In this document: positions 1-64,000 of the stretch, one piece after another
Position numbering within the stretch: position 1 is the first letter of the stretch
Layout of the letters: every line of letters begins with the position of its first letter
DNA from: an uncultured Vicinamibacterales bacterium
Lineage (GTDB): Bacteria > Acidobacteriota > Vicinamibacteria > Vicinamibacterales > UBA8438
DNA: 64,000 nucleotides
Assembly: GCA_958295905.1 (NCBI GenBank)
Contig: OY282382.1
Span: 5,700,910-5,764,909 of the forward strand
Direction of reading: 5' to 3'
Notes under the pieces: generated by a model
Database searches by the model: none
What the model saw: only the letters and a program-made list of their open reading frames with translations
What the model was told of the DNA's origin: nothing
Translations under genes and position numbers: made by a program

Positions 1-196
1 GAATCGGGCAGATCGATGCGTGTTCCACAACGACCTCGACGCGGAACCCGCACCGCTTGAGAAACGCTTGCACTTGGCCGAGCGTGGTGCTCTTGCCTGC
101 CTTCGGGACGCCGGCGAACTCGACCACCACCGGTTTCCTGGCCGCCCCGAACCGCTCCGCGGCTGCCTCGGCGCGGCGCTGCAGGGTTGACTTCAT
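1..196 (-). CDS. P-loop NTPase, N-terminal part (cut by window edge)
   Basis: Sixty-five codons are visible, from an ATG at 194-196 to the window edge. Residues about 23-40 read VVVEFAGVPKAGKSTT, a strand followed by a clear Walker A loop (GVPKAGKST), then a helix and a second hydrophobic strand. This order is typical of nucleoside/thymidylate-kinase-like or small regulatory P-loop ATPases. The catalytic core and C-terminus lie outside the window, so substrate and pathway cannot be named. A family A repeat begins about 30 bp upstream of the start, so the promoter region is occupied by repeat DNA. Confidence 0.7.
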   Translation of the reverse strand, partial: MKSTLQRRAEAAAERFGAARKPVVVEFAGVPKAGKSTTLGQVQAFLKRCGFRVEVVVEHASICPI

Positions 197-225
197 CGGG
201 ACCGCTCGATTCGCCGCGGGCTGCT

Positions 226-359
226 CCAGCGGTTCGTCACGTCATAATCTTCAGACGGACGGACTTGAGTCGAACAATGTCTTTTCTTCTGCATGGGACT
301 CTTTCGGTTCGAGGTGAGTTCCCCCGGCGACCCCTTTTTTAGTCATGGCAAAGCACTAG
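226..359 (+). repeat. Dispersed repeat family A, copy 1
   Basis: About 134 bp, aligning along its whole length with copies at 47886-48019 (inverted), 50417-50550 and 50664-50774. Shared blocks are a GTCCGTCACGTCATAA-like left end, a central CTTCTGCATGGGACTC block, CGGTTCGAG, and a right end TAGTCATGGCAAAGCACTAG. The left end of this copy has drifted. Ends are imperfect inverted repeats finishing in CTAG. It resembles a non-autonomous MITE; no coding capacity is visible. Confidence 0.75.
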
Positions 360-598
360 GGAAAGAACACCAGCTTGACCAACAAGCCCAGAATGAGCGG
401 GCCGAACGTGAACATCGCCACCTTCAGGCCTGCGATCTCCACCTTCAGGCCTGCGATCTCCGCCTTCAAGGCCGCGATGTCCTCCTTGGCCGCGGGGTGC
501 TCGGCGACGGGGATGGCGGCAGCCGCCGCCTTGGCCTTTGTCTCGGAGGCGCCAGCCTCGATCAGGGCGTCGTAGACCTCGCTGACGATGATGCTCAT
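356..598 (-). CDS. Small coiled-coil protein with C-terminal membrane helix
   Basis: Eighty residues. The N-terminal part (MSIIVSEVYDALIEAGASE) and Ala-rich helix are followed by heptad-like tandem LKAEIAGLK / LKVEIAGLK units at residues about 43-60, and then a hydrophobic segment MFTFGPLILGLLVKLVFF at the end. This order (helix, coiled coil, C-terminal membrane anchor) is that of DUF1640/CCDC90-like bacterial proteins; the specific function is unknown. The TAG stop codon lies inside the terminal CTAG of repeat family A, so the present C-terminus may have been set by that insertion. The tandem coding repeat is visible at DNA level at about 424-470. Confidence 0.6.
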   Translation of the reverse strand: MSIIVSEVYDALIEAGASETKAKAAAAAIPVAEHPAAKEDIAALKAEIAGLKVEIAGLKVAMFTFGPLILGLLVKLVFFP

Positions 599-637
599 GC
601 TCTCAATGTAGCCGCCGGCGACGAGGCCCGCAACCGC

Positions 638-2797
638 CTACGCCAGCCCCGCCTGTCGGAGCAGGAAGGCGTACTGCAGCGCCGTCTCGCGGTAGCGGCG
701 GTAGCGGCCGGAGACGCCGCCGTGACCGGCGTCCATGTTGGTCTTGAGGAGCAGGGGGCGCGCGTCGGTCTTCAGGGCCCGCAGCTTCGCGACCCACTTC
801 GCGGGCTCCCAGTACTGCACCTGCGAGTCGTGCAGACCGGCCAACACCAGCAGGGCGGGATAGGCGCGGGCCGAAACGTTGTCATAGGGCGAGTAGCCGA
901 GGATGTCGTCGAACGCGGCCCGCTCGTGCGGATTGCCCCACTCGTCGTACTCGCCGGTGGTCAGGGGAATGGCGTCGTCGAGCATGGTGGTGACGACGTC
1001 GACGAACGGGACCTGGGCCACCGCGCCGGCGAAGAGGTCGGGGCGCATGTTGAGGACCGCGCCCATCAGCAGCCCGCCGGCGCTGCCGCCCATGGCGTAG
1101 AGGCGCTCGGGGCTCGTGTACCGCCCGCGGACGAGGTGCTCGGCGCAGGCGATGAAATCGGTGAACGTGTTCCGCTTGCGGCCCCGCCGGCCCTCTTCGT
1201 ACCACTGCCGGCCGAGCTCCTGACCGCCGCGCACATGGGCGATCGCGAACCGGAACCCGCGGTCGAGCAGGCTCAGCCGGGCGGAGCTGAAGGCGGGGTC
1301 CATGGAGATGCCGTACGCCCCGTAGCCGTACAGCAGCAGGGGGCTCGTCCCGTCGCGCGGCGCGCCGGTCCGCTCAACGAGGGAGATCGGAACCCGCCGG
1401 CCGTCCGGCGCGGTCGCCAGCACGCGCTCGGCCTCGTAGTCCGCGGGGTCGAACCCGCCCAGCACCTCCCCGCGCTTCAGCAGGGTGCGCGAGCGGCCCT
1501 CCATGTCGTAGTCGTAGATCGACCGCGGCGTGGTCAGCGACTCGTAGCCGAACCGGAGCATGCGGGTGTCGGGTTCGCGGTTGACCGACAGGCGCACGTC
1601 GTAGACCGGCTCGTCGAAGGCGATGTCGTGGGCGCCGTCTCCGGACCACGGACGCACTTGCAGGCGCGCGAGGCCGCCGCACCGTTCCTGCAGCACGAGA
1701 TGGTCGCGGAACAGCGCGAACGACTCGATGAACACGTCGTCGCGGGGCGGCACGACGTCGACCCACTGCTCGGGCGGAACCCCGCCCGCCGCGGTCTCCA
1801 TCAAGCGGAAGTTGCGGGCGCCGAAGTTGGTGCGGACGTAGAACCGATCGCGGTAGTGGTCGACGTCGTACTCGTGGTCGCGCGCGCGGGGCCAGAACAG
1901 CTCGAACGCGCCGTCGGGCCGGCCCGCGTCGAGATACCGGTACTCCGTGGACACCGTCTGCGCCGACGCGATCAGCAGGTACCGCTTCGACCGGCTCTTC
2001 TCCACGCTGCAGTTGAACGTCTCGTCCGCCTCCTCGTAGACGAGGACGTCGTCGGCCTGCGCGGTCCCCAGCCGGTGCCGCCAGACTTGGCGCCAGCGCA
2101 GGGTGTCGGGATGCTGGCGCGTGTAGAAGAGGGTGCGGTTGTCGTTGGCCCAGACGAGGTTGCTGGTCACCCCCGCCAACTCGTCACCGAGCAGCGCCCC
2201 GGCCGACAAGTCCTTCACGCGGATGGTGTGGATGCGGCGCCCCTCGACGTCGATCGCATAGGCGAGCAGCCGCCCGTCGGGGCTGACCTCGATCGCCGAC
2301 ACCTGGCAGAAGTCACGCCCCTCCGCAAGCATGTTGACGTCGAGCAGAATCCGCTCCCCGTCAGGCCGCGGGACATCGGCCGCCGCCGGGGCGTCGGCCG
2401 GCGTCGGGTCGGCCGTCGCCGGGGCGTCAACCGGCGCCGGCGCGTCCAGCGGCCGCCGGCAGTGGATGGGGTACTCGCGCCCGTCCTCGTAGCGCGTGTA
2501 GTAAAGGTGCCCCCCCTCCCGGTACGGCACCGACATGTCGGTCTGCCGGACGCGCCCCTTGATCTCGGCGAACAGGGTCTCCTGCAGCGCCTCGGTCGGC
2601 GCCATCACCGCGCGGGTGTAGGCGTTCTCGGCCTCGAGATACGCGGTGACCGCGGGGTCGCCGCGGTCGCGCAGCCAGTGGTAGTCGTCGACGCGCACCA
2701 CGCCGTGGGTCTCGTGGCGCGTGGCAGAGACCTTCGCCCGCGGCGCGGGGGCCCCGGCCGTGGCGAGCGGCGCCGGTCGAGACGGCGTGACCGTCAC
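638..2797 (-). CDS. ptrB: Oligopeptidase B / prolyl oligopeptidase family (S9A) peptidase
   Basis: 719 residues, the usual length for oligopeptidase B. The N-terminal half is a beta-propeller (HGVVRVDDYHWLRDR near the start is typical) and the C-terminal half is an alpha/beta hydrolase. The catalytic triad is visible: Ser in GGSAGG near residue 570, Asp in LHDSQVQYWEP near 654, and His in MDAGHGG near 690. No signal peptide is seen, so it is probably cytoplasmic and cleaves short peptides, classically after basic residues. The GTG start overlaps the upstream protease stop by 4 bp (GTGA), implying translational coupling. A Pro/Ala-rich insert at about residues 117-150 is unusual. Confidence 0.9.
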   Translation of the reverse strand: MTVTPSRPAPLATAGAPAPRAKVSATRHETHGVVRVDDYHWLRDRGDPAVTAYLEAENAYTRAVMAPTEALQETLFAEIKGRVRQTDMSVPYREGGHLYYTRYEDGREYPIHCRRPLDAPAPVDAPATADPTPADAPAAADVPRPDGERILLDVNMLAEGRDFCQVSAIEVSPDGRLLAYAIDVEGRRIHTIRVKDLSAGALLGDELAGVTSNLVWANDNRTLFYTRQHPDTLRWRQVWRHRLGTAQADDVLVYEEADETFNCSVEKSRSKRYLLIASAQTVSTEYRYLDAGRPDGAFELFWPRARDHEYDVDHYRDRFYVRTNFGARNFRLMETAAGGVPPEQWVDVVPPRDDVFIESFALFRDHLVLQERCGGLARLQVRPWSGDGAHDIAFDEPVYDVRLSVNREPDTRMLRFGYESLTTPRSIYDYDMEGRSRTLLKRGEVLGGFDPADYEAERVLATAPDGRRVPISLVERTGAPRDGTSPLLLYGYGAYGISMDPAFSSARLSLLDRGFRFAIAHVRGGQELGRQWYEEGRRGRKRNTFTDFIACAEHLVRGRYTSPERLYAMGGSAGGLLMGAVLNMRPDLFAGAVAQVPFVDVVTTMLDDAIPLTTGEYDEWGNPHERAAFDDILGYSPYDNVSARAYPALLVLAGLHDSQVQYWEPAKWVAKLRALKTDARPLLLKTNMDAGHGGVSGRYRRYRETALQYAFLLRQAGLA

Positions 2798-5700
2798 GGC
2801 GTCTTCACCGGGGGGGCGGGACGCGACGGCAGCGGCCTCGGGTCGTCCCGGATCATACGGGTGATCTCCTCGATGGCCCGCTCGAGCTGCGGATCGCCGC
2901 CCGCGATGACCGACTTCGGATCGTTCTCGACCTCGATGTCCGGCTCGACCCCGTACCCCTCTATCACCCAGTTCCCGTCCCGGTCGTTGGTGCCGAACTC
3001 GGGCACGTTGACGCTGCCGCCGTCGATGAGGGGACCGCGGTTGGTGATGCCGACCACGCCGCCCCAAGACCGCTTCCCGATGAGCGGTCCCAGCCCCGCT
3101 TCCTTGAACCGGTAGGGGAAGATGTCGCCGTCCGAGGCGGAGTCCTCGTCGAGGATGCACACGAGATGGCCGGCGAACACCGTGGTGGGATAGGTGCCGA
3201 CGGTATCCTCGGTCCGCGAGAAGCGGGTGCCGAGCAGCTCGCGGCTCAACCGTTCGATGAGCATCGCCGACACGTTGCCGCCCCCGTTGCCGCGCACGTC
3301 GATGATCAGGCCGTCCTTCCGTATCTGGCCGTAGAAGTACTTGATGAACTCCTGGATGCCGGCGGCGCCCATGTCGGGGATGTGCAGGTAGCCGACCCGG
3401 CCGCCGGTCGCCGCGTCGACCTTCATCCGGTTCGCGGTCACCTCCGCGAGATAGCGCAGGTTGACCTCGCTCGTGATGGGCCGGACGGTCACCTCGCGGG
3501 CGGCGCCGTCCGCCGCGGGGAACGCCGGCGCCGCGCTCAGCGTGAACCGCACCGGGCGGTCCGCCTTGTGCCGCAGCAGGCGATAGGGGTTGTCGCCGGC
3601 CGCGAGCTCCTCGCCGTCTATCGCGAGCACGTAGTCGCCCACCCGGGCGTCCACCCCGACCTCGGTCAGCGGCGCCCGGTAGCGCGGCTCCTCGTTGTGC
3701 CCCGCGAAGATCTCCGCCAGCCGGTAGCGCCCGGCGTCGCGGTCGAGCTCGAACTCCGCCCCCGGCAGGGCGACCTCGGGCCGCTCCGGGGTCTCCCAGT
3801 CGCCGCCGGCGATGTAGGCGTGGCCGACGTTCAGCTCCGCCACCATCTCGCCGATCACGTAGTTCAGGTCCGACCGGTGCGCGACGTGCTCGAGCCACGG
3901 CCGATACTGCGCGCGCAACGCCGGCCAGTCATAGCCGTGCATGTTGTCGACGTAGAAGAAGTCGCGGAACCGCCGCCACACCTCGTCGAATATCTGCGCC
4001 CACTCCTCCGCGGGGACGCGATCCACCATCAGCCCCGCCGTCGAGATCGTCTGCGGGTCTCCCTGACCCGAGGCGGCGTGCAATTCGTACCGCCCTCCGG
4101 TCATCACCAGCACCTTCTCCCGGTCGCGGGACACCGCGTAGCCCCCGGCGCCGGCGGCGAGCGTCTCGGTCTCCCGGTCCTCGAACGAGAACGTGCGGAC
4201 CTCGGTCGGCACGTCGCCGCCGCGCCCGTAGAACTGCGCCCCCGTCCGAATGAAGAACACCCGGTCGTGGCCGGCGCTCAGCCCCACGTAGTTGTCGAAC
4301 GCGACCGGCAGCCGAACGACCCGCCGCGCCAGACCGTCGAAGTCGATGCGGATCGGTTCGTCGTCCCCGGCGTCCCCCGAGGCATCGTCGACGTCATCCG
4401 CCTCGTCCTCCGCCTCCACCGTCACCTCGTCGCTCTCCGGCGGCAGTGGATGCGCCACGTCGGTGCGCAGCGCCAGCGCATAGATTCCCGTCTCCCGGTC
4501 CACGAGATAGTTCCATTCGAACGACCCCAACTGCGGCGTGAACGAACGGTCGGACAGGTAGTAGAGATACTCGCCGTCCGGATCCCAGGCCGGGTTCCAC
4601 TCGTGGAACAGGTCGCTCGTCACTTGGCGCAGCGTCCCTCCGGCGCGCTCCCAGACGTGAACGGAGCTGAAGCCGGTCTCGTCGGTGAGCGAGAACGCCA
4701 GGTAGCCGCCCCGCGGCGACCACACGTAGTCGCGCACCTGTCCGTTCGCCTCGTCGGCGACCAGGGTCGTCGCCCGCGATTCGACGTCCAGCACGTACAG
4801 CTTGCCGTCCTTGTCGCCGAACGCCAGATGGCCGCCGTCGGGCGACCACTCCGGCGCGTAGCGCATGGCCTCGCCGCCGTCCGTCAACTGCTCCGGGGAG
4901 CCGGCGCCGTCCTGGGCGACGACGTAGATCTCGTCCTCGCCGTCCCGGTCGGAGACGAAGGCGATGCGGGCGCCGTCCGGCGACCAGCGCGCCCACTTGT
5001 CGTGGGCGTCCGAGCTCCGCGTGAGGTTGCGGGTCGGACCGTTCTCGATCGGCGCCGTGAACACGTCGCCGCGCGCCACGAACAGGGCGCGCTCGCCCCC
5101 GGGGCTGAGTTCCACGTCCTCGATCAGCCCCGCCGCCGACACCCGCGCCGGCCGCATCGCCACCCCGTCGTCGGGCACCGTGATGGGGATCGGCCGCGAC
5201 TCCCCGCTGTCGATCGCGAACAGATGCAGCTCGCCGTTCATCTCGTAGACGATCCGGTTCCGGCCGTCGTCGCCGGGCCACCGCACGTCCCATACGGTGC
5301 TGGTCGTGAGCTGGGCGGTCTCGCGGGCGCCGAGATCGAAGGCGTACAGGTTCAGGGTGCCGTCGCGGTCGGACGTGAAGTAGATGGCGTCGCCGATCCA
5401 CATCGGGTCGCGGTCGGCCCGCGGATGGTCGGTGATCCGCTCGACGTCGTGGGTCTCCCGGTCGAACACGTACAGCTCCTGCGCCCAACCCCCCTCGTAG
5501 CGCTTCCAGGTGCGGAAGTCGCGGAACAGCGGCGAGTACACCACCCGCGCGCCGTCCGGGGAGAGGTCGCCGCCCCCCGACTCGGGCATCGGCAGGGGCG
5601 CCGGCAGCCCCCCGTCGGTCGAGACGAGGAAGAGCCGGCTGTCCGACAGGTCGGTGCTGTAGCGCAGCGACCGGAACAGCACCGACCGGCCGTCGGGCGT

Positions 5701-6084
5701 CCAGTCGTAGACCTGGTTGTCATAGCCCCAGCGCGGCGCCAGGGGCCCGCGCGCCGGATACCACGTCAACTGCCGCGGCACGCCCCCGGCCGCCGGCACG
5801 ACGTAGACCTGCTCGTCGCCGTCGTACTGTCCGGTGAACGCGATCCACCGCCCGTCGGGCGAGAACCTGGGAAAGACCTCCAGGCCCGGGTGGGCGGTCA
5901 GCCGCGTCGCGGCGCCGCCCGCGGACGGCGCCGTCCACAGGTCTCCCGCGTACACGAACACGACCCGGTCGCCGTGCACGTCCGGGAAACGAAGCAGCTT
6001 CGTCTGCGCGTACGCCGGCGCCGCCGACACCAAGAGCACGCCGGCGAGGCACGGCGCCATCGGAATCAGGAATCGTCGGAGCAT
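2794..6084 (-). CDS. Tricorn-like S41 protease, secreted
   Basis: 1096 residues with an N-terminal signal peptide (hydrophobic core, then APAYAQ). Residues about 30-540 hold PD40/WD40-like propeller repeats (several FSPDG and WSPDG motifs). After an acidic linker comes a helical and PDZ region (VGDYVLAIDGEEL), then an S41 protease core. Candidate catalytic residues are His in NVGHAY near 753 and Ser in DSASDGD near 982, with DVRGNGGGNVS before it. Tricorn enzymes trim oligopeptides; this one is probably periplasmic. AGGAGG lies 6 nt before the ATG. It is the first gene of a two-peptidase operon with the oligopeptidase B gene. Confidence 0.88.
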   Translation of the reverse strand: MLRRFLIPMAPCLAGVLLVSAAPAYAQTKLLRFPDVHGDRVVFVYAGDLWTAPSAGGAATRLTAHPGLEVFPRFSPDGRWIAFTGQYDGDEQVYVVPAAGGVPRQLTWYPARGPLAPRWGYDNQVYDWTPDGRSVLFRSLRYSTDLSDSRLFLVSTDGGLPAPLPMPESGGGDLSPDGARVVYSPLFRDFRTWKRYEGGWAQELYVFDRETHDVERITDHPRADRDPMWIGDAIYFTSDRDGTLNLYAFDLGARETAQLTTSTVWDVRWPGDDGRNRIVYEMNGELHLFAIDSGESRPIPITVPDDGVAMRPARVSAAGLIEDVELSPGGERALFVARGDVFTAPIENGPTRNLTRSSDAHDKWARWSPDGARIAFVSDRDGEDEIYVVAQDGAGSPEQLTDGGEAMRYAPEWSPDGGHLAFGDKDGKLYVLDVESRATTLVADEANGQVRDYVWSPRGGYLAFSLTDETGFSSVHVWERAGGTLRQVTSDLFHEWNPAWDPDGEYLYYLSDRSFTPQLGSFEWNYLVDRETGIYALALRTDVAHPLPPESDEVTVEAEDEADDVDDASGDAGDDEPIRIDFDGLARRVVRLPVAFDNYVGLSAGHDRVFFIRTGAQFYGRGGDVPTEVRTFSFEDRETETLAAGAGGYAVSRDREKVLVMTGGRYELHAASGQGDPQTISTAGLMVDRVPAEEWAQIFDEVWRRFRDFFYVDNMHGYDWPALRAQYRPWLEHVAHRSDLNYVIGEMVAELNVGHAYIAGGDWETPERPEVALPGAEFELDRDAGRYRLAEIFAGHNEEPRYRAPLTEVGVDARVGDYVLAIDGEELAAGDNPYRLLRHKADRPVRFTLSAAPAFPAADGAAREVTVRPITSEVNLRYLAEVTANRMKVDAATGGRVGYLHIPDMGAAGIQEFIKYFYGQIRKDGLIIDVRGNGGGNVSAMLIERLSRELLGTRFSRTEDTVGTYPTTVFAGHLVCILDEDSASDGDIFPYRFKEAGLGPLIGKRSWGGVVGITNRGPLIDGGSVNVPEFGTNDRDGNWVIEGYGVEPDIEVENDPKSVIAGGDPQLERAIEEITRMIRDDPRPLPSRPAPPVKTP

Positions 6085-6218
6085 CTCTTGCCTCCTGGCT
6101 GGTCAAAGCCGGGCGCGGCCGGTTCGCACCCTGGTTCTGAGAAACATGCAACCGCACCGTGCTTCGGTCGAACACGATGCGCGCCAAGGTGGGGTCAAAC
6201 GGATCCTCGGCCTTTGAA

Positions 6219-6410
6219 TCAACTCGTCTTCCCCCCCAATAGTCCCAACAGGCCGCCGAAGCCGGCCTTGAAGCCGAAATCGCACGTCGCCGACAGGAGC
6301 GCCTGCAGATGGGGGAACGTTCGACTCATTGGCGGCGTCGCTGCCGAAGAAGGCAAGCAGCACCAATCCGGTAAAGCTCGCCGCGTTCCAGCGCGTACCG
6401 CACAGAGCCC
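6219..6410 (-). pseudogene. Possible relic of a small membrane protein
   Basis: Between the permease stop and the tricorn start, two overlapping minus-strand frames each give half of a plausible small protein: one has AASFTGLVLLAFFGSDAANESNVP, shown here as FTGLVLLAFFGSDAANE, and the other has HLQALLSATCDFGFKAGFG followed by GLLGLLGGKTS and a stop. They join if one base of the run of five C/G near 6310-6315 is removed. This is the only coding signal seen in the 6085-6412 gap. It could be chance. Confidence 0.3.
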
Positions 6411-6412
6411 CC

Positions 6413-9400
6413 CTACTCGGACCGCAACGACGCCAGCAGCGGCGACCGGACCGCGGCGGCGGTGGCGGCGAGGGAGGAAGCAAGACCGGCCGCCGCCACC
6501 GCGAGCAGCATCCCGCCCAGCGAGACGACCGGGAACTGGCCGCCCCGCTCGATCCAGGCGGGGGCGATCGCCACCACCGCGCAGACCGTCCCGATGGCGA
6601 GGCCGCCGAACAGCAGCAGGCCGTTCTCGACCAGCACCATCAACGAGACGTGCCGCGTGCCGTAGCCGACGGCCCGCAGCAGGGCCAGCTCGCGCCGCCG
6701 CTCCAGCACGTTCCTCAGCAGCACCGCCCCCAGGCCCAGGGTCCCCAGCAGCAGGCCGAGGGCGCCGAGAGTCTGGAACGTGGCGAGGTACGTGTTGTTG
6801 ACCCGGTGGAACGCGGCCAGCCGCTCGGGCGCCGAGGTCACGTCGAAACCGTAGTCGGACAGCCGATCCTCGAGGGCCGCGGCCGCCTCCGCGGTCCCGT
6901 CCGCCGGCGCGTCGATCAGGAAGAACCGGTATCCGTCGCGCTCGGGGAACAGGCGCACGAAGTTCGGCTCGCCGACGATCAGCTCGCGCTGGAAGATGCT
7001 GTCGGACAGGGCCGCGACGATACGCAGCCGGACCGGGTTCCCGCTGTCGCGGTTCAGCACGAAATCGTCGCCCACCGACAGGTGCAGCGCGTAGGCCAGC
7101 GACGTGGCGTCGGCGATGGCGGGAACCGCCCCGTCGTCGAAGACGCGGTCCAAGAGCAGCCACGGGTTGGCCGCCTCCGCCTCGGTCTCGGCCAGCGTGG
7201 CCCCGAACCGGAAGCGCCCCTCGGCCAGAAACGCCGCCTCGGGGGCGAGCACCCGCGGGTCCTTCGCCTGGTAGAGGTTGAGGCAGCTCGTGTCCTCGCC
7301 CGGCCGCAGGCGGAACCGCGCGTAGGACACGCCGGTGAAGACCTCGTCGTCGAAAGACGACACGCCCAGCTCTTCCCGGCTCTCCTCCGAACCCAGGTCG
7401 CGCACGATCGGCAGCAGCGACTCGGCCAGCAACGGATAGCCGCCGGTGCCCGACGACCGGTCGGCGGCCGACCCGCCGCCCTCCAGGTGGAACGCGTCGA
7501 CGGCGACGATGATGAACGAGGCGAACGCGATGAGGGTGATGCACAGGACGGATCGGCCGGGCCGGGCCGTGGTGTTGCGCAGTCCGACCCGGGAGACCGT
7601 CCACGTCGGCGGCGCCGCGGCGCCGGCCGGCGCCTGACGCCCCAGCCACGTCCACGCCAGGGTGAGCAGCGACGCCAGCAGCAGCATGCCCGCGCCGAAG
7701 AAGCCCGCGGTGTCGCCCAGGATCCCGGCCAGCGTCACCGCCAGCACCGCCGCCCCCAGCAGCCCGAGAACGACGGGGGCCTGACGCGCGGCGGCGGCGC
7801 GCGGCGGCGGCGCGCCTTCCGCGCCCCGCGGGGTCGAGGGTCCGGACGGCAGCACGCCGTGGATGAGGGCGCGCGGCGTCGCCCGGGCGACCATGCGCAG
7901 GCTCCAGGCGATGGACACCCCCGCCGCGGCCATGCCGCCGCCGATGCCCGCGGCCAAGGCCGGCGGCGAGACGTGCAGCGCGAGCAGGGTGGTGCCGACC
8001 GCGTCCACCCACCACGTGCGCAGCCCCCACATGATCAGCTCCGCGTAACCCACCGCGCCGGCCGCTCCGAGGAGACCGCCGGCCAGCGAGAGCGCCGCCG
8101 ACTCGGCCCAGAAGAGCCGCCGCACGCCCCGCTCGTCGAAGCCGAGGGCGCGCAGCGCGCCGATCTCGCGCAGCCGCTGTTCGACCCCGAGGCGGAAGAA
8201 GAGGCTCGCCAGCAGCAGCGCGGACACCACGAGGAAGAAGCTGAAGTAGGTGAAGTACTCGCCGAAGTCGGTCACCCCGGCCGACGCCTCGAGCGCGAGC
8301 TCGCGGGCCGGATAGACGACGAACCCGGCCGCGAGGGGATCGATGCGGGACCGCAGCGCGTCCTCGTACTGCGTCCGCGCGAGGTCCGAGACCCCGTCCG
8401 GAGGGACGACGCGCAGGGACGTCACCTGTCCCCAGCGGGACCCCCACAGCCGCTGGCCGTCATCGAGGGTGATGAACCCTTTCGAGGCGGTCCGGTACTC
8501 GTCCCAGTAGTCCTCGTCCTTCGGGCGCACGAGGCCGAGGTCGATGGGGAACGGCGGGTCCCAGTCGGACAGGTCCGTCGCTTCGGTGATTCCGGGGTAC
8601 TCCGGCGCGAGATCACGGTCGGCGGCAAGCCCCTCGATCGGCACCACGCCGGCGACCCGGAAATCGGCCGTCTCGGTGACGAGCGCGCCCTCTTCCCACC
8701 GGTAGTACTGCACCGTCACCACGTCGCCGGGCGCCGCCTCGAGGTCGTCGGCGGTCCACGTGTTCAGCCAGATCGGCCGCGGCGCCATCCCCGGCGGCCC
8801 GCCTGCGGCACCGGCCGCGGGCGGCGCCGCGACCCCCAGCGGCCCCGGATCGAGCGCGGTCACCAGCGAGTACGGCGTCACCCGCTCCCCCCGCCGGATC
8901 TCGTTGGCCAGATAGGTCAGAATCGGCTGCTCGGCCATGCCGCCGTCCACCGCCGCGGCGCGCGCAGCGGCGACGACGTCGTCGCCCAGCAGCCCCGCCG
9001 TCGACTCCACCGCCAGCGCGCCCGCTCCCGGCAGCGCCCGCACCCGCAGCCCGAGGTCGGTCAGCCGGGTCGTGTCCCGCAGGGCCGCCTCGATCCGGGC
9101 CACCGCCGGCGGGACCGCCGCGCCGGCGCCGGCGCCGGCGAGCAGCAGGGTGTTGGCCTCCCGGTCGAGCTCGAGGTCGCCCTGCATGCGCTCGAGGTTG
9201 ACGAAGACCGCGCGCGAGAACCCCTGCTGGGGCCGGAACGAGAACTCCCCGAGGGCGGCCGGGGCGAGCACCTCCCGGACGCGCAGCCGCATCGTGCGCC
9301 CCAAATCGTCGCGGCGCCCGTGCAGCGAGCTGACGGGGATGGCCGAGGGCTTCTGCACCCGCACGAGCAGCGTGTCGTCGGCGGCGGCGCCGAGCTCGCG

Positions 9401-9841
9401 GGCGAGTCCGCCGCTCACCAGCACCTCGCCGGGCTCCGGCGCGCGCGCGCCGTCGAGCCCATGGAAAGCCCAGAACCGGTCATCCACGCCATACACCTGG
9501 ATGCCGCCGGCGCGGCTGCGGCTCTCCTGGTGGGTGACGAACCCTTCGAGCGCAATCATGGGCGCCGCCGTCGGTGCCGCGTCGGCCGCGGCGCCGACGA
9601 GCCCGCCGGCGCTCAGCATCTCGTCGGCCAGCGCCTCGCGAAAGAAGGCCCCCGCGGTCACGACGTGGTCGACGCGTCCGAGCCGCTCCAGAGCGAGGTC
9701 GCGCAGGCTGGCGCGGACCGAGGCCCCCACCAGGAACGCCCCCGCGAGCACCGACACCGCGACCCCGACCCCCGCAACCACCGCCAGGTTGATCCGCCAG
9801 AAGTGGGTCAGACTCCGGAGCAGCAGGGTGGTGGAGGTCAT
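6413..9841 (-). CDS. Large FtsX-family ABC transporter permease
   Basis: 1142 residues. A first membrane helix near residues 17-40 is followed by a long extracytoplasmic region. A cluster of membrane helices at about 520-800 and a final C-terminal FtsX block (LGLLLGTLGLGAVLLRNVLERRREL, then two further helices) follow. This fits the long two-block permeases of LolCDE/MacB-type exporters that work on periplasmic or envelope substrates rather than import. The ATG overlaps the stop of the ATPase gene (ATGA). Substrate is unknown; no membrane-fusion partner is adjacent. Confidence 0.85.
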   Translation of the reverse strand: MTSTTLLLRSLTHFWRINLAVVAGVGVAVSVLAGAFLVGASVRASLRDLALERLGRVDHVVTAGAFFREALADEMLSAGGLVGAAADAAPTAAPMIALEGFVTHQESRSRAGGIQVYGVDDRFWAFHGLDGARAPEPGEVLVSGGLARELGAAADDTLLVRVQKPSAIPVSSLHGRRDDLGRTMRLRVREVLAPAALGEFSFRPQQGFSRAVFVNLERMQGDLELDREANTLLLAGAGAGAAVPPAVARIEAALRDTTRLTDLGLRVRALPGAGALAVESTAGLLGDDVVAAARAAAVDGGMAEQPILTYLANEIRRGERVTPYSLVTALDPGPLGVAAPPAAGAAGGPPGMAPRPIWLNTWTADDLEAAPGDVVTVQYYRWEEGALVTETADFRVAGVVPIEGLAADRDLAPEYPGITEATDLSDWDPPFPIDLGLVRPKDEDYWDEYRTASKGFITLDDGQRLWGSRWGQVTSLRVVPPDGVSDLARTQYEDALRSRIDPLAAGFVVYPARELALEASAGVTDFGEYFTYFSFFLVVSALLLASLFFRLGVEQRLREIGALRALGFDERGVRRLFWAESAALSLAGGLLGAAGAVGYAELIMWGLRTWWVDAVGTTLLALHVSPPALAAGIGGGMAAAGVSIAWSLRMVARATPRALIHGVLPSGPSTPRGAEGAPPPRAAAARQAPVVLGLLGAAVLAVTLAGILGDTAGFFGAGMLLLASLLTLAWTWLGRQAPAGAAAPPTWTVSRVGLRNTTARPGRSVLCITLIAFASFIIVAVDAFHLEGGGSAADRSSGTGGYPLLAESLLPIVRDLGSEESREELGVSSFDDEVFTGVSYARFRLRPGEDTSCLNLYQAKDPRVLAPEAAFLAEGRFRFGATLAETEAEAANPWLLLDRVFDDGAVPAIADATSLAYALHLSVGDDFVLNRDSGNPVRLRIVAALSDSIFQRELIVGEPNFVRLFPERDGYRFFLIDAPADGTAEAAAALEDRLSDYGFDVTSAPERLAAFHRVNNTYLATFQTLGALGLLLGTLGLGAVLLRNVLERRRELALLRAVGYGTRHVSLMVLVENGLLLFGGLAIGTVCAVVAIAPAWIERGGQFPVVSLGGMLLAVAAAGLASSLAATAAAVRSPLLASLRSE

Positions 9842-10578
9842 GGTCGTTCGCTCCCGGTCGCCTCGCCGCCGTCCACGCGCTTGCCACCGCCGTCGGCGCG
9901 CTTCCCGCCGCCGTCCACGCGCGTCAACCCCAGGCCCTCGAGCTCGTAACGGATGGGACACCGGGCCGCCAGCTCGACGTTGTGGGTCACCACCACCAGC
10001 ACCGTCTCCTGCCGCCCGTGCAGGTCGAAGAGCATGTCGGCGACCACCTCGCCGGCGGCGCGGTCGAGATTGCCGGTGGGCTCGTCGCACAGCAGCAGCG
10101 GCGGCCGGCGGATCAGGGCACGGGCGAGCGCGGCCCGCTGCCGCTCCCCCCCGGACAGCTCTCCGGGACGGTGGTCGATGCGGTCGCCGAGACCCGCCCG
10201 CTCGAGCAGTTCGCGGGCGCGGTCCCCCGCCCCGGCCGCCCCGTTCCCCACCAGGGTCGGGACCAACACGTTCTCGAGCACCGTACACTGCGGCAGCAGC
10301 AGGTGGTCCTGGAAGACGAAGCCGACCCGGCGGTTGCGGAAGGCGGCGAGCTCGGAGGGAGCGAGGGTGAACGGGTCCACGCCGTCCAGGGTGACGGTGC
10401 CCGCGGTGGGCGGCTCAAGCGCGCCCAGCACGTAGAGCAGCGTGCTCTTCCCGCTGCCGGACGGCCCCACGATGGACGCCGCTTCACCCGGGCGCAGGGT
10501 GAGGTCGACGCCGGAGAGGATGTCGAGCGCGCCCCGCGGCGTCGGATACGACTTCGCGAGGCCGGTGACTTCGAGCAC
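9838..10578 (-). CDS. ABC transporter ATP-binding protein, LolD-like
   Basis: 246 residues. Walker A is GPSGSGKST, the Q-loop region VGFVFQDHLLL, the signature LSGGERQRAALARAL, Walker B LLLCDEPTGNLD, and the switch His is in VVTHN. It is of the LolD/MacB/FtsE type that powers FtsX-family permeases, and it overlaps the permease gene by 4 bp. The GTG start was chosen because GGAGGAGGT lies 4 nt before it and homology begins directly (VLEVTGLAKSYP). The C-terminus carries a tandem DNA repeat coding for RVDGGGK-type units (about 9860-9920), which is not part of the ATPase fold. Confidence 0.9.
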   Translation of the reverse strand: MLEVTGLAKSYPTPRGALDILSGVDLTLRPGEAASIVGPSGSGKSTLLYVLGALEPPTAGTVTLDGVDPFTLAPSELAAFRNRRVGFVFQDHLLLPQCTVLENVLVPTLVGNGAAGAGDRARELLERAGLGDRIDHRPGELSGGERQRAALARALIRRPPLLLCDEPTGNLDRAAGEVVADMLFDLHGRQETVLVVVTHNVELAARCPIRYELEGLGLTRVDGGGKRADGGGKRVDGGEATGSERP

Positions 10579-10766
10579 TGGGACCTCCTCCCTGGACCGC
10601 CCCCGGGCCGCGGTCCGGCGGTTCTTCAGCCCGCAGAGCGTGGCCCGCCGCTCCGCCGCCTGGCGGCGCCGCCGTCCCCGGCCAACCCGGCGCGAATCCG
10701 CGCCATCCTGCGGGCGGACCCGCGGTCCGGAAACCGCCGCGGATCCGCGCCGCCCGGCCGACCCGG
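10579..10766. other. GC-rich intergenic gap
   Basis: No gene is supported here. The stretch is almost pure G/C with several short palindromes, for example around CCGCGGATCCGCGC near 10738-10752, which could act as transcript-end hairpins for the aldehyde-dehydrogenase-like gene. Confidence 0.3.
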
Positions 10767-12191
10767 CTACGACGCCTGCTGGAACGCCCTCGGACGGAAC
10801 AGAAAGTCCACGATGTTCCCCTCGTGGGGCTGCAGCCAGTTGAGCCGGGTCGTCGGCACCGGCCCGAGGTTGAGCCGGTCGATGTTGCGGGCGTCGAGCA
10901 GCGCCCGCGCGAACGCCCGATCCTCGGTCAGGCCGGTGGCCACGAGGGTCGTCCCGATCGCCCCGATCATCTTGTCCTGCGGGCACTCGACGACGGTGAC
11001 GAACGGATACATGTACTCCTTCTTGGCCATCGCGGCGGCGGGCGAGCTGCAGTGCACGACGGTCGGGCGCAGGTAGTCGCACCGCTCCATCGGGACGAGC
11101 CGCCCGCCGTCCTGATGCCGGGCCGACACCTCCTCCACCCCGTCCTCTTTCAGGGCGTTGTCGATGTCGGCGGAGATCGCCTTCGCCTGGCCCGGCACCG
11201 TGAAGGCGGCCAGCTCCGCCTTCGGGTCGTCGGGGGGCAGCGGGGCGATGGGGCCGATGCGTTCGGCCACCGCCTCGGCGATCTCGCGGGTGTGCCGCGG
11301 GGCCCAGATGCCCGAGCAGTTGATGCAGCCGCGGCCGCTGTTGACGGCCACGCTCTCCACCATCAGGTCGAGATACCGCTCCCAGTCGTCGACCTGATCC
11401 TCGCCGATGAGGATCTTGCTGAACCCGGGCCCGTGCACCTGGACGCCGGGGTTGGCGGCGTACTGCTCGACGGTCGCGGCGCCGCCGAAGATCAGGCTGC
11501 GGGAAGAGTTGTTCAGCACCGCCGCCCCGACCTCGCCGAGCCCCGGATAGAGCGCAATCGCCTCCCGCGGCACCCCCGCCTGGAAGAACGCCTGCGCCAT
11601 CCGCCAGGGGGTCCACGGCTCCTGCGGGCCCGGCTTCAGCACCAGCCCGATCTGCAAGGGGATGATCGGCAGCCACAGGCTGTGCACCCCGGGCGAGTTC
11701 GACGGCAGCACCATGCCGAGCACCGGCGTCGTCGCCTGGTAGCTGCGCATCACCCCGTCCTCTTCCCCGTAGCCGCGGGTCAGGATGCCGTAGTCGAGCC
11801 GCCGGGTCAGCGACCGCAGGACGTCGTCGAGGTGGGCCAGCACGTACTCGAGCTTGCCCATGTTCATCCGGCACAGGTGCTCGGGCAGCCCCGTCGTGGC
11901 CGACTGCTGGCGTACGAAGTCGTCGGGGGTCTGCACGCCGTCGCCCAGCGGGAGATCCGCCGACTTGAAGAGCTCGCCGCCCTTCTTGACCATCGCCAGC
12001 AGGTCCGCGCACGGAATCTCCCGGAGCACGTCGCGCGCCCGGTTCGCCCCCTTGCGGAGATCCCGGGCGACGATGCCGGGGTTGGCCTGGCTCACCTCGG
12101 CCACCGGCTCACCGGTCAGGAAATGCTCGACCTTGGCCAGCTCGAGGCTCTTGTACTCCTGTCCCCAACGCAGAATCGGAAAATGAATCAC
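10767..12191 (-). CDS. Aldehyde dehydrogenase superfamily protein, possibly an acyl reductase
   Basis: 474 residues with the fold markers of the aldehyde dehydrogenase superfamily: a substrate/NAD-site-like block (VLPSNSPGVHSLWLP, LVLKPGPQEPWTP) and a Cys-bearing loop NSGRGCINCSGIW near residue 288. It is shorter and more divergent than ordinary aldehyde dehydrogenases. It lies just downstream of a LuxE-sized adenylate-forming ligase, an arrangement that recalls fatty-acid reductase (LuxC reductase with LuxE ligase). I infer that it reduces an activated carboxylate to an aldehyde, but the substrate is unknown. The start is GTG; no strong ribosome binding site is evident. Confidence 0.65.
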   Translation of the reverse strand: MIHFPILRWGQEYKSLELAKVEHFLTGEPVAEVSQANPGIVARDLRKGANRARDVLREIPCADLLAMVKKGGELFKSADLPLGDGVQTPDDFVRQQSATTGLPEHLCRMNMGKLEYVLAHLDDVLRSLTRRLDYGILTRGYGEEDGVMRSYQATTPVLGMVLPSNSPGVHSLWLPIIPLQIGLVLKPGPQEPWTPWRMAQAFFQAGVPREAIALYPGLGEVGAAVLNNSSRSLIFGGAATVEQYAANPGVQVHGPGFSKILIGEDQVDDWERYLDLMVESVAVNSGRGCINCSGIWAPRHTREIAEAVAERIGPIAPLPPDDPKAELAAFTVPGQAKAISADIDNALKEDGVEEVSARHQDGGRLVPMERCDYLRPTVVHCSSPAAAMAKKEYMYPFVTVVECPQDKMIGAIGTTLVATGLTEDRAFARALLDARNIDRLNLGPVPTTRLNWLQPHEGNIVDFLFRPRAFQQAS

Positions 12192-12238
12192 CCTCGCCCG
12201 CCCATCGTCGCCTCGCGGCTCCGCGCCTTCGGCGCGGC

Positions 12239-12309
12239 CGCCCGACCAACCCTCCAGGAGTCGGCGCCTCCTTGCCGGAGGCGGCGCCGTTCCACGGCGC
12301 AGACTCCTA
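12239..12309. repeat. Palindromic repeat family C, ends at a stop codon
   Basis: This holds a CCGACCAACCCTCC block and two hairpins: CGCCTCC/GGAGGCG around a 5-nt loop, then GCGCCGT-TCC-ACGGCGC (12284-12300), followed by AGACTCCTAG. The last bases supply the stop codon of the minus-strand ligase gene. Related copies lie near 20135, 21350, 24840 (partial), 31110 and 54835. It may act as a 3'-end mRNA hairpin or be a REP-like mobile palindrome. Confidence 0.65.
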
Positions 12310-13410
12310 GTACACGCCCACCGTAGTCGCCGACGCCAAGCGGCTGAACGGGCGCACCCCGCTCACCCCGTCCCACGGATACTGGTCGCACGGCGGCTCG
12401 CGCTCGCCCTCGTCGCGCTCCTGAAAGCGCGGCACGAAGAACTCCCTCGTCAGGGTGGTCAGCATCACCCGGCCGGTCTCGCCGTACTCCACCACGCGAT
12501 CCGCGTCGTCGGGGTCCACGACCTGCAGGACGGCCCGCGGCTGCGGCGCGTAGTAGGTGATCTTGTAGCCGTTCTCGGGGCCGCTCGGAGGGCTGGCGGC
12601 CAGCCCCATCAGGGTGTTGCCGTAGGTCGGCGTCATGTAGATGCCGTCCAGCAGCTCCTCGTGGGCGAAGCGGTTCCACTGCGGAGTGAACTCGGTGCCC
12701 CCGGCGAAGATGCCGGTGATGCCGGTGTCCTTCAGGCACGACCCGTCCGCCTCGAGCCGGTTGGCGAGGGCCTCGAGGAGCTTGGGGGTGGAGAACAGGC
12801 ACTTGACGTCGTGCCCCGCCGACAGCACCGTGACCGCCTGGTCGATCACGTGGTCCTGATAGGCCTTCAGGTGCTCCATCCACCCCTTCTTGATGAGCTT
12901 GATGACCCACCGGGGATCGAGGTCCACGCAGAAGCAGATGCCGCCCCGGTGCTGGGCGAGATGCTCGACCGCGAGCCGCAGCCGCCGGGGACCGCTCGGT
13001 CCCAGCATCAGCCAGTTGCCCCCCCGGGGAAAGTGCTCGTCGGGCAGGGTGTCGGAGAAGAGCTCGTAGTCGATGCGGAAGTCCTCCTGGGCCACCCGGC
13101 TCTTCGGGATCCCGGTGGTGCCGCCGGTCTCGAACACGAACGTCGGCCGGTCGGCGTAGGCCCGGGGCACCCAGCGGCGGACCGGGCCGCCCCGCAGCTT
13201 CTCGTCCTGGAAATGCGGGAACTTGACGAGGTCGTCGAAGCCGTTGACCCCGCGGCGCGGATCCCACCCCGCCCCGCGCGCCCAGTCGAGCCAGAACGGA
13301 CACCCGGTGTCGGGGTTGAAGTGCCACTCGACGATCTCGCGCACCCAGGCGTCGAGCGCGGTCTTCGCCTGGGCGGCCCTAGCCTCGGCGGCGCTGCTTT
13401 CCATAGTCAT
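12307..13410 (-). CDS. Adenylate-forming ligase, LuxE/PaaK-like, short form
   Basis: 367 residues. The phosphate-binding loop of the ANL superfamily is visible as ETGGTTGIPKS near residues 92-102. A PTYGNTLMG motif matches the A5 region, and YGETGRVMLTTLTREF the A7/A8 region. The large C-terminal lid domain of full-size acyl-CoA synthetases is missing; the length matches LuxE acyl-protein synthetases. It probably activates a carboxylic acid as acyl-AMP, handing it to CoA, protein or the adjacent reductase. The start is the first of two nearby ATGs. The IS4 element begins 46 bp upstream, so the native promoter may be displaced. Confidence 0.65.
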   Translation of the reverse strand: MTMESSAAEARAAQAKTALDAWVREIVEWHFNPDTGCPFWLDWARGAGWDPRRGVNGFDDLVKFPHFQDEKLRGGPVRRWVPRAYADRPTFVFETGGTTGIPKSRVAQEDFRIDYELFSDTLPDEHFPRGGNWLMLGPSGPRRLRLAVEHLAQHRGGICFCVDLDPRWVIKLIKKGWMEHLKAYQDHVIDQAVTVLSAGHDVKCLFSTPKLLEALANRLEADGSCLKDTGITGIFAGGTEFTPQWNRFAHEELLDGIYMTPTYGNTLMGLAASPPSGPENGYKITYYAPQPRAVLQVVDPDDADRVVEYGETGRVMLTTLTREFFVPRFQERDEGEREPPCDQYPWDGVSGVRPFSRLASATTVGVY

Positions 13411-13455
13411 CAACCGTTGATCTTACACCAGCGGGGCTCCGCCTCGGACCGACAA

Positions 13456-15877
13456 CTAGCACTCAATCACAGTTGACACCGGCAGAGGTTCCGTGTAGAA
13501 CGGATGCATGCGAATTGGTCTGCGGGTTTTGCAGCCGGAGACGGTGGAGTGGTTGCGCGGGGCGTTGGGGGACGGGGAACTGTCGCGGTCTGCGCTGGGG
13601 CGTGAGCTGTGCGAGCGGGACGGGTGGCGCAACCCGCGGGGGGCGTTGTGCACGGCCTCGGCGCGCAAGGCGCTGCCGGAGCTGGCGGCGGGGTTGGGGT
13701 TGGGGCTGCCGCCCGCGCAATCGGGTCCGCCGCGTCGTGGTTGCGATCCGTCGGCGTGCGGGTCGCGGTTGCCGCTGACGGAATTCTGCGGCAGCTTGTC
13801 GTCGTTGGGGGCGGTCGATGTTCGGGTGGCGGAAACGGCGGCGGAGGGCCGGTTGTGCGGTCATCTGCTGGCGGCGTGCCATCCGCGGGGTCGTGGGCGG
13901 GCGCCGGGGTGCCGTCTGACGTATGTGCTGGAAGCGTCGTCGGGGGTGCTGGGCGTTCTGAGCTTCGTGTCGGCGCCGATGCGGTTGGGGCCCCGCGACG
14001 CGCATCTGGGTTGGGACGACCGCACGCGGGGGTTTCACATCGGGGAGGTGGTTTCCAACGACCGTTTTCTGCTGTTGCCCGGGGTTCGGGTGCCGCACTT
14101 GGCCTCGCACGTGTTGGGGCGGGCGGTGAGTTGTCTGGCGTCGGACTGGGAAGCGCGGCACGGGGTTCGGCCGGTGTTGGTGGAGACGTGCGTGGAGGCG
14201 TCCCGTCCGGCGACGAGCTACCGGGCGGCGGGCTGGCGGTGCGTGGGCCGGACGTCGGGTTTGCCGCCGGGGGCGTCGGCGCCGGTGGCGCCGAAGGGGG
14301 TGTGGCTTCGGGGTCTGGCCTCGGATTGGGCGGAGACGTTGCGTCGGCCGCCGTCGCGGGCGCCGGGGTCGTTTCCGGCGCTTGATGCGGCAGACGAGTC
14401 GGGTTGGGCGTGGCGCGAGTTCGGGCGGTCGGACATGGCCGACGGGCGTTTGCGGTCGCGTCTGGTGCGGTTGGGGTCGGCGTGGGCGCGGCATCCGGGG
14501 GAGCCGCTGCCGGCGGTTTTCCCGGGCAGTGCCGAGCAACAGGCGGTGTATCGTTTCCTGCACAATAAGAAGGTGGCCGGCGAGGACATCCTGCAACCGC
14601 ATCGGGAGGCGCTGGTGGAGCGCTGCCGGCCGGAGTCGGCGGTACTGCTGGTGCAGGACACGACGACGTTGAACTACACCGGTCTGCGGGAGAGCACGGC
14701 GGGGTTGGGACCGCTTCGGGAGCGGACGGGCAGCGCGCGGGGTCTGTTCGTGCATGCGGCGGTGGTGTTCACCGAGGGGCGGCGGGCGTTGGGGGTGAGC
14801 GGGCTGGAGACGTGGGCGCGGCCGGAAGCGGAACCGGCGGCGGAACTTGAGAAGGAGAGTCGGCGCTGGTTCCGGGGCTTCGATCAGGGCCGGGCGTTGG
14901 GGCGGGCGAGTCCCGGGACGCGGGTGGTGGTGGTCGGGGACCGGGAGAGCGACATTTACGGGCTGTTGAAGTGGCAGGCGGCGCATGCGGACGAGGCGGG
15001 GCTGGTGGTGCGGGCGAACGCGGGCCGGCGGCGGCGGGTGGAGGTGTGGGACCCGGAGTTGCGGGCGACGATGCTGCGGACGCTGGCGTCGCAGCCGGAC
15101 TTCGAGACGCCGGTCAAGACGGGTCGGGCGGTACGGATCGGCGCGCAGGGCGGGAAGCGGGCGCGGTCACAACGGACGGCGGAGACCGAGCTGAGCATCG
15201 GGCGGGTGGAACTGCAGCCGCCGCAGGACCGACTCGGGGACGGTCCGGTGGCGGCGTGGCTGGTGCGCGTTCTGGAGACCGAGCCGCCGGCGGGGAAGGA
15301 ACCGTTGGAGTGGCTGCTGTTGTCGAGCGAGGGGGGGCCGACGGCGGAATGGGCGGAACGTATCGTGGGCTGGTATGAGGCCCGCTGGGGGATCGAAGAG
15401 TATTTCCGGGTCCTCAAGAGCGGGACGCGGATCGAAGACCGGCGGCTGCAGGATGCCGACGCGCTGGTCAAGTGCCTGGCGTTCGACGCCGTCACGGCAT
15501 GGCGGGTGTGCAACCTGGACCGCTACGCGCGGGACGCGCCGGAAACACCGGCCGGGGAGGTGCTGACCGAGGACGAGCGGCAGGTGATCGGCGCCGTGGT
15601 GCGGGCCGAACGGCTGCAGCCGCCGTCCGAGCGTGGGAAGCCGTTTCCGCCCGACATCCGCGGTTGGGTGGTGCTGCTGGCGCGCATGGCCGGCTGGCAC
15701 CCCTCGAAACGAAGCCCGTTGCCCGGCAACCAAGTCATGTGGCGGGCATGCGTCCAGTTGCAGACGATGGTGCGCGCCATCCAAGCCGCGCGCGCACCGT
15801 AGCCCCCTGGACAGTCGCTTGGTGTTGGCTGGGCAGCCCGCATGCCGGAACCTGTGTCAACTGTGACCCCATGCTAG
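13456..15877 (+). mobile_element. IS4-family insertion sequence (2422 bp)
   Basis: Ends are inverted repeats: CTAGCA then a variable stretch then TCACAGTTGACAC on the left, with the same blocks inverted on the right. The element is flanked by a perfect 9-bp direct repeat GACCGACAA (13447-13455 and 15878-15886), the target duplication size typical of the IS4/Tn5 group. It holds one transposase gene and appears intact. It inserted between the ligase promoter region and an amtB relic. Confidence 0.92.
13508..15802 (+). CDS. IS4-family transposase with N-terminal DruA-like (DUF4338) domain
   Basis: 764 residues. Residues about 1-280 match the DUF4338/DruA pattern (LCERDGWRNPRGALCTASA; VSNDRFLLLPGVRVPHLASH; WEARHGVRPVLVETCVEAS; SYRAAGWRCVGRTSG). 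Residues about 300-360 resemble the Tn5-type DNA-binding segment (FGRSDMADGRLRSRL, AVYRFLHNKKV). The DDE catalytic core follows: Asp in VQDTTTLNY near 384, Asp in VGDRESD near 478, and a perfect YREK signature at Y623, R626, E630, K637. It should catalyse cut-and-paste transposition. The fusion links an IS to the domain used by Druantia defence systems. Confidence 0.92.
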   Translation: MRIGLRVLQPETVEWLRGALGDGELSRSALGRELCERDGWRNPRGALCTASARKALPELAAGLGLGLPPAQSGPPRRGCDPSACGSRLPLTEFCGSLSSLGAVDVRVAETAAEGRLCGHLLAACHPRGRGRAPGCRLTYVLEASSGVLGVLSFVSAPMRLGPRDAHLGWDDRTRGFHIGEVVSNDRFLLLPGVRVPHLASHVLGRAVSCLASDWEARHGVRPVLVETCVEASRPATSYRAAGWRCVGRTSGLPPGASAPVAPKGVWLRGLASDWAETLRRPPSRAPGSFPALDAADESGWAWREFGRSDMADGRLRSRLVRLGSAWARHPGEPLPAVFPGSAEQQAVYRFLHNKKVAGEDILQPHREALVERCRPESAVLLVQDTTTLNYTGLRESTAGLGPLRERTGSARGLFVHAAVVFTEGRRALGVSGLETWARPEAEPAAELEKESRRWFRGFDQGRALGRASPGTRVVVVGDRESDIYGLLKWQAAHADEAGLVVRANAGRRRRVEVWDPELRATMLRTLASQPDFETPVKTGRAVRIGAQGGKRARSQRTAETELSIGRVELQPPQDRLGDGPVAAWLVRVLETEPPAGKEPLEWLLLSSEGGPTAEWAERIVGWYEARWGIEEYFRVLKSGTRIEDRRLQDADALVKCLAFDAVTAWRVCNLDRYARDAPETPAGEVLTEDERQVIGAVVRAERLQPPSERGKPFPPDIRGWVVLLARMAGWHPSKRSPLPGNQVMWRACVQLQTMVRAIQAARAP

Positions 15878-15885
15878 GACCGACA

Positions 15886-16105
15886 AGGTGTTTCAGAGGT
15901 TCCCGCCCACGTTCGCGATCATCACGCGGACCCTACGTCGTCGGCGCCATCGCCGAACGGATGAAGTTCTCGGCCCTGCGGGTATCCATGGCCCTGTCGG
16001 TCACGGCGGTCTACGCGCCGGTCGCCCCTTTGGGTCTGCGGCGGCGGCTGGCTCGGCGCCGTGGGGTCCTCGACCTCGCCGGCTGCGCCGTCGTGACGCC
16101 CTTGA
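15886..16105 (+). pseudogene. amtB fragment, frameshifted
   Basis: This aligns at DNA level with the intact amtB at about 25917-26130. Shared stretches include ACGTTCGCGATCATCACG, GGATGAAGTTCTCG, GTCTACGCGCCGGTCGCCC and GGCGGCGGCTGGCTCGGCG. Two frames together give FAIIT and GAIAERMKFSALRVSMA and AVYAPVAP, equivalent to the middle helices of AmtB. Deletions and frameshifts destroy the rest. It starts exactly at the right target duplication of the IS, but the left flank of the IS is not amtB, so the IS did not simply split an amtB copy. Confidence 0.85.
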
Positions 16106-16232
16106 CGCAGATCCGAAGAGGGCATAAGCTCACAGCACCTTGGTCGGAGTTTGCGTTTTGGGCCGAGGTTTGCACCGTCACTCCTGAGAAGTCATGGTGC
16201 AGTGGACAGCTAGTCTGTGTGTAGGTGGAGGC

Positions 16233-16982
16233 ATGACGTCGACACTGCGGTGGCCGTTGCTGCGTTTGGGCGTCGCCGGTTGGCTGCTTGTTGGAATGTC
16301 GGGGTGCGCCGGGGAAGAGCAGGGAGACACCGGGGCGCCCACCCGGGAAGCGGCGGTGGAGTCGGATCGGGCTCCCGCCGAGCAGGAAGACGCCGATGCG
16401 CAGGCGGCCCGGCGGGCGGTGGAGTCGGATCGGGCTCTCGCCGAGCAGGGAGACGCGGGCGCGCAAGCTCGTCTCGGGAAAGCGCTCTTTCTCGGGCTCG
16501 GCGTGACGCAGGACTTCCAGGAGGCGTTGCGCTGGGCCCGTCCAGCCGCCGCCGAGGGCTCTGCTCTCGCGCAAGGTGTGCTGGCGGCCGCGTACAACAC
16601 CGGGAACGGCGTCGCGCAGGACTTCGAGGAGGCTCTGCGTTGGTCCCGGCCCGCCGCCGACCAGGGAGACGCCAGTGGACGGGCCGTCTTGGCGTCCCTG
16701 TACTACGAGGGTCTCGGCGGCGTGCAGCAGGACCTCGAGGAGGCGGCTCGTCTGTACCGTCTCGGCGCCGAACAGGGACACCCTGGCTCACAGCTTTTCC
16801 TGGGGACGATGTACCTGTTCGGCCATGGCGTGGAGCGGGACTTCGTCTCCGCGTACATGTGGACGTCGCTGGGAGCGTCCGGTCCCGGCGTCAGCACCGG
16901 GGCGCTCGATGTCCTGACCCGGTTCATGACGCCCGAACAGATCGCGGAAGCCGAGGCGCGGGTGCGCGACTGGGGGAAGTGA
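16233..16982 (+). CDS. Sel1-repeat lipoprotein
   Basis: 249 residues. The ATG is preceded by GGTGGAGG. A signal peptide ends in a lipobox-like VGMSGC, so the mature protein is probably a lipid-anchored periplasmic or outer-membrane protein. At least four Sel1-like repeats follow from residue about 60 (ARLGKALFLGLGVTQDFQEALRWARPAA, shown as LGKALFLGLGVTQDFQEAL, and similar units). Sel1 repeats form alpha-alpha solenoids that bind other proteins. A short tandem duplication (AVESDRAPAEQ / AVESDRALAEQ) lies before the first repeat. It is convergent with the ADOP permease; the two stop codons abut. Confidence 0.85.
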   Translation: MTSTLRWPLLRLGVAGWLLVGMSGCAGEEQGDTGAPTREAAVESDRAPAEQEDADAQAARRAVESDRALAEQGDAGAQARLGKALFLGLGVTQDFQEALRWARPAAAEGSALAQGVLAAAYNTGNGVAQDFEEALRWSRPAADQGDASGRAVLASLYYEGLGGVQQDLEEAARLYRLGAEQGHPGSQLFLGTMYLFGHGVERDFVSAYMWTSLGASGPGVSTGALDVLTRFMTPEQIAEAEARVRDWGK

Positions 16983-19517
16983 CTATTCGAGGCGGAGCAT
17001 TCTCACGGGGTCGACGCGCGTCGCCCGCCGGGCCGGGAACCAGCAGGCGGCGAGCGCCACAACAACCAGCACGAACGGCGCCAGCAGAAACGTCAGACGG
17101 TCGTCGGCCGCGACCCCGTAGAGAACGCTCTCCAACATCCGGCCCGCCGCCGCCGCAACGCCCATGCCCATGAGGGCGCCCGCGCCCACGAGGGCCGTGC
17201 CCTGTCGCAGCACCAGCGTGACAATCTGCGTGTTCCCGGCGCCCAACGCCATGCGGATGCCGATCTCGCGACCGGGTTGCGCCACCGTGTGGCTCAACAA
17301 CCCGTAGACGCCGATCGCCGCCAGAACCAGGACAAACCCCGCGAGCGACCCGACGAAGAACGCGTAGAGGCGCGGCCAGGCGACGGCGTTCAGCAGTCGC
17401 GCCTCCATCGTCGTCACTTCACCGATCGTCGCTTGCGCGTTCGCCGCGATGACCGCCTCGCGGAGGAACGGGACGACGGCCAGCGGGTCGGACGTGGTCC
17501 GTACGGAGACCCACACCCTCGAGCTGAAGCCGAAGAACCTCTCGGTGGCCTGGGCGACCGGGAAATACGCCTCCGCCTGCGTCCCGCCTGTGAGATCGAG
17601 GCCGCCGTACACGATGTCGTCCACGACGCCGACGATCTCCCAAGGCTCGCCGGAGACCACGATCACCTGCCGGCCGACCGCCGGCCGGTTGCCGAAGAGC
17701 TCGCGGGCCAGCGTTTCGTTGGCGACGAGGACGCGCGGGCTGTCGCGTCCGTCCCGGGGCGTGAGCGTGCGGCCGGCGCGCAGGCGGAACCGCAGGGCCT
17801 CCAGGTAGCCGGGGCTCACGACCTGCAGCCTCGTGCGCGGCATCTCGTTCGGATCGCTCGGTATGGGCGCGCCGGCCGGGCGGAGCGGGCTGATGCCGGG
17901 CGCGTTGCGCGCGAAGGGCACGTTGCGGGAGAGGCCGACGGCTTCGACGTCGGCGAGGGGCTGGAGCCGCGCCGACACCTCGTCGAAGAGACGCTCCTGG
18001 AGTTGCCGGTGCGACGCCATCAGCTCGGATATCCGGGCCACCCTCTCGTGCGGCGCGACGCCCATCGGGTTCGTGACCGTCGCCGCAACCACGTTGGCGG
18101 GGTCGAAGCCGCGGTCGATGGTGAGAAGCTGCACGAAGCTGCGCAGCAACAGCCCCGCGCCAATCAGCAGCGTGACCGCCAGAGCGACCTGCATCGTGGA
18201 CAGCGTCGTTCGTACGCGATGCGCGCGCAGCAGGCCGGAACCGCCGGCCGACTGCGCGCTCTCGTCGTTCAGCGTGCGCGCCAGGTGGAGCTGCGACCCC
18301 TGGAACGACGCTCCTGCGCCGCACAGCAACCCGACCACCATCGACAGTCCGGCGGTGAAGGCGAACACCACCCCGTCGATGCCGACCTCGTCCAGGCGTG
18401 CGACGTCACCCGGAGCAAGTGCGGCCACGGCGCGCAGGAAAACGGCGGCGGCAACCAGGCCGAGCGCACCCCCGCCCAAGCTCAGCACCGAGCTCTCGGT
18501 CAGAAGCTGGCGTACGAGTCGACCTCTGCCGGCCCCCAGCGCCGCGCTGATGGCGAGCATCCGACGCCGCGCCGCCCCGCGCGCCAAGAGCAGCCCCGCC
18601 GCGTTCAGGCAGGCGGCCAGCAACACGATCACCGTCACCACGGTCAGGATCGCTACTAATGCCGGCCGGGACTCGCCGACCATCTCCTCCAGCAGCGGAA
18701 CCACGCGAACGCCGCGCTGACCGCTCCCGCCCGCCGCGCCGCTGTTCCCTTGCAGGATGCTGCCGGCCTCTGTCGCCGCCTGCTCCGCGGAAACGCCCGG
18801 CCGAAGCCGCCCGAGGGCGGTGAACGACTCGGTGGCGGAATCCTCCGCGGTCGGCGGTTCGATGACGTACGGCAGCCAGAATTCGGTTTCCGGAGTCGGG
18901 AAGCCGAACCCCTCGGCCAGCACGCCGACGACCACATGCGGATCGCCGCCGAAGTCGATGGTGGTTCCGACGATCGCCGGATTCGATGCGAAACGGTTCG
19001 TCCAGGCGCCGTGGCTCAGCAGCACGACGCGCTCCGCGCCGGGCCGCGCTTCCTCCTCCAGGAAGAGCCTCCCCATGTGCGGCGGCACTCGGAACAGCGG
19101 GAACAGCGACGGCGAGACCCTGGCGCCGCGCAGGGTGGCGCCGCTCCACTCGGCGGAGGTTCCCCGGTAGGCGGCGAGCTGCTCGAACGACTCGGCGTTC
19201 TCCTGCAGCAAGGGCATCGAGCGGTTCGACAGGAGCATGTCCGAAAAGTCTTCCAAGGCGACGGACTCCTGGCCGATGCGCACGATGGCGCCGGGATCCG
19301 GGTACGGCAGCGGCCGCAACAGGACGCCGTAGACGATGCTGAACATGGCGGTGTTCGCCCCGACGCCCAACGCGAGGATGAGCACCACGGTGGCCGCGAA
19401 GCCGGGACTTCGCCTCAGGCCGCGGACCGCGTGGCGCAAGTCGCGCCCCAGATCGTCGAGCCAGCGCCAGCCCCGTGCGCCGCGGACCCGTTCCCAATCG
19501 TAGGTGATGAATGCCAT
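16983..19517 (-). CDS. ADOP-family ABC permease (FtsX and MacB domains)
   Basis: 844 residues from the chosen ATG; an in-frame TTG 75 bp upstream is possible. DDLGRDLRHAVRGLRRSPGFAA, shown as RHAVRGLRRSPGFAA, followed by ILALGVGANTAMFSIV is the hallmark N-terminus of acidobacterial duplicated orphan permeases. A MacB-type periplasmic domain (residues about 70-265), a three-helix FtsX block, a second periplasmic domain and a C-terminal FtsX block follow. No ATPase gene is adjacent, as expected for these orphan permeases. Its presence is the best taxonomic clue in the window. Confidence 0.9.
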   Translation of the reverse strand: MAFITYDWERVRGARGWRWLDDLGRDLRHAVRGLRRSPGFAATVVLILALGVGANTAMFSIVYGVLLRPLPYPDPGAIVRIGQESVALEDFSDMLLSNRSMPLLQENAESFEQLAAYRGTSAEWSGATLRGARVSPSLFPLFRVPPHMGRLFLEEEARPGAERVVLLSHGAWTNRFASNPAIVGTTIDFGGDPHVVVGVLAEGFGFPTPETEFWLPYVIEPPTAEDSATESFTALGRLRPGVSAEQAATEAGSILQGNSGAAGGSGQRGVRVVPLLEEMVGESRPALVAILTVVTVIVLLAACLNAAGLLLARGAARRRMLAISAALGAGRGRLVRQLLTESSVLSLGGGALGLVAAAVFLRAVAALAPGDVARLDEVGIDGVVFAFTAGLSMVVGLLCGAGASFQGSQLHLARTLNDESAQSAGGSGLLRAHRVRTTLSTMQVALAVTLLIGAGLLLRSFVQLLTIDRGFDPANVVAATVTNPMGVAPHERVARISELMASHRQLQERLFDEVSARLQPLADVEAVGLSRNVPFARNAPGISPLRPAGAPIPSDPNEMPRTRLQVVSPGYLEALRFRLRAGRTLTPRDGRDSPRVLVANETLARELFGNRPAVGRQVIVVSGEPWEIVGVVDDIVYGGLDLTGGTQAEAYFPVAQATERFFGFSSRVWVSVRTTSDPLAVVPFLREAVIAANAQATIGEVTTMEARLLNAVAWPRLYAFFVGSLAGFVLVLAAIGVYGLLSHTVAQPGREIGIRMALGAGNTQIVTLVLRQGTALVGAGALMGMGVAAAAGRMLESVLYGVAADDRLTFLLAPFVLVVVALAACWFPARRATRVDPVRMLRLE

Positions 19518-19621
19518 TATCGGAGTGGCGACGAGGGGCTTGACGAACAGATCCGGAAACAGCGCAGCAGACGGCCGGCGGCTCGACACCAAGCGGCCGC
19601 GCGACGGCCGGGAGCAGAATC

Positions 19622-20065
19622 ATGGGACGTCTCGAACGGATCTGGATCAAGCGGTTCCACCGCGGTCCGATGGACCCGGCCGCCGCCGCCGACCTTCGGC
19701 GCGGCGCGGGCATCGTCGGCAACGCCAACCAGGGTGGCCGGCGGCAGGTCACGATCATCGCGGCCGCGGATTGGGACCGCATCGTCGAGGCGCTGGAATC
19801 GGCGGTCGACCCCGCGGAAAGGCGGGCCAACCTGCTCGTCGGCGGCGTCGCCCTCGCGCAGACCCGCGACCGCGTCCTGCAGGTGGGCGGCTGCCGGCTG
19901 CGCGTGCGGGGCGAGACCCGACCGTGCGGGCGGATGGACGAGGCCGAGCCGGGGCTTCGCGCCGCCCTCGACCCCGGGTGGCGGGGAGGCGTCTTCGCCG
20001 AGGTGCTCGATGACGGGCGCATCGCCGTCGGCGATCCGGTCACCTGGGCGGAGCCCGCGTCGTAG
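19622..20065 (+). CDS. MOSC domain protein
   Basis: 147 residues, one MOSC domain: IWIKRFHRGPMD, GNANQGGRRQVT, ANLLVGGVAL, RLRVRGETRPC and a final VFAEVLDDGRIAVGDPV. MOSC domains carry sulfur from pyridoxal enzymes or act near the molybdenum cofactor; the conserved Cys in GETRPC is present. It stands alone without other cofactor genes, so its exact role is open. GGGAGC lies 7 nt before the ATG. It is divergent from the ADOP permease. Confidence 0.85.
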   Translation: MGRLERIWIKRFHRGPMDPAAAADLRRGAGIVGNANQGGRRQVTIIAAADWDRIVEALESAVDPAERRANLLVGGVALAQTRDRVLQVGGCRLRVRGETRPCGRMDEAEPGLRAALDPGWRGGVFAEVLDDGRIAVGDPVTWAEPAS

Positions 20066-20134
20066 CCCGGACATCGTCAGCGGCTTCCCGCGCCGCCTCG
20101 CCGAATCGCCCCAGGTCACCCCGCCGCCAGGAAT

Positions 20135-20175
20135 CCACACCGTTCCACGGCGCAGACTCCGTGACCGTGGTCCCG
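20135..20175. repeat. Palindromic repeat family C, degenerate copy
   Basis: CACCGTTCCACGGCGCAGACTCC matches the palindromic core at 12284-12306, with one arm drifted (core shown: CCGTTCCACGGCGCAGACTC). It sits just beyond the stop codon of the minus-strand dehydratase gene. Confidence 0.55.
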
Positions 20176-20178
20176 CCC

Positions 20179-20514
20179 TCAGACCGATTCGAGCAGGTCC
20201 GTCTTGGCCGCGAAGACGAAGTCGCTCTCGGTCAGGCCGTCGATCTTGTGGGTCCAGACGGTGACGGTGGCGCGGCCCCACGCGAGCAGGATGTCGGGGT
20301 GGTGACCCTGCTCCTCGGCCATCTCCCCGACCCGGACCGTGAAGTCCAGGGCCTGGCGGAAGTCCTCGAAGCGGTAGGTCTTTTCGAGGTGATGCCCGTC
20401 GACCACCTCCCAGCCGCCGCCCAGCCGCCGGCGGTACCGCTCCAGATCCCCGCCGGCTAGGGGTGGCACCCCGCCCCGGCAGGGCACGCACTGCTTCGAC
20501 GCCAGCTCGCTCAT
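20179..20514 (-). CDS. phhB: Pterin-4a-carbinolamine dehydratase
   Basis: 111 residues, a normal length for the PhhB/DcoH family. The active-site block EEQGHHPDILLAWG carries the conserved His-His-Pro, followed by VTVWTHKIDGLTESDF. The enzyme dehydrates 4a-hydroxytetrahydropterin to recycle the cofactor of aromatic amino acid hydroxylases. No hydroxylase gene lies in the window. The C-terminus (FVFAAKTDLLESV) is slightly longer than the core family. The protein is expected to be cytoplasmic. Confidence 0.92.
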   Translation of the reverse strand: MSELASKQCVPCRGGVPPLAGGDLERYRRRLGGGWEVVDGHHLEKTYRFEDFRQALDFTVRVGEMAEEQGHHPDILLAWGRATVTVWTHKIDGLTESDFVFAAKTDLLESV

Positions 20515-20700
20515 GGCTGTCCCTCGCTCCCGGTCTTGCCGGCCCGCGCGCCGCGACCCGCCCGCTCGATAGTCTAGAGCGGCCGGCAGCCTGCGGCAAG
20601 GGATCCCGGCAGGACCCTTCTCGATGCGGCGCGGTTTCGCGGCGGGCTGCTATAGTGGGAGGTTGGAACGCAGTCCGAAGACCGCCCCCGGAGGTAATCG

Positions 20701-21135
20701 ATGGCCGACCAGAAGCAGAACTTCGCGAACCACACTCGATTCGTACCGATCTTCCACTACGTCGCGGCCCCCATCCTCCTTCTCAACCTGGGTTGGGCGG
20801 TCTCGCGCCTCGGCGGGTTGTCGTTCCAGGCGGTGCTCGATCTGCTCGTGGCCATCGCCCTGATCATCGTGATGCTCTGCGCCCGGGGATTCGCGCTGAA
20901 GGCCCAGGACCGCGTGATCCGACTCGAGATGCGCCTGCGCATGCGCGAGCTGCTTCCCGAAGATCTGCAGGGCCGGATCAACGAGTTCACGCCGACGCAG
21001 ATGGTGGGCCTCCGGTTCGCCGGCGACGCCGAGCTCCCGGACCTCGCCCGCAAGGTGCTGGACGAGAACATCGCGGCGGCGACCCCGATCAAGAAGCTGA
21101 TCATGGACTGGCAGGGAGACTACCACCGCGTCTAG
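20701..21135 (+). CDS. DUF6526 family membrane protein
   Basis: 144 residues: MADQKQNFANHTRFVPIFHY at the start, two membrane helices (residues about 20-39 and 48-68), then a soluble helical tail rich in charged residues (RLEMRLRMRELLPED). This is a conserved family of unknown function common in Acidobacteriota and Bacteroidota. GGAGGT lies 6 nt before the ATG, and a TATAGT box about 45 bp upstream (near 20651) is a candidate -10 element. Confidence 0.8.
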   Translation: MADQKQNFANHTRFVPIFHYVAAPILLLNLGWAVSRLGGLSFQAVLDLLVAIALIIVMLCARGFALKAQDRVIRLEMRLRMRELLPEDLQGRINEFTPTQMVGLRFAGDAELPDLARKVLDENIAAATPIKKLIMDWQGDYHRV

Positions 21136-21533
21136 CCAGCCATTCCGCACCGCTGACCCCTGCATGGCGGCGAACCTGCTCTTCACGGTCGACCGGGAGC
21201 CCGGGGCGGGGCCTTCTCCACCCGCCGCCGGCCTCCCGCCCCCGGGCGGAAATGAAACAAGCCGGGCGGCTCCGTCGTCTAACAGCGCGTGGTTCAAAGC
21301 GCGCGCGTGCCGCGGGCGCCTGACGCCCACCGTTGCGCCACCAGCAGGATCTGCGCCGTAGAACGGCTCGGACTCTTGGAGGGTTGGTTGGGCGGCATTC
21401 CAAGCCGCAGGCGGCGATTTCCGGGCTGGAGTGGATGACGGCGCCGGGCTGCGCCTGTCCACACGCCCATCCGATGGCGGGAAGCTGACGGCGGTCACGA
21501 CGCCGGAGCGGAATCACGGAAAGGGAAACAGTC
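21136..21533. other. Intergenic region with a family C repeat
   Basis: No gene is supported. At 21350-21396 an inverted family C copy is present (CTGCGCCGTAGAACGG, then GACTCTTGGAGGGTTGGTTG). The rest is GC-rich with a polyG-like stretch near 21195-21250. The ribosome binding site for the RND gene (GGAAAGGGA) is at the right end. Confidence 0.5.
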
Positions 21534-24500
21534 ATGAAGGGCGGAATCGCTTGGTTCGCCCGCAATCCGGTGGCCGCGAACCTGATGATGGTGTTCATCA
21601 TCGTGAGCGGCGCGATCGCAACCACCGCAGTCAAGGAAGAGATCTTTCCCGAGATCGAGCTCGATCGGGTGAGCATCACGGTCCCCTACCTCGGCGCCGC
21701 CCCGGAAGAGGTCGAAGCCGGGGTCGTCATCCGGATCGAAGAGGCCATTCAGGGCATCGACGGCATCAAGGAGATTCAGTCGACGGCGTCCGAGGGAAAC
21801 GCGTTGGTCATGGTCGAGCTCGAGCTCGGCGCCGACGCCCGCCGGGTCGTCGACGAGGTCAAGAACCAGGTCGATGCGATCACCACGTTCCCGATCCAGA
21901 CCGAGAAACCCATCGTCCGCGAGCTGATCGCCCGGAACCAAGTCACAGACATCTCCATTTCAGGCGCCACCGACGTCTTCACCTTGAAAGCGATCGCCGA
22001 GCGGGTGCGCGACGAGCTGTCCGTACTGCCGGAGATCACCCAGGTCGACATCGTGAGCGCTCCGCCCTACGAGATTTCCATCGAGGTCTCGGAAACCGCG
22101 TTGCGGCGGCACGGCCTGACCTTCGATCAGGTCGCCGACGCCGTGCGGCGGTCCTCGCTCGACCTCCCCGGCGGCTCCGTCCGCACCGACGGCGGCGAGA
22201 TTCTGCTGCGCACGATCGGACAGGCCTACCGCGGCAACGAGTACGAAGACCTCGTGCTGTGGACGCGGGCGGACGGCACCCGCCTGCAACTGGGCGATGT
22301 GGCGACCGTGGTCGACGGCTTCGCGGAGACGGACCAGCAGGCCCGGTTCGACCTGGACACCACGGTCATGGTGTCGGTCTTCCGCACCGGCGATCAGAGC
22401 GCCCTCGACATCGCGGCGGCGGTGCACGACTACGTCGATCGCACGCAGCCGCAGATGCCCGAAGGCATCTCGCTGACGATCTGGCAGGACCAGGCGGAGA
22501 TCCTGAACGATCGGCTGACCCTCATGCTCCGCAACGGCGCCACCGGGTTCGCGCTCGTCTTCGTCGTGCTGGCGCTCTTTCTCGAGCTGCGCCTCGCCTT
22601 CTGGGTCAGCCTCGGGATCCCGATCTCCTTCCTCGGGGCGATCGCCCTGATGCCGGGGCTCGAGGTCTCGGCCAACGTCATCTCCCTGTTCGCGTTCATC
22701 CTCGTGCTCGGCATCGTGGTCGACGACGCGATCATCGTCGGCGAGAACATCTACCGGCACCAGGAGAATCACGGGGACGGCATGCGCGGCTCCATCGAGG
22801 GCGCGCGGGAGATCGCGAAGCCGGTGGTGTTCGCGGTCCTGACGACGGTGGCGGCGTTCATGCCCCTGATGTTCGTACCCGGCATGATGGGGAAGATCTT
22901 CCGGGTCATTCCCCTCGTCGTCGTTCCCTGTCTGCTCTTCTCTCTGCTCGAATCGCTGGGCATCCTGCCCGCCCATCTGTCGCACCTGCCCAAGCGGGGC
23001 GCGCCCGGTCCCTGGCGCCGGTTCCAGCAGATCTTCGCCACCGGGCTCAAGGGCTTCATCCGCAGCGTCTATCAGCCGCTGCTCGAAGTCGCGCTCCGCT
23101 GGCGCTACGTCACCGCCGCGATCGGGCTTTCGACCCTGATCCTGACCGGCGGCATGGTGCTCGGGGGCTGGACGAGCTTCCACTTCTTCCCCTCGATCGA
23201 GGCGGACTTCATGGCGGCGTCGCTCACTATGCCGCAGGGCACCCCGGTCGACGTGACGTCACAGGCGGTCGAGAAGCTCGAGGCGGGCGCGGCGCGGCTG
23301 CGCGACCGACTGGAGCGGGAAACCGGGATGGACTATTTCCGGCACGTGTCGGCGGCGGTCGGCGACCAGCCGATGATGTCGCGCGGCGGCGGACCGATGG
23401 GCCCGATGCAGGTCGCATCGGCCGCGAACCTCGGCGAGGTGACCGTCGAGCTCGCCCCGGCGGAGACGCGGGCCTACACGAGCGAGGAGCTCGGCGCCCT
23501 GTGGCGGGACATGACCGACCCGATCCCGGAAGCGGTCGAGGTCAACTTCGACATGTCGATCATGAGCCCCGGGGACGACGTCGACGTGCAGCTCGCGGGC
23601 CCTGACCTCGACCGCCTGCGCATGGCCGCCGAGGAGGTCAAGCGCCGCCTGACGGCGTACGCCGGCGTCTACGAGATCTCCGATTCGTTCCGCGCCGGCA
23701 AGGTGGAGATGCAACTCGGCATCAAGCCGGCGGCGGAGACGCTCGGTCTGACGCTGCAGGATCTCGGCCGGCAGGTCCGGCAGGCGTTCTACGGCGAGGA
23801 AGCCCAGCGCATCCAGCGCGGGCGCGACGATATCCGCGTCATGGTGCGCTATCCCCGGGACGATCGCCGGTCGCTGGGCGACCTGGAGAACATGCGCATC
23901 CGCACCCCGAACGGCGCCGAGGTGCCGTTCGGCCAGGTGGCACAGGTGGAGCCGGGACGCGGGTTCGCCTCGATCAAGCGGGTCGACCGCAACCGCGCGG
24001 TGAACGTGACGGCCTCGGTCGATCCGGCGCTGACGACGGCCGGCGCGGTCATCGCCGATCTGCGCACGCGCATCCTGCCCGAGGTGCTCGCGGATTACCC
24101 GGGCGTGTTCTACACGTTCGAAGGCGCCCAGGCCGAGCAGGTCGAGGCGGTGGGCGGTCTGCAGCGCGGGTTCTTCCTCGCCCTGCTCATGATCTTCGCC
24201 CTCCTCGCGGTCCCGCTGCGTTCGTACACGCAACCGCTGATCATCATGGGGGCTATCCCCTTCGGCCTCGTCGGCGCCATCTGGGGGCACATGATGATGG
24301 GGCTCGACGTCACCATGATGTCGATGTTCGGCCTCGTCGCGCTGACCGGGGTGGTCGTCAACGACAGCCTCGTGATGGTCGACTTCATCAACCGCTCGCG
24401 GAAGGTCCACGCCGAGGTCGGCAGCAGGGTGCGCCAAGCCGGCGGACAGCCACGGGCCCCGCACGCGTTCGAGTCCACCGGACTCCATCTCGCGATTCGC

Positions 24501-24830
24501 GAAGCCGGCAGCAACCGATTCCGGCCCATCCTGCTCACGTCGCTGACGACCTTCTTCGGTCTGGCTCCGCTGATGCTGGAACGCAGCATGCAGGCGGCGT
24601 TCCTCGTGCCGATGGCGGTCTCTCTGGCGTTCGGCGTGCTGTTCGCGACCTTCATCACCCTGATTCTGGTGCCGACGGCCTACCTGATCCTTGACGACAT
24701 GCAACAGGCGATGCGACGGATGTTCGGGCGGGAAGAGCCGGCGGCGCTGCCGGAAGAGCCGCCCATGGCAGGCGAAACGGTGGTGGCGGGCGCCGCCTCG
24801 GCCGCCAGAACCGCCGAGGCGATGCCCTAG
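21534..24830 (+). CDS. RND efflux pump inner-membrane transporter, AcrB/MdtBC type
   Basis: 1098 residues with the standard RND layout: TM1, a porter/docking domain, TM2-7, a second periplasmic domain and TM8-12. The proton-relay pair in TM4 is visible as VVDDAIIV (Asp397 and Asp398). LARNPVAANLMM-like N-terminal and GIPISFLGAIALMPGLE loops match the hydrophobe/amphiphile exporter branch. No adaptor or TolC gene is adjacent, so it must use partners encoded elsewhere. A family C-like fragment follows the stop (24840-24895). Confidence 0.9.
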   Translation: MKGGIAWFARNPVAANLMMVFIIVSGAIATTAVKEEIFPEIELDRVSITVPYLGAAPEEVEAGVVIRIEEAIQGIDGIKEIQSTASEGNALVMVELELGADARRVVDEVKNQVDAITTFPIQTEKPIVRELIARNQVTDISISGATDVFTLKAIAERVRDELSVLPEITQVDIVSAPPYEISIEVSETALRRHGLTFDQVADAVRRSSLDLPGGSVRTDGGEILLRTIGQAYRGNEYEDLVLWTRADGTRLQLGDVATVVDGFAETDQQARFDLDTTVMVSVFRTGDQSALDIAAAVHDYVDRTQPQMPEGISLTIWQDQAEILNDRLTLMLRNGATGFALVFVVLALFLELRLAFWVSLGIPISFLGAIALMPGLEVSANVISLFAFILVLGIVVDDAIIVGENIYRHQENHGDGMRGSIEGAREIAKPVVFAVLTTVAAFMPLMFVPGMMGKIFRVIPLVVVPCLLFSLLESLGILPAHLSHLPKRGAPGPWRRFQQIFATGLKGFIRSVYQPLLEVALRWRYVTAAIGLSTLILTGGMVLGGWTSFHFFPSIEADFMAASLTMPQGTPVDVTSQAVEKLEAGAARLRDRLERETGMDYFRHVSAAVGDQPMMSRGGGPMGPMQVASAANLGEVTVELAPAETRAYTSEELGALWRDMTDPIPEAVEVNFDMSIMSPGDDVDVQLAGPDLDRLRMAAEEVKRRLTAYAGVYEISDSFRAGKVEMQLGIKPAAETLGLTLQDLGRQVRQAFYGEEAQRIQRGRDDIRVMVRYPRDDRRSLGDLENMRIRTPNGAEVPFGQVAQVEPGRGFASIKRVDRNRAVNVTASVDPALTTAGAVIADLRTRILPEVLADYPGVFYTFEGAQAEQVEAVGGLQRGFFLALLMIFALLAVPLRSYTQPLIIMGAIPFGLVGAIWGHMMMGLDVTMMSMFGLVALTGVVVNDSLVMVDFINRSRKVHAEVGSRVRQAGGQPRAPHAFESTGLHLAIREAGSNRFRPILLTSLTTFFGLAPLMLERSMQAAFLVPMAVSLAFGVLFATFITLILVPTAYLILDDMQQAMRRMFGREEPAALPEEPPMAGETVVAGAASAARTAEAMP

Positions 24831-24976
24831 TTCAGCCGGAAATCGTCGCCTTCGGCTCCAACGCCGCCTTGGCGGTGCGGCCGTCCCAACCAACCCGTCG
24901 GGACCGAGCCCCAGCCGCCCGGCCCGCTCGGGGAAATCCGATCGACCGTCTCGATCCTCTCGATCTCCTGATATAG

Positions 24977-25402
<426 letters not shown>

Positions 25403-25425
25403 TTAGAAGCCCGGGGTGAAGCCCC

Positions 25426-25470
25426 GCGCCGGACCGACCCGCCCGGGGGACGGTCGTCGGGGTCCGGCGC
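25426..25470 (+). promoter_or_regulatory. Hairpin between glnK and amtB
   Basis: GCGCCGGACC (25426-25435) pairs perfectly with GGTCCGGCGC (25461-25470). No U-run follows, so it may stabilise or partly end the glnK transcript rather than stop transcription fully. Confidence 0.5.
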
Positions 25471-25543
25471 GGCGCAGGGGCAAGTGAAGCGCCGAAGAGG
25501 ATTCCCGCGCCTCGGACCATGTCTGGAGGTAAGGAGGATACGC

Positions 25544-26839
25544 ATGACCTTGAAGTCGAAAGCGATTTTCGTCGCACTGGCCGGCGCGTTCGCCGTCACG
25601 CTCCCGCGCGCGGCCTGGGCCCAGGACGGCCTGAACTCCGGCGACACCGCCTGGATGCTCACGTCGAGCGTGCTCGTCCTGTTCATGACGATTCCCGGCC
25701 TCTCGCTCTTCTACGCGGGTCTGGTACGGGCCAAGAACGTTTTGTCGGTGATGATGCAATGCTTCGTCATCACCTGTCTGGTGACGCTCCTCTGGACGGT
25801 GTACGGGTACGGCCTGGCCTTCGGTGACGGCGGCAGCCTCAACGCGTTCGTCGGGGTCGGCAAGTTCTTCCTGTCCGGCGTCGGGGTCGACACCGTCTCG
25901 GGCACGATCCCCGAATCGGTGTTCCAGATGTTCCAGCTCACGTTCGCGATCATCACGCCGGCCCTGATTGTGGGCGCGTTCGCCGAGCGGATGAAGTTCT
26001 CGACCATGCTGATGTTCATGGCCCTCTGGGTCACGGTGGTCTACGCGCCGGTCGCCCACTGGGTCTGGGGCGGCGGCTGGCTCGGCGAGATGGGGGTCCT
26101 CGACTTCGCCGGCGGCACGGTCGTTCACATCAACGCCGGCGTCGCCGCGCTCGTGCTCTGCATCGTGCTCGGCAAGCGCCGCGGCTATCCCACCACCCCG
26201 ATGGCGCCCAACAGCCTCGTTCTGACCGTCGTCGGCGCGTCGATGCTCTGGGTCGGGTGGTTCGGATTCAACGCCGGCAGCGAGCTGGCCGCGGACGGCG
26301 TGGCGGGCATGGCCATGACCGTGACCCACATCGCCACCGCCACCGCGGCGCTTGCCTGGATGACCACCGAATGGATGATCCACGGCAAGCCGAGCGTGCT
26401 GGGAATCGCCACCGGCGCCGTCGCTGGACTGGTCGCCATCACCCCGGCGTCGGGCACCGTCGGCCCCGCCGGCGCCCTCGTCATCGGGCTGGCGTCCGGC
26501 GTGATCTGCTACTGGGCGGCGAGCAGCCTCAAGCGCAAGATGGGCTACGACGACTCGCTCGACGTCTTCGGGGTCCACGGGGTCGGCGGCTTCATCGGCG
26601 CCATGCTGACCGGCGTCATGACCGCCGAGGCCTTCGGCGGCGCCGGACTCGACGTCGGCATCGGGCAGCAGCTCGGGCTGCAGTTCGTCGGGGCGGCGGC
26701 CACCATCGCCTACTCCGGCGTGCTCACCTTCGCGATCGCCAAGGTCCTCGACGCCACGATGGGACTGCGGGTCACGGCCGAGGAAGAGTCGGAAGGACTC
26801 GACTTGGCGCTGCACGACGAGCGCGGATTCAGCCTGTAA
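25544..26839 (+). CDS. amtB: Ammonium transporter
   Basis: 431 residues with a cleavable signal peptide (ending RAAWAQ) and eleven membrane helices. The twin pore histidines are visible in APVAHWVWGGG and FGVHGVGGF; AFAERMKFS is a family signature. It conducts ammonium/ammonia across the inner membrane and is gated by PII, whose gene precedes it. The start was chosen at the ATG after GGAGGTAAGGAGG; an upstream in-frame ATG would add an implausible basic leader. A decayed partial copy lies at 15886-16105. Confidence 0.95.
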   Translation: MTLKSKAIFVALAGAFAVTLPRAAWAQDGLNSGDTAWMLTSSVLVLFMTIPGLSLFYAGLVRAKNVLSVMMQCFVITCLVTLLWTVYGYGLAFGDGGSLNAFVGVGKFFLSGVGVDTVSGTIPESVFQMFQLTFAIITPALIVGAFAERMKFSTMLMFMALWVTVVYAPVAHWVWGGGWLGEMGVLDFAGGTVVHINAGVAALVLCIVLGKRRGYPTTPMAPNSLVLTVVGASMLWVGWFGFNAGSELAADGVAGMAMTVTHIATATAALAWMTTEWMIHGKPSVLGIATGAVAGLVAITPASGTVGPAGALVIGLASGVICYWAASSLKRKMGYDDSLDVFGVHGVGGFIGAMLTGVMTAEAFGGAGLDVGIGQQLGLQFVGAAATIAYSGVLTFAIAKVLDATMGLRVTAEEESEGLDLALHDERGFSL

Positions 26840-26854
26840 CGGACGTATCCGACA

Positions 26855-26888
26855 TGGCCGGCGGGTCGCGAACGCAGCCCGCCGGCCA
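26855..26888 (+). terminator. Strong hairpin after amtB
   Basis: TGGCCGGCGGG (26855-26865) pairs perfectly with CCCGCCGGCCA (26878-26888) across a 12-nt loop, 16 bp after the amtB stop. It lacks a U-run but is the best terminator candidate in the window. Confidence 0.55.
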
Positions 26889-27011
26889 CGCTCCCCCCCT
26901 TATCGCCGCTCTCGTCGCGCGCCCCCGTGCGACACCTTGCGCGCCCGCCGGTTCCACCCCGCCACGCCGCCCCCGGACCACCCCGCCACCGTCCGGCCCC
27001 GGACCCGGCTG

Positions 27012-27410
27012 CTACTCGTCGAAGTGGTACACCACATCCTCGAAACGGTCCCGCGCGAACGTGAACACGAAGACCAGGGGCTCGGCACCGGCGCAACGCA
27101 GGGTGTGCCAAGCGTTCGATGGAATGAAGACCGCGGTTCCCGGACCGATGTCCGTCCGTACGCCGTCGATCTCGACATGGCCGTGGCCGCTGACCACGTA
27201 GTAGGTTTCCTCGGGCTCGTGGTGGTGCCACGGCAGCACCCCGCCGGGCGCAATCTGCCCCACACCCGTGACGAGCCCTCCGCTCGGCCCCCGTTCACCG
27301 CTGATGAGCAGCTTCCACCGCAGCGCACTCGGGTCGACGGCGGCCGGATCGTCCCAGCCTTCCCACTCGAGTGCCGTCTGATCGACGACGACGGGTTTCA
27401 GCGCACGCAT
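27012..27410 (-). CDS. Cupin domain protein
   Basis: 132 residues, single cupin barrel. Motif 1 is GGVLPWHHHEPEETYYVVSG (metal ligands His-His and Glu) and motif 2 is GPGTAVFIPSNAWHTLRCAG with the fourth ligand His. It is probably a small cytoplasmic metal-dependent enzyme or sensor; the substrate cannot be told from sequence. It is transcribed convergently with amtB. Confidence 0.85.
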   Translation of the reverse strand: MRALKPVVVDQTALEWEGWDDPAAVDPSALRWKLLISGERGPSGGLVTGVGQIAPGGVLPWHHHEPEETYYVVSGHGHVEIDGVRTDIGPGTAVFIPSNAWHTLRCAGAEPLVFVFTFARDRFEDVVYHFDE

Positions 27411-27439
27411 TTCGATCTCTCACAAGCAAGGTAAATGCC

Positions 27440-27760
27440 GTTCTGCACGGGGCGCTTCCGAAGGATGGCGCGACTGCCGGGAGCTACCATCCCGTTCCGA
27501 GACCGCGGCGACCGCCTCGGCAACCAACTGGATGTCGTGACGCAGGCCCTCGGTCACCACGTCGAAATGCGTCCGCATGCGCTCCTCCACGTTGGCAACG
27601 TGCGTGCGTGCGCACCCGCTCCTCGGACTCTACGATCGCCTCGGCAACGGTGCGTGCGCATTCGCTCCTCGGTCGCCTTCAGGTCCTCCTTGGTCGCAAG
27701 AGCCGGCGGGATCCGCTCGATACGGTCGACTCGACGTTCGAGGTTCTCCGTACGCGGTTC
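27440..27760 (-). pseudogene. Frameshifted coiled-coil protein gene
   Basis: Successive pieces of one coiled-coil protein appear in changing frames: LERRVDRIERIPPALATKED and LKATEERMRTH, then TVAEAIVESEERVRTH, then VANVEERMRTHFDVVTEGLR and HDIQLVAEAVAAVSERDG. At least two frameshifts separate them, at the repeated GTGCGCACGCA-like segments. The pieces resemble long coiled-coil proteins carrying LRHDIQLVAE blocks. The N-terminal side runs into the tandem repeats at 27770-27964. Confidence 0.6.
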
Positions 27761-27769
27761 TATCCGCGG

Positions 27770-27964
27770 GGGGTATTGCATCGCTGGGTATTGCATCGCT
27801 GGGTATTGCATCGCTGATCCCTGGCGCGCGGACGGGCGCGGCCGATCCCGCCGATCCCCGGGCCGCCGCCCGCCATGTTCCCACCGCCGCTGATCCCTGG
27901 CGCGCGGACGGGCGCGGCCGATCCCGCCGATCCCCGGGCCGCCGCCCGCCATGTTCCCACCGTA
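27770..27964. repeat. Perfect tandem repeats (15 bp x3 and 76 bp x2)
   Basis: GGGTATTGCATCGCT occurs three times in a row at about 27776-27815. A 76-bp unit starting GCTGATCCCTGGCGCGCGG occurs at 27813 and again at 27889; the two copies are identical as far as I can read. Such identity implies very recent duplication or local slippage in non-functional DNA. Confidence 0.85.
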
Positions 27965-28004
27965 GCACTGTTCCGGCGGTGGGGCAACGAATCTGTGCCA
28001 TGGA

Positions 28005-28085
28005 ACAATATTGGGCACGATGGATACTGTATATAGTAGTCGTTGACCTCAGCTCCACTATATGTGTGGGGCTTATTTTTTGCGG
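28005..28085. other. AT-rich patch
   Basis: This short stretch (TGGATACTGTATATAGTAGT; CCACTATATGTGTGG followed by CTTATTTTTT) is strikingly A/T-rich in a GC-rich window. CCAC/GTGG with the T-run could be a terminator-like end on the plus strand. It lies inside the relic island and may be foreign. Confidence 0.45.
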
Positions 28086-28203
28086 CACGGACTCCTAGCT
28101 AAGTGGGTCAACGGGACCGCCCGCTGGGGGTGCGCGTCAGATGTGTGAGATGCCCTTCCGGCGGCCTTTGCGGCTCCTCGTTCCCGGAAATCCTCGAAGG
28201 GGC

Positions 28204-28375
28204 AGGAGCATCCCACGCTGACTGCGCGTGACGGCTCGCCCCCGGTTCGAGGGGTCGCCACCGTCTTGCCGGCAGGCCGGCGCCGCGTGAGACCCACGAT
28301 TCCGCCCGTCCGGAGCCCCAGGACCCGCCACGATTCCGCCTGCGCACGGCGGTGGCGGAGCATGGGATGGTCCTG
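28204..28375 (+). repeat. Dispersed repeat family B, copy 1
   Basis: 172 bp. Terminal inverted repeats AGGAGCATCCCACGCT and AGCATGGGATGGTCCT; the interior GGGTCGCCACCGTCTTGCC, GCCGGCGCCGCGTGAGACCC and CCGTCCGGAGCCCCAGGACC match copies at 36868-37326 and 58249-58419. Non-coding and MITE-like. It abuts the end of the ISKra4-type relic. Confidence 0.8.
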
Positions 28376-28556
28376 CTCGAAGCGGCCGCTGAGCTTGCAG
28401 CACCGCAGGGCGATGACGGCGTTGGCACCGGCCACCGTCCAGTGCATACCGGCACGCTCGAGCCGGGTGCCGGCAGCGTGCTTGCATCCGGCCCCGACGA
28501 CGCCCGACGACCCCGCAAAAACCCACGCGCGGAACTCCGCATGGCGCATCCGGCGG
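28376..28556 (-). pseudogene. ISKra4-family transposase C-terminal remnant
   Basis: About 60 codons read MRHAEFRAWVFAGSSGVVGA, GCKHAAGTRLERAGMHWTVA, GANAVIALRCCKLSGRFE. This is the conserved C-terminal end of ISKra4-type transposases (GSGVVE-GCK, GMRW-GANA-ALR). Catalytic domains are absent; a family B repeat replaces the last residues. Confidence 0.7.
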
Positions 28557-28746
28557 CGGCTGCGGGTCAGGTTAGTCGATACACTCGCCGGCTTCCCCGC
28601 AGGTCTGACGGTGGGACGCAGCGCGGTCAGGATCGCATCGATCCCCCGCGTCCAGCTCGTCCCGCCGGTCCCTGCCCCACTGGGCGGCGAGGTCGGCGCC
28701 GGCGCCGTAGACGCATTCGAGCGACGATGCATCCCGCCTGACTGCG

Positions 28747-29376
28747 TTGTTCGTCGGTTACAGATATCCTTCGTTTGGCGAGAAGATGGAAATGTTCTTG
28801 TCGGCGCTGTTCAATCACAAGGTTCAGTATGAGTATCCACAGCTCTGGCGAACGAAGGGCCAGACCCTGGCAGAATTCTTCGAATCGCATCCTGATGATA
28901 CCGACTGGATGGGTACGCGTTCATGCCGGCAAGGCGCGCGACAGGTGTCGGTGTCCGGAAGCCTCCGCCGGTGTGGGATTGGCGCCGCGTGCCTCCTCCG
29001 ACGAATGAGCGTACACGCCGCCGGCCGATGCGAGGATCCAGAGAGCTACGTGTGGGAGGATGTGAGCGCCACTCGTTTCGAAGACGGCGCCGCCCACGCA
29101 TTCGCGAATCGCAGACCCAAGGGGGCGCTTCACGAGTACGCCATAGCCGGCGTACTCCATCTCGACCATCTGGCCCGCCTGCGCCGGTCGCCGGCGCAGG
29201 CGGCGGCCCCCGAGAGACACGCCTTCCTCCTGAGCCGGTCACTCGATCTTGGAGAAGAGGAAACGCACGCGGGACTGAAGGACATGCTCCAGCGCCATGA
29301 AGAGGAATGGCGGCGCTTCCTGGATTCACGGGGACCACGTTCGTTCGTGGCGCAGTGGGTTGCGCAAGGACACTGA
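28747..29376 (+). pseudogene. QueC-like protein, C-terminal remnant
   Basis: 209 codons with no good start; the N-terminal PP-loop ATP-pyrophosphatase half is absent. FVGYRYPSFGEKMEMFLSAL and WRTKGQTLAEFF resemble the second half of 7-cyano-7-deazaguanine-synthase-like proteins, and TRSC with RRCGIGAACLLRR resembles their zinc-binding Cys cluster (one Cys apparently lost). EYAIAGVLHLDHLARLR follows. The stop is 1 nt before the next ATG, so it belongs to an operon with the regulator and PIN genes. Several QueC-like proteins occur in anti-phage systems such as Qat. Confidence 0.5.
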
Positions 29377-29377
29377 C

Positions 29378-29767
29378 ATGGGGCCACACGATCTCGATGC
29401 CGTCGATGTCGGCGCCCGCCTGCGGGGGGCGCGCGAAGCAGCCGGCCTGACGCAGACCGACGCCGCGGCCGACCTTCGCGTCGCGCGAACTACACTGACG
29501 TGGCGCTGGTTCGAAGCCAACGGCGGGATCACCAATGAACAGGCTCGTCAGGTTCTCGGCGAACCGGGAACTGTCGACACCCGTGGCGCGCAGCGGCCGG
29601 TGTCCTTTCGTCTCGAACTCCCGGCCGCCGAGGCTCAGGGCCGCGAACTATTGAGCGAGGGGCAGCTCGCCCGGTTGCTGCGCCTCGACCGCATCGAGTT
29701 GCGCAAGATGCTCGACGACGCAGACATCGAGGGAAACGACAGGGATGGTCCGCCGAAGTTGCCTTGA
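29378..29767 (+). CDS. XRE/ImmA-type regulator with internal deletion
   Basis: 129 residues. Residues 11-40 (VGARLRGAREAAGLTQTDAA, then VARTTL) are an XRE helix-turn-helix. It runs directly into TWRWFEANGGITNEQARQVL and LLSEGQLARLLRLDRIELRK, which normally form the end of much longer XRE plus ImmA/IrrE-protease proteins. The recognition helix tail and the whole HExxH metallopeptidase are missing, as if an in-frame deletion joined the ends. It is probably non-functional or a bare DNA-binding remnant. It is coupled to the PIN gene by TGATG. Confidence 0.6.
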   Translation: MGPHDLDAVDVGARLRGAREAAGLTQTDAAADLRVARTTLTWRWFEANGGITNEQARQVLGEPGTVDTRGAQRPVSFRLELPAAEAQGRELLSEGQLARLLRLDRIELRKMLDDADIEGNDRDGPPKLP

Positions 29768-30371
29768 TGAACGCCCAACGCCCGTCGTCGTCGCCACGAG
29801 CGTCATCATCAATCTGAACGCCACCGGCTGCGCCCACGCAATCCTGCAGGCCCTGCCGAGCCGCTGTGTCGTCGTCGAGCAAGTATCGCTGGAGCTCCAA
29901 GTCGACAGACGGACCGGCCGCAGAAATGCCAAGGCTCTTGGCATGCTACTCGATCAGCAGCTCGTCGAGCTGGCCGAACTCGGGGGCGCCGGCAGGTCGC
30001 ACTTTGTGAACCTCGTCAGCGGCTCAGCAGCCCAGACCCTTGATGACGGCGAAGCGGCAACCATCGCCTGCGCCATCGAACGGCAAGCAGTAGCGCTCAT
30101 CGACGAGCGCAAGGCGATTCGCATCTGCGCCGAACGTTTCCCGAACCTGACCGTGGGATGCACGGTAGACGTGTTCGCTCAACGCCAAGTTCAGACGGCG
30201 CCCGGTCCTCGTCTCGCGGACGCCGTCTTCAACGCCCTGGATCGCGGTCGCATGCGTGTCCCCGACCAATACGGGCGATGGGTCGTCGATCTCATCGGCC
30301 AAGAGCGGGCCGCACTATGCCGGTCACTTCCGAAGCGGTTCCGCGCGAGGCCTCCTCGGAACACCATGTGA
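29745..30371 (+). CDS. PIN-domain-like toxin, probably damaged
   Basis: 208 residues in the open frame. VVVATSVIINLNATGCA is a PIN start in which the usual first Asp (ADTS) is absent; the acidic block LDDGEAATIACAIE and LIDERKAIRI are present. The natural start is probably ATG 29767, overlapping the regulator stop as TGATG (MNAQRP), but that frame is broken within 20 bp; the readable frame needs the upstream ATG 29745. One missing base plus a missing Asp codon would explain both. PIN proteins are RNases that act as toxins. Confidence 0.55.
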   Translation: MVRRSCLDERPTPVVVATSVIINLNATGCAHAILQALPSRCVVVEQVSLELQVDRRTGRRNAKALGMLLDQQLVELAELGGAGRSHFVNLVSGSAAQTLDDGEAATIACAIERQAVALIDERKAIRICAERFPNLTVGCTVDVFAQRQVQTAPGPRLADAVFNALDRGRMRVPDQYGRWVVDLIGQERAALCRSLPKRFRARPPRNTM

Positions 30372-30437
30372 ACAGCGCCAGCGATTCACATGCGCGGTCG
30401 CGTGATTATTCGAGTCCAGTCCGCGGATTACAAACTG

Positions 30438-30917
30438 TCAACGATCGCGTGAAAACTGATCAAAATGGTCAGCCGGCCCGAAGATGCGCCGGAGCACGGC
30501 GCGGCGGTACTCGAAGACGCGCTCGAGGTCGGGGCGCACCAGCAGGCAGTCGACGACCCGCCCGCCCGGCACCGCGTACCGCACGTGGTCGCGCGCCAGC
30601 GTATGCCCCGCCCGTTCCTCGAAACGATGCTCGTGGATCCAGAGCCGGTAGGGGCCGCGCCGCTGTTCGTCCACGAACCGGAACGGCGGCTCCCACGCGG
30701 TGATCTCGCTCCGCCACCGGACCGGCACGCCGCGCAGGCGCAGGCGGTAGTCAATCGCGGCGGACCGGCGCATCTCGATCGGCCCCGGCGTCAGCACTTC
30801 GAAGCGGAGCCACGGCGGCGTCAACCGCTCGAGGTTCCCGGCGTCCGCGAAGAACGGGAACACGTCGCCCGGCGGCCGGGGCAGCATCACCGCGCTGGTC
30901 AGCTCGAACGTACGCAT
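30438..30917 (-). CDS. SRPBCC family ligand-binding protein
   Basis: 159 residues: FELTSAVMLPRPPGDVFPFF then ADAGNLERLTPPWLRFEVL is the classic opening of the SRPBCC subgroup annotated as cell-division-inhibitor or CDP-paratose-epimerase-like proteins. DYRLRLRGVPVRWRSEITAW and VPGGRVVDCLLVRPDLERVF, ending in FEYRRAVLRRIFG, complete the helix-grip fold. Such proteins bind hydrophobic ligands; the ligand is unknown. No signal peptide is seen. Confidence 0.82.
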   Translation of the reverse strand: MRTFELTSAVMLPRPPGDVFPFFADAGNLERLTPPWLRFEVLTPGPIEMRRSAAIDYRLRLRGVPVRWRSEITAWEPPFRFVDEQRRGPYRLWIHEHRFEERAGHTLARDHVRYAVPGGRVVDCLLVRPDLERVFEYRRAVLRRIFGPADHFDQFSRDR

Positions 30918-31165
30918 CTGTCGACGGCGTCCTCCGGCCGCCTCGCCCCCGACGCGTCAGGATACCCCGCCCCGGCTCGACGGGGTCCACCTGTCGACAG
31001 CGTCCTCCGGCCGCCTCGTCCTGACGCGGCGGGCCGACCGCCGGCGCGGGGGACGGCCCGGCAGCGCGGGCATTCCTGATCGAAACCCGTCCGGACACCG
31101 ACGCCCTCGGCGCCGCCCACCCAACCCAATCCTGCAGCGTCCACGCCGTTCTGCGGCGCAGACGC
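30918..31165. repeat. Intergenic duplication and family C repeat
   Basis: A 40-bp segment (CTGTCGACGGCGTCCTCCGG...) at about 30917-30956 recurs at 30992-31031. At 31110-31168 a family C copy (CCACCCAACCCAATCCTGCA, then ACGCCGTTCTGCGGCGCAGA and CGCCTA) supplies the stop codon of the minus-strand PQQ dehydrogenase gene. Confidence 0.6.
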
Positions 31166-32869
31166 CTACGGCAACGCGAACACGAAGATCGCGTTGCCGT
31201 GCCGGGGATTCCGCATCTCCGGCAGCAGGTCGTTCGGGAGGATGCTCGTCCAGCTCGAGCCGCCGAGGGGACCGCCGGCGCCGAAGGCGATGTACTGCTT
31301 GCCGTCGACCGCGTAGGCGATCGGGTACCCGTTGGACATCGTGGTCAGCCGGCTCTGCCAGAGCTGGTCGCCGCTCGCGGCGTCGTAGGCGAAAACGTAA
31401 CGCTCCCAGTCGCCGACGAAGACGAGGCCGCCGGCCGTGGTCAGGGCGGCGGTGTTGTAGGGCGCGCGGCGGCGGTGCTTCCACAGGGTCTCTCCGGTGC
31501 GGATGTCGAGGGCCTGGAACTCGCCGAGCTGGCCCGGCGCATCGGGATGGAAGTGGTTCAGCCGCCCCCGCACCCCGCCGGTGCCGCCGCCGCCGAGCCG
31601 GCGCTCGACGGGGCCGAACGCGGCGGTCTCGCAGTTGAGGTTGAGGGGAATGTAGAGCGCCGTCGTCTCCGGGTGATAGGCCATCGCCCGGAGGCTCTTG
31701 AAGCCGCCGGTGCTGGGGCAGAAGAAGAGCTCCTCGCCGACCCCGGAGACCATGCCGTCGCGGTAGGTGACGACCCCGGTCTCGGGGTCGACGTCGAGGA
31801 TGTTCTGGTAGCCGAGGTCGACGGCGTTGGTGAACGCGCCGCTCGCCCGGTCGAGCTCCCAGAGAATGCCCAGCTTGCCCATGCTGAAGACCGACTGCTT
31901 CTCGTCGTAGTCGATCAGGATCCGCTCGAACGTCTCGTCCATGTCGTGGCTGTCGCCGGGGATGTGCTGGAAGTACCACTTCATCTCGCCGGTGGCGGGG
32001 TCGAGGGCGAGCGTCGAGTTGCTGTAGAGCGCGTCGCCGTCGGTGCCGCGGGCGTCGCGCGACCAGGGCTTGGCCTGGGCCGTGCCGTAGAAGACGAGCC
32101 CCGTCGCGGGGTCGTAGCTGCCGGGAATCCACGCGTCGCTGCCGGCGCGGAACAGCAGCGGCAGGTCGCCCCAGGTGTCGCCGCCGCGCTCGCCGGGGCG
32201 GGCGATGGTCGACGTGCGCCACAGCACCTGGCCGGTGCGGGCGTCGACCCCGACGATGTAGCAGGTGTCCTCGCGGAACCGCTCGCACCCCCGCAGCCCG
32301 GCCACGATGACGCCGCCGGCGATGACCGGGCCGCTCGAGAAGCCGTAGCCCGCCTCGGTGGGCATGACCGGCGTCTCCCAGCGCACCGCGCCGGTGCGGG
32401 CGTCGAGCCCGACGACGTGGGCGTCGACGGTGTTCAGGATGATCAGGTCCTCGTAGATCGCGAGACTGCGCATCTGCGCGGCGGGCCGGCGCGCCTCTTC
32501 CATCCCGCGCCGGTACTCCCAGATGAAGTCGCCGCTGCCGGCGTGCAGGGCCTGCACGACGTTCCCCGGGTTCGCGAGGTACAGGATGCCGTCGTGCACG
32601 ACCGGGGTCGTCTGCGAGACGCCGGGCTCCATGCCCCAGGACCACGCGAGCCGCAGCCCGCCCACGTTGGCGCGGTCGATCTGGTCCAGCGGGCTGTAGC
32701 CCCACCCGTCGAGGGTGCGCCGCCAGCTCAGCCAGTCGGCGGGATCGGGGTTCTGGAGGGTCTGGTCGGTGACCGGCGTCAGCGCCTCGACCTGCGCATG
32801 CGCCGCCTCCCCCGCGCCGAACACCACCGCAACACCCGCACAGGCAACGAACCAGGCACGAATCGTCAT
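31166..32869 (-). CDS. PQQ-dependent dehydrogenase, secreted
   Basis: 567 residues from the ATG preceded by AGGAGGT (7 nt). A signal peptide ends GEAAHAQ. The body is an eight-bladed propeller with W-motif repeats (LYSNSTLALDPATGEMKWYF; QHIPGDSHDMDETFERILID), typical of methanol/ethanol dehydrogenase-like quinoproteins. It should oxidise an alcohol or sugar in the periplasm with pyrroloquinoline quinone. The C-terminal cytochrome domain of some relatives is absent, so a separate electron acceptor is needed. No PQQ synthesis genes are in the window. Confidence 0.88.
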   Translation of the reverse strand: MTIRAWFVACAGVAVVFGAGEAAHAQVEALTPVTDQTLQNPDPADWLSWRRTLDGWGYSPLDQIDRANVGGLRLAWSWGMEPGVSQTTPVVHDGILYLANPGNVVQALHAGSGDFIWEYRRGMEEARRPAAQMRSLAIYEDLIILNTVDAHVVGLDARTGAVRWETPVMPTEAGYGFSSGPVIAGGVIVAGLRGCERFREDTCYIVGVDARTGQVLWRTSTIARPGERGGDTWGDLPLLFRAGSDAWIPGSYDPATGLVFYGTAQAKPWSRDARGTDGDALYSNSTLALDPATGEMKWYFQHIPGDSHDMDETFERILIDYDEKQSVFSMGKLGILWELDRASGAFTNAVDLGYQNILDVDPETGVVTYRDGMVSGVGEELFFCPSTGGFKSLRAMAYHPETTALYIPLNLNCETAAFGPVERRLGGGGTGGVRGRLNHFHPDAPGQLGEFQALDIRTGETLWKHRRRAPYNTAALTTAGGLVFVGDWERYVFAYDAASGDQLWQSRLTTMSNGYPIAYAVDGKQYIAFGAGGPLGGSSWTSILPNDLLPEMRNPRHGNAIFVFALP

Positions 32870-32943
32870 ACGAACCTCCTGAAGTCTCGACCAGGAGCCT
32901 GCGCCGCCGAGCGGCACGGACGCCTGCAAATCTCGCTGGGCGG

Positions 32944-33045
32944 GCGCGCCACCGGGCGGGAGCCCGTGGCAACTCCCCGTCTCGGACACCCCCGGCGAGC
33001 GGCTTGGCGCGGGCGGCGCGCCACCGGGCGGGAGCCCGTGACAAC
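32944..33045. repeat. Direct repeat upstream of PQQ dehydrogenase
   Basis: CGCGCCACCGGGCGGGAGCC followed by CGTG occurs at about 32946 and again at 33017, each containing a GGGC/GCCC hairpin. The remainder of the 32870-33242 gap shows no supported gene. Confidence 0.6.
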
Positions 33046-33242
33046 AGACCCCGTTGTGCTCGACCGGCGATGCATCCTGCCTACATCGTTCTCGGTCACA
33101 GGCGGCCATCCTAATTCCCTCGTCATTTTCCCTCGTCGCACCGAGCGCACGGGTGCGCGGCCGCCCGAGCGGCGGCCAGCGCCTCGCAGCCCGCCGGCTC
33201 CCGCGACGGCCCCGGTGCGACGCCGGGTTCCGCCACCGTCTC

Positions 33243-34304
33243 TTACGCGATCCCGGCCCCGCGCACGCCCACGTACACCGAGTAGAGCGACTGGCTGGCG
33301 GTCATGAACAAGCGATTGCGCTTGACCCCGCCGAAGCAGACGTTGGCGCAGACCTCGGGCAGCCGGATGACGCCGATGGTGTCGCCGTCCGGCGCGACGA
33401 CCTGCACGCCGGGGCGGGCGCCGGCCCAGATGTTCCCGTCGACGTCGCAGCGCATGCCGTCGGCGCCGGACACCGTGTCCGCGTCGCCGGGCATGGTCAA
33501 CTGCGCGTGCCGCCGGCCGTTGCGGAGGGCGGCGCCGTCGACGTCCCACACCCGGATCTCCCGCCCGCTGCCGGTGTCGGCGACGTAGAGCCGATCGTAG
33601 TCCGGCGAGAAGCAGAGCCCGTTCGGGGCCCCGATGTCGTCGGTGACCCGCGCCAACCCGCCGGTCTGCCCGTCCACCCGGTAGACCGACAGCGGCAGCT
33701 CGGCCTCGGCCCGGAAGCCCTCGTAGTCGCCGCGGACCCCGTACGGCGGATCCGTGAACCAGATGCTGCGGTCGGGATGCACGACCACGTCGTTGGGCGA
33801 GTTCAGCGGCCTGCCGTCGTAGCGGTCGGCGATGACCGTCACCGCGCCCGAGTGCTCGTAGCGGGCGACCCGGCGCCCGCCGTGCTCGCAGGACAACTGC
33901 CGCCCCTCGTGGTCGAAGGTGTTGCCGTTGCTGTAGCCGGACGGGTTCCGGAACTCGGTGACCCGGCCGTCGTCCTCGATCCACCGCATCTGGCGGTTGT
34001 TCGGAATGTCGCTCCACACCAGGTAACGGCCCACGCCGTTCCAGGCCGGCCCCTCCGCCCAGAGGGTGCCGGTGTAGTGGCGCCGGATCGGCGTATTGAA
34101 CAACACGTAGCGGCGGAACCGGGGGTCGAGCACGATGATGTCGCGGTCGGGATAGCGGATCGGGGTGTCCCCCGACCAGTCGCGCGGCCGGTAGGGCGGA
34201 ATGGCCGGCGGCTGCTGCGCGACGACGGGGGCGGCCGCCCCGGCGGCGGCAGCGGCGCCGACGGCGGTCAGAAAGGTGCGGCGGTCTACGGATCGGCGGT
34301 TCAT
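33243..34304 (-). CDS. SMP-30/gluconolactonase-family protein, Tat-exported
   Basis: 353 residues. RRSVDRRTFLTAVGAAAAAG is a twin-arginine signal followed by APVVAQ. The mature protein is a six-bladed propeller with SMP-30 motifs: WAEGPAWNGVGRYLVWSDI (Glu ligand), LNSPNDVVVHPDRSIWFTDP (Asn-Asp ligands) and GADGMRCDVDGNIW (Asp ligand). It should hydrolyse sugar lactones in the periplasm using Ca2+/Zn2+. This fits the adjacent PQQ dehydrogenase, whose sugar products would be lactones (inference). Confidence 0.88.
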   Translation of the reverse strand: MNRRSVDRRTFLTAVGAAAAAGAAAPVVAQQPPAIPPYRPRDWSGDTPIRYPDRDIIVLDPRFRRYVLFNTPIRRHYTGTLWAEGPAWNGVGRYLVWSDIPNNRQMRWIEDDGRVTEFRNPSGYSNGNTFDHEGRQLSCEHGGRRVARYEHSGAVTVIADRYDGRPLNSPNDVVVHPDRSIWFTDPPYGVRGDYEGFRAEAELPLSVYRVDGQTGGLARVTDDIGAPNGLCFSPDYDRLYVADTGSGREIRVWDVDGAALRNGRRHAQLTMPGDADTVSGADGMRCDVDGNIWAGARPGVQVVAPDGDTIGVIRLPEVCANVCFGGVKRNRLFMTASQSLYSVYVGVRGAGIA

Positions 34305-34317
34305 GGGTCACCTCGTC

Positions 34318-34573
34318 ACGTCGGCGGGAGCGGCGGCGGCTTCGGCCGGGGACAGCCCGTCGGTCTCCTGCGGCTGCACCCCCAGGGCGTTGAGCGACAT
34401 CGACACCAGCCGGCAATCGGCCACCGTCATCACCACGCTCATCATCTCGCGGCGAGAGCGGCGACGGCCTCGGCCGGAAACAGCTCGTCGGTCTCCTGCG
34501 GCTGCACCCCCAGGGCGTTGAGCGACATCGACACCAGCCGGTAGTTGGCCACCGTCATCACCACGCTCATCAT
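34318..34573. repeat. 128-bp tandem duplication at the end of the CMD gene
   Basis: 34318-34445 and 34446-34573 align throughout with period 128. On the minus strand both encode REMMSVVMTVA, RLVSMSLNALGVQPQETD and a variable tail. The live gene uses one copy; the second forms an extra, diverged C-terminus after its stop codon. Confidence 0.8.
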
Positions 34574-35683
34574 CTCGCGGATGTCGTACCGAGACGCCAG
34601 CGCCGCCCAGGTGTCGTCGGAAATGATACCGTCCCGGTAGATCTCGTCGGCCGCCCGCACATGGGCCTGCTCGAAGGGGTCCCAGCCGGCGTCCCGCCCG
34701 AGGGCGATCCGCTCCGGGTCGAGACCGTGGTCGCGGGCGCGGCCCACGCTGCCCACGTGCTTCGCCCACTCGTAGACGGCCTGGCAGTTCCAGCCGATGC
34801 GCAGGATCAACAGTTCGCGGAAGTAGGGGGTCAGCGGCGAGACGCGGTTCACGTAACCGGACTGCCCGCGCCGCGCCGCCTGCATCCGGGGATGGCGCCC
34901 GAAGGTGCGGCCCACCCGAATGCCCGGCCCCTCCAGGGGCGCCACCCGCGGCTCGCGCAGGGGCGGCTCGGGGTCGGCCACGTCGAGCCGGTAGGGCACG
35001 TCGGCCGGCCAGCGGGCCAGGGCGTCGTCGTCGGGCTGGACGCCGAACGAGTTGAGCAGCATCGCCAACAGCGTCGTCTGGTTCACGGTCATCACCGCGT
35101 CGACCAGATTGAGCAGGTCATACCGCTCCTCGAGCGCGGCCCAGACCGCGTCGCGGACCGACGAGTTGCGGTACAGCTCGTCGGCCAACCGCAGCAACGT
35201 CGCCTCGAACGGCGTCCACCCGGGGGCCGCCGGGCCCTCGGCGATCCGGCGCATGTCCTCGGCGGTCAGGCCGACGATGCGCGCCGTCGGCGCATGATCG
35301 GCCCAGAGAGGGCGGCTCCGGGCGAGCCACGCCGTACGCAGAATCAACAGCTCGCGATGCCGGGCGGGAAGCGTCGTCCCGCTCGTGGCGTAGAGGAGAA
35401 ACGGCATCACCGCATCGACCAGTTCGGGCACGTGCAACAACGTCCGGAAGGCGTTGCCGATGCGCACCTCGGGGGCGTAGCGATCCACCCGGACGCGGTG
35501 CTCCGCCGTCCACTGCGACTCCGGCAACGGGGCGATGCGCGGCTCGCGCAGCCGGACGACCTCCGCCGTCCCCGGCGGATCGGGCCGGATCTGCGCCGGG
35601 GCCGGAGCGACGGCCAGCATCGCGGCCCCGGCCGCGGCGGCCAGGAACCCGGTAACGCGGGCGATCGACGCGGTTGCGGACAT
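34442..35683 (-). CDS. Tandem carboxymuconolactone-decarboxylase (AhpD-like) protein
   Basis: 413 residues with signal peptide (ending APAPAQ). Two CMD-type helical domains occur at about 45-225 and 265-400, each with RELLILR-type helices (RHRELLILRTAWLA; FRELLILRIGWNCQAVYEWA, with Trp and a single Cys where AhpD has CxxC). Without the CxxC pair, peroxidase activity is doubtful. A secreted double CMD protein next to a lactonase and quinoprotein suggests an oxidation pathway in the periplasm. The start is ATG after AAAGGATG. The 3' end is tandemly duplicated. Confidence 0.82.
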   Translation of the reverse strand: MSATASIARVTGFLAAAAGAAMLAVAPAPAQIRPDPPGTAEVVRLREPRIAPLPESQWTAEHRVRVDRYAPEVRIGNAFRTLLHVPELVDAVMPFLLYATSGTTLPARHRELLILRTAWLARSRPLWADHAPTARIVGLTAEDMRRIAEGPAAPGWTPFEATLLRLADELYRNSSVRDAVWAALEERYDLLNLVDAVMTVNQTTLLAMLLNSFGVQPDDDALARWPADVPYRLDVADPEPPLREPRVAPLEGPGIRVGRTFGRHPRMQAARRGQSGYVNRVSPLTPYFRELLILRIGWNCQAVYEWAKHVGSVGRARDHGLDPERIALGRDAGWDPFEQAHVRAADEIYRDGIISDDTWAALASRYDIREMMSVVMTVANYRLVSMSLNALGVQPQETDELFPAEAVAALAAR

Positions 35684-36020
35684 CACGGCATCCTTTCGTG
35701 GCTGGAGCGCGACACCCGGTCGCGCCCGACCTGAACATGCTATCCCCGTCGGCGGATCTCCGCGACAGGAATCGACGCCGGCCCATTGTGCCACGTGCGA
35801 CCGCCGGGAGATGCGGAAACGCCCGAAGGCGGGACGTCCCAGACATTCGTGGGGCGCGCCCGCTGCGATCTGTACGCGGAGTCATCCGTCGGGGTCATGG
35901 CGACGAACCGGGAGTTTCTCGACAGCGACGGCCGCGTCGCGGCCGTCGACGGCCGCGTCCGCCTGGGCCCGCACGTCTTCGCTGACGATGCTCGTTGCCG
36001 GCTGTCGTATCCTGTGCGGC

Positions 36021-36692
36021 GTGCCGAGCTTCCAGTGCCGGGTGTGCGGGACGCGATTCGAGATTCCCCAGGCGAAGCTGGACCGCTTTCCCGGCTGGCA
36101 GCCCAGGTACTGCCGGGCCCACTCACCGAAGAAGCCGGCCGCAGCGTCGGGGAAGCCGACCGCGGGAGGTTCGGGGCGGGGCGGGGCCAAACGCGCCCGC
36201 CCCCGGCGCGGGGAGAACCTGACCCCGGCCGAAACCCGCGCGAAGTACTCGGACGGCCCCGGCTCGGGCGTCTTCACCGACGGCAGCGCGTCACCGAACC
36301 CGGGTCCGGGGGGCTGGGGTGTGGTGTGGGTCGAGGACGGCCGCATCGTGTCGGAGAGACACGGCCACGACCCCGACACCACCAACAACCGCATGGAGCT
36401 CCGCGCCCTCATCGAGGCGTTCAGCCTGCTGCCGGAGGACGCCGCCGTCAGCGTCTTCACCGACAGCCGCCTCTGCGTGAACACCATCACCAAGTGGGCG
36501 CCGGGGTGGGAGCGCCGGGGCTGGAAGAAAAAGACCGGCCCCATCAAGAACCTCGAGCTGGTGCAGGAGCTGCTGGCCCTCTACCGCGCCCATCCCGCCT
36601 GCGAGCTGCGTTGGATAGCCGCCCACACGGGCCACCGCTGGAACGAGTACGCCGACAGCCTCGCCACCGCCTGGATGCGCTCCGCACCCTGA
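36021..36692 (+). CDS. rnhA: RNase HI with N-terminal zinc-finger-like extension
   Basis: 223 residues. The first 30 residues contain CRVCGTRFEI and PRYCRAH, a possible zinc ribbon. A basic Ala/Lys/Arg linker leads to an RNase H domain from about residue 85: catalytic Asp in VFTDGSASPNPGPG, Glu in NRMELRALIEAF, Asp in VFTDSRLC, and His/Asp in AAHTGHRWNEYADSLA. It removes RNA from RNA-DNA hybrids. GTG was taken as start because the finger follows directly; ATG 35988 in the same frame is an alternative. Confidence 0.88.
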   Translation: MPSFQCRVCGTRFEIPQAKLDRFPGWQPRYCRAHSPKKPAAASGKPTAGGSGRGGAKRARPRRGENLTPAETRAKYSDGPGSGVFTDGSASPNPGPGGWGVVWVEDGRIVSERHGHDPDTTNNRMELRALIEAFSLLPEDAAVSVFTDSRLCVNTITKWAPGWERRGWKKKTGPIKNLELVQELLALYRAHPACELRWIAAHTGHRWNEYADSLATAWMRSAP

Positions 36693-36867
36693 CCGGCGCC
36701 ACCGTCGCGCTGGCGCCCGTTCCGTGCCCCGCAACGACGGGACCTCGGCGATCTCGTGGTCACCCTGCGCTCCAACGGCCGGTCTGGCGACGTCGTGGAC
36801 CTGCGGTTCCTCGGAAACGGCCCCGCCTGCGCCCGCGGTACGGCGGGACGAAGCACCCGGAGCACCC

Positions 36868-37326
36868 AGGAGCGTCCCACGCTGACGGCGCGTGACGGCC
36901 CGCCCCCGATTCGAGTGTTGCCGAACGCGTGAAAAGCGATCGATTCGAGCCCGGCGCCGACCCCAAGCTGTTGTGGTGGCCGGGGCATCGTCCGACCGAC
37001 AGCTTCGGCGTGGGCTCGCCGGCGTCAAGGCGCGTCGCTTCGCTCCGCCCCCGCTTCGCGGGCTCTCGGCCTGGACGACGGCTCCGCGCACGCCTGTCCA
37101 GACTGGGCATTTATCGGACGATGCCCAACCCTGACCCCCTACATAGTTGTGGTCGACGATCTGTCCAGATTGACGCGCTTTCGGGTGCCTGTTGACATTC
37201 GAGGAGTCGCCACCGTCTTGCCGACCGGCCGGCGCCGCGTGAGACCCACGATGCCGCACGTCCGGAGCCCCAGGACCTGCCACGATGCTGCCTGCGCACG
37301 GCGGCGGCGGAGCGTGGGATGGTCCT
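36868..37326 (+). repeat. Dispersed repeat family B, copy 2, split
   Basis: The left part (36868-36915, starting AGGAGCGTCCCACGCT) and right part (37204-37326, ending AGCGTGGGATGGTCCT) together make one 171-bp family B element. The insert 36916-37203 separates them. Confidence 0.8.
36916..37203. mobile_element. 288-bp insertion inside a family B repeat
   Basis: ATTCGAG at 36909-36915 is repeated at 37197-37203, and the repeat sequence resumes seamlessly after it, as expected for a 7-bp target duplication. The insert has no open gene; it holds GC-rich palindromic stretches. A small element or the remnant of a larger one. Confidence 0.55.
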
Positions 37327-37370
37327 GCCGGCGAACCGGGCGCACCCGGCAAGCCGGGCGTCGCCGGATG

Positions 37371-37376
37371 TATAAT
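37371..37376 (+). promoter_or_regulatory. Candidate -10 box TATAAT
   Basis: A perfect TATAAT 133 bp before the Uma2 gene, in a GC-rich region. No good -35 match at the standard spacing. Confidence 0.35.
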
Positions 37377-37390
37377 GCGAATAGTGGGCG

Positions 37391-37507
37391 TTGCGCACCA
37401 GCGCCCGCGACGTATCGAGCCAGATACGAGGAGGCGGCGCCCGGGCGGACCTGCTCGGCGCCGCGCTGACACACCAACGCCCGCGGCGCCTTGAGCCGGA
37501 TACGAGA
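37391..37507. repeat. Imperfect direct repeat before the Uma2 gene
   Basis: CACCAGCGCCCGCGACGTAT then CGAGCCAGATACGAG is repeated as CACCAACGCCCGCGGCGCCT then TGAGCCGGATACGAG about 76 bp later; the second copy ends at the start codon. Possibly duplicated 5' leader or operator. Confidence 0.5.
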
Positions 37508-37508
37508 C

Positions 37509-38615
37509 ATGGCCGACCCGGGAACCATACCCGCCCCCGCCCCTTCGTCCACGCCATTTCCGGAGGCGGCGACGCCGTCACGGACGGCCACCGGCGCGCC
37601 GGTGGCCGCGGAAGACGTGACCGTGGCGACGGCGCCCGACGCCGACGCGTTCCCCGGCTGCCGCGCGATACGCATCACTTCCGAGGAGATCGACGACTAC
37701 GAGGGCCGCATCGAGTACTGGGACGCCGCCACCGAGACCGCGATGGTGTGCGAGGGCGTCAGCATCTACCACGAGCACCCGTCGCAGCGCCTGGCCCAGA
37801 TGACGGCGCTGATCGCAGTGACGCGGGGCTCGCCCATCGACACCTTCGGCTCGGCGGACCTGCTGCTGCGGGACGAGCACGGCGCGCCGCGGCGCATCCT
37901 GGAGGCGGATCAGTCCGTGTATCTGTATCCGGAACGGGACCGCCCCGCCGGCCCCGCCATGGTGGTGGGCGAGGACACCCTGCCGGACGTGGTGGTCGAG
38001 GTGGACCACACCACCGACGCGCGCCGGCGCAAGCTCGCGCTGTACGAGTCCTGGAAACTGCCCGAGGTGTGGGTGGAGGTGCCGGATGTGCGCGCGCCGA
38101 GCCGGGCCGCGAATCGCGGGCCGGGCGTGACGATTCACGTGCTGCACCCCGACGGCTACCGCCCCTCGCCCGAGAGCCGGGCGTTTCCCGGCTGGACGGC
38201 GGCCGAGATACACCGGGCCATGAACGAACCGGCCTTGTCCGCGGAAACAATGTCGGTCCTCGAACGCGTCGGCCGGGCGTTGCGCGACCGGGACGGCGCC
38301 GGCCCGCGCGACGCCCCCTTTCTGCGCCGGACCCGCGCCGCCAGCCGCGCGGAAGGCCGGGCGGAGGGGCGGGCGGAAGGACGGGCGGAGGGGCGGGCGG
38401 AAGGACGGGCGGAGCAACGGGCGCTGCTGCGCCGCTTGGCCGCAAGCCGGTTCGGCGCCGGCGCCGCGGAACGGCTGGCCGAGCTGATCGCCGGTGTCGA
38501 CGACCCTGCCCGCCTGGCCGAGGTGGGCGACCGGATCGTCGCCTGCGCCAACGCCGACGAGCTGCTGGAACGATGTTCGAGCCTGCGCGGCCGGCGCCCG
38601 CCGGCGCCGCGCTGA
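37509..38615 (+). CDS. Uma2-family (DUF820) nuclease-like protein, copy 1
   Basis: 368 residues. The PD-(D/E)xK core lies at about residues 50-245: RIEYWDAATETAMVCEGVSI, LPDVVVEVDHTTDARRRKLA (Asp, Glu) and LYESWKLPEVWVEVPD. The C-terminal half adds a helical region with six RAEG/RAEQ units in a row (38349-38418, a 12-bp minisatellite), unusual for Uma2. The cellular role of Uma2 proteins is not known. A close paralogue lies at 48041-49042. An upstream TTG start in frame is possible. Confidence 0.78.
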   Translation: MADPGTIPAPAPSSTPFPEAATPSRTATGAPVAAEDVTVATAPDADAFPGCRAIRITSEEIDDYEGRIEYWDAATETAMVCEGVSIYHEHPSQRLAQMTALIAVTRGSPIDTFGSADLLLRDEHGAPRRILEADQSVYLYPERDRPAGPAMVVGEDTLPDVVVEVDHTTDARRRKLALYESWKLPEVWVEVPDVRAPSRAANRGPGVTIHVLHPDGYRPSPESRAFPGWTAAEIHRAMNEPALSAETMSVLERVGRALRDRDGAGPRDAPFLRRTRAASRAEGRAEGRAEGRAEGRAEGRAEQRALLRRLAASRFGAGAAERLAELIAGVDDPARLAEVGDRIVACANADELLERCSSLRGRRPPAPR

Positions 38616-38818
38616 GCGATCCCGCCGGCGGATCGTCCGTCGTCTTCATCTCCCCTGAAGGGCGAAGGGGGCGGTCCTCGTGGAACTCCCCCATCGCAAC
38701 CTGATCGGCCATGCGCGCTCCATCGCCGGCTGCCGGCAGGAAACCCGCCTGACCGGAGGATGAGAAGTCGGCGGGGCCGCGCTGCGGCGGGCGGCCTCTT
38801 CGTCCCCCCGGGCGGGGA

Positions 38819-41800
38819 CTACAGCCCGGGAGGATGCCCGCGCGGGGCGTCGCCCCCGGCCTGTCGCGACAGTCCCCAGCCACGCCAGAAGGTGTAGACG
38901 ACAGGGAACACCAGGAGCATGACGACCGCGGTCGTCACCACCCCGCCCACCATCGGCGCCGCGATCCGCTTCATCACGTCGGCCCCGGCGCCGGAGCTCC
39001 ACATGATCGGAAGCAGGCCGAAGGTGGTGGTGGCGCTCAGCATCAGCACCGGCCGCACGCGGCGGGCCGCTCCTTCGAACACCGCCTCCCGGAGCTGGAC
39101 GAGCGTCCCGAGACGCCCCTCGGCGCGGGCGGCGTCGCAGGCGCGGTCGAGGTAGAGCAGCATCACCACCCCGGTCTCCGCGCTCAGGCCGGCGAGCGCG
39201 ATGATGCCCACCCACACCGCGACGCTCAGGTTGTAGTCGAGCGCGTAGAGCAGCCAGAACGCGCCGACGAGCGACAGCGGGACGGCCGAGAGCACGATGA
39301 GGGTCTTCGCGGCCGAGCGCGTGCTGGCGTAGATGATCAGGAAGATCGACAGGAGGGTGAGCGGCACGACGAGCCGCATCCGTTCCTGCGCGCGCACCAT
39401 GTACTCGTACTGGCCGCTCCAGCCGAGGCTGTAGCCGGTGGGGACCGCCACCTGCGCGGCGACCGCCTCCCGGGCGCGCTCGACGTAGGTCCCGACGTCG
39501 ACGTCCTCGATGTCCACGTAGACCCAGGCGTTGGGGCGCGCCTGCTCGCTCTTGATGGCCGGCGGCCCCTTGACGAACGACAGGGTCGCGAGGTGGCCGA
39601 GGGGAATCTGCTGCCGGGTCGGCGTCTGGACGAGGATGTCCCGGAGCGCCGCGGGGTTGTCGCGCAGGTCCCGGCTGTAGCGCAGGTTCACGGGGTAGCG
39701 TTCAAGCCCCTCCACCGTCGTGGTGATGTTCATGCCGCCGATGGCCGACTGGATGACGTCCTGCACATCGCCGACGGTCAGCCCGTAGCGCGCGATCTCG
39801 TCCCGCCGGACCGAGAAGTTCAGGTAGTTCCCGCCCATCACCCGCTCGGAGTAGACCGAGCGCGTGCCCGGCACCTGCCGGACCACCGCCTCGACGTCCC
39901 GGCCCACCTCCTGCAGCACCGTCAGGTCGGGCCCCGAGATCTTGATCCCCACCGGGGTCTTGATGCCCGTCGACAGCATGTCGATGCGGGTCTTGATGGG
40001 CATGGTCCAGGCGTTGGTGACGCCCGGGAAGCGGATGGCGCGGTTCATCTCGTCCGTCAGCCGCTCCGGGGTCATGCCCGGCCTCCACGCGTCCTCCGGC
40101 TTGAGCTGGATGGTCGTCTCCAGCATGCTCAGCGGCGCCGGGTCGGTCGCGGTGTCCGCGCGCCCGACCTTGCCGAACACGTGCTCGACCTCGGGGAAGG
40201 TCCGCAGGATCCGGTCGGTCTGCTGCAGGATCTCGCGGGCCTTGGTGATCGACACGCCGGGCAGGGTCGTCGGCATGTAGAGCAGGTCGCCCTCCCAGAG
40301 CGGCGGCATGAACTCCGCGCCGAGCCGCGAGAACGGCGCCGCGGCCGCCCCCAGCGCGGCCAGGGTGACGACGATCACCGCCCAGCGCCAAGCCAGCGCG
40401 CGCCGCAGGACCGGCCGGTACAGCGCGAGGAGCAGCCGCGTGATGGGGTTCGCCCGCGCCGGCAGGATGCGCCCGCGGATCCAGTAGCCGACCAGCACCG
40501 GCACCAGGGTGACGGAAAGGATGGCGGAGGCGGCCATGGCGTAGGTCTTGGTGAAGGCGAGGGGCTTGAAGAGCCGCCCTTCCTGCGCCTCCAGCGTGAA
40601 GATCGGCGCGAAGGAGATGGTGATGACGAGCAGCGCGAAGAACAGCGTGGGACCGACCTCGGTGGCGGCGCGGGCGACGATGGTCCAGTGCGGCAGGCGG
40701 CCGCGGTCGCGCTCCAGATGGCGGTGCGCGTTCTCGACCATCACGATCGCGGCGTCGACCATCGCGCCGACGGCGATCGCGATGCCCCCCAGCGACATGA
40801 CGTTGGCGTTGATGCCCTGCAGGTACATCACGATCACCGCCATCAGCACCGCCAGCGGCAGGGTCAGCACCGCGACGAGGGCCGAGCGCAGGTGCAACAG
40901 GAAGACCGCGCACACCAGCGCGACGATAGCCATTTCTTCGATCAGCTTCCGCCGCAGGGTGTCGATCGACCGTTCGATCAACGACGTCCGGTCGTACACG
41001 GGGACGATCTCCACCCCCGCCGGCAACCCCGACTGCAGCTCCGCGAGGCGGACCTTCACCCGTTCGACCACCTCGTGCACGTTCGCGCCGTAGCGCACCA
41101 CGACGATGCCGCCGACCACCTCGCCTTCGCCGTTCAGCTCGGCGAGCCCGCGGCGGATGTCCGGGCCGATCTGCACCGTGGCGACGTCCTGGACCGTGAT
41201 CGGGGTGCCGGACTCGTCCACCCCCAGCGCAACGCGCTTGACGTCGTCGACCCCCTGGATGTAGCCCTCGCCGCGCACCATGAACTCGGCCTCGGACATC
41301 TCCAGCACGCGCCCGCCGACGGCGTTGTTGCTCCGCTGGACGGCGCTCCGGATGCGCGACAGCGGGATGTCGTAGGCGCGCAGGCGGTTCGGGTCGACGG
41401 TGATCTGGTACTGCTTGACGAAGCCGCCGATGCTGGCGACCTCGGACACCCCGCGCACCGCGGTCAGCTCGTACTTCAGGAACCAGTCCTGGAGCGAGCG
41501 CAACTCGGCGAGATCGACGTCATCGGAGCGGAGCGCGTACATGTACGCCCAGCCGACGCCGGTGGCGTCGGGGCCGAGGGTCGGCGTGACGCCGGCGGGG
41601 AGGCGTCCGCCGACGTAGTTGAGGTACTCGAGGACCCGGCTGCGCGCCCAGTACAGGTCGGTACCGTCCTCGAAGATGACGTAGACGAACGAGAACCCGA
41701 AGAACGAGTAGCCGCGGACGACGGTGGCGGAGGGAACGGCGAGCATCCGCGTCGTGATCGGATAGGTAACTTGGTCCTCGACGACCTGCGGGGCTTGGCC

Positions 41801-41962
41801 GGGATACTCGGTGAAGACGATCACCTGCACGTCCGAGAGGTCGGGCAGCGCGTCGAGGGGGGTCGCGCGCAGCGCGTAGATCCCGCCGAACGCGATGAAC
41901 ACGGCGCCGAGAACGACGAAGAAGCGGTTGCCGAGCGACCACGCAATCACCCTGGTGAGCAT
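38819..41962 (-). CDS. cusA: Heavy-metal efflux RND transporter, CusA/CzcA family
   Basis: 1047 residues, normal HME-RND length. ALPDLSDVQVIVFTEYPGQA with VVEDQVTYPI is the HME-RND N-terminal signature. Twelve membrane helices and the TM4 acidic site IAVGAMVDAAIVMVEN are present. It pumps monovalent or divalent metal ions from the periplasm or cytoplasm through a tripartite complex. GGAGGA lies 5 nt before the ATG. It is the third gene of the operon after the outer-membrane and adaptor genes. The metal is inferred to be Cu/Ag or Zn/Co/Cd. Confidence 0.93.
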   Translation of the reverse strand: MLTRVIAWSLGNRFFVVLGAVFIAFGGIYALRATPLDALPDLSDVQVIVFTEYPGQAPQVVEDQVTYPITTRMLAVPSATVVRGYSFFGFSFVYVIFEDGTDLYWARSRVLEYLNYVGGRLPAGVTPTLGPDATGVGWAYMYALRSDDVDLAELRSLQDWFLKYELTAVRGVSEVASIGGFVKQYQITVDPNRLRAYDIPLSRIRSAVQRSNNAVGGRVLEMSEAEFMVRGEGYIQGVDDVKRVALGVDESGTPITVQDVATVQIGPDIRRGLAELNGEGEVVGGIVVVRYGANVHEVVERVKVRLAELQSGLPAGVEIVPVYDRTSLIERSIDTLRRKLIEEMAIVALVCAVFLLHLRSALVAVLTLPLAVLMAVIVMYLQGINANVMSLGGIAIAVGAMVDAAIVMVENAHRHLERDRGRLPHWTIVARAATEVGPTLFFALLVITISFAPIFTLEAQEGRLFKPLAFTKTYAMAASAILSVTLVPVLVGYWIRGRILPARANPITRLLLALYRPVLRRALAWRWAVIVVTLAALGAAAAPFSRLGAEFMPPLWEGDLLYMPTTLPGVSITKAREILQQTDRILRTFPEVEHVFGKVGRADTATDPAPLSMLETTIQLKPEDAWRPGMTPERLTDEMNRAIRFPGVTNAWTMPIKTRIDMLSTGIKTPVGIKISGPDLTVLQEVGRDVEAVVRQVPGTRSVYSERVMGGNYLNFSVRRDEIARYGLTVGDVQDVIQSAIGGMNITTTVEGLERYPVNLRYSRDLRDNPAALRDILVQTPTRQQIPLGHLATLSFVKGPPAIKSEQARPNAWVYVDIEDVDVGTYVERAREAVAAQVAVPTGYSLGWSGQYEYMVRAQERMRLVVPLTLLSIFLIIYASTRSAAKTLIVLSAVPLSLVGAFWLLYALDYNLSVAVWVGIIALAGLSAETGVVMLLYLDRACDAARAEGRLGTLVQLREAVFEGAARRVRPVLMLSATTTFGLLPIMWSSGAGADVMKRIAAPMVGGVVTTAVVMLLVFPVVYTFWRGWGLSRQAGGDAPRGHPPGL

Positions 41963-42052
41963 CGGTCTCCTCCCGCAACGTCAGTGGCCGCGGCAACGTC
42001 AGTGGCGGCGGCCTCATCGGTAGCGGCGGCCGCGCCGGCGGCCGCCGCCTCG

Positions 42053-43540
42053 TCAGTGGCGGTGACCGGCCGGACCCGCCGGCGCGGCCCCGTGTCCTTC
42101 CGGCGGCGTCGCCGGTTCGCTGTCGTGCGAACGCTCCGCCGGCATGCCCGATTCGCCGGCCGCCGGCGCCGCGGGCCGCGCGCCGCGCCGGTGCTCCGCC
42201 GGCATCCCGAGCCGGTCCAGACCCGAGTCGAGGGTCCGGATCGCCTGCGTGAGGTTGCTCTCGGAGTCGATGAGGAACTGCGCCGACACGACGACGGTGT
42301 CCCCGTCCTCGACGCCGTCCAGCACCTCCCAGACGCCGTCGCCCTGCCGGCCGAGGGTGACGGCGGCAACCTGGAACGTGCCGGGAGACCGCTCGAGGAC
42401 CACGAGGTCGCGGGTGCCGCCGCGGATCACCGCCTCCTCGGGCACGGCCAGCGCGTTGCGCGCCACCGGCACGTCGAACGTCACGTTGGCGTACATGCCC
42501 GCGCGCAGCGACAGATCGGGGTTCTCGAGCTCGATAGAGACGGTCATCGTGCGCGTCCGCTCGTCGAAGTGCGGATACAGATAGCGCACGAACCCCGTGT
42601 AGGGCCGCCCCGGCAGGTACGGCAGTTCGACCTGCGCGCGCTGGCCGACGCGCATCGCCTCCACTTGGTGCTCGAAGACCTCGACGTCGACCCAGATCGT
42701 GGTCAGGTCGGCCATCTTGTAGAGGTTCATGCCCGCCTCGACGTACATCCCGTCGAGGGCTTGGTCCATCTTCTCGACGACGACCCCGGTGACCGGGGAC
42801 AGGACCGACAGCGTGCGGCGCGGCGTCCGCTCGCGCTCCAGCGTCGCGATCTGCTCGTCGCTGATGTCCCAGTAGCCGAGCCGCGCGCGGGTCGACGCGA
42901 CGAGCGAGCGCGCCCGCCCGGCGATCGCCGCATACTCCGACGTCGCAAGCCGCGCCGCGTAGTCGACCGCCTGCAGGTACTCCATCTGGGTGGTCACGAG
43001 CTGCGGGCTGTAGATGTCGAACAAGACCTGTCCCTTCTCGACCGTCTCGCCGAGATAGTTCACGGCCACGTTCTCGATCCAGCCGTCGTACTTCGTGTTG
43101 ACCCAGGCGATCTGCCGGTCGTTGTGGGCGAGGGTGCCGACGGTGCGGATGGTCTGCGCGATGCTGCGCCGCGTGACGGGTTCGTTGCGGACGCCGATGC
43201 TCTGCACGAAGCCCGGGTCGATCCGAACCGTGCCCGGCGGCGGGCTCCCGGCCCCGTCCGCGTACACCGGGACGAGGTCCATGCCCATGGGCGACACGCC
43301 CGGCCGGTCCGACGTGAAGGTCGGGTCCATCGGCGCGCGCCAGTACAGGACTTCCCCGTCGTCTTCGGAGGAGGGCGCGCCGGCCGGCGCGCCGCCGGTG
43401 GGCGCAGGAGCGTCGCGGACCGCGGGGAAGGAGACGACGCGCCCGAGCCACTGCCAGCCCGCCGGATTGACGGCCACCAGCGCCGCGGCGGCAATGCCCA
43501 GGCCGAAGCTCACGACGCCGACGGCGATCGCCTTCTTCAT
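42053..43540 (-). CDS. cusB: RND periplasmic adaptor, CusB-like
   Basis: 495 residues with an N-terminal membrane anchor or signal. A heavy-metal-binding segment YWRAPMDPTFTSDRPGVSPM then GMDLVPVY (residues about 65-95) is followed by barrel-sandwich, hairpin and beta-barrel adaptor domains (VYSPVTGVVVEKM-like: SPVTGVVVEKMDQALDG). The His-rich C-terminus ends AGHRH. The adaptor links CusA to the outer-membrane channel and hands over metal. The ATG overlaps the stop of the upstream channel gene (ATGA). Tandem GCN-rich repeats lie in the gap to cusA. Confidence 0.9.
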   Translation of the reverse strand: MKKAIAVGVVSFGLGIAAAALVAVNPAGWQWLGRVVSFPAVRDAPAPTGGAPAGAPSSEDDGEVLYWRAPMDPTFTSDRPGVSPMGMDLVPVYADGAGSPPPGTVRIDPGFVQSIGVRNEPVTRRSIAQTIRTVGTLAHNDRQIAWVNTKYDGWIENVAVNYLGETVEKGQVLFDIYSPQLVTTQMEYLQAVDYAARLATSEYAAIAGRARSLVASTRARLGYWDISDEQIATLERERTPRRTLSVLSPVTGVVVEKMDQALDGMYVEAGMNLYKMADLTTIWVDVEVFEHQVEAMRVGQRAQVELPYLPGRPYTGFVRYLYPHFDERTRTMTVSIELENPDLSLRAGMYANVTFDVPVARNALAVPEEAVIRGGTRDLVVLERSPGTFQVAAVTLGRQGDGVWEVLDGVEDGDTVVVSAQFLIDSESNLTQAIRTLDSGLDRLGMPAEHRRGARPAAPAAGESGMPAERSHDSEPATPPEGHGAAPAGPAGHRH

Positions 43541-45060
43541 GGCGTCCTCCCGGTCCCGGGCACGCGCGTGCCGATCGCCCGTTCGAGGGCGGTGAGCGCG
43601 ATGAGGATGTCGGAGAGATATCGCGCGCGCATCGAGCGGACGTCTATCAGCGTCCGCTCGCTGTCGAGCAGCTCGAGCACGCCGAGCTGGCCCGTCTGGT
43701 AGGCGCTCTCGGTGGCGCGCAGCGCCTCCTCGGTCTGTGGAATCAGCACCGTGTCGAGCAGATCGACCTGCCGGTCCAGGGTCTCCAGGCGAACGACCGC
43801 CTCCTGGACCTCCATCTCCATGGCGTTGCGCGCCGCCGCGCGGCGCCGGGTGCGTGCGCGCAGTTCCGCGTCGGCCTCCACGACACCGGCGCGGTACTTC
43901 GCCCCCCAGAGGGGCAACGACATGCCCAGAGAGACCGTGATCGAGTTCCTGCCGTCGTCGGGCGGCGGCAGGAGGGCGACGTCGTCGCGCCGGCCGACGT
44001 TGGTCACCCCCAAGCTCGCGGTGAAGCCCGGCCGCGCGTTCTTCCGCGCAAGCTCGACGGACCGTTCGCCGCCCTCGATGAGCGCGCTCGCCGCCCGCAA
44101 CTCGTGGCGGTTGCGGTCGCCGAGGCGGTAGAGCTCGCCGCGGTCCACCCCGACGGGGGGGCGCGCCAGCGGCGCCACCGCCGGCACCGGCTCTTCCGCG
44201 GGCCGGTCGAGCAAGGTGTTGAGGCGCGCCGCGAGGGTCGCGCGCTGACGATCGAACAAGTGCCGGCGGTCGATGACCCGGGTGATCTCCGCCTGCAGCC
44301 GGATCACCGCCTGCTGCAGGCCCTGGCCGGTGGCGTAACGGGCCCTGGCCAAGGTCTCATAGTGCTCGAGCAGCAACTGCTCCTCACGGGCGAGACCGAG
44401 CGCCACATCGATGTATCCGAGGTCGTAGTAGACCTCCTTTACTTGGGCGGCGACGTCGCGCCGGACCGCCCGGTGGAGGTGGTGCAGGGCCGTCGCCTCG
44501 AGCAGCGCGACGCGGCCCCGCAGCTCGAGCGTGCCGAACCAGGGGAAGGCCTGGGTCAGCGTGACGCTGTTGAGCTGCGGGCCGACCCGGGTCTCCACGC
44601 TGCGCAGCGCCTGGGTATAGCTCACCACCGGATCGGGCAGGGCGGTGACCTGGGGCGCTCGCTGCCGGGCGGCTTGGTAGCGCGCGCGGGACTCCAGAAC
44701 GGCCGGATTGCTCTCGACCGCCGCCGTCACGTACTCGCGCAGGTCCGGCGCGGCGGCGTAGAAATCGAGCGGGTCCTCCGGAAGCGCGGGCTGGACCGCG
44801 GACGGCACCGCCGGTTCGGCCGCGGACAGCGCCGCCGGTTGGACCGCGGACAGCGCCGCCGGTTGGACCGCGGACAGCGCCGCCGGTTCGGCCGCGGACA
44901 GCGCCGCCGGTTGGACCGCGGACAGCGCCGCCGGCCGGACTGAGGCCGTCAACACCGGCTGGACTTCCGCCGGCGGCGCCGACTGGGCGGCGGCCAACGT
45001 CGAGATCAGGCCCGCGGCGCCCAGCCCGGTCGCGGACCGCCGAGAACATAGTGCAGGCAT
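43537..45060 (-). CDS. cusC: Outer-membrane efflux channel, TolC/CusC family
   Basis: 507 residues. The two TolC halves are seen at about 115-310 and 315-500 (ALPDPVVSYTQALRSVE; ESAYQTGQLGVLELLDSERT). A long Ala/Pro-rich stretch of 8-residue units (PAALSAVQ and PAALSAAE, residues about 41-90) sits between the signal peptide and the channel, encoded by a 24-bp minisatellite. It should form the exit duct of the CusABC complex. First structural gene of the overlapping operon. Confidence 0.88.
   Translation of the reverse strand: MPALCSRRSATGLGAAGLISTLAAAQSAPPAEVQPVLTASVRPAALSAVQPAALSAAEPAALSAVQPAALSAVQPAALSAAEPAVPSAVQPALPEDPLDFYAAAPDLREYVTAAVESNPAVLESRARYQAARQRAPQVTALPDPVVSYTQALRSVETRVGPQLNSVTLTQAFPWFGTLELRGRVALLEATALHHLHRAVRRDVAAQVKEVYYDLGYIDVALGLAREEQLLLEHYETLARARYATGQGLQQAVIRLQAEITRVIDRRHLFDRQRATLAARLNTLLDRPAEEPVPAVAPLARPPVGVDRGELYRLGDRNRHELRAASALIEGGERSVELARKNARPGFTASLGVTNVGRRDDVALLPPPDDGRNSITVSLGMSLPLWGAKYRAGVVEADAELRARTRRRAAARNAMEMEVQEAVVRLETLDRQVDLLDTVLIPQTEEALRATESAYQTGQLGVLELLDSERTLIDVRSMRARYLSDILIALTALERAIGTRVPGTGRTP
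44792..44940. repeat. 24-bp minisatellite in the channel gene
   Basis: About six units of the form GCGGACAGCGCCGCCGGTTG (plus GACC or GGCC) are in tandem. Copy number is likely to vary between strains without breaking the reading frame, since the unit is a multiple of three. Confidence 0.85.
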
Positions 45061-45264
45061 GTGATCGTCCCCCGTGTTCGGTCGCGTTCCGGGAGCTCCT
45101 GGCCGAGCCTCCGCGGCTCACCACGGGCTACCGGGCAACAGGCGCTCTCCCCCGGGCACGGGCCCCGACGACGTTGGCGCGCGGGGCGGGCGGCGCCGCG
45201 GCGCGCGGTCGCGCCCCGGGCCGTCACGCGCGGGCGGAGAGACGACGGGCGCGGCGGAGGGCGA

Positions 45265-45615
45265 TCAGATCAGCAGGGAAGCGTGCCGCACGAACAGCGG
45301 CGGCGATGCGGACCGAGGTCGAGGGTGATCGGCGTGCCATCCGGCGTGCGGCGCCGGGTGCGGCTCGACGTGGAGGGCGGGCGGCAGCGCGGCGGCGGCC
45401 TCCGGTGCGGCCTTCACCGACGCCGCGGCAACGACGGGGGCGCAGCAGGTGAACGCGGGCGAGGTGTCGCCGTGGTGATCCTGGGTCGGGTGGTCGTGAC
45501 AGCTCGACGCATCGGGCATCGCCGCCGCGGCCGTCATCAACGGGCAGAGAACCACGGCCGCCAGCAGCGCCGAACCGACGCCGACCACGAGCGACCGGCA
45601 CCACCCACGTGTCAT
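45265..45615 (-). CDS. Small secreted His/Cys-rich protein, possible metal binder
   Basis: 116 residues. A signal peptide (SLVVGVGSALLAAVVL) is followed by SSCHDHPTQDHHGD, FTCCAPV and several His near the C-terminus (HVEPHPAPHAGWHADHPR). This composition and the position 205 bp upstream of cusC in the same direction suggest a periplasmic metal-binding accessory of the efflux operon. No family is recognised with certainty (some DUF2946-like proteins look similar). Confidence 0.6.
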   Translation of the reverse strand: MTRGWCRSLVVGVGSALLAAVVLCPLMTAAAAMPDASSCHDHPTQDHHGDTSPAFTCCAPVVAAASVKAAPEAAAALPPALHVEPHPAPHAGWHADHPRPRSASPPLFVRHASLLI

Positions 45616-46013
45616 GTCCCCATGGTCGCACAATCCCGTCGGTTTTGCACGGGGCGCGATGGCTCAGGGTGCACGTCAGATTGGTGAGACGGCTGCCCTG
45701 TCACTGTCAGATTGGCGATTTCGATCCCGTTCTCGGCCTCGAGGCCCTCTGAACGGGCCCCTTCGGGCCTTGGCGCGATGGAGCGCCCCAGGCACCGCCG
45801 GCCAGTTCCGGCGCGCCCGGGAGTTTTGCCACGGGGCCGGCCACGCCGGATGCTCCAGCGGCGGCGCCTCAACTTTCGTGACGCGCACCCGATGGCCCAC
45901 GCGCCGAGCCCGGGCCGGATGAAGCCGCGCATTCCGGGAGACCGACCCGCCGACGGCGCCCTCGCAGCAGCAGCGCACCCGATTCCGAGCGGTATAATCC
46001 GACCGGAGGAGCG
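45616..46013. promoter_or_regulatory. Divergent intergenic region with repeated motif and -10 box
   Basis: GTCAGATTGG occurs at 45676-45685 and 45707-45716 (31-bp spacing), near the start of the metal operon: a possible operator. TATAAT at 45993-45998, 16 bp before ATG 46014, is a candidate -10 for the plus-strand gene with a very short leader holding GGAGGAG. Confidence 0.4.
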
Positions 46014-47798
46014 ATGACCATGCCAATCGGACGCTCGCGGCGCCGGTTCATGAAGCAGATGGGCACCTCCGCCGGGATGCTGGCCTTCCGGCCGGAGGAG
46101 GCCGCCGCCCAGGGGCCGCCCCGGCTGGAGGAGACCCCGCGGTCGGCGCATCCCACCCTCAACCGGCGCACGCGCGGCTGGCTGCGCTTCCTGTGGGAGA
46201 AGGCCACGACCCCCGACGACTGGAACGCCGACGGGGTGCCCCACCTGTGGTGGGACCGCTACTCCAACCCCGTCGTCACCAGCTACGGCCGCTTCGACCT
46301 CCACAACTCGTCGTACGCGCTGCTGCTGATGGCGGACCAGACGCCGGCGTGGCGCGAGGTCTACACCCGCATCGCGGACGGGCTCGCGAGCCGCTATCCG
46401 ACCTACTGGGGGGCCGTCGACTGGCTGACCCAGATCGGCGACGACCCGCGGCGGGCCAACTATCCCCCTCAGGTGATGCGGGCGATTCCCGAGCGGCTCC
46501 GCGGCCGCTACAACCGCATCGGGTGGACCGCGAACGGGATCGAGCCGTGGGGCCTGTCGCCCGACCCGATCGGCTCCGAGGGCAACCTCTTCTTCCGCGG
46601 CTGGTTCAACTTGGTGCTCGGCATCTACAGGTACATCTCCGGCGACGACAAGTACGAGCGGCCGTTCCCGGTGACCGGCTACGGCGACGAGCGCTTCGAG
46701 TGGGACCAGCACCGCATCGCCGCGCTGCTCGAGAGCCAGTACCGGGAGCGCCCGGAAGGCCCGCACTGCGAGAACACCAAGATCTGGTTCCCGTGCAACG
46801 GCGCCGCGGGGCTGGGCATGTTCCTGTACGACCGGTTGTACGGGCGCGACACCCACCGCCCGGTGCAGGGGTGGCTGGAGTACGCGCGCGACAACTTCAT
46901 CGGAACGTCCCGCGACGGCCGCCTGGAGTGGGTCACGAGCTACTACGACCCCATCGTCAACCACAAGGCGAACGGCGGCCCCGGGGCGGGGGTCGGCGTC
47001 GCGTTCCTGCTCCTGCCCCAGGACCGCGAAACGGCGACGCTGCTCTACGAGTCGGCCGCCAACGCCCTCGGCTGGAACGACCCGCGGGTCGAGATCCGCG
47101 CCTCGGCCACCGGCCTCGTGATGGCGCGCGAGCTCGGCGACCATACGTCGCTGGCGCGGCTGCGCGCAGCCGCCGAGCGCGAGTACGACCCGCGCTTCTT
47201 CGGCGGGCGGAACGAGAAGTTCGGCTGGTGGTTCGGCCTGAACGAGGCCTACCCACGCGGCCAGCGGAGCGCGAGCATGATGGTGGCGGAGGTCGGCGAC
47301 GGCGACGCCTGGAACCGCGCCTTCGACGCCCCCCACCTGGACAAGTTCGACGCCCCCACCGTGGAAGGCGTCGACTTTCCGTCGCTCGGCGTCTACCAGG
47401 CCTGGAACGACGTCGAGAGCGGCGCCCTTCACGTCGGCACCTATGCGGCGGCGACCGAGCGGCGCGGGGACGACACGAGCTGGCGGGTGACCAACCTGCC
47501 CGACCCGGGGGACGTCTTCATCCTGTGCGACGGCGCGCCGTTCACGCGGTTCGCGGCGGCGGGACCCGCCAGCATCCGCATCGACGGCGCCATCGGCCTG
47601 CACCGGTATCAGATATTCACCGGCTACCGCGGACCGGACGCGCGCCAAGCCGAAGCGCGCCGCCAGGAACGCGGCCGCCGCGCCACCGCGGTCGCCGACG
47701 CCGCCCGGCGGCCCGACCGGTCGCCGCGCAGCACCCGTCAGGCCACGGCCAGCTTCTCGCCGGGGAACGGCCCCACCTGCGCCTGCTGCACGGCGTGA
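46014..47798 (+). CDS. Linalool dehydratase/isomerase-like protein, Tat-exported
   Basis: 594 residues. RSRRRFMKQMGTSAGMLAF is a twin-arginine signal. The mature part (NPVVTSYGRFDLHNSSYALL; YPTYWGAVDWLTQIGDD; ENTKIWFPCNGAAGLGMFLY) resembles the alpha/alpha-barrel domain of linalool dehydratase/isomerase, an enzyme that hydrates or isomerises a monoterpene; relatives with other substrates are common. The last 50 residues are Arg/Ala/Pro-rich and look frame-shifted, since another frame there reads LLAGERPHLRLLHGV. Substrate and true C-terminus are uncertain. Confidence 0.55.
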   Translation: MTMPIGRSRRRFMKQMGTSAGMLAFRPEEAAAQGPPRLEETPRSAHPTLNRRTRGWLRFLWEKATTPDDWNADGVPHLWWDRYSNPVVTSYGRFDLHNSSYALLLMADQTPAWREVYTRIADGLASRYPTYWGAVDWLTQIGDDPRRANYPPQVMRAIPERLRGRYNRIGWTANGIEPWGLSPDPIGSEGNLFFRGWFNLVLGIYRYISGDDKYERPFPVTGYGDERFEWDQHRIAALLESQYRERPEGPHCENTKIWFPCNGAAGLGMFLYDRLYGRDTHRPVQGWLEYARDNFIGTSRDGRLEWVTSYYDPIVNHKANGGPGAGVGVAFLLLPQDRETATLLYESAANALGWNDPRVEIRASATGLVMARELGDHTSLARLRAAAEREYDPRFFGGRNEKFGWWFGLNEAYPRGQRSASMMVAEVGDGDAWNRAFDAPHLDKFDAPTVEGVDFPSLGVYQAWNDVESGALHVGTYAAATERRGDDTSWRVTNLPDPGDVFILCDGAPFTRFAAAGPASIRIDGAIGLHRYQIFTGYRGPDARQAEARRQERGRRATAVADAARRPDRSPRSTRQATASFSPGNGPTCACCTA

Positions 47799-47885
47799 CG
47801 GCGCCGAGCGGCTGGACCGATGCCCGCACCCGGGCGCGGCGCGCCCCGGAGGCTGACGTCGAGACGCCGCGCCCGGCGGGTGCGG

Positions 47886-48019
47886 CTAGTGCATCGCCAC
47901 GACTAAAAACAGGGGTCGCCGGGGTACTCGCCTCGAACCGCAAGAGTCCTATGCAGAAGAAATACGTCGTTCAACCCAAAATCCGTCTGTCCGAAACTTA
48001 TGACGTGACGGACCACTAG
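47886..48019 (-). repeat. Dispersed repeat family A, copy 2 (inverted)
   Basis: 134 bp. Reading the minus strand: CTAGTGGTCCGTCACGTCAT ... TAGTCGTGGCGATGCACTAG. Ends match as inverted repeats at 12 of 16 positions. It ends 21 bp before the second Uma2 gene and so probably forms its promoter region. Confidence 0.85.
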
Positions 48020-48040
48020 CGGGCGGCGAGCGGGTGTAAC

Positions 48041-49042
48041 ATGGAAGGCATGCCCCTCTCGCATCCCGCATCGCCCGCCGCAGCCGACGCGGGGCTCGCG
48101 CGGGGCGCGGCCGAGCCCGCCCCCCCGGAGTTCCCCGGCTGCCGCGCGGTGCGGATGACCCGCGACGCCATCACCGACTTCGAGGGCCGGTTCGAGTACT
48201 GGGACGCGGCGACCGAAACGGCGTGGATGGTGTGCGAGCCGACCACCATCTACCATGAAGGTCCCGGCCAGCGCTTGGCGCAACTGGCCGCGTTGATCGC
48301 GGCCGGACGGGGGTCGCCCATCACGACCCTCGGAACGGCCGACCTGTTGGTGCGCAACGCCCGCGGCGAGCGGCAGCGCATCCTGCAGGCGGATCAGATC
48401 GTCTACCTGCGCCCCGCCGAGACCGAGCCGCGCGGCGCCGCCGTCGAGGTGGGCGCCGATCACCTGCCCGACGTCGTGCTCGAGGTCGACTGGTCCACGG
48501 ACGTGCGGCGCGGCAAGCTGGGTCTCTACGAAGCGTGGGGCTTCCCGGAAGTGTGGGTCGAGGTGCCCGACATCGGGTCTCCGAGCCGATCGCAGCGCCG
48601 CGCCGCCGGCCTGACCATCCACCGGCTCGGCGCCGACGGCTACCGCCCGGCGGCCGCGAGCGAGGCGTTCCCCGGCTGGACGGCGGCGGAGATTCACACC
48701 GCCCTGAACGAGTCGCGGTTGTCGGAGGCGACGAGCGCGGTGCTGACCCGCGTCGGGCGCGCCCTCGGCGACGCCGAGGGCACCGTACCCGATGATCACC
48801 CGTGGCTGCGCGGGCAGCGCCGGGGAACGGCGCGGAAGGCCAAGCGGGAAGGGAAGCAGGAGGCGACGCTGGAAGCGGTCATGCGGGTCCTTCGCAGCCG
48901 CGGGATTGCCGTCCCGCCGCGCCTCGCCGCGCTTGCCGCCGGCGCATCGCCCGCCGAGCTCATCGACGCCGCCCTCGCCTGCCGGGACGCCGCGGACTTC
49001 CTCCTCCGCTTGAAACGGCGAAGCGACCGGCCTCCGGGATGA
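48041..49042 (+). CDS. Uma2-family (DUF820) nuclease-like protein, copy 2
   Basis: 333 residues, colinear with the protein at 37509: FEYWDAATETAWMVCEPTTI, LPDVVLEVDWSTDVRRGKLG, LYEAWGFPEVWVEVPDIG, AFPGWTAAEIHTALNES. The Asp-Glu active-site pattern is intact. The C-terminal tail lacks the RAEG repeats of copy 1 and instead has a KREGKQEATLEAVMRVLRSRG helix and a second helical block. Two paralogues 10 kb apart, both beside dispersed repeats, suggest duplication within a mobile context. Role unknown. Confidence 0.78.
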   Translation: MEGMPLSHPASPAAADAGLARGAAEPAPPEFPGCRAVRMTRDAITDFEGRFEYWDAATETAWMVCEPTTIYHEGPGQRLAQLAALIAAGRGSPITTLGTADLLVRNARGERQRILQADQIVYLRPAETEPRGAAVEVGADHLPDVVLEVDWSTDVRRGKLGLYEAWGFPEVWVEVPDIGSPSRSQRRAAGLTIHRLGADGYRPAAASEAFPGWTAAEIHTALNESRLSEATSAVLTRVGRALGDAEGTVPDDHPWLRGQRRGTARKAKREGKQEATLEAVMRVLRSRGIAVPPRLAALAAGASPAELIDAALACRDAADFLLRLKRRSDRPPG

Positions 49043-49128
49043 CTGCCGGTATCGACCAACGACGCGGGTTGCACGTTGCGACGGCCCAAGAAGCGACCGG
49101 TCTCCGGGATGACGGCCGGTATCGACCC
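49019..49128. repeat. 38-bp direct repeat after the Uma2 gene
   Basis: GAAGCGACCGGCCTCCGGGA then TGACTGCCGGTATCGACC at 49019-49056 recurs with two changes at 49091-49128 (period 72). The first copy overlaps the end of the coding region. Confidence 0.8.
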
Positions 49129-49141
49129 CAAGCGACCTCCC

Positions 49142-50128
49142 TCACGGCGCCCGTTTCGCGGCGGCCTCCAGGACGCGCTCGCCGCCCAGCGCGTTCGCTA
49201 TCGAGTAGTTTCCTTCGTGACACGCATACTCGTAGATGACGTAGCCGGGGGGGCTGACGAGGGGCAACTCCACGGTGAAGGGCCGGGTGTAGGTCGCGGC
49301 GTCGTGAATCGTGTAGCGGTACTCGATGGTGTCGGCGTCGACGCGGGTGAACCGCTCGACCGCGCGCAGGTCGCGGGTGCCCGGGAACCCCCGCCACGTC
49401 GTGTCGTCGCGGTAGTGCGTCGTCTCGACCACGAGGGTGTCGCCGTCCCAGCGGCCACGCCCGTCGCCGTTCCACTGGCGGATGCGCCCGTCGATCGGCG
49501 GACGCCCGTCCAGGGGCACGACGCGCACGTCGTGGATCATCTCGTTGAGAATGACGACCTGCCCGGGCGCCTGGAAGATCTGATACGTGTTGCTGTAGCC
49601 GGACGGCACCGGCGGCACGCGCTGGTAGGTCATGCAGCGTTCCTGCAGCGGCCGGTCCCGCCAGGAATCGAAGGGGTGGGCGCGGCGACGCCCGCGTTGC
49701 TCCGCCTGCCGCCGCTCGGCCGCCGGGGTCAGGGGCGGCAGCCTGCCGGCGGGCGGATCCACGATGAGCGACGTGCGCCCGGTCGAGGCGCCCCGATCCC
49801 ACCAGACCTGGTTGTACGCGAGGGCGAGGTCGCGGGCGCTGGTGAGCTCGCCGCGCCGTTCGGACGACGCACGATTCGCGTCGGCGAGGTTCTGCTCGGC
49901 CACCTCCTCCGGGGTCAGGAACTGGCGCCCCGCCAAGTCCGCCGGCCGCTGGAGCGGCGTGAACGTGGCGTACGACCAGATGCCCTGCAGGTCCGGATCG
50001 CCCCAGGGGGTCCGGAGCATCGCCGCATCCGGCGCCGATGCGGTCTCCTGACCGGCTGCGAGAGCCGGCATCAGCCACGCCGCCGCGACCATCGCCGCCG
50101 CCGACCGCACCAACCATCGACGAATCAT
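49142..50128 (-). CDS. Secreted protein of unknown function (acidobacterial type)
   Basis: 328 residues with signal peptide (ending ALAAGQ). Conserved-looking blocks are TPWGDPDLQGIWSYATFTPL, GRQFLTPEEVAEQN, RCMTYQRVPPVPSGYSNTYQ, and GRGRWDGDTLVVETTHYRDD. Families of this form are abundant in Acidobacteriota and lack an assigned activity; the beta-rich C-terminal half looks like a lipocalin-like or beta-sandwich domain (inference only). It stands alone. Confidence 0.65.
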   Translation of the reverse strand: MIRRWLVRSAAAMVAAAWLMPALAAGQETASAPDAAMLRTPWGDPDLQGIWSYATFTPLQRPADLAGRQFLTPEEVAEQNLADANRASSERRGELTSARDLALAYNQVWWDRGASTGRTSLIVDPPAGRLPPLTPAAERRQAEQRGRRRAHPFDSWRDRPLQERCMTYQRVPPVPSGYSNTYQIFQAPGQVVILNEMIHDVRVVPLDGRPPIDGRIRQWNGDGRGRWDGDTLVVETTHYRDDTTWRGFPGTRDLRAVERFTRVDADTIEYRYTIHDAATYTRPFTVELPLVSPPGYVIYEYACHEGNYSIANALGGERVLEAAAKRAP

Positions 50129-50416
50129 GTCAACCTCCTCCGTTCGCAGGGCCGGTCGTCCGACGGGCCGCCCGGGCTCGCCGGCACCGATCCGCTACCC
50201 TCGATTCCCTGTGAGGATATACCGACCGCGGTCGGACCGGGCCGACAGGCCCACCGCGGCGGCGGCTCGATTCTCGACCCGGAGGCGCTGGCGCGCCGGT
50301 GCTGCTGACCGTGGCCCGGGGCTCGCTGCTCAGACCGGCGGTTCCACCGCAAGGCCAGCGCCTGGACCTGGGCGCGCCGCCGTCGAGACGGCCATGCAGC
50401 CGCATCTTGCTGGGCC

Positions 50417-50550
50417 CAGTGGTCCGTCACGTCATAAACTTCCGACAGACGGACTTGAGTCGATGATGTGATTCTCCTGCATGGGAGACCGTTCTTGGTT
50501 CGAGAAGAGTTCCCTGACAGTCCTAATGTTTATTTGTGGCTATGCACTAG
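50417..50550 (+). repeat. Dispersed repeat family A, copy 3
   Basis: 134 bp: AGTGGTCCGTCACGTCATAA at the left, GACGGACTTGAGTCG, CTCCTGCATGGGAGACC, TTGGTTCGAG, and a right end TGTGGCTATGCACTAG. Same strand as copies 1 and 4. Confidence 0.85.
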
Positions 50551-50663
50551 TGCGAGCTGACCGGCGCCCATGGCCTCCCCGCCTGCCGGACCGACCGCGC
50601 CCGCCCCCTCGGTGGCACTTCTGACGGTCAGGATCGACAGAGGCGGGTCCGCCCGGACTGACA

Positions 50664-50774
50664 CTAGTGGTCCGTCACGCCATAATATGCGGACACGGGC
50701 ATCGGCCTGCAGCGTGCAATCGTCGACGAATCACCGCACCGCAACCAGAACGTTTAGTCATGGCGCAACACTAG
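50664..50774 (+). repeat. Dispersed repeat family A, copy 4 (shorter)
   Basis: 111 bp with both ends kept (CTAGTGGTCCGTCACGCCAT and TTTAGTCATGGCGCAACACT then AG) but a different interior, so the termini are conserved independently of the middle. That pattern is expected if a transposase acts on the ends. Confidence 0.75.
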
Positions 50775-50802
50775 TCTCGTCGTTCGAGCTTGAACGCATC
50801 GG

Positions 50803-51699
50803 TCAGGAAGACACTCTCGCCTCGTAGTCCAGGTCCGCCATCGCCGGCGTAGTGAAGGCCGTCGATGCACGGTCCCACCCGCGTCGGGCCGTCAGCCGCT
50901 TCAAGTCCGGCGCCGCGTAGACGAACCGCTCGTCGTACTGGCGATAGAGAGCGCCGAAGAACCGATCGAACCTCAACGCGCTGCCGGCAGCAGGGAACTC
51001 GTCGATGATCGCGCCAGTGTCCTCCATTCGTGTGGAAGCCAACGCGAGAGCAATCGCTTCGTAACGGCTGACGTCGTTTCGAATGCCGCGTCTGTCCGCC
51101 AGCTCGCGGAGCGCCGTGTGGAATCGACGAACGGACTCGACCGGGCGGCCGTCGCTGCCGACCGCGACATCGTTCTCCGCAAGCTCTCGAACCGACCCCT
51201 CCTGTTCAGCTCCCCTCCCGCCGGGGCTGCGACCCAGCTCTTCCGCACGGTTCGCGCGCATGACGAACAGGTAGCCGCAGACGAGCGGCGGGTAGGCGAT
51301 GTGCAGATTGGTGCAGTCGCCGACCGCTTCCTCCATCCGATTGGTGAGATTCCTGAACGCCCCGATCGCGCCCTTGCAGGACACGGCGAGCACCGGACCG
51401 ATCCCGTCCTTCGTCACGACGACGTCGACGTTCTTCGTCTTCAGACCGCCGTAGACGGTCCGCTCGCCGGCACCGCCGAGATCGGGATCGTGAACCAGAG
51501 TCAACCGGGCGCCCTTGCGCTCCACGCGGAACGGCGGTCGGGGCACGATCTCGTCAGGGTCGAACCCGCCCTCGACGACGAGACGGCAGGCGACGTACCA
51601 ATGCAGGGGCTTGATGTGCCGCTGGCTCTGCGTCGAACCGTGGAACGTCACGAAATGGGCCAGCGCCGCCCGGAGCGATACCCACTCGCAGGCGCTCAC
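50803..51699 (-). CDS. Restriction endonuclease subunit, PD-(D/E)xK type
   Basis: 298 residues from the GTG that overlaps the methyltransferase stop (GTGA); another GTG lies 15 bp upstream. The likely nuclease core is KTKNVDVVVTKDGIGPVLAV followed by SCKG, an Asp-(x)n-(S)xK variant of the PD-(D/E)xK site. WVSLRAALAHFVTFHGSTQS and a C-terminal DERFVYAAPDLKRLTARRGW surround it. Overlap with the methyltransferase marks it as the restriction partner of a type II system; the recognition site is not predictable. Confidence 0.6.
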   Translation of the reverse strand: MSACEWVSLRAALAHFVTFHGSTQSQRHIKPLHWYVACRLVVEGGFDPDEIVPRPPFRVERKGARLTLVHDPDLGGAGERTVYGGLKTKNVDVVVTKDGIGPVLAVSCKGAIGAFRNLTNRMEEAVGDCTNLHIAYPPLVCGYLFVMRANRAEELGRSPGGRGAEQEGSVRELAENDVAVGSDGRPVESVRRFHTALRELADRRGIRNDVSRYEAIALALASTRMEDTGAIIDEFPAAGSALRFDRFFGALYRQYDERFVYAAPDLKRLTARRGWDRASTAFTTPAMADLDYEARVSS

Positions 51700-53168
51700 G
51701 CCAGATGTCGCCACTGCTGCATCACCTCGATACCTTCTTCCAATAGAGCGCGGTCGCGATCGGTGACGGCGGCATCCGGCACGAGAAGCACGTGCCGGGC
51801 CTCGCCGGGCTCGAGCTTCAGCATGCCGCCGCCGAGCGGATGCCCTTCGAGCTCGCAACTGAGCCGGCCGGCCGGCGAGTTCCACGCCGCGGAGAGCCCC
51901 TGTTCGGAGATGCCTCCATCCTCGAACAGGCCTGACCTGAGGTCGACGGCCAGAAGCGTGTTCGTGCACGCGCACCGACCCCGATTCACGGCCAGCGCAG
52001 GGGACTTTCCGCTCATGTACGTCAGGACGAACGCAGGACGCCGAACGTCGGGAACCGTGTACCACGGGGTCCGGTTGCGGCACTTGTAGGAGGCTTTCGC
52101 CCGCTGGCCTTCGGCGGTGTCCAGATACGCCCGGACCGCGCCCGGCACCTGGGCGCGCGGGGGTATGCGCAGGAGCAATACCGGTTCATCCTTCGCCACC
52201 CAGCGCTCCACGTCGGCGTCGTCGATCACCGCACCGGTGAGGTACCGGCTGTTCCGAATGGACGGCACGAGGAACTCGTCCGGTATCGCGAAGCGCCGCA
52301 CGTCGGACGGACGCAGATGAAAGAAGCCATTCGCGCCGCTGACGTACCCGATGCCGACCTGCGCGATCTGTCCGAGGCGGACCGCGTCCGGTTCGGTCGC
52401 CATACGCTCGTAGAGGCGCCGAACGCGCGGCGGCAGCAGGAACGGCCGCAGCCGGCGGCGCCATCGGACACGCCAAGCCTCCACGGAGATGTCCTCCGAC
52501 ACCGGCGGCGGCATCGCACGGGGGTCGAATCGTTCGACTCTCGACAACCGGATGGCGCCGGCGCGGGAGCCCGCGCGGTCGGCCAACAGCAGCCAGCAGT
52601 CTTCCGACAGCCGCGGGAAGATCTTGTCCTGGATGGCGACCAGGCGCACACAACCGAAGTTGGCGACCAGATAGTCCATGAGCGGGCCGGCGTACGGCGC
52701 GTGACCGATCTCGGCCGGCACGACGAAGGCCATCCGCCCGCCCGGACGCAGCTTGCTGGCCGCGGCAACGATGAACGGCGCCCATGACGACGACAGTCCG
52801 CTGAAAACGACGCCCAGGCGGCGGCAGTAGTCGAGCGCGGCCCGCCGGGTCGCGCCGGCGAACCGCTGGTACCGAATGAACGGCGGGTTGCCGGCGGCGC
52901 AATCGAACCGGCGCCGGTCCGTTGCCGCCCAGGTGAAGAAGTCGTCCTCGATGATCGTGGCTCCCGGCGCCCGCTGCGCAGACTCGGCGACCGAGGCCGG
53001 GTCCCTTTCGACCCCCACGCTGTTCGGGTGACGCGCAACGAAACGGCCGTCGCCGCTCGACGGATCGAGGAGGCTGTCGGCCGGATCTCGAACTACCCAC
53101 CGCACCAGGGCGTGAGCCACCGCTTCCGGCGTGAAGTAGGCTCCGAGCGTCTTGTTGTCGCGCGGCAT
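51696..53168 (-). CDS. N6-adenine DNA methyltransferase (type II R-M)
   Basis: 490 residues. LGAYFTPEAVAHALVRWVV is the opening of the Eco57I/TaqI-type class; motif I is LLDPSSGDGRF and the catalytic motif IV is NPPFIRY. A C-terminal target-recognition region follows (residues about 250-490; GIGYVSGANGFFHLRPSDVR is typical). It transfers a methyl group from S-adenosylmethionine to adenine in its recognition site. It is coupled to the restriction gene by a 4-bp overlap. ATG was chosen just before the FTP motif. Confidence 0.88.
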   Translation of the reverse strand: MPRDNKTLGAYFTPEAVAHALVRWVVRDPADSLLDPSSGDGRFVARHPNSVGVERDPASVAESAQRAPGATIIEDDFFTWAATDRRRFDCAAGNPPFIRYQRFAGATRRAALDYCRRLGVVFSGLSSSWAPFIVAAASKLRPGGRMAFVVPAEIGHAPYAGPLMDYLVANFGCVRLVAIQDKIFPRLSEDCWLLLADRAGSRAGAIRLSRVERFDPRAMPPPVSEDISVEAWRVRWRRRLRPFLLPPRVRRLYERMATEPDAVRLGQIAQVGIGYVSGANGFFHLRPSDVRRFAIPDEFLVPSIRNSRYLTGAVIDDADVERWVAKDEPVLLLRIPPRAQVPGAVRAYLDTAEGQRAKASYKCRNRTPWYTVPDVRRPAFVLTYMSGKSPALAVNRGRCACTNTLLAVDLRSGLFEDGGISEQGLSAAWNSPAGRLSCELEGHPLGGGMLKLEPGEARHVLLVPDAAVTDRDRALLEEGIEVMQQWRHLA

Positions 53169-53357
53169 CGGTTTCGACGTGCCGGAGCGCAAAACGCGGT
53201 CCGGCTGGACCGCGGCAGTCGGGACGGGGCGCATCAAGCACCAGTGTACCCCGCTTACTCCCGCAGGCGGCGCCCGCACAAGTGCAGACACCCTATGGAT
53301 TCGATACAACCCCGGGACGGGGCGCCGTCGTGCGCCCCGCGCGCGACGCTCCTGCCG

Positions 53358-54818
53358 CTACGCCAGAATCCCCCGGATGGGGTGCCCGTCCACGTCGGCG
53401 AGGCGGAAGTCCCGGCCGCCGAAACGGTAGGTCAGGTTGCGGTAATCGAGGCCGAGCAGGGTGAGCACGGTGGCGTGGAGGTCGCGCACGGTGTGGGCGT
53501 TCTCGACGACGCGGTAGCCGTACTCGTCGGTCCGGCCGTAGATGAAGCCCTTCTTCAGGCCGCCGCCGGCCATCCACAGGCTGAAGCCGTAGGGGTTGTG
53601 GTCGCGGCCGTTGGCGCCCTGCACGAACGGGGTGCGGCCGAACTCGCCCGAAAAGATGACAAGCGTCTCGTCGAGGAGGCCGCGGGCCTTGAGGTCCTTG
53701 ACGAGCCCGGCCACCGGCTGGTCGACGGTCAGGGCGTTGGCGGTGTGGCCCTCCTCGAGCTTGGTGTGCTGGTCCCACGGGTTGGCGGCCTGCCCCATGC
53801 CGTCGGTGCCGACCATGGTGAGCTCGACGAAGCGCACGCCGCGCTCGACGAGCCGCCGCGCCACCAGGCACTGGCGCCCGTAGGCGGCGGTGGACGCGTT
53901 GGGCGAGTCCATGCCGTAGAGCCGCCTGGTGGCCTCGGTCTCGCCCGCGAGGTCGACGAGCTCGGGCACCGCGGTCTGCATGCGGTAGGCGATCTCGTAG
54001 TTGTCGATGGCCGCCTCGACCTGCCGGTCTCCGCCGATGCGGTCGAGGAAGGCGGCGTCGAGGTCGGCGATGAGCCCCAGGCGGTCGCGCTGCCGCCGGT
54101 CCGTCTCGCGGGGCCGCACGTTGTTGAGGGGCTCGGCGTTCTCGGGATAGAGCATCGAGCCCTGGTGGACCGCGGGCAGGAAGCCGTTGCCGAAGACGTT
54201 GACGCCGCCCAAGGGGATGCCGCCGCTGCCGAGGACCACGAACCCCGGCAGGTTCTGGTTCTCGGTGCCGAGGCCGTAGGTCACCCAAGCCCCCATGCTG
54301 GGGAACCCGTTGAAGGGCATGCCGCAGTGGAAGTAGAAGTTCGCCTGGGCGTGCTCCATGAACGGCGCGGTCATCGAGCGGATGACGGTCAATTCGTCGG
54401 CCACGCCCCCGATGTGGGGGAACAACGCGCTCACGGGAATGCCGCTCTCGCCGTAGCGGGTGAACGCCCAGGGGCTCGGCCAGATGTTGCCGTCCTGGTT
54501 GAACATCGTCCGCTCGGTCTGGAACGGCATCGGCCGCCCCGCCTCGGCCGCGAGCCTCGGCTTGGGGTCGAACGAGTCGACGTGCGACAGCCCCCCGGAC
54601 ATGTAGCAGAAGATGACGTTCTTCACCTTCGGCGGGAAGTGCGGCGGCTTCGCGGCGAGGGGGCCGTCGACGGCCTCCTGGGCCAGGCCCGCGTAGGACG
54701 CATCGGCCATCAGGGCCGACAGCGCGAGCAGGCCGAACCCCGTCGAGGTCTGGCGCAGCATCTCCCGGCGGGTGGGGAACGGACGGGGGGCGGGGTGGCG
54801 ACGCGGGTCAAGGCACAT
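53358..54818 (-). CDS. DUF1501 family secreted protein
   Basis: 486 residues. TRREMLRQTSTGFGLLALSA is a twin-arginine-like signal. Alkaline-phosphatase/sulfatase-like fold markers follow: NVIFCYMSGGLSHVDSFDPK, MEHAQANFYFHCGMPFNG, GTDGMGQAANPWDQHT, and SGEFGRTPFVQGANGRDHNP. DUF1501 proteins usually lie next to DUF1553/DUF1549 cytochrome-like proteins, as here; the pair is common in Planctomycetota and Acidobacteriota and is linked by inference to polysaccharide breakdown. It lies directly downstream of the DUF1553 gene. Confidence 0.87.
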   Translation of the reverse strand: MCLDPRRHPAPRPFPTRREMLRQTSTGFGLLALSALMADASYAGLAQEAVDGPLAAKPPHFPPKVKNVIFCYMSGGLSHVDSFDPKPRLAAEAGRPMPFQTERTMFNQDGNIWPSPWAFTRYGESGIPVSALFPHIGGVADELTVIRSMTAPFMEHAQANFYFHCGMPFNGFPSMGAWVTYGLGTENQNLPGFVVLGSGGIPLGGVNVFGNGFLPAVHQGSMLYPENAEPLNNVRPRETDRRQRDRLGLIADLDAAFLDRIGGDRQVEAAIDNYEIAYRMQTAVPELVDLAGETEATRRLYGMDSPNASTAAYGRQCLVARRLVERGVRFVELTMVGTDGMGQAANPWDQHTKLEEGHTANALTVDQPVAGLVKDLKARGLLDETLVIFSGEFGRTPFVQGANGRDHNPYGFSLWMAGGGLKKGFIYGRTDEYGYRVVENAHTVRDLHATVLTLLGLDYRNLTYRFGGRDFRLADVDGHPIRGILA

Positions 54819-54834
54819 GGGAGAACCTCGGCCA

Positions 54835-54865
54835 GGTCTGCGCCGTAGAACGGCGCGGACGCCTA
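54835..54865. repeat. Palindromic repeat family C, stop-codon copy
   Basis: GGTCTGCGCCGTAGAACGGC followed by GCGGACGCCTAG: a GCGCCGT/ACGGCGC-type palindrome whose last bases are the stop codon of the minus-strand DUF1553 gene. Confidence 0.65.
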
Positions 54866-57800
54866 GCGAATGAACAGGTATTCCTTCAGGTTGAACAGGC
54901 TGTGCGCGACGTCCTGCCACACCTGCGGGTCGTAGAGCAGCAGGTGCGGCGCGCTGCCGCGCGCCGCCGCCGCCGTGTCGAGGTAGGCGGCGATGCGCGC
55001 GCGCTCCGCGTCGGCGGGCCGGCGGGTCAGCGCCTTGAGGAACATGTGGTCGATGCGGCTCTCAATCGACCCCGCCTCGCCCTCGGCGAGACGCCGCCCC
55101 CATTCCGCCGCCTGCCCGATGACGAACGGGCTGTTGAGCATGGTCAGCGACTGCGCGGGCACGTTGGTGACGTCGCGCTGGCCGCGCGTGGTCGCCGGCC
55201 GCGGCAGGTCGAAGACGTCCAGGAACGGGTTGTGCGCGTTGCGGCGAATCTCCTGGTAGATGCTGCGGCGCCCGTCGCCGTCGAGGGGACCGTTGTTCGG
55301 GTCGCCCTCCGTCAGCCCGTACCGCGCCGCGTAGCGCACCGGCACCGAGGGACCGTACAGCGTCGGGTCGAGCCGGCCGGACACCGAGAGAATCGAGTCT
55401 CGGACGGCCTCGGCGTCGAGCCGCCGGAGGTTGGCGTGCTGCAGCAGCCGGTTGGACGGGTCGGCCGCGAGGGCCTCCGGCGACCCCCGGCTGCCCATGC
55501 GGTACGCGGCGGTCGACACGAGGCGCCGGACCAGCCGCTTGACGGAGTAGCCGCCGCCCGCGAACTCCGCCGCGAGGTGGTCGAGCAGCGCGGGGTGGGA
55601 CGGCGCGTCGCCCAGGCGTCCGAAGTTGTCGACGGTGCGGACGAGGCCGTACCCGAACAGGTGGCGCCAGACGCGGTTCACCGCGACGCGCGCGGTGAGG
55701 GGGTTGTCGGGCGCGGTGATCGCGCCGGCGAGGCGCAACCGGACCAAGCCGGGGTCGGGATACGGCTGCGCGTCGAGCGCGGCGAGGAACGCGCGCGGCA
55801 CCGCGTCGCCGAGGTTCTTGTGGTTGCCGCGCACCAGCAGCGGCTGGTCCGGCGCCGCCTCTTCGACCACCCCGGGGGCGCGGCGCGCCACCGGCACGTC
55901 GCGCTCGAGCAGCCGGTAGCGGGCGGCCGGCGCGCGCAGCGCCACGAGCTGTTCCAGCGACCGCGGCAGCAGATCGGCGCGCACGAACTCGTCGAGGAAC
56001 GCCGCCTCGGTCTCGGTCAGCGCGCCGAGCCTCCACCGGGACACGACCTCGCCGAGGCGCCGGCCGACGAGCGCGGCCAGGGCCTCGCGCGAGTCGGGCG
56101 GCGTCGCGCCAGCCCCCGCCAGCAGATGCAGCACCGGCAGATCGGTGTCGAGCGGCGTCGCCGCCTCGTCGTGGAACAGCACCTGCCCGACCCCCATCGA
56201 CGAGCGGCCGTCGCCGCGCCGCACCGGCCGGTTCGTCTGCCGGCCGTCCTCGGGGTCGAGCGTGAACTGCGTCACGTCGTTCTGGGTCGCGAACTCGATG
56301 TAGGCGGTGAAACCCTTCCAGAAGGCGGTGTCCCACTGCGCCCAGGTCATCCGGTCGCGCTTCGGGCTGTAGCGCAGGTGGTAGATGCCGCCGCGCGGCA
56401 CCGCGTAGTTCTCGATGATGAGGTTGGCGAAGCTGAGGTCGCCGCCGAGCACCCGCAGGCTGATGAAGTCGTTGTCGATGGTGAACCGCGGCGTCTGGAT
56501 GACCCCCGCGTGCTTCGACGACAGCAGGTGCGTGTAGGCGCCGCCGGGATAGATGCCGGTCAGCAGGCGGTCGCCCCGCCGCTCGACCGCGAACTCGCCG
56601 GGCGGCGACGGCGCCTCGGGGCGGCCCACGCCGTGCCCGACGGTCGCGGCGTAGTCGGCCCCCGCGAGATCCCACGCGACCTGGAAGTGCTCGCGGTTGA
56701 ACCGCCCGCGGTCCGCCAGCTCCGTATCCCACCGGGCGCGCAGCGCTTCCCAGGCGCGCGGCAGGTCCGCATCCGCCACCGCGGCGAGCGCGCGCCACGC
56801 GGCCAGCGCGCCGCCGTCGCGCTCGTCCCGCGGCGGCGCCGCGGCGCGTTCCGATGCCGCGGGCACCGGGTCCGCCTCTTCTTCCAGCAGCCGCGCCCCC
56901 ACCGTCTCCGCCGCCTCGAGCCACGCATCGGCGAGTCCGTCGCGGATCTCCTGCTTCAGCGCCGCGAGGGCGTCCCGGTTGGTCTCGAGGAGAGCGGGGT
57001 CGTCGATGGCGCGCTGGGTCGGGCGCGCGCCGTAGAGGGTGCCGAACAGCGAGTAGTAGTCCTTCTGGCTGATCGCGTCGAACTTGTGGTCGTGGCACCG
57101 GGCGCACGAGACGGTCAGGCCCATGAACGCCTTCGACACCACGTCCACCTGGTTGTCGGTCCACTTGACCCGGTCCTCCCACGGATCGACAGGCTGGTAG
57201 CCGTGCTCGACGAGCCGGTAGTGGGCGGTGCCGATGATCGACTCGTTGGTGCGGCTCTCGGCGTCGAGCCGGGGCGCCGGCAGCAGATCCCCGGCCACGT
57301 GCTCCCGAATCAACTGGTCGTAAGGCACATCGCCGTTGAACGCGCGGATCAGGTAGTCGCGGTAGCGCCACGCGAGGGGGATGTCGGGGTCGCCTTCGCT
57401 GCCGTGCGATTCGCTGTAGCGGAACAGGTCCATCCAGTGGCGCGCCCACCGCTCGCCGAAGTGCGGCGAGGCGAGGTACCGGTCGACGAGATCGGCATAG
57501 GCGTCGGGCGACGGGTCGCCGGCGAACCGGGCGACCTCGGCCAGCGTCGGCGGCAGCCCGCGCAGATCGAACGACAGCCGGCGGATCAGCGTCCGCCGGT
57601 CGACCGGCGGCGCCGGATCGAGCCCCTCGGCCTCCAGCCGGGCGAGGATGAACCGGTCGACCGCGCCCCGCGGCCACGCCTCGTCACCGACCGCGGGCGG
57701 ATCGGCCGGCTCGACCGGTTGCCACGCCCAGTGCGAGCGGCGCCGCTTGTCCAGATCGAACGGCTCGGACGGGTCCGGCGCACCCGCCGCCGCTGCCGCG

Positions 57801-58189
57801 TCCTCGGGCCACGGCACCCCCATCTCGACCCAGGCGATCAGGCTCTCCACCGCCGACGGGTCCAGGGCGCCGGTCGGCGGCATCAGCACGGGCCGCCCCT
57901 GCACCCGCTGCACGAGCGGGCTCGCGTGCGGGTCGCCCGGCACCACCGCGGGCCCGCTGTCGCCGCCCGCGAGCAGCCCGCCGCGGCTGTCGAGCCGCAG
58001 CCCCCCGAAGGGCGTCTCGAGCCCCGCGCCGTGGCACTGGAAACACTGCTCCGCGAGCAGCGGACGGATCTCGGTCTCGAAGAACTCGATCTGCTCCGGG
58101 CTCGGCCCCGCCGGCTGGGCGCCGGCCCGGACGCCGGCAACGAGGGCGACGGCCAAGCCCAGGAGCGCCGCACAAGATCTGAAACTCAT
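54863..58189 (-). CDS. Secreted cytochrome-like protein with DUF1549 and DUF1553 domains
   Basis: 1108 residues with signal peptide (ending VRAGAQ). The planctomycete-type cytochrome domain (residues about 30-125) has the heme motif CFQCH. DUF1549 follows at about 185-390 (FSFDLRGLPPT-like: LSFDLRGLPPTLAEVARFAG; second CxxCH in SCARCHDHK). DUF1553 occupies about 835-1090 (NPLTARVAVNRVWRHLFGYG; LDVFDLPRPATTRGQRDVTN). Probably a periplasmic redox protein acting with the DUF1501 partner; substrate unknown. Confidence 0.9.
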   Translation of the reverse strand: MSFRSCAALLGLAVALVAGVRAGAQPAGPSPEQIEFFETEIRPLLAEQCFQCHGAGLETPFGGLRLDSRGGLLAGGDSGPAVVPGDPHASPLVQRVQGRPVLMPPTGALDPSAVESLIAWVEMGVPWPEDAAAAAGAPDPSEPFDLDKRRRSHWAWQPVEPADPPAVGDEAWPRGAVDRFILARLEAEGLDPAPPVDRRTLIRRLSFDLRGLPPTLAEVARFAGDPSPDAYADLVDRYLASPHFGERWARHWMDLFRYSESHGSEGDPDIPLAWRYRDYLIRAFNGDVPYDQLIREHVAGDLLPAPRLDAESRTNESIIGTAHYRLVEHGYQPVDPWEDRVKWTDNQVDVVSKAFMGLTVSCARCHDHKFDAISQKDYYSLFGTLYGARPTQRAIDDPALLETNRDALAALKQEIRDGLADAWLEAAETVGARLLEEEADPVPAASERAAAPPRDERDGGALAAWRALAAVADADLPRAWEALRARWDTELADRGRFNREHFQVAWDLAGADYAATVGHGVGRPEAPSPPGEFAVERRGDRLLTGIYPGGAYTHLLSSKHAGVIQTPRFTIDNDFISLRVLGGDLSFANLIIENYAVPRGGIYHLRYSPKRDRMTWAQWDTAFWKGFTAYIEFATQNDVTQFTLDPEDGRQTNRPVRRGDGRSSMGVGQVLFHDEAATPLDTDLPVLHLLAGAGATPPDSREALAALVGRRLGEVVSRWRLGALTETEAAFLDEFVRADLLPRSLEQLVALRAPAARYRLLERDVPVARRAPGVVEEAAPDQPLLVRGNHKNLGDAVPRAFLAALDAQPYPDPGLVRLRLAGAITAPDNPLTARVAVNRVWRHLFGYGLVRTVDNFGRLGDAPSHPALLDHLAAEFAGGGYSVKRLVRRLVSTAAYRMGSRGSPEALAADPSNRLLQHANLRRLDAEAVRDSILSVSGRLDPTLYGPSVPVRYAARYGLTEGDPNNGPLDGDGRRSIYQEIRRNAHNPFLDVFDLPRPATTRGQRDVTNVPAQSLTMLNSPFVIGQAAEWGRRLAEGEAGSIESRIDHMFLKALTRRPADAERARIAAYLDTAAAARGSAPHLLLYDPQVWQDVAHSLFNLKEYLFIR

Positions 58190-58248
58190 CGTGCCCCGCA
58201 CTTTAGCGCCGGTCCGACCTCGACGCAAGCGGCGCCCGGATCCCCCGC

Positions 58249-58419
58249 AGGACCATCCCACGCTCCGCCGCCGCCGTGCGCAGGCGGCATCGTGGCGGGT
58301 CCTGGGGCTCCGGACGGGCGGAATCGTGGGTCTCACGCGGCGCCGGCCGGTCGGCAAGACGGTGGCGACCCCTCGAATCGGGGGCGGGCCGTCACCCGCA
58401 GTCAGCGTGGGATGCCCCT
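58249..58419 (-). repeat. Dispersed repeat family B, copy 3 (inverted)
   Basis: 171 bp. AGGACCATCCCACGCT at one end and AGCGTGGGATGCCCCT at the other; the interior matches copies 1 and 2. It marks the left edge of the kinase/ATPase gene block, 259 bp before its start. Confidence 0.85.
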
Positions 58420-58677
58420 GGGATCCCCCGTTTCCGCTACTTCGTCCCCCGATACCCGCCCCGCACTATCCTCAACCGTGCCGACAGTCGGCTCTCAGAC
58501 ACACGGAGGACATTGTATGCTTTGCCGCGATGCCGCCGGGCCGCCCACCGGCCGTTGCCGTCCCTGGATGACGGCCACGCGCGCCGGCGGGCGATCGGAA
58601 GTCCACCTGCCGGGCAGGCGACGCTTCATGCGATTCCGGCCGCGATCCGCCGTGAATGGAACTAACGGAACGGCGAC

Positions 58678-61600
58678 ATGAACGTGACCCCATTCCACTG
58701 CGGGCCTTTCGCCAACGAGAGCGAACGCACGGCATTCGAGCATCTCAGAAGCCGCATCGAGTCGTCGCTCGGGGCCGGCGACGACCAATGGATACTGCTG
58801 ACCAATCTCACGTGGTCGGTCACGCACCAGTTCCAGGCGGACGAGATCGACCTGATCGCCATCGGTCCGACCGGCGTGCGCGTCATCGAAGTCAAGCACT
58901 GGTCGCGGCGCTGGGTCGATGAGCACCCGGACCTCGTGGACCAGGAAGCGGACCGGGTCACGAACAAGGCGCGCAAGATCGGCACCACTTCCCGCAAGTC
59001 CGTACCGGACCTCGGGCGCGTGGACGGCGTGATTCTGCTGACGCGCGAATCGCCGGGCATCAAGGAGCTGGCCGGCCGGGTCGTCCGGGGGGTGCGGTTC
59101 TGCACGCTGAAAGAGTGGCGCGAGGCCGTCGATTTCGACGGGGCGCCGGCGCTGCGCCCGCAACAGGTGGCGCGGCTCGGCCGTCTCCTGGCGCCGAAAA
59201 GCGCGGTCGCTTTGGACGGTTCCCTGCGGCGGTTCGCCGGCTACGTCAACCTGGAGCGCCGCACGCCCCCGGCCGAGCGGTTCCACCGCGTATACCAGGG
59301 TGTCCACGCCACCCGGCACGACAAGGTGATTCTGCATCTCTACGACCTGTCGGCGAGCGACGAGGCGCACGCCGAGACGCGGGCGATGCGGGGGTTCGAG
59401 ACGTTGCGCCGGCTGCAACTGCACGCCTGGGCGCCGCGCGTACTCGATTCCTGGCAGGCGGCGCCCGGCTACGCGGGCGAGATGCACTTCTTCACCGTCA
59501 CCGACCCGCTGGCGCCTTCCGTCGAGAAACGCGCGTCGGACCCGTCGTGGGACACCCCGGCGCGGCTCGCCTTCTCCAGGGCTGCCCTGGGCGCGTTGGG
59601 CGAGCTGCATGGGGAGACGTCGGACGGCGCGCCCATCCTGCACCGCAACCTGACGCCGGGGACGGTGCTCGTCCGGCACGACAACACGCCGATCTTCACC
59701 GGCTTCGAGTTGTCGAAAATCCCGTCCGAACGGAGCGTGGCGTCGGTGGGGCCGCCGTCGGGGAAATGGCCGCCGTCGACGGCGCCGGAAGTGCGCGCGC
59801 AAGGACTGCACGCGGCGGACACCCGGTCGGACCGCTACGCGCTCTGCGCCAGCCTGCGCGTCCTGTTCGAGGACCGGGACGACGAAACCAGCCGCCAAGC
59901 CCTTGAAGGGCTGGCTTCGGGCACGGCGGACGATCCGGCGCAGCGCGGCGAGCCGTCCGCGCTCGACGCGCGCTTCTCGGCGCTGCTCGGTGAGTCCCCG
60001 CCCGCGCCGCCGCCTCCGCCGGCGCGGTTCTGGACGGAAGATCAGATCGTGCCGTTCCGCGGCGGCCACTACCGGGTGGTCGAACGCCTCGGCTCCGGCG
60101 GGGTGGGCACGACGTTCAAGGTCGTGCAGCTCGACCGCACGAGGCAGAAGGAGTTCGGGACCTTCGTCGCCAAGGTGTGTCATGACGAGGAGGCGGGACG
60201 CCGCGCCGTGGGCGCCTACCGGCTGGCGCGATCGCACCTGCAGCACCAAGCCGTCTCCGGGATCCTCGAGGTGGCGTCGGCGTGGCGCGAGAACGAGTTC
60301 ACGGCGCTCATGACCTGGGTCGAGGGCTCGCCGCTGCGCGATTTCGCGGGGGTCCTGCCGCTGCTCGTGGACGACCTCGACGAGACCTCCGCCGACGCGC
60401 TGACCCGCTTCTGGCTGCGGACGATGTGCGAGGCCCTCGACGTGCTGCACCGCAACGGTCTCATCCATGGCGACGTGAGCCCCGGCAACCTGATCGTGTC
60501 CGGGCGCAACCTCGTGCTCACCGATTACGACTTCGTCGGCCGGATCGATGAACCGATCGCCGCGCCGGGCGCCGCGCTCTACTGCGCGCCGTCCCACCAC
60601 GCGGGCCGGCCGGCGTCGCCTTCCGACGACCTGTACGCGCTGGCGGCCAGCTTCTTTCACGTGATCTTCGAGCGCGAGCCGTTCCGCCACGGCGGCGCGC
60701 CGGCGAAGGAGCGCGGCCTGAACTGGGAAGCGGTCGACCCCGAACAGCGCGCGGAGTATCCCACGGTGCTGGAGTTCCTCCGCCGGGCCACCGACCCTGA
60801 CCCGGATCAGCGGTTCCCGTCGGCGGCCGAAGCGCTGAAGGCGCTGGCGGTAGCGCCGCCCGTCCCGCCGCCGCCCGTCGTCGCACCTATGCCAGTGGTC
60901 TCGCCGCCGCCGGAAGTGCCGCCCGCGTCGCCGGCGGAAGGTCCGGCGCTCGTCCCCGCGCCGTCGGCCGGGAAACCCGCGCCGGTTCCCGAGCCGTCGG
61001 CGGCGCCGACGCCCGTCCCCGCGCCGGCCGCGGGTGGACCCGCACCGGTCGAGCCGCCCGATGCGCCGGCCGTACGCCGCGAGCAGCGGGTGGAGTGGCT
61101 GCGGGGGTTGTTGCAGTCGTATCCGGGGTCGCGGTGGGGGAACCAGGAGACGCGCGGGCTCGACAGCCCCTTCGCCGAGCAGACGTACGTCGAGACGCCC
61201 CTCGAGGCGGCGTTGCGCGACGACGTGCGGGCGCGCCGCGTCCGGCTCGTCGTCCTCTGCGGCAACGCCGGCGACGGGAAGACGGCGCTGCTCCAGCATC
61301 TCGCCGGACAGTTCGGCCTCGAACGGCCCGCGTCGTCCGAGCGGGTGCTGGAGGGGGAGACGGACGACGGCCTGCGCGTGCGGATGAACCTCGACGGTTC
61401 GGCGTCGTGGCGGGGGCGGTCGGCCGACGACCTGATCGACGAGTTCCTGGCGCCGTTTCGGGAGGGGCCGCCGGCGGAGGACGTCGCGCATCTGCTGGCG
61501 ATCAACGACGGGCGTCTGCTGGAGTGGATCGAGAGGGTCGAAGGGCGCGGGCGGGAGACCGCCCTCACGCGGGCGCTGTACGAGGCCCTTCAGCGGGCTC

Positions 61601-63051
61601 AGCAGGATCGGTGGACCGGCGCCTCCGCCGCCGCGGGGGACGAAAACAACGAGGACGGCGAGGACGCGGGCGGGGCCGGCGGTGACGCCGCGGAGGACGC
61701 CGAAGGCGCCGGCGACGTTGCCGAGGACGCCGCCCCGCGACCGGCCCCCGATGCGCACATCCGGTTCGTCAACCTCAATCAGCGGTCGCTCGTCGGCGGC
61801 GTGACGGCCGACGGGACCGGCATCCAGACCGGTTTCCTGGAACGCCTGGTGGACCACCTGTACGGCGGCGGCCGGGCACCGGAGATCTGGGCGCCGTGCG
61901 CGACCTGCGCGGCGCAGGACCGCTGCGACGTGTTCCGGGCCAACCGGTTGTTCGGGCCGGCCGGCCTCCCCGGCGGCGCGGACGCCGAAGCGCGGTCGCG
62001 CGCCCGCGGGCGGCTCTTCGAGGCGCTCCAGGCCGTCCACCTGCGCGGCGAGACGCACGTCACGGTGCGCGAACTGCGCGCCGCGCTCGTCTACATCCTG
62101 TTCGGGGTCCACTTCTGCGACGACTATCACGAGGGCGCCGCCGCGGCGCGCCGCCGCCCGGTCCCGGCCTACTGGGATCCGGCCTTCGGTCCGTTTCCCG
62201 CAACCGATGCGGCGTCGGGGACCGCGCCGCCCCTCCTGCCTTACTGGGACCGGGCATTCGACCCGCAGTCGCCGCGGCGGCAGGGGGGCGTGCTCGGCGA
62301 CTTGGCGCGCTTCGACCCGGCCCTCGACGCGCATCCGCGGATCGATCGACACTTGGTGCGCCCGGCGGGGGCCGGCGCCCGCCGGGGCGGGGCGGGGTAT
62401 CCGGCGTTGAACCTTGCCTCGGCGCGGCGGCGCGCGTATTTCGAATGGTCCGAACAGGACATCGAGTCGATCACCGGGGACCGGCACGCGCTCGAACTCG
62501 CCCACGGCCGTCACCTCCGCCGGTTCCGCCGGTTGCCGGTAGACGACGGAGCGCGCGAAGCGGCGTGCCGGGCGCTCTGCGCGGGCATCGCCCGCCTGGC
62601 GACGCTGCCGCCGCAGGCGTACGACCGTCCCGGCGTCGTTCCCCTGCGCATCACCCCCCGCACCCCGACGGAGACGGCGTTTTGGATCGAGAAGCCCGCG
62701 GATCGCTTCCATCTCGAAGCCGACCTGCCGTCCGCACCCGCCGGTCTCGACCGGCTGCACCGGCAGGCGACGCTCGTCTACCGCTATGGGGACGGGCGCG
62801 AGGAGCGTCTCCGGTTAGGCGCGGAACTGTTCCACCTGCTGCTGGAACTGAGCGAGGGGTACCAGTTGGGCGACGCCTCGACCGACGACACGTTCGCGCA
62901 CCTGTCCATCTTCGTGCAGCGGCTGGAGCGCGAGGACGACCGCCGGCTGCTGGCCTGGAACCCGATGCGCGACGATGCGATCCACGAGATCGCGGCGGAG
63001 AACGGTTCCAATGACGGACCGCAGCGGCTGGTCATTCGACCGCTGGCCTGA
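58678..63051 (+). CDS. NERD - pseudokinase - kinase - P-loop ATPase fusion, candidate defence protein
   Basis: 1457 residues. NERD nuclease-like domain: Asp58 (DEIDLIAIGP) and Glu71-x-Lys73 (VIEVKHW). Residues about 190-430 look like a decayed kinase (LHRNLTPGTVLV; FTGFE for DFG). Residues about 465-720 are a second kinase with Gly-rich loop LGSGGVGTTF (471-480), Lys499, HGDVSPGN (His597-Asn604) and DYD (616-618). A Pro/Ala linker leads to an ATPase with Walker A GNAGDGKT (862-869), an acidic insert and a Cys cluster (CATCAAQDRC). The layout recalls PglW of type 2 BREX and the MADS kinase; assignment is from memory. The ATG follows AACGGAACGGCGAC. Confidence 0.75.
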   Translation: MNVTPFHCGPFANESERTAFEHLRSRIESSLGAGDDQWILLTNLTWSVTHQFQADEIDLIAIGPTGVRVIEVKHWSRRWVDEHPDLVDQEADRVTNKARKIGTTSRKSVPDLGRVDGVILLTRESPGIKELAGRVVRGVRFCTLKEWREAVDFDGAPALRPQQVARLGRLLAPKSAVALDGSLRRFAGYVNLERRTPPAERFHRVYQGVHATRHDKVILHLYDLSASDEAHAETRAMRGFETLRRLQLHAWAPRVLDSWQAAPGYAGEMHFFTVTDPLAPSVEKRASDPSWDTPARLAFSRAALGALGELHGETSDGAPILHRNLTPGTVLVRHDNTPIFTGFELSKIPSERSVASVGPPSGKWPPSTAPEVRAQGLHAADTRSDRYALCASLRVLFEDRDDETSRQALEGLASGTADDPAQRGEPSALDARFSALLGESPPAPPPPPARFWTEDQIVPFRGGHYRVVERLGSGGVGTTFKVVQLDRTRQKEFGTFVAKVCHDEEAGRRAVGAYRLARSHLQHQAVSGILEVASAWRENEFTALMTWVEGSPLRDFAGVLPLLVDDLDETSADALTRFWLRTMCEALDVLHRNGLIHGDVSPGNLIVSGRNLVLTDYDFVGRIDEPIAAPGAALYCAPSHHAGRPASPSDDLYALAASFFHVIFEREPFRHGGAPAKERGLNWEAVDPEQRAEYPTVLEFLRRATDPDPDQRFPSAAEALKALAVAPPVPPPPVVAPMPVVSPPPEVPPASPAEGPALVPAPSAGKPAPVPEPSAAPTPVPAPAAGGPAPVEPPDAPAVRREQRVEWLRGLLQSYPGSRWGNQETRGLDSPFAEQTYVETPLEAALRDDVRARRVRLVVLCGNAGDGKTALLQHLAGQFGLERPASSERVLEGETDDGLRVRMNLDGSASWRGRSADDLIDEFLAPFREGPPAEDVAHLLAINDGRLLEWIERVEGRGRETALTRALYEALQRAQQDRWTGASAAAGDENNEDGEDAGGAGGDAAEDAEGAGDVAEDAAPRPAPDAHIRFVNLNQRSLVGGVTADGTGIQTGFLERLVDHLYGGGRAPEIWAPCATCAAQDRCDVFRANRLFGPAGLPGGADAEARSRARGRLFEALQAVHLRGETHVTVRELRAALVYILFGVHFCDDYHEGAAAARRRPVPAYWDPAFGPFPATDAASGTAPPLLPYWDRAFDPQSPRRQGGVLGDLARFDPALDAHPRIDRHLVRPAGAGARRGGAGYPALNLASARRRAYFEWSEQDIESITGDRHALELAHGRHLRRFRRLPVDDGAREAACRALCAGIARLATLPPQAYDRPGVVPLRITPRTPTETAFWIEKPADRFHLEADLPSAPAGLDRLHRQATLVYRYGDGREERLRLGAELFHLLLELSEGYQLGDASTDDTFAHLSIFVQRLEREDDRRLLAWNPMRDDAIHEIAAENGSNDGPQRLVIRPLA

Positions 63052-63062
63052 GGTGAACACGC

Positions 63063-64000
63063 ATGGCGCAAGCCGATCGAGAGATCGTCGAGAACGCACT
63101 CTCACCCGACATGGTGGAGGAGGTCTGGACCGGCAACTATGACAAGGTGCTGCCGGTCGCGCTTCAGCAGTTCGAGATTTCGGCGATCCTCCCGGCCATC
63201 TTCTACATGTTCCGCTACGGGCACCGGCGCGGCCCCGGGGAGTTCCTCGCGACATACGGTCCCCGGACGGGGACCCCGGCCCGGAAGCGCCGGCAGACCA
63301 CCGTGGACCGGATCGCGGCGAAGCTCGCCGAGACCGACGAGTTGACCGGGTTCGACGGCGAGGTCGAGAAGGCGGTTCTTGGCGACCTTCTGCTCTGCTT
63401 CTGCCTCGAGAACGTCCGGCACGGACTCGGCCGGGACAAGCAGGTGCAGCGCGTCGCGCCGACCCACTACATGACGAGCTGGATCGATCTGCCGCGGAAC
63501 GTGTCGGACCTCCGCTACGTTCCCGAGATGATCGTCGCCATGCTCGCGAATCGGCGCACGGGCGATTACGTCACCAAGAGCGAGACCACTGACCGGGCGG
63601 TCCATTTTTCGGTCGCGAACGGGTACGAAGACAACGTGCTGTTGCGCGCTTTCAGCCAGGGGCTCACCCACCGCGGCGACGTGCGGGCCGATTTGGCGTC
63701 CGACCGGTTCGATGACCGCCACGAAGCGGTCGGTCTGGACCAGCTTCTGACGATTCGGCTGGCCCTCCAGCTCGGGGCGGCGCCGACCAAACTCAGGGCG
63801 CCAAGGCAGGGCCCGGACGCGCATCGGATTTCCAACCAGCGTCCCATTGCGGAAGTCGCCGGGCGCCGCTTCTCCGATGACATCCGCCGCTTCGTGCGCT
63901 CGTACGCCGATTCCGCGCCGCGCCAGGTCTTCGTCGATATGCTGGAGTCGTGCATCACGATCGGGTTGACCACCATCGTCACCAGCACCGTCGATGTGCT
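63063..64000 (+). CDS. Protein downstream of the kinase/ATPase, possibly MAD7-like (cut by window end)
   Basis: 312 codons are visible from an ATG 11 bp after the previous stop, so the two genes are co-transcribed. KVLPVALQQFEISAILPAIF, LGDLLLCFCLENVRHGLGRD, VAPTHYMTSWIDLPRNVSDL and VPEMIVAMLANRRTGDYVTK give an all-alpha/beta protein without a motif I can assign with certainty. It resembles the protein that follows the kinase in MADS (methylation-associated defence system) loci, as I remember it. No signal peptide or membrane segment is seen. Confidence 0.6.
   Translation, partial: MAQADREIVENALSPDMVEEVWTGNYDKVLPVALQQFEISAILPAIFYMFRYGHRRGPGEFLATYGPRTGTPARKRRQTTVDRIAAKLAETDELTGFDGEVEKAVLGDLLLCFCLENVRHGLGRDKQVQRVAPTHYMTSWIDLPRNVSDLRYVPEMIVAMLANRRTGDYVTKSETTDRAVHFSVANGYEDNVLLRAFSQGLTHRGDVRADLASDRFDDRHEAVGLDQLLTIRLALQLGAAPTKLRAPRQGPDAHRISNQRPIAEVAGRRFSDDIRRFVRSYADSAPRQVFVDMLESCITIGLTTIVTSTVDV

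Follow-up and report, generated by a model that had tools for sequence, protein, structure and literature searches.

The stretch of DNA that we analysed, hereafter the window, spans 64,000 nucleotides (G000:C1:5700910-5764909) and ends inside an operon of three co-directional genes, A, B and C, with gaps of 11 bp between A and B and 1 bp between B and C. The original prediction had described a 1457-residue protein with a NERD domain, a decayed kinase, a live kinase and a Walker A motif, followed 11 bp later by another gene, a description borne out by the gene call, by Pfam and by residue conservation. The window end cuts gene B, so the end of this gene and the whole of gene C were missed at that stage. 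When the contig is followed past position 64000, the operon continues to the end of B and then through C (complete genes at L115:4573-6390 and L115:6392-11758, respectively), which we assign to DndG and DndH on the evidence given below. The diagnostic part of the operon lies in the putative DndH, outside the window. In all three genes GC varies with codon position as it does in real genes, with a third-position GC of 0.90 in gene A. The features are listed in Table 1.

Table 1. Predicted features of the operon, in window coordinates continued past the window end
Feature	Position	Strand	Evidence or remark
Gene A: NERD-pseudokinase-kinase-DndF, 1457 aa	58678..63051	+	ORF call
NERD PD-(D/E)xK nuclease-like domain, gene A N-terminus	58678..59278	+	D58, E71, K73; Pfam NERD 15-83, 35 bits
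Decayed kinase domain (pseudokinase), gene A	59227..59995	+	Family HMM; His220, HRN
Intact kinase domain, gene A	60025..60868	+	Pfam Pkinase 465-720, 61 bits; HGDVSPGN ... DYD form
Putative DndF core, gene A: P-loop, Cys cluster, C-terminal region	61084..63048	+	PADLOC SspF 42 bits; DptF profile match
Walker A GNAGDGKT; Cys cluster; Asn943 in Walker B place	61261-61284; 61897-61929; 	+	Within DndF core
Gene B: putative DndG/MAD7 homologue, 605 aa	63063-64880	+	ORF; in window only 63063..64000
Gene C: putative DndH/MAD8 homologue, 1788 aa	64882-70248		Last gene of operon, wholly past window end

The key positions of gene A are highly conserved. Each of the three NERD residues is kept in 59 of the 60 siblings. 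In the first kinase the beta-3 lysine is replaced by His220 (a histidine in 58/60 siblings) and HRD has become HRN in most, while K499, H597, D599, N604 and D616 of the second kinase are conserved in 56-60 of the 60; nuclease or kinase residues have been lost in a small number of siblings. The Walker A motif (G862-T869) and Asn943 are invariant in all 60 siblings and in 11/11 MADS proteins. Pfam gives weak P-loop NTPase matches to this part of the protein (residues ~842-974), and a search of the PDB with the F profile returned only weak, unrelated P-loop matches. Profile-profile comparison with hhalign matches the C-terminus of gene A to DptF at 98.4 % (E 8e-15), where mismatched control pairs reach 7 % or less, and we assign this C-terminal part to DndF on the strength of the profile match. 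The fused P-loop ATPase, which had been put forward as a notable oddity, loses that status: it is the predicted DndF core itself, and MAD6 carries the same one. Kinases encoded at 4.65 Mb in the same genome (29-30 % identity) were set aside because the similarity is confined to the kinase domain.

Gene B was assigned by its predicted fold. Profile-profile comparison gave no sequence-level match between gene B and DptG, and a weak one (31 %) between DptG and MAD7, the MADS version of B. The AlphaFold2 model of gene B has a pLDDT of 94; the alignment used for structure prediction left out five rows from the plasmid collection. VIA-align, a realignment of Foldseek's list, places the model on the solved DndG structure 7exx with a Z of 18.5 over 407/440 residues (rmsd 6.4, 11 % identity), the next match having a Z of 2.7; the DndG match was seen only in this realignment, Foldseek alone giving no significant match in the PDB or the viral library. 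Because the predicted fold matches 7exx, we class gene B as a DndG homologue by modelled structure, and since MAD7 matches gene B by profile at 99.8 %, MAD7 would be a DndG too. Two loci have tandem DndG-like genes between the DndF fusion and DndH: four at L049:11692-19421 (Thioalkalivibrio) and three at L089:11658-17162 (a Bacillota MAG), where the nuclease residues of DndH are altered. These copies, 49-86 % identical inside one locus, could be alternative target readers or form a hetero-oligomer.

The match between gene C and DptH exceeds the ATPase alone: hhalign aligns 1031 columns at positions 482-1652 (99.7 %, E 6e-26), and a global alignment covers the whole length. The residues of a PD-(D/E)xK site, D1125, E1143 and K1145, are kept in 58, 57 and 57 of the 62 homologues, and the E-V-K of gene C lines up with the E-V-K of DptH. 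When the model of residues 850-1285 (pLDDT 86) was realigned with VIA-align, most rows and all the top ones were PD-(D/E)xK nucleases (HamA, McrC, NucS, DdmD), the best being HamA of Hachiman (Z 7.0) and McrC (Z 6.6). As these Z-scores are moderate and Foldseek alone gave no match with E below 0.001 for this segment in the PDB or the viral library, the nuclease claim rests on the pattern of residues and on the profile match to DptH. Further on, residues 1447-1778 match the crystal structure of DptH, 7es4 (the C-terminal HerA/FtsK ATPase), and PADLOC labels this end of the protein DndH, mad8 and HerA. From these matches we classify gene C as a DndH with a predicted intact PD-(D/E)xK site and HerA/FtsK motor. 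A dead methyltransferase part is described for DndH (PMC10853773); the gene C family agrees with this, without the [SDN]PP[FYW] motif, which is absent from the middle region of 62/62 homologues. In a Xanthobacteraceae locus (L070:14592-17081), the DndH-like gene is broken by ~2.5 kb, probably an insertion sequence.

Relatives of the operon were taken from plasmids, Acidobacteriota genomes and GTDB contigs (for the latter, 80 loci of 359 confirmed relatives), and annotated DptFGH operons made up the reference set. With the HMM profiles built here, the DndF core was found in at least 88 loci from many phyla, most of which encode NERD-kinase-kinase-F, then G, then H, so the architecture of gene A is not a product of chance. 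The F-G-H order is the same in Rhizobium plasmids, the Rhizobium phaseoli version lying at L025:12805-23521; cultured carriers include Xanthobacter autotrophicus and Bosea lupini. Neither NCBIfam nor PADLOC makes a full-threshold or system-level call for the operon: the MAD6 model gives 153 bits on gene A (cut-off 460), the MAD7 model 118 bits on gene B (cut-off 410) over its full length, the curated MAD8 model has no match, and PglW gives 32 bits on gene A (cut-off 990). In many phyla, annotation probably misses part of the kinase-fused DndFGH branch. Among viral contigs, a search with exact peptide patterns from gene A retrieved nothing, and an alignment query gave six distant matches, of which four fall on the MADS side. 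The PADLOC families found near sibling loci, counted as families and not as distinct proteins, are similar in kind and number to those of random stretches of the carrier genomes. Genes for PP2C-type phosphatases adjoin the operon at L028:21118-21783 (where one is named so) and, by similarity, at L066:6888-7625 and L112:18904-19596, which suggests reversible control by kinase and phosphatase.

The distribution of the operon is patchy, with gene B present in 4/28 genomes of the family. At two loci (L030 and L058) the DNA is 86-88 % identical to the operon of the window, the identity starting at 58667-58669 and stopping at 70248-70249, and the flanks are unrelated to those of the window and to each other. 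In L029, a locus from the same genus, the cassette occupies the site that it has in the window, whereas another genome of this genus (G752) has both flanks and no cassette, with about 0.4 kb in place of the 13.4 kb of the window genome. Such a scattered occurrence is in keeping with a defence unit, three genes long and no more, that moves horizontally. The empty site of G752 (L145:2201-2614) encodes a small protein that resembles, as read by eye, a ribbon-helix-helix antitoxin. On the minus strand of the window, positions 50803-53309 encode an Eco57I-like adenine methyltransferase and an adjacent protein weakly similar to XhoI-type restriction enzymes, probably a type II restriction-modification pair; it lies 5 kb upstream of the operon, with PSCyt/DUF1501 genes in between. 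The latter (53358-58357, minus strand) encode a DUF1501 protein beside a PSCyt1/DUF1549/DUF1553 protein, have many copies in the family, and are unrelated to the operon.

In our view the locus is very probably an anti-invader operon of the stand-alone DndFGH type, with NERD, pseudokinase and active protein kinase domains fused to the N-terminus of its DndF. Homology, anatomy and mobility make phage or plasmid DNA its likely target. In a published prediction DndFGH acts on its own: DndF senses nucleotides, DndG binds DNA, and DndH is a nuclease that translocates (PMC10853773). The operon agrees with this prediction on each point. The products of A, B and C would form one complex, in which DNA would be bound by DndG and by the N-terminal portions of DndH, and the P-loop domain of DndF would bind nucleotide and either sense infection or license the complex. 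DNA would be pulled by the HerA motor of DndH past the PD-(D/E)xK domain, which would nick or cut it. The NERD domain may be a second nuclease, and we suppose that the kinase phosphorylates a member of the complex or a host target, setting or releasing activity. Self-DNA might be spared by such gating, or by a DNA feature specific to the invader, instead of by a cognate linked methylation; this is the least certain step.

Kinship with MADS (through MAD6 and MAD7) and a defence-type operon had been proposed at the outset, and both are supported. By profile, the operon matches MAD6, MAD7 and MAD8 at 99.8-100 %, over most of their length. For comparison we used a Piscinibacter plasmid locus, over the curated cut-offs for MAD2, 3, 4, 6, 7 and 8, and a Hymenobacter locus, over those for MAD5 and MAD6. 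There MAD6 has the NERD-kinase-kinase-F layout in 1390 residues and MAD8 is an H protein of 1858 residues; the public models span just a part of each. The MADS methyltransferase (MAD2) and specificity gene (MAD5) were not found beside the operon, as the original prediction had said, and it had left room for either a related or a partial, reduced system. The first of these stands, the second does not. A reduced MADS would consist of MAD6-7-8 dependent on MAD1-5 methylation genes located elsewhere in the genome, for which one can cite the three proteins and the gene order that the operon shares with MADS, the full-length match of the MAD7 model, and a split MAD2-like gene with a MAD5-like remnant at 3.19 Mb in the same genome. 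Yet the tree of the F domain, made by a quick method and with an arbitrary root, separates 73 loci, including that of the window, from 15 on the MADS side by a long, fully supported branch, and a single change accounts for the methyltransferase/HsdS label. A co-oriented MAD2-type gene is absent in 54 of the 55 siblings with at least 3.5 kb of upstream sequence, whereas MAD2- and MAD5-type genes flank 13/13 labelled MADS loci; MAD2 exceeds its cut-off in just 5 of 50 carrier genomes. We thus regard a reduced MADS as very unlikely: given the split in the tree and the missing MAD2-type gene, the operon is a sister of MADS rather than a given MADS locus cut short, and belongs to a large, separate branch of stand-alone DndFGH operons. 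At the remnant itself (L143:6347-8451, G000:C1 about 3189350-3191450) the MAD2-like methyltransferase gene is split, and a MAD5-like fragment comes after it; another MAD2-like piece lies 54 kb off. The whole has the appearance of a broken-up MADS or type I system.

Another alternative is a restriction module that depends on phosphorothioate. No dndBCDE or sspBCD genes were recognised beside the operon. The same genome has a DndC over the cut-off (329-331 bits, C1:5996130-5997107) with a DndD-like ATPase nearby, and these DndC-like and divergent DndD-like genes (L142:7028-12452, G000:C1 about 5993000-5998450), 231 kb from the operon, are possibly a phosphorothioate cluster that could supply modification. 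In cultured bacteria, moreover, Dnd has DndFGH as its partner for restriction (PMC8092258). Phosphorothioate-dependent restriction served by this cluster is nevertheless quite improbable, since DndC exceeds its cut-off in just 10 of the 50 carriers and was not found in those of L029 and L058 (MAGs, in which an absence is weak evidence one by one), and since DndFGH and Dnd modification modules are usually decoupled (PMC10853773). No single known modification system is the general partner of these operons; unlinked methyltransferases may be a source of modification. The related SspFGH, which restricts phage and requires all three genes, damages host DNA and harms hosts without modification (PMC8092258), and action free of modification would thus need a putative gate. 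The fused domains bear on another alternative, abortive infection, with the kinase or the NERD nuclease as main effector and FGH as sensor. The strong conservation of both sites speaks for it, as do the PP2C-type genes beside three loci, which suggest control of phosphorylation, and the proposal that fused NERD and kinase domains are backup suicide effectors (PMC10853773). We nonetheless hold it to be unlikely, because relatives devoid of kinases and NERD (L021-L023, L071, L100, and, from the MADS side, L106 and L111) still have F, G and H, which makes the fused domains dispensable for the core. A likeness to PglW of type 2 BREX had also been noted, and holds for the NERD-pseudokinase-kinase module (PMC12839542), but the score of the PglW model falls far below its cut-off, the C-terminus of gene A is that of a predicted DndF, and no PglX or PglZ was recognised among the genes examined on either side. 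We give practically no chance to the reading of the operon as a fragment of type 2 BREX.

The stand-alone DndFGH reading links the effector genes of MADS with the restriction complex of Dnd/Ssp, which are treated apart in the literature that we found: no publication in our search equates MAD6-7-8 with DndFGH, the MADS paper (Maestri et al. 2024) lying outside that search. A bolder proposition, possible although we would not yet favour it, is that MADS and Dnd/Ssp restriction are one family in which MAD6-7-8 are DndFGH, and that the widespread sister branch is a restriction engine working without any modification partner, self-tolerance being set by the fused kinase and not by a DNA mark. If so, tandem DndG paralogues would be alternative or combined target readers. 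Being compact and naturally free of a methyltransferase, the operon lends itself to the question of how a complex that cuts DNA can leave its own cell unharmed in the absence of a cognate DNA mark.

The systems compared here differ from the operon to various degrees. PglW has the same NERD-pseudokinase-kinase front as gene A, but differs in its C-terminal half, its partners and its profile score. The F, G and H of DptFGH/SspFGH are homologous, identically ordered and of similar core size, whereas the DptF proteins compared lack NERD and kinases, DptG is unlike gene B in sequence, and DptFGH is coupled to sulfur modification. MADS is closer in layout, with the same order of proteins and, in MAD6, the NERD-kinase-kinase-P-loop order of gene A; the operon differs from it by the lack of MAD2 and MAD5, by scores below the MAD6 and MAD7 cut-offs, by its separate branch, and by its active kinase, which reads HGDVSPxN/DYD in most siblings and H[CR]DIKPRN/DFN in MADS. 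NERD and tandem inactive and active kinases are listed among the N-terminal additions to DndF (Rakesh, Aravind and Krishnan 2024, PMC10853773). This published NERD-iK-K-DndF type of DndFGH shares with the operon the F-G-H order, the front of DndF, the Asn in the Walker B place, the DndG fold, the DndH nuclease and HerA/FtsK motor, and the absence of linked modification genes. We see no essential difference between the two, and the operon is a new example of this architecture, not a new kind.
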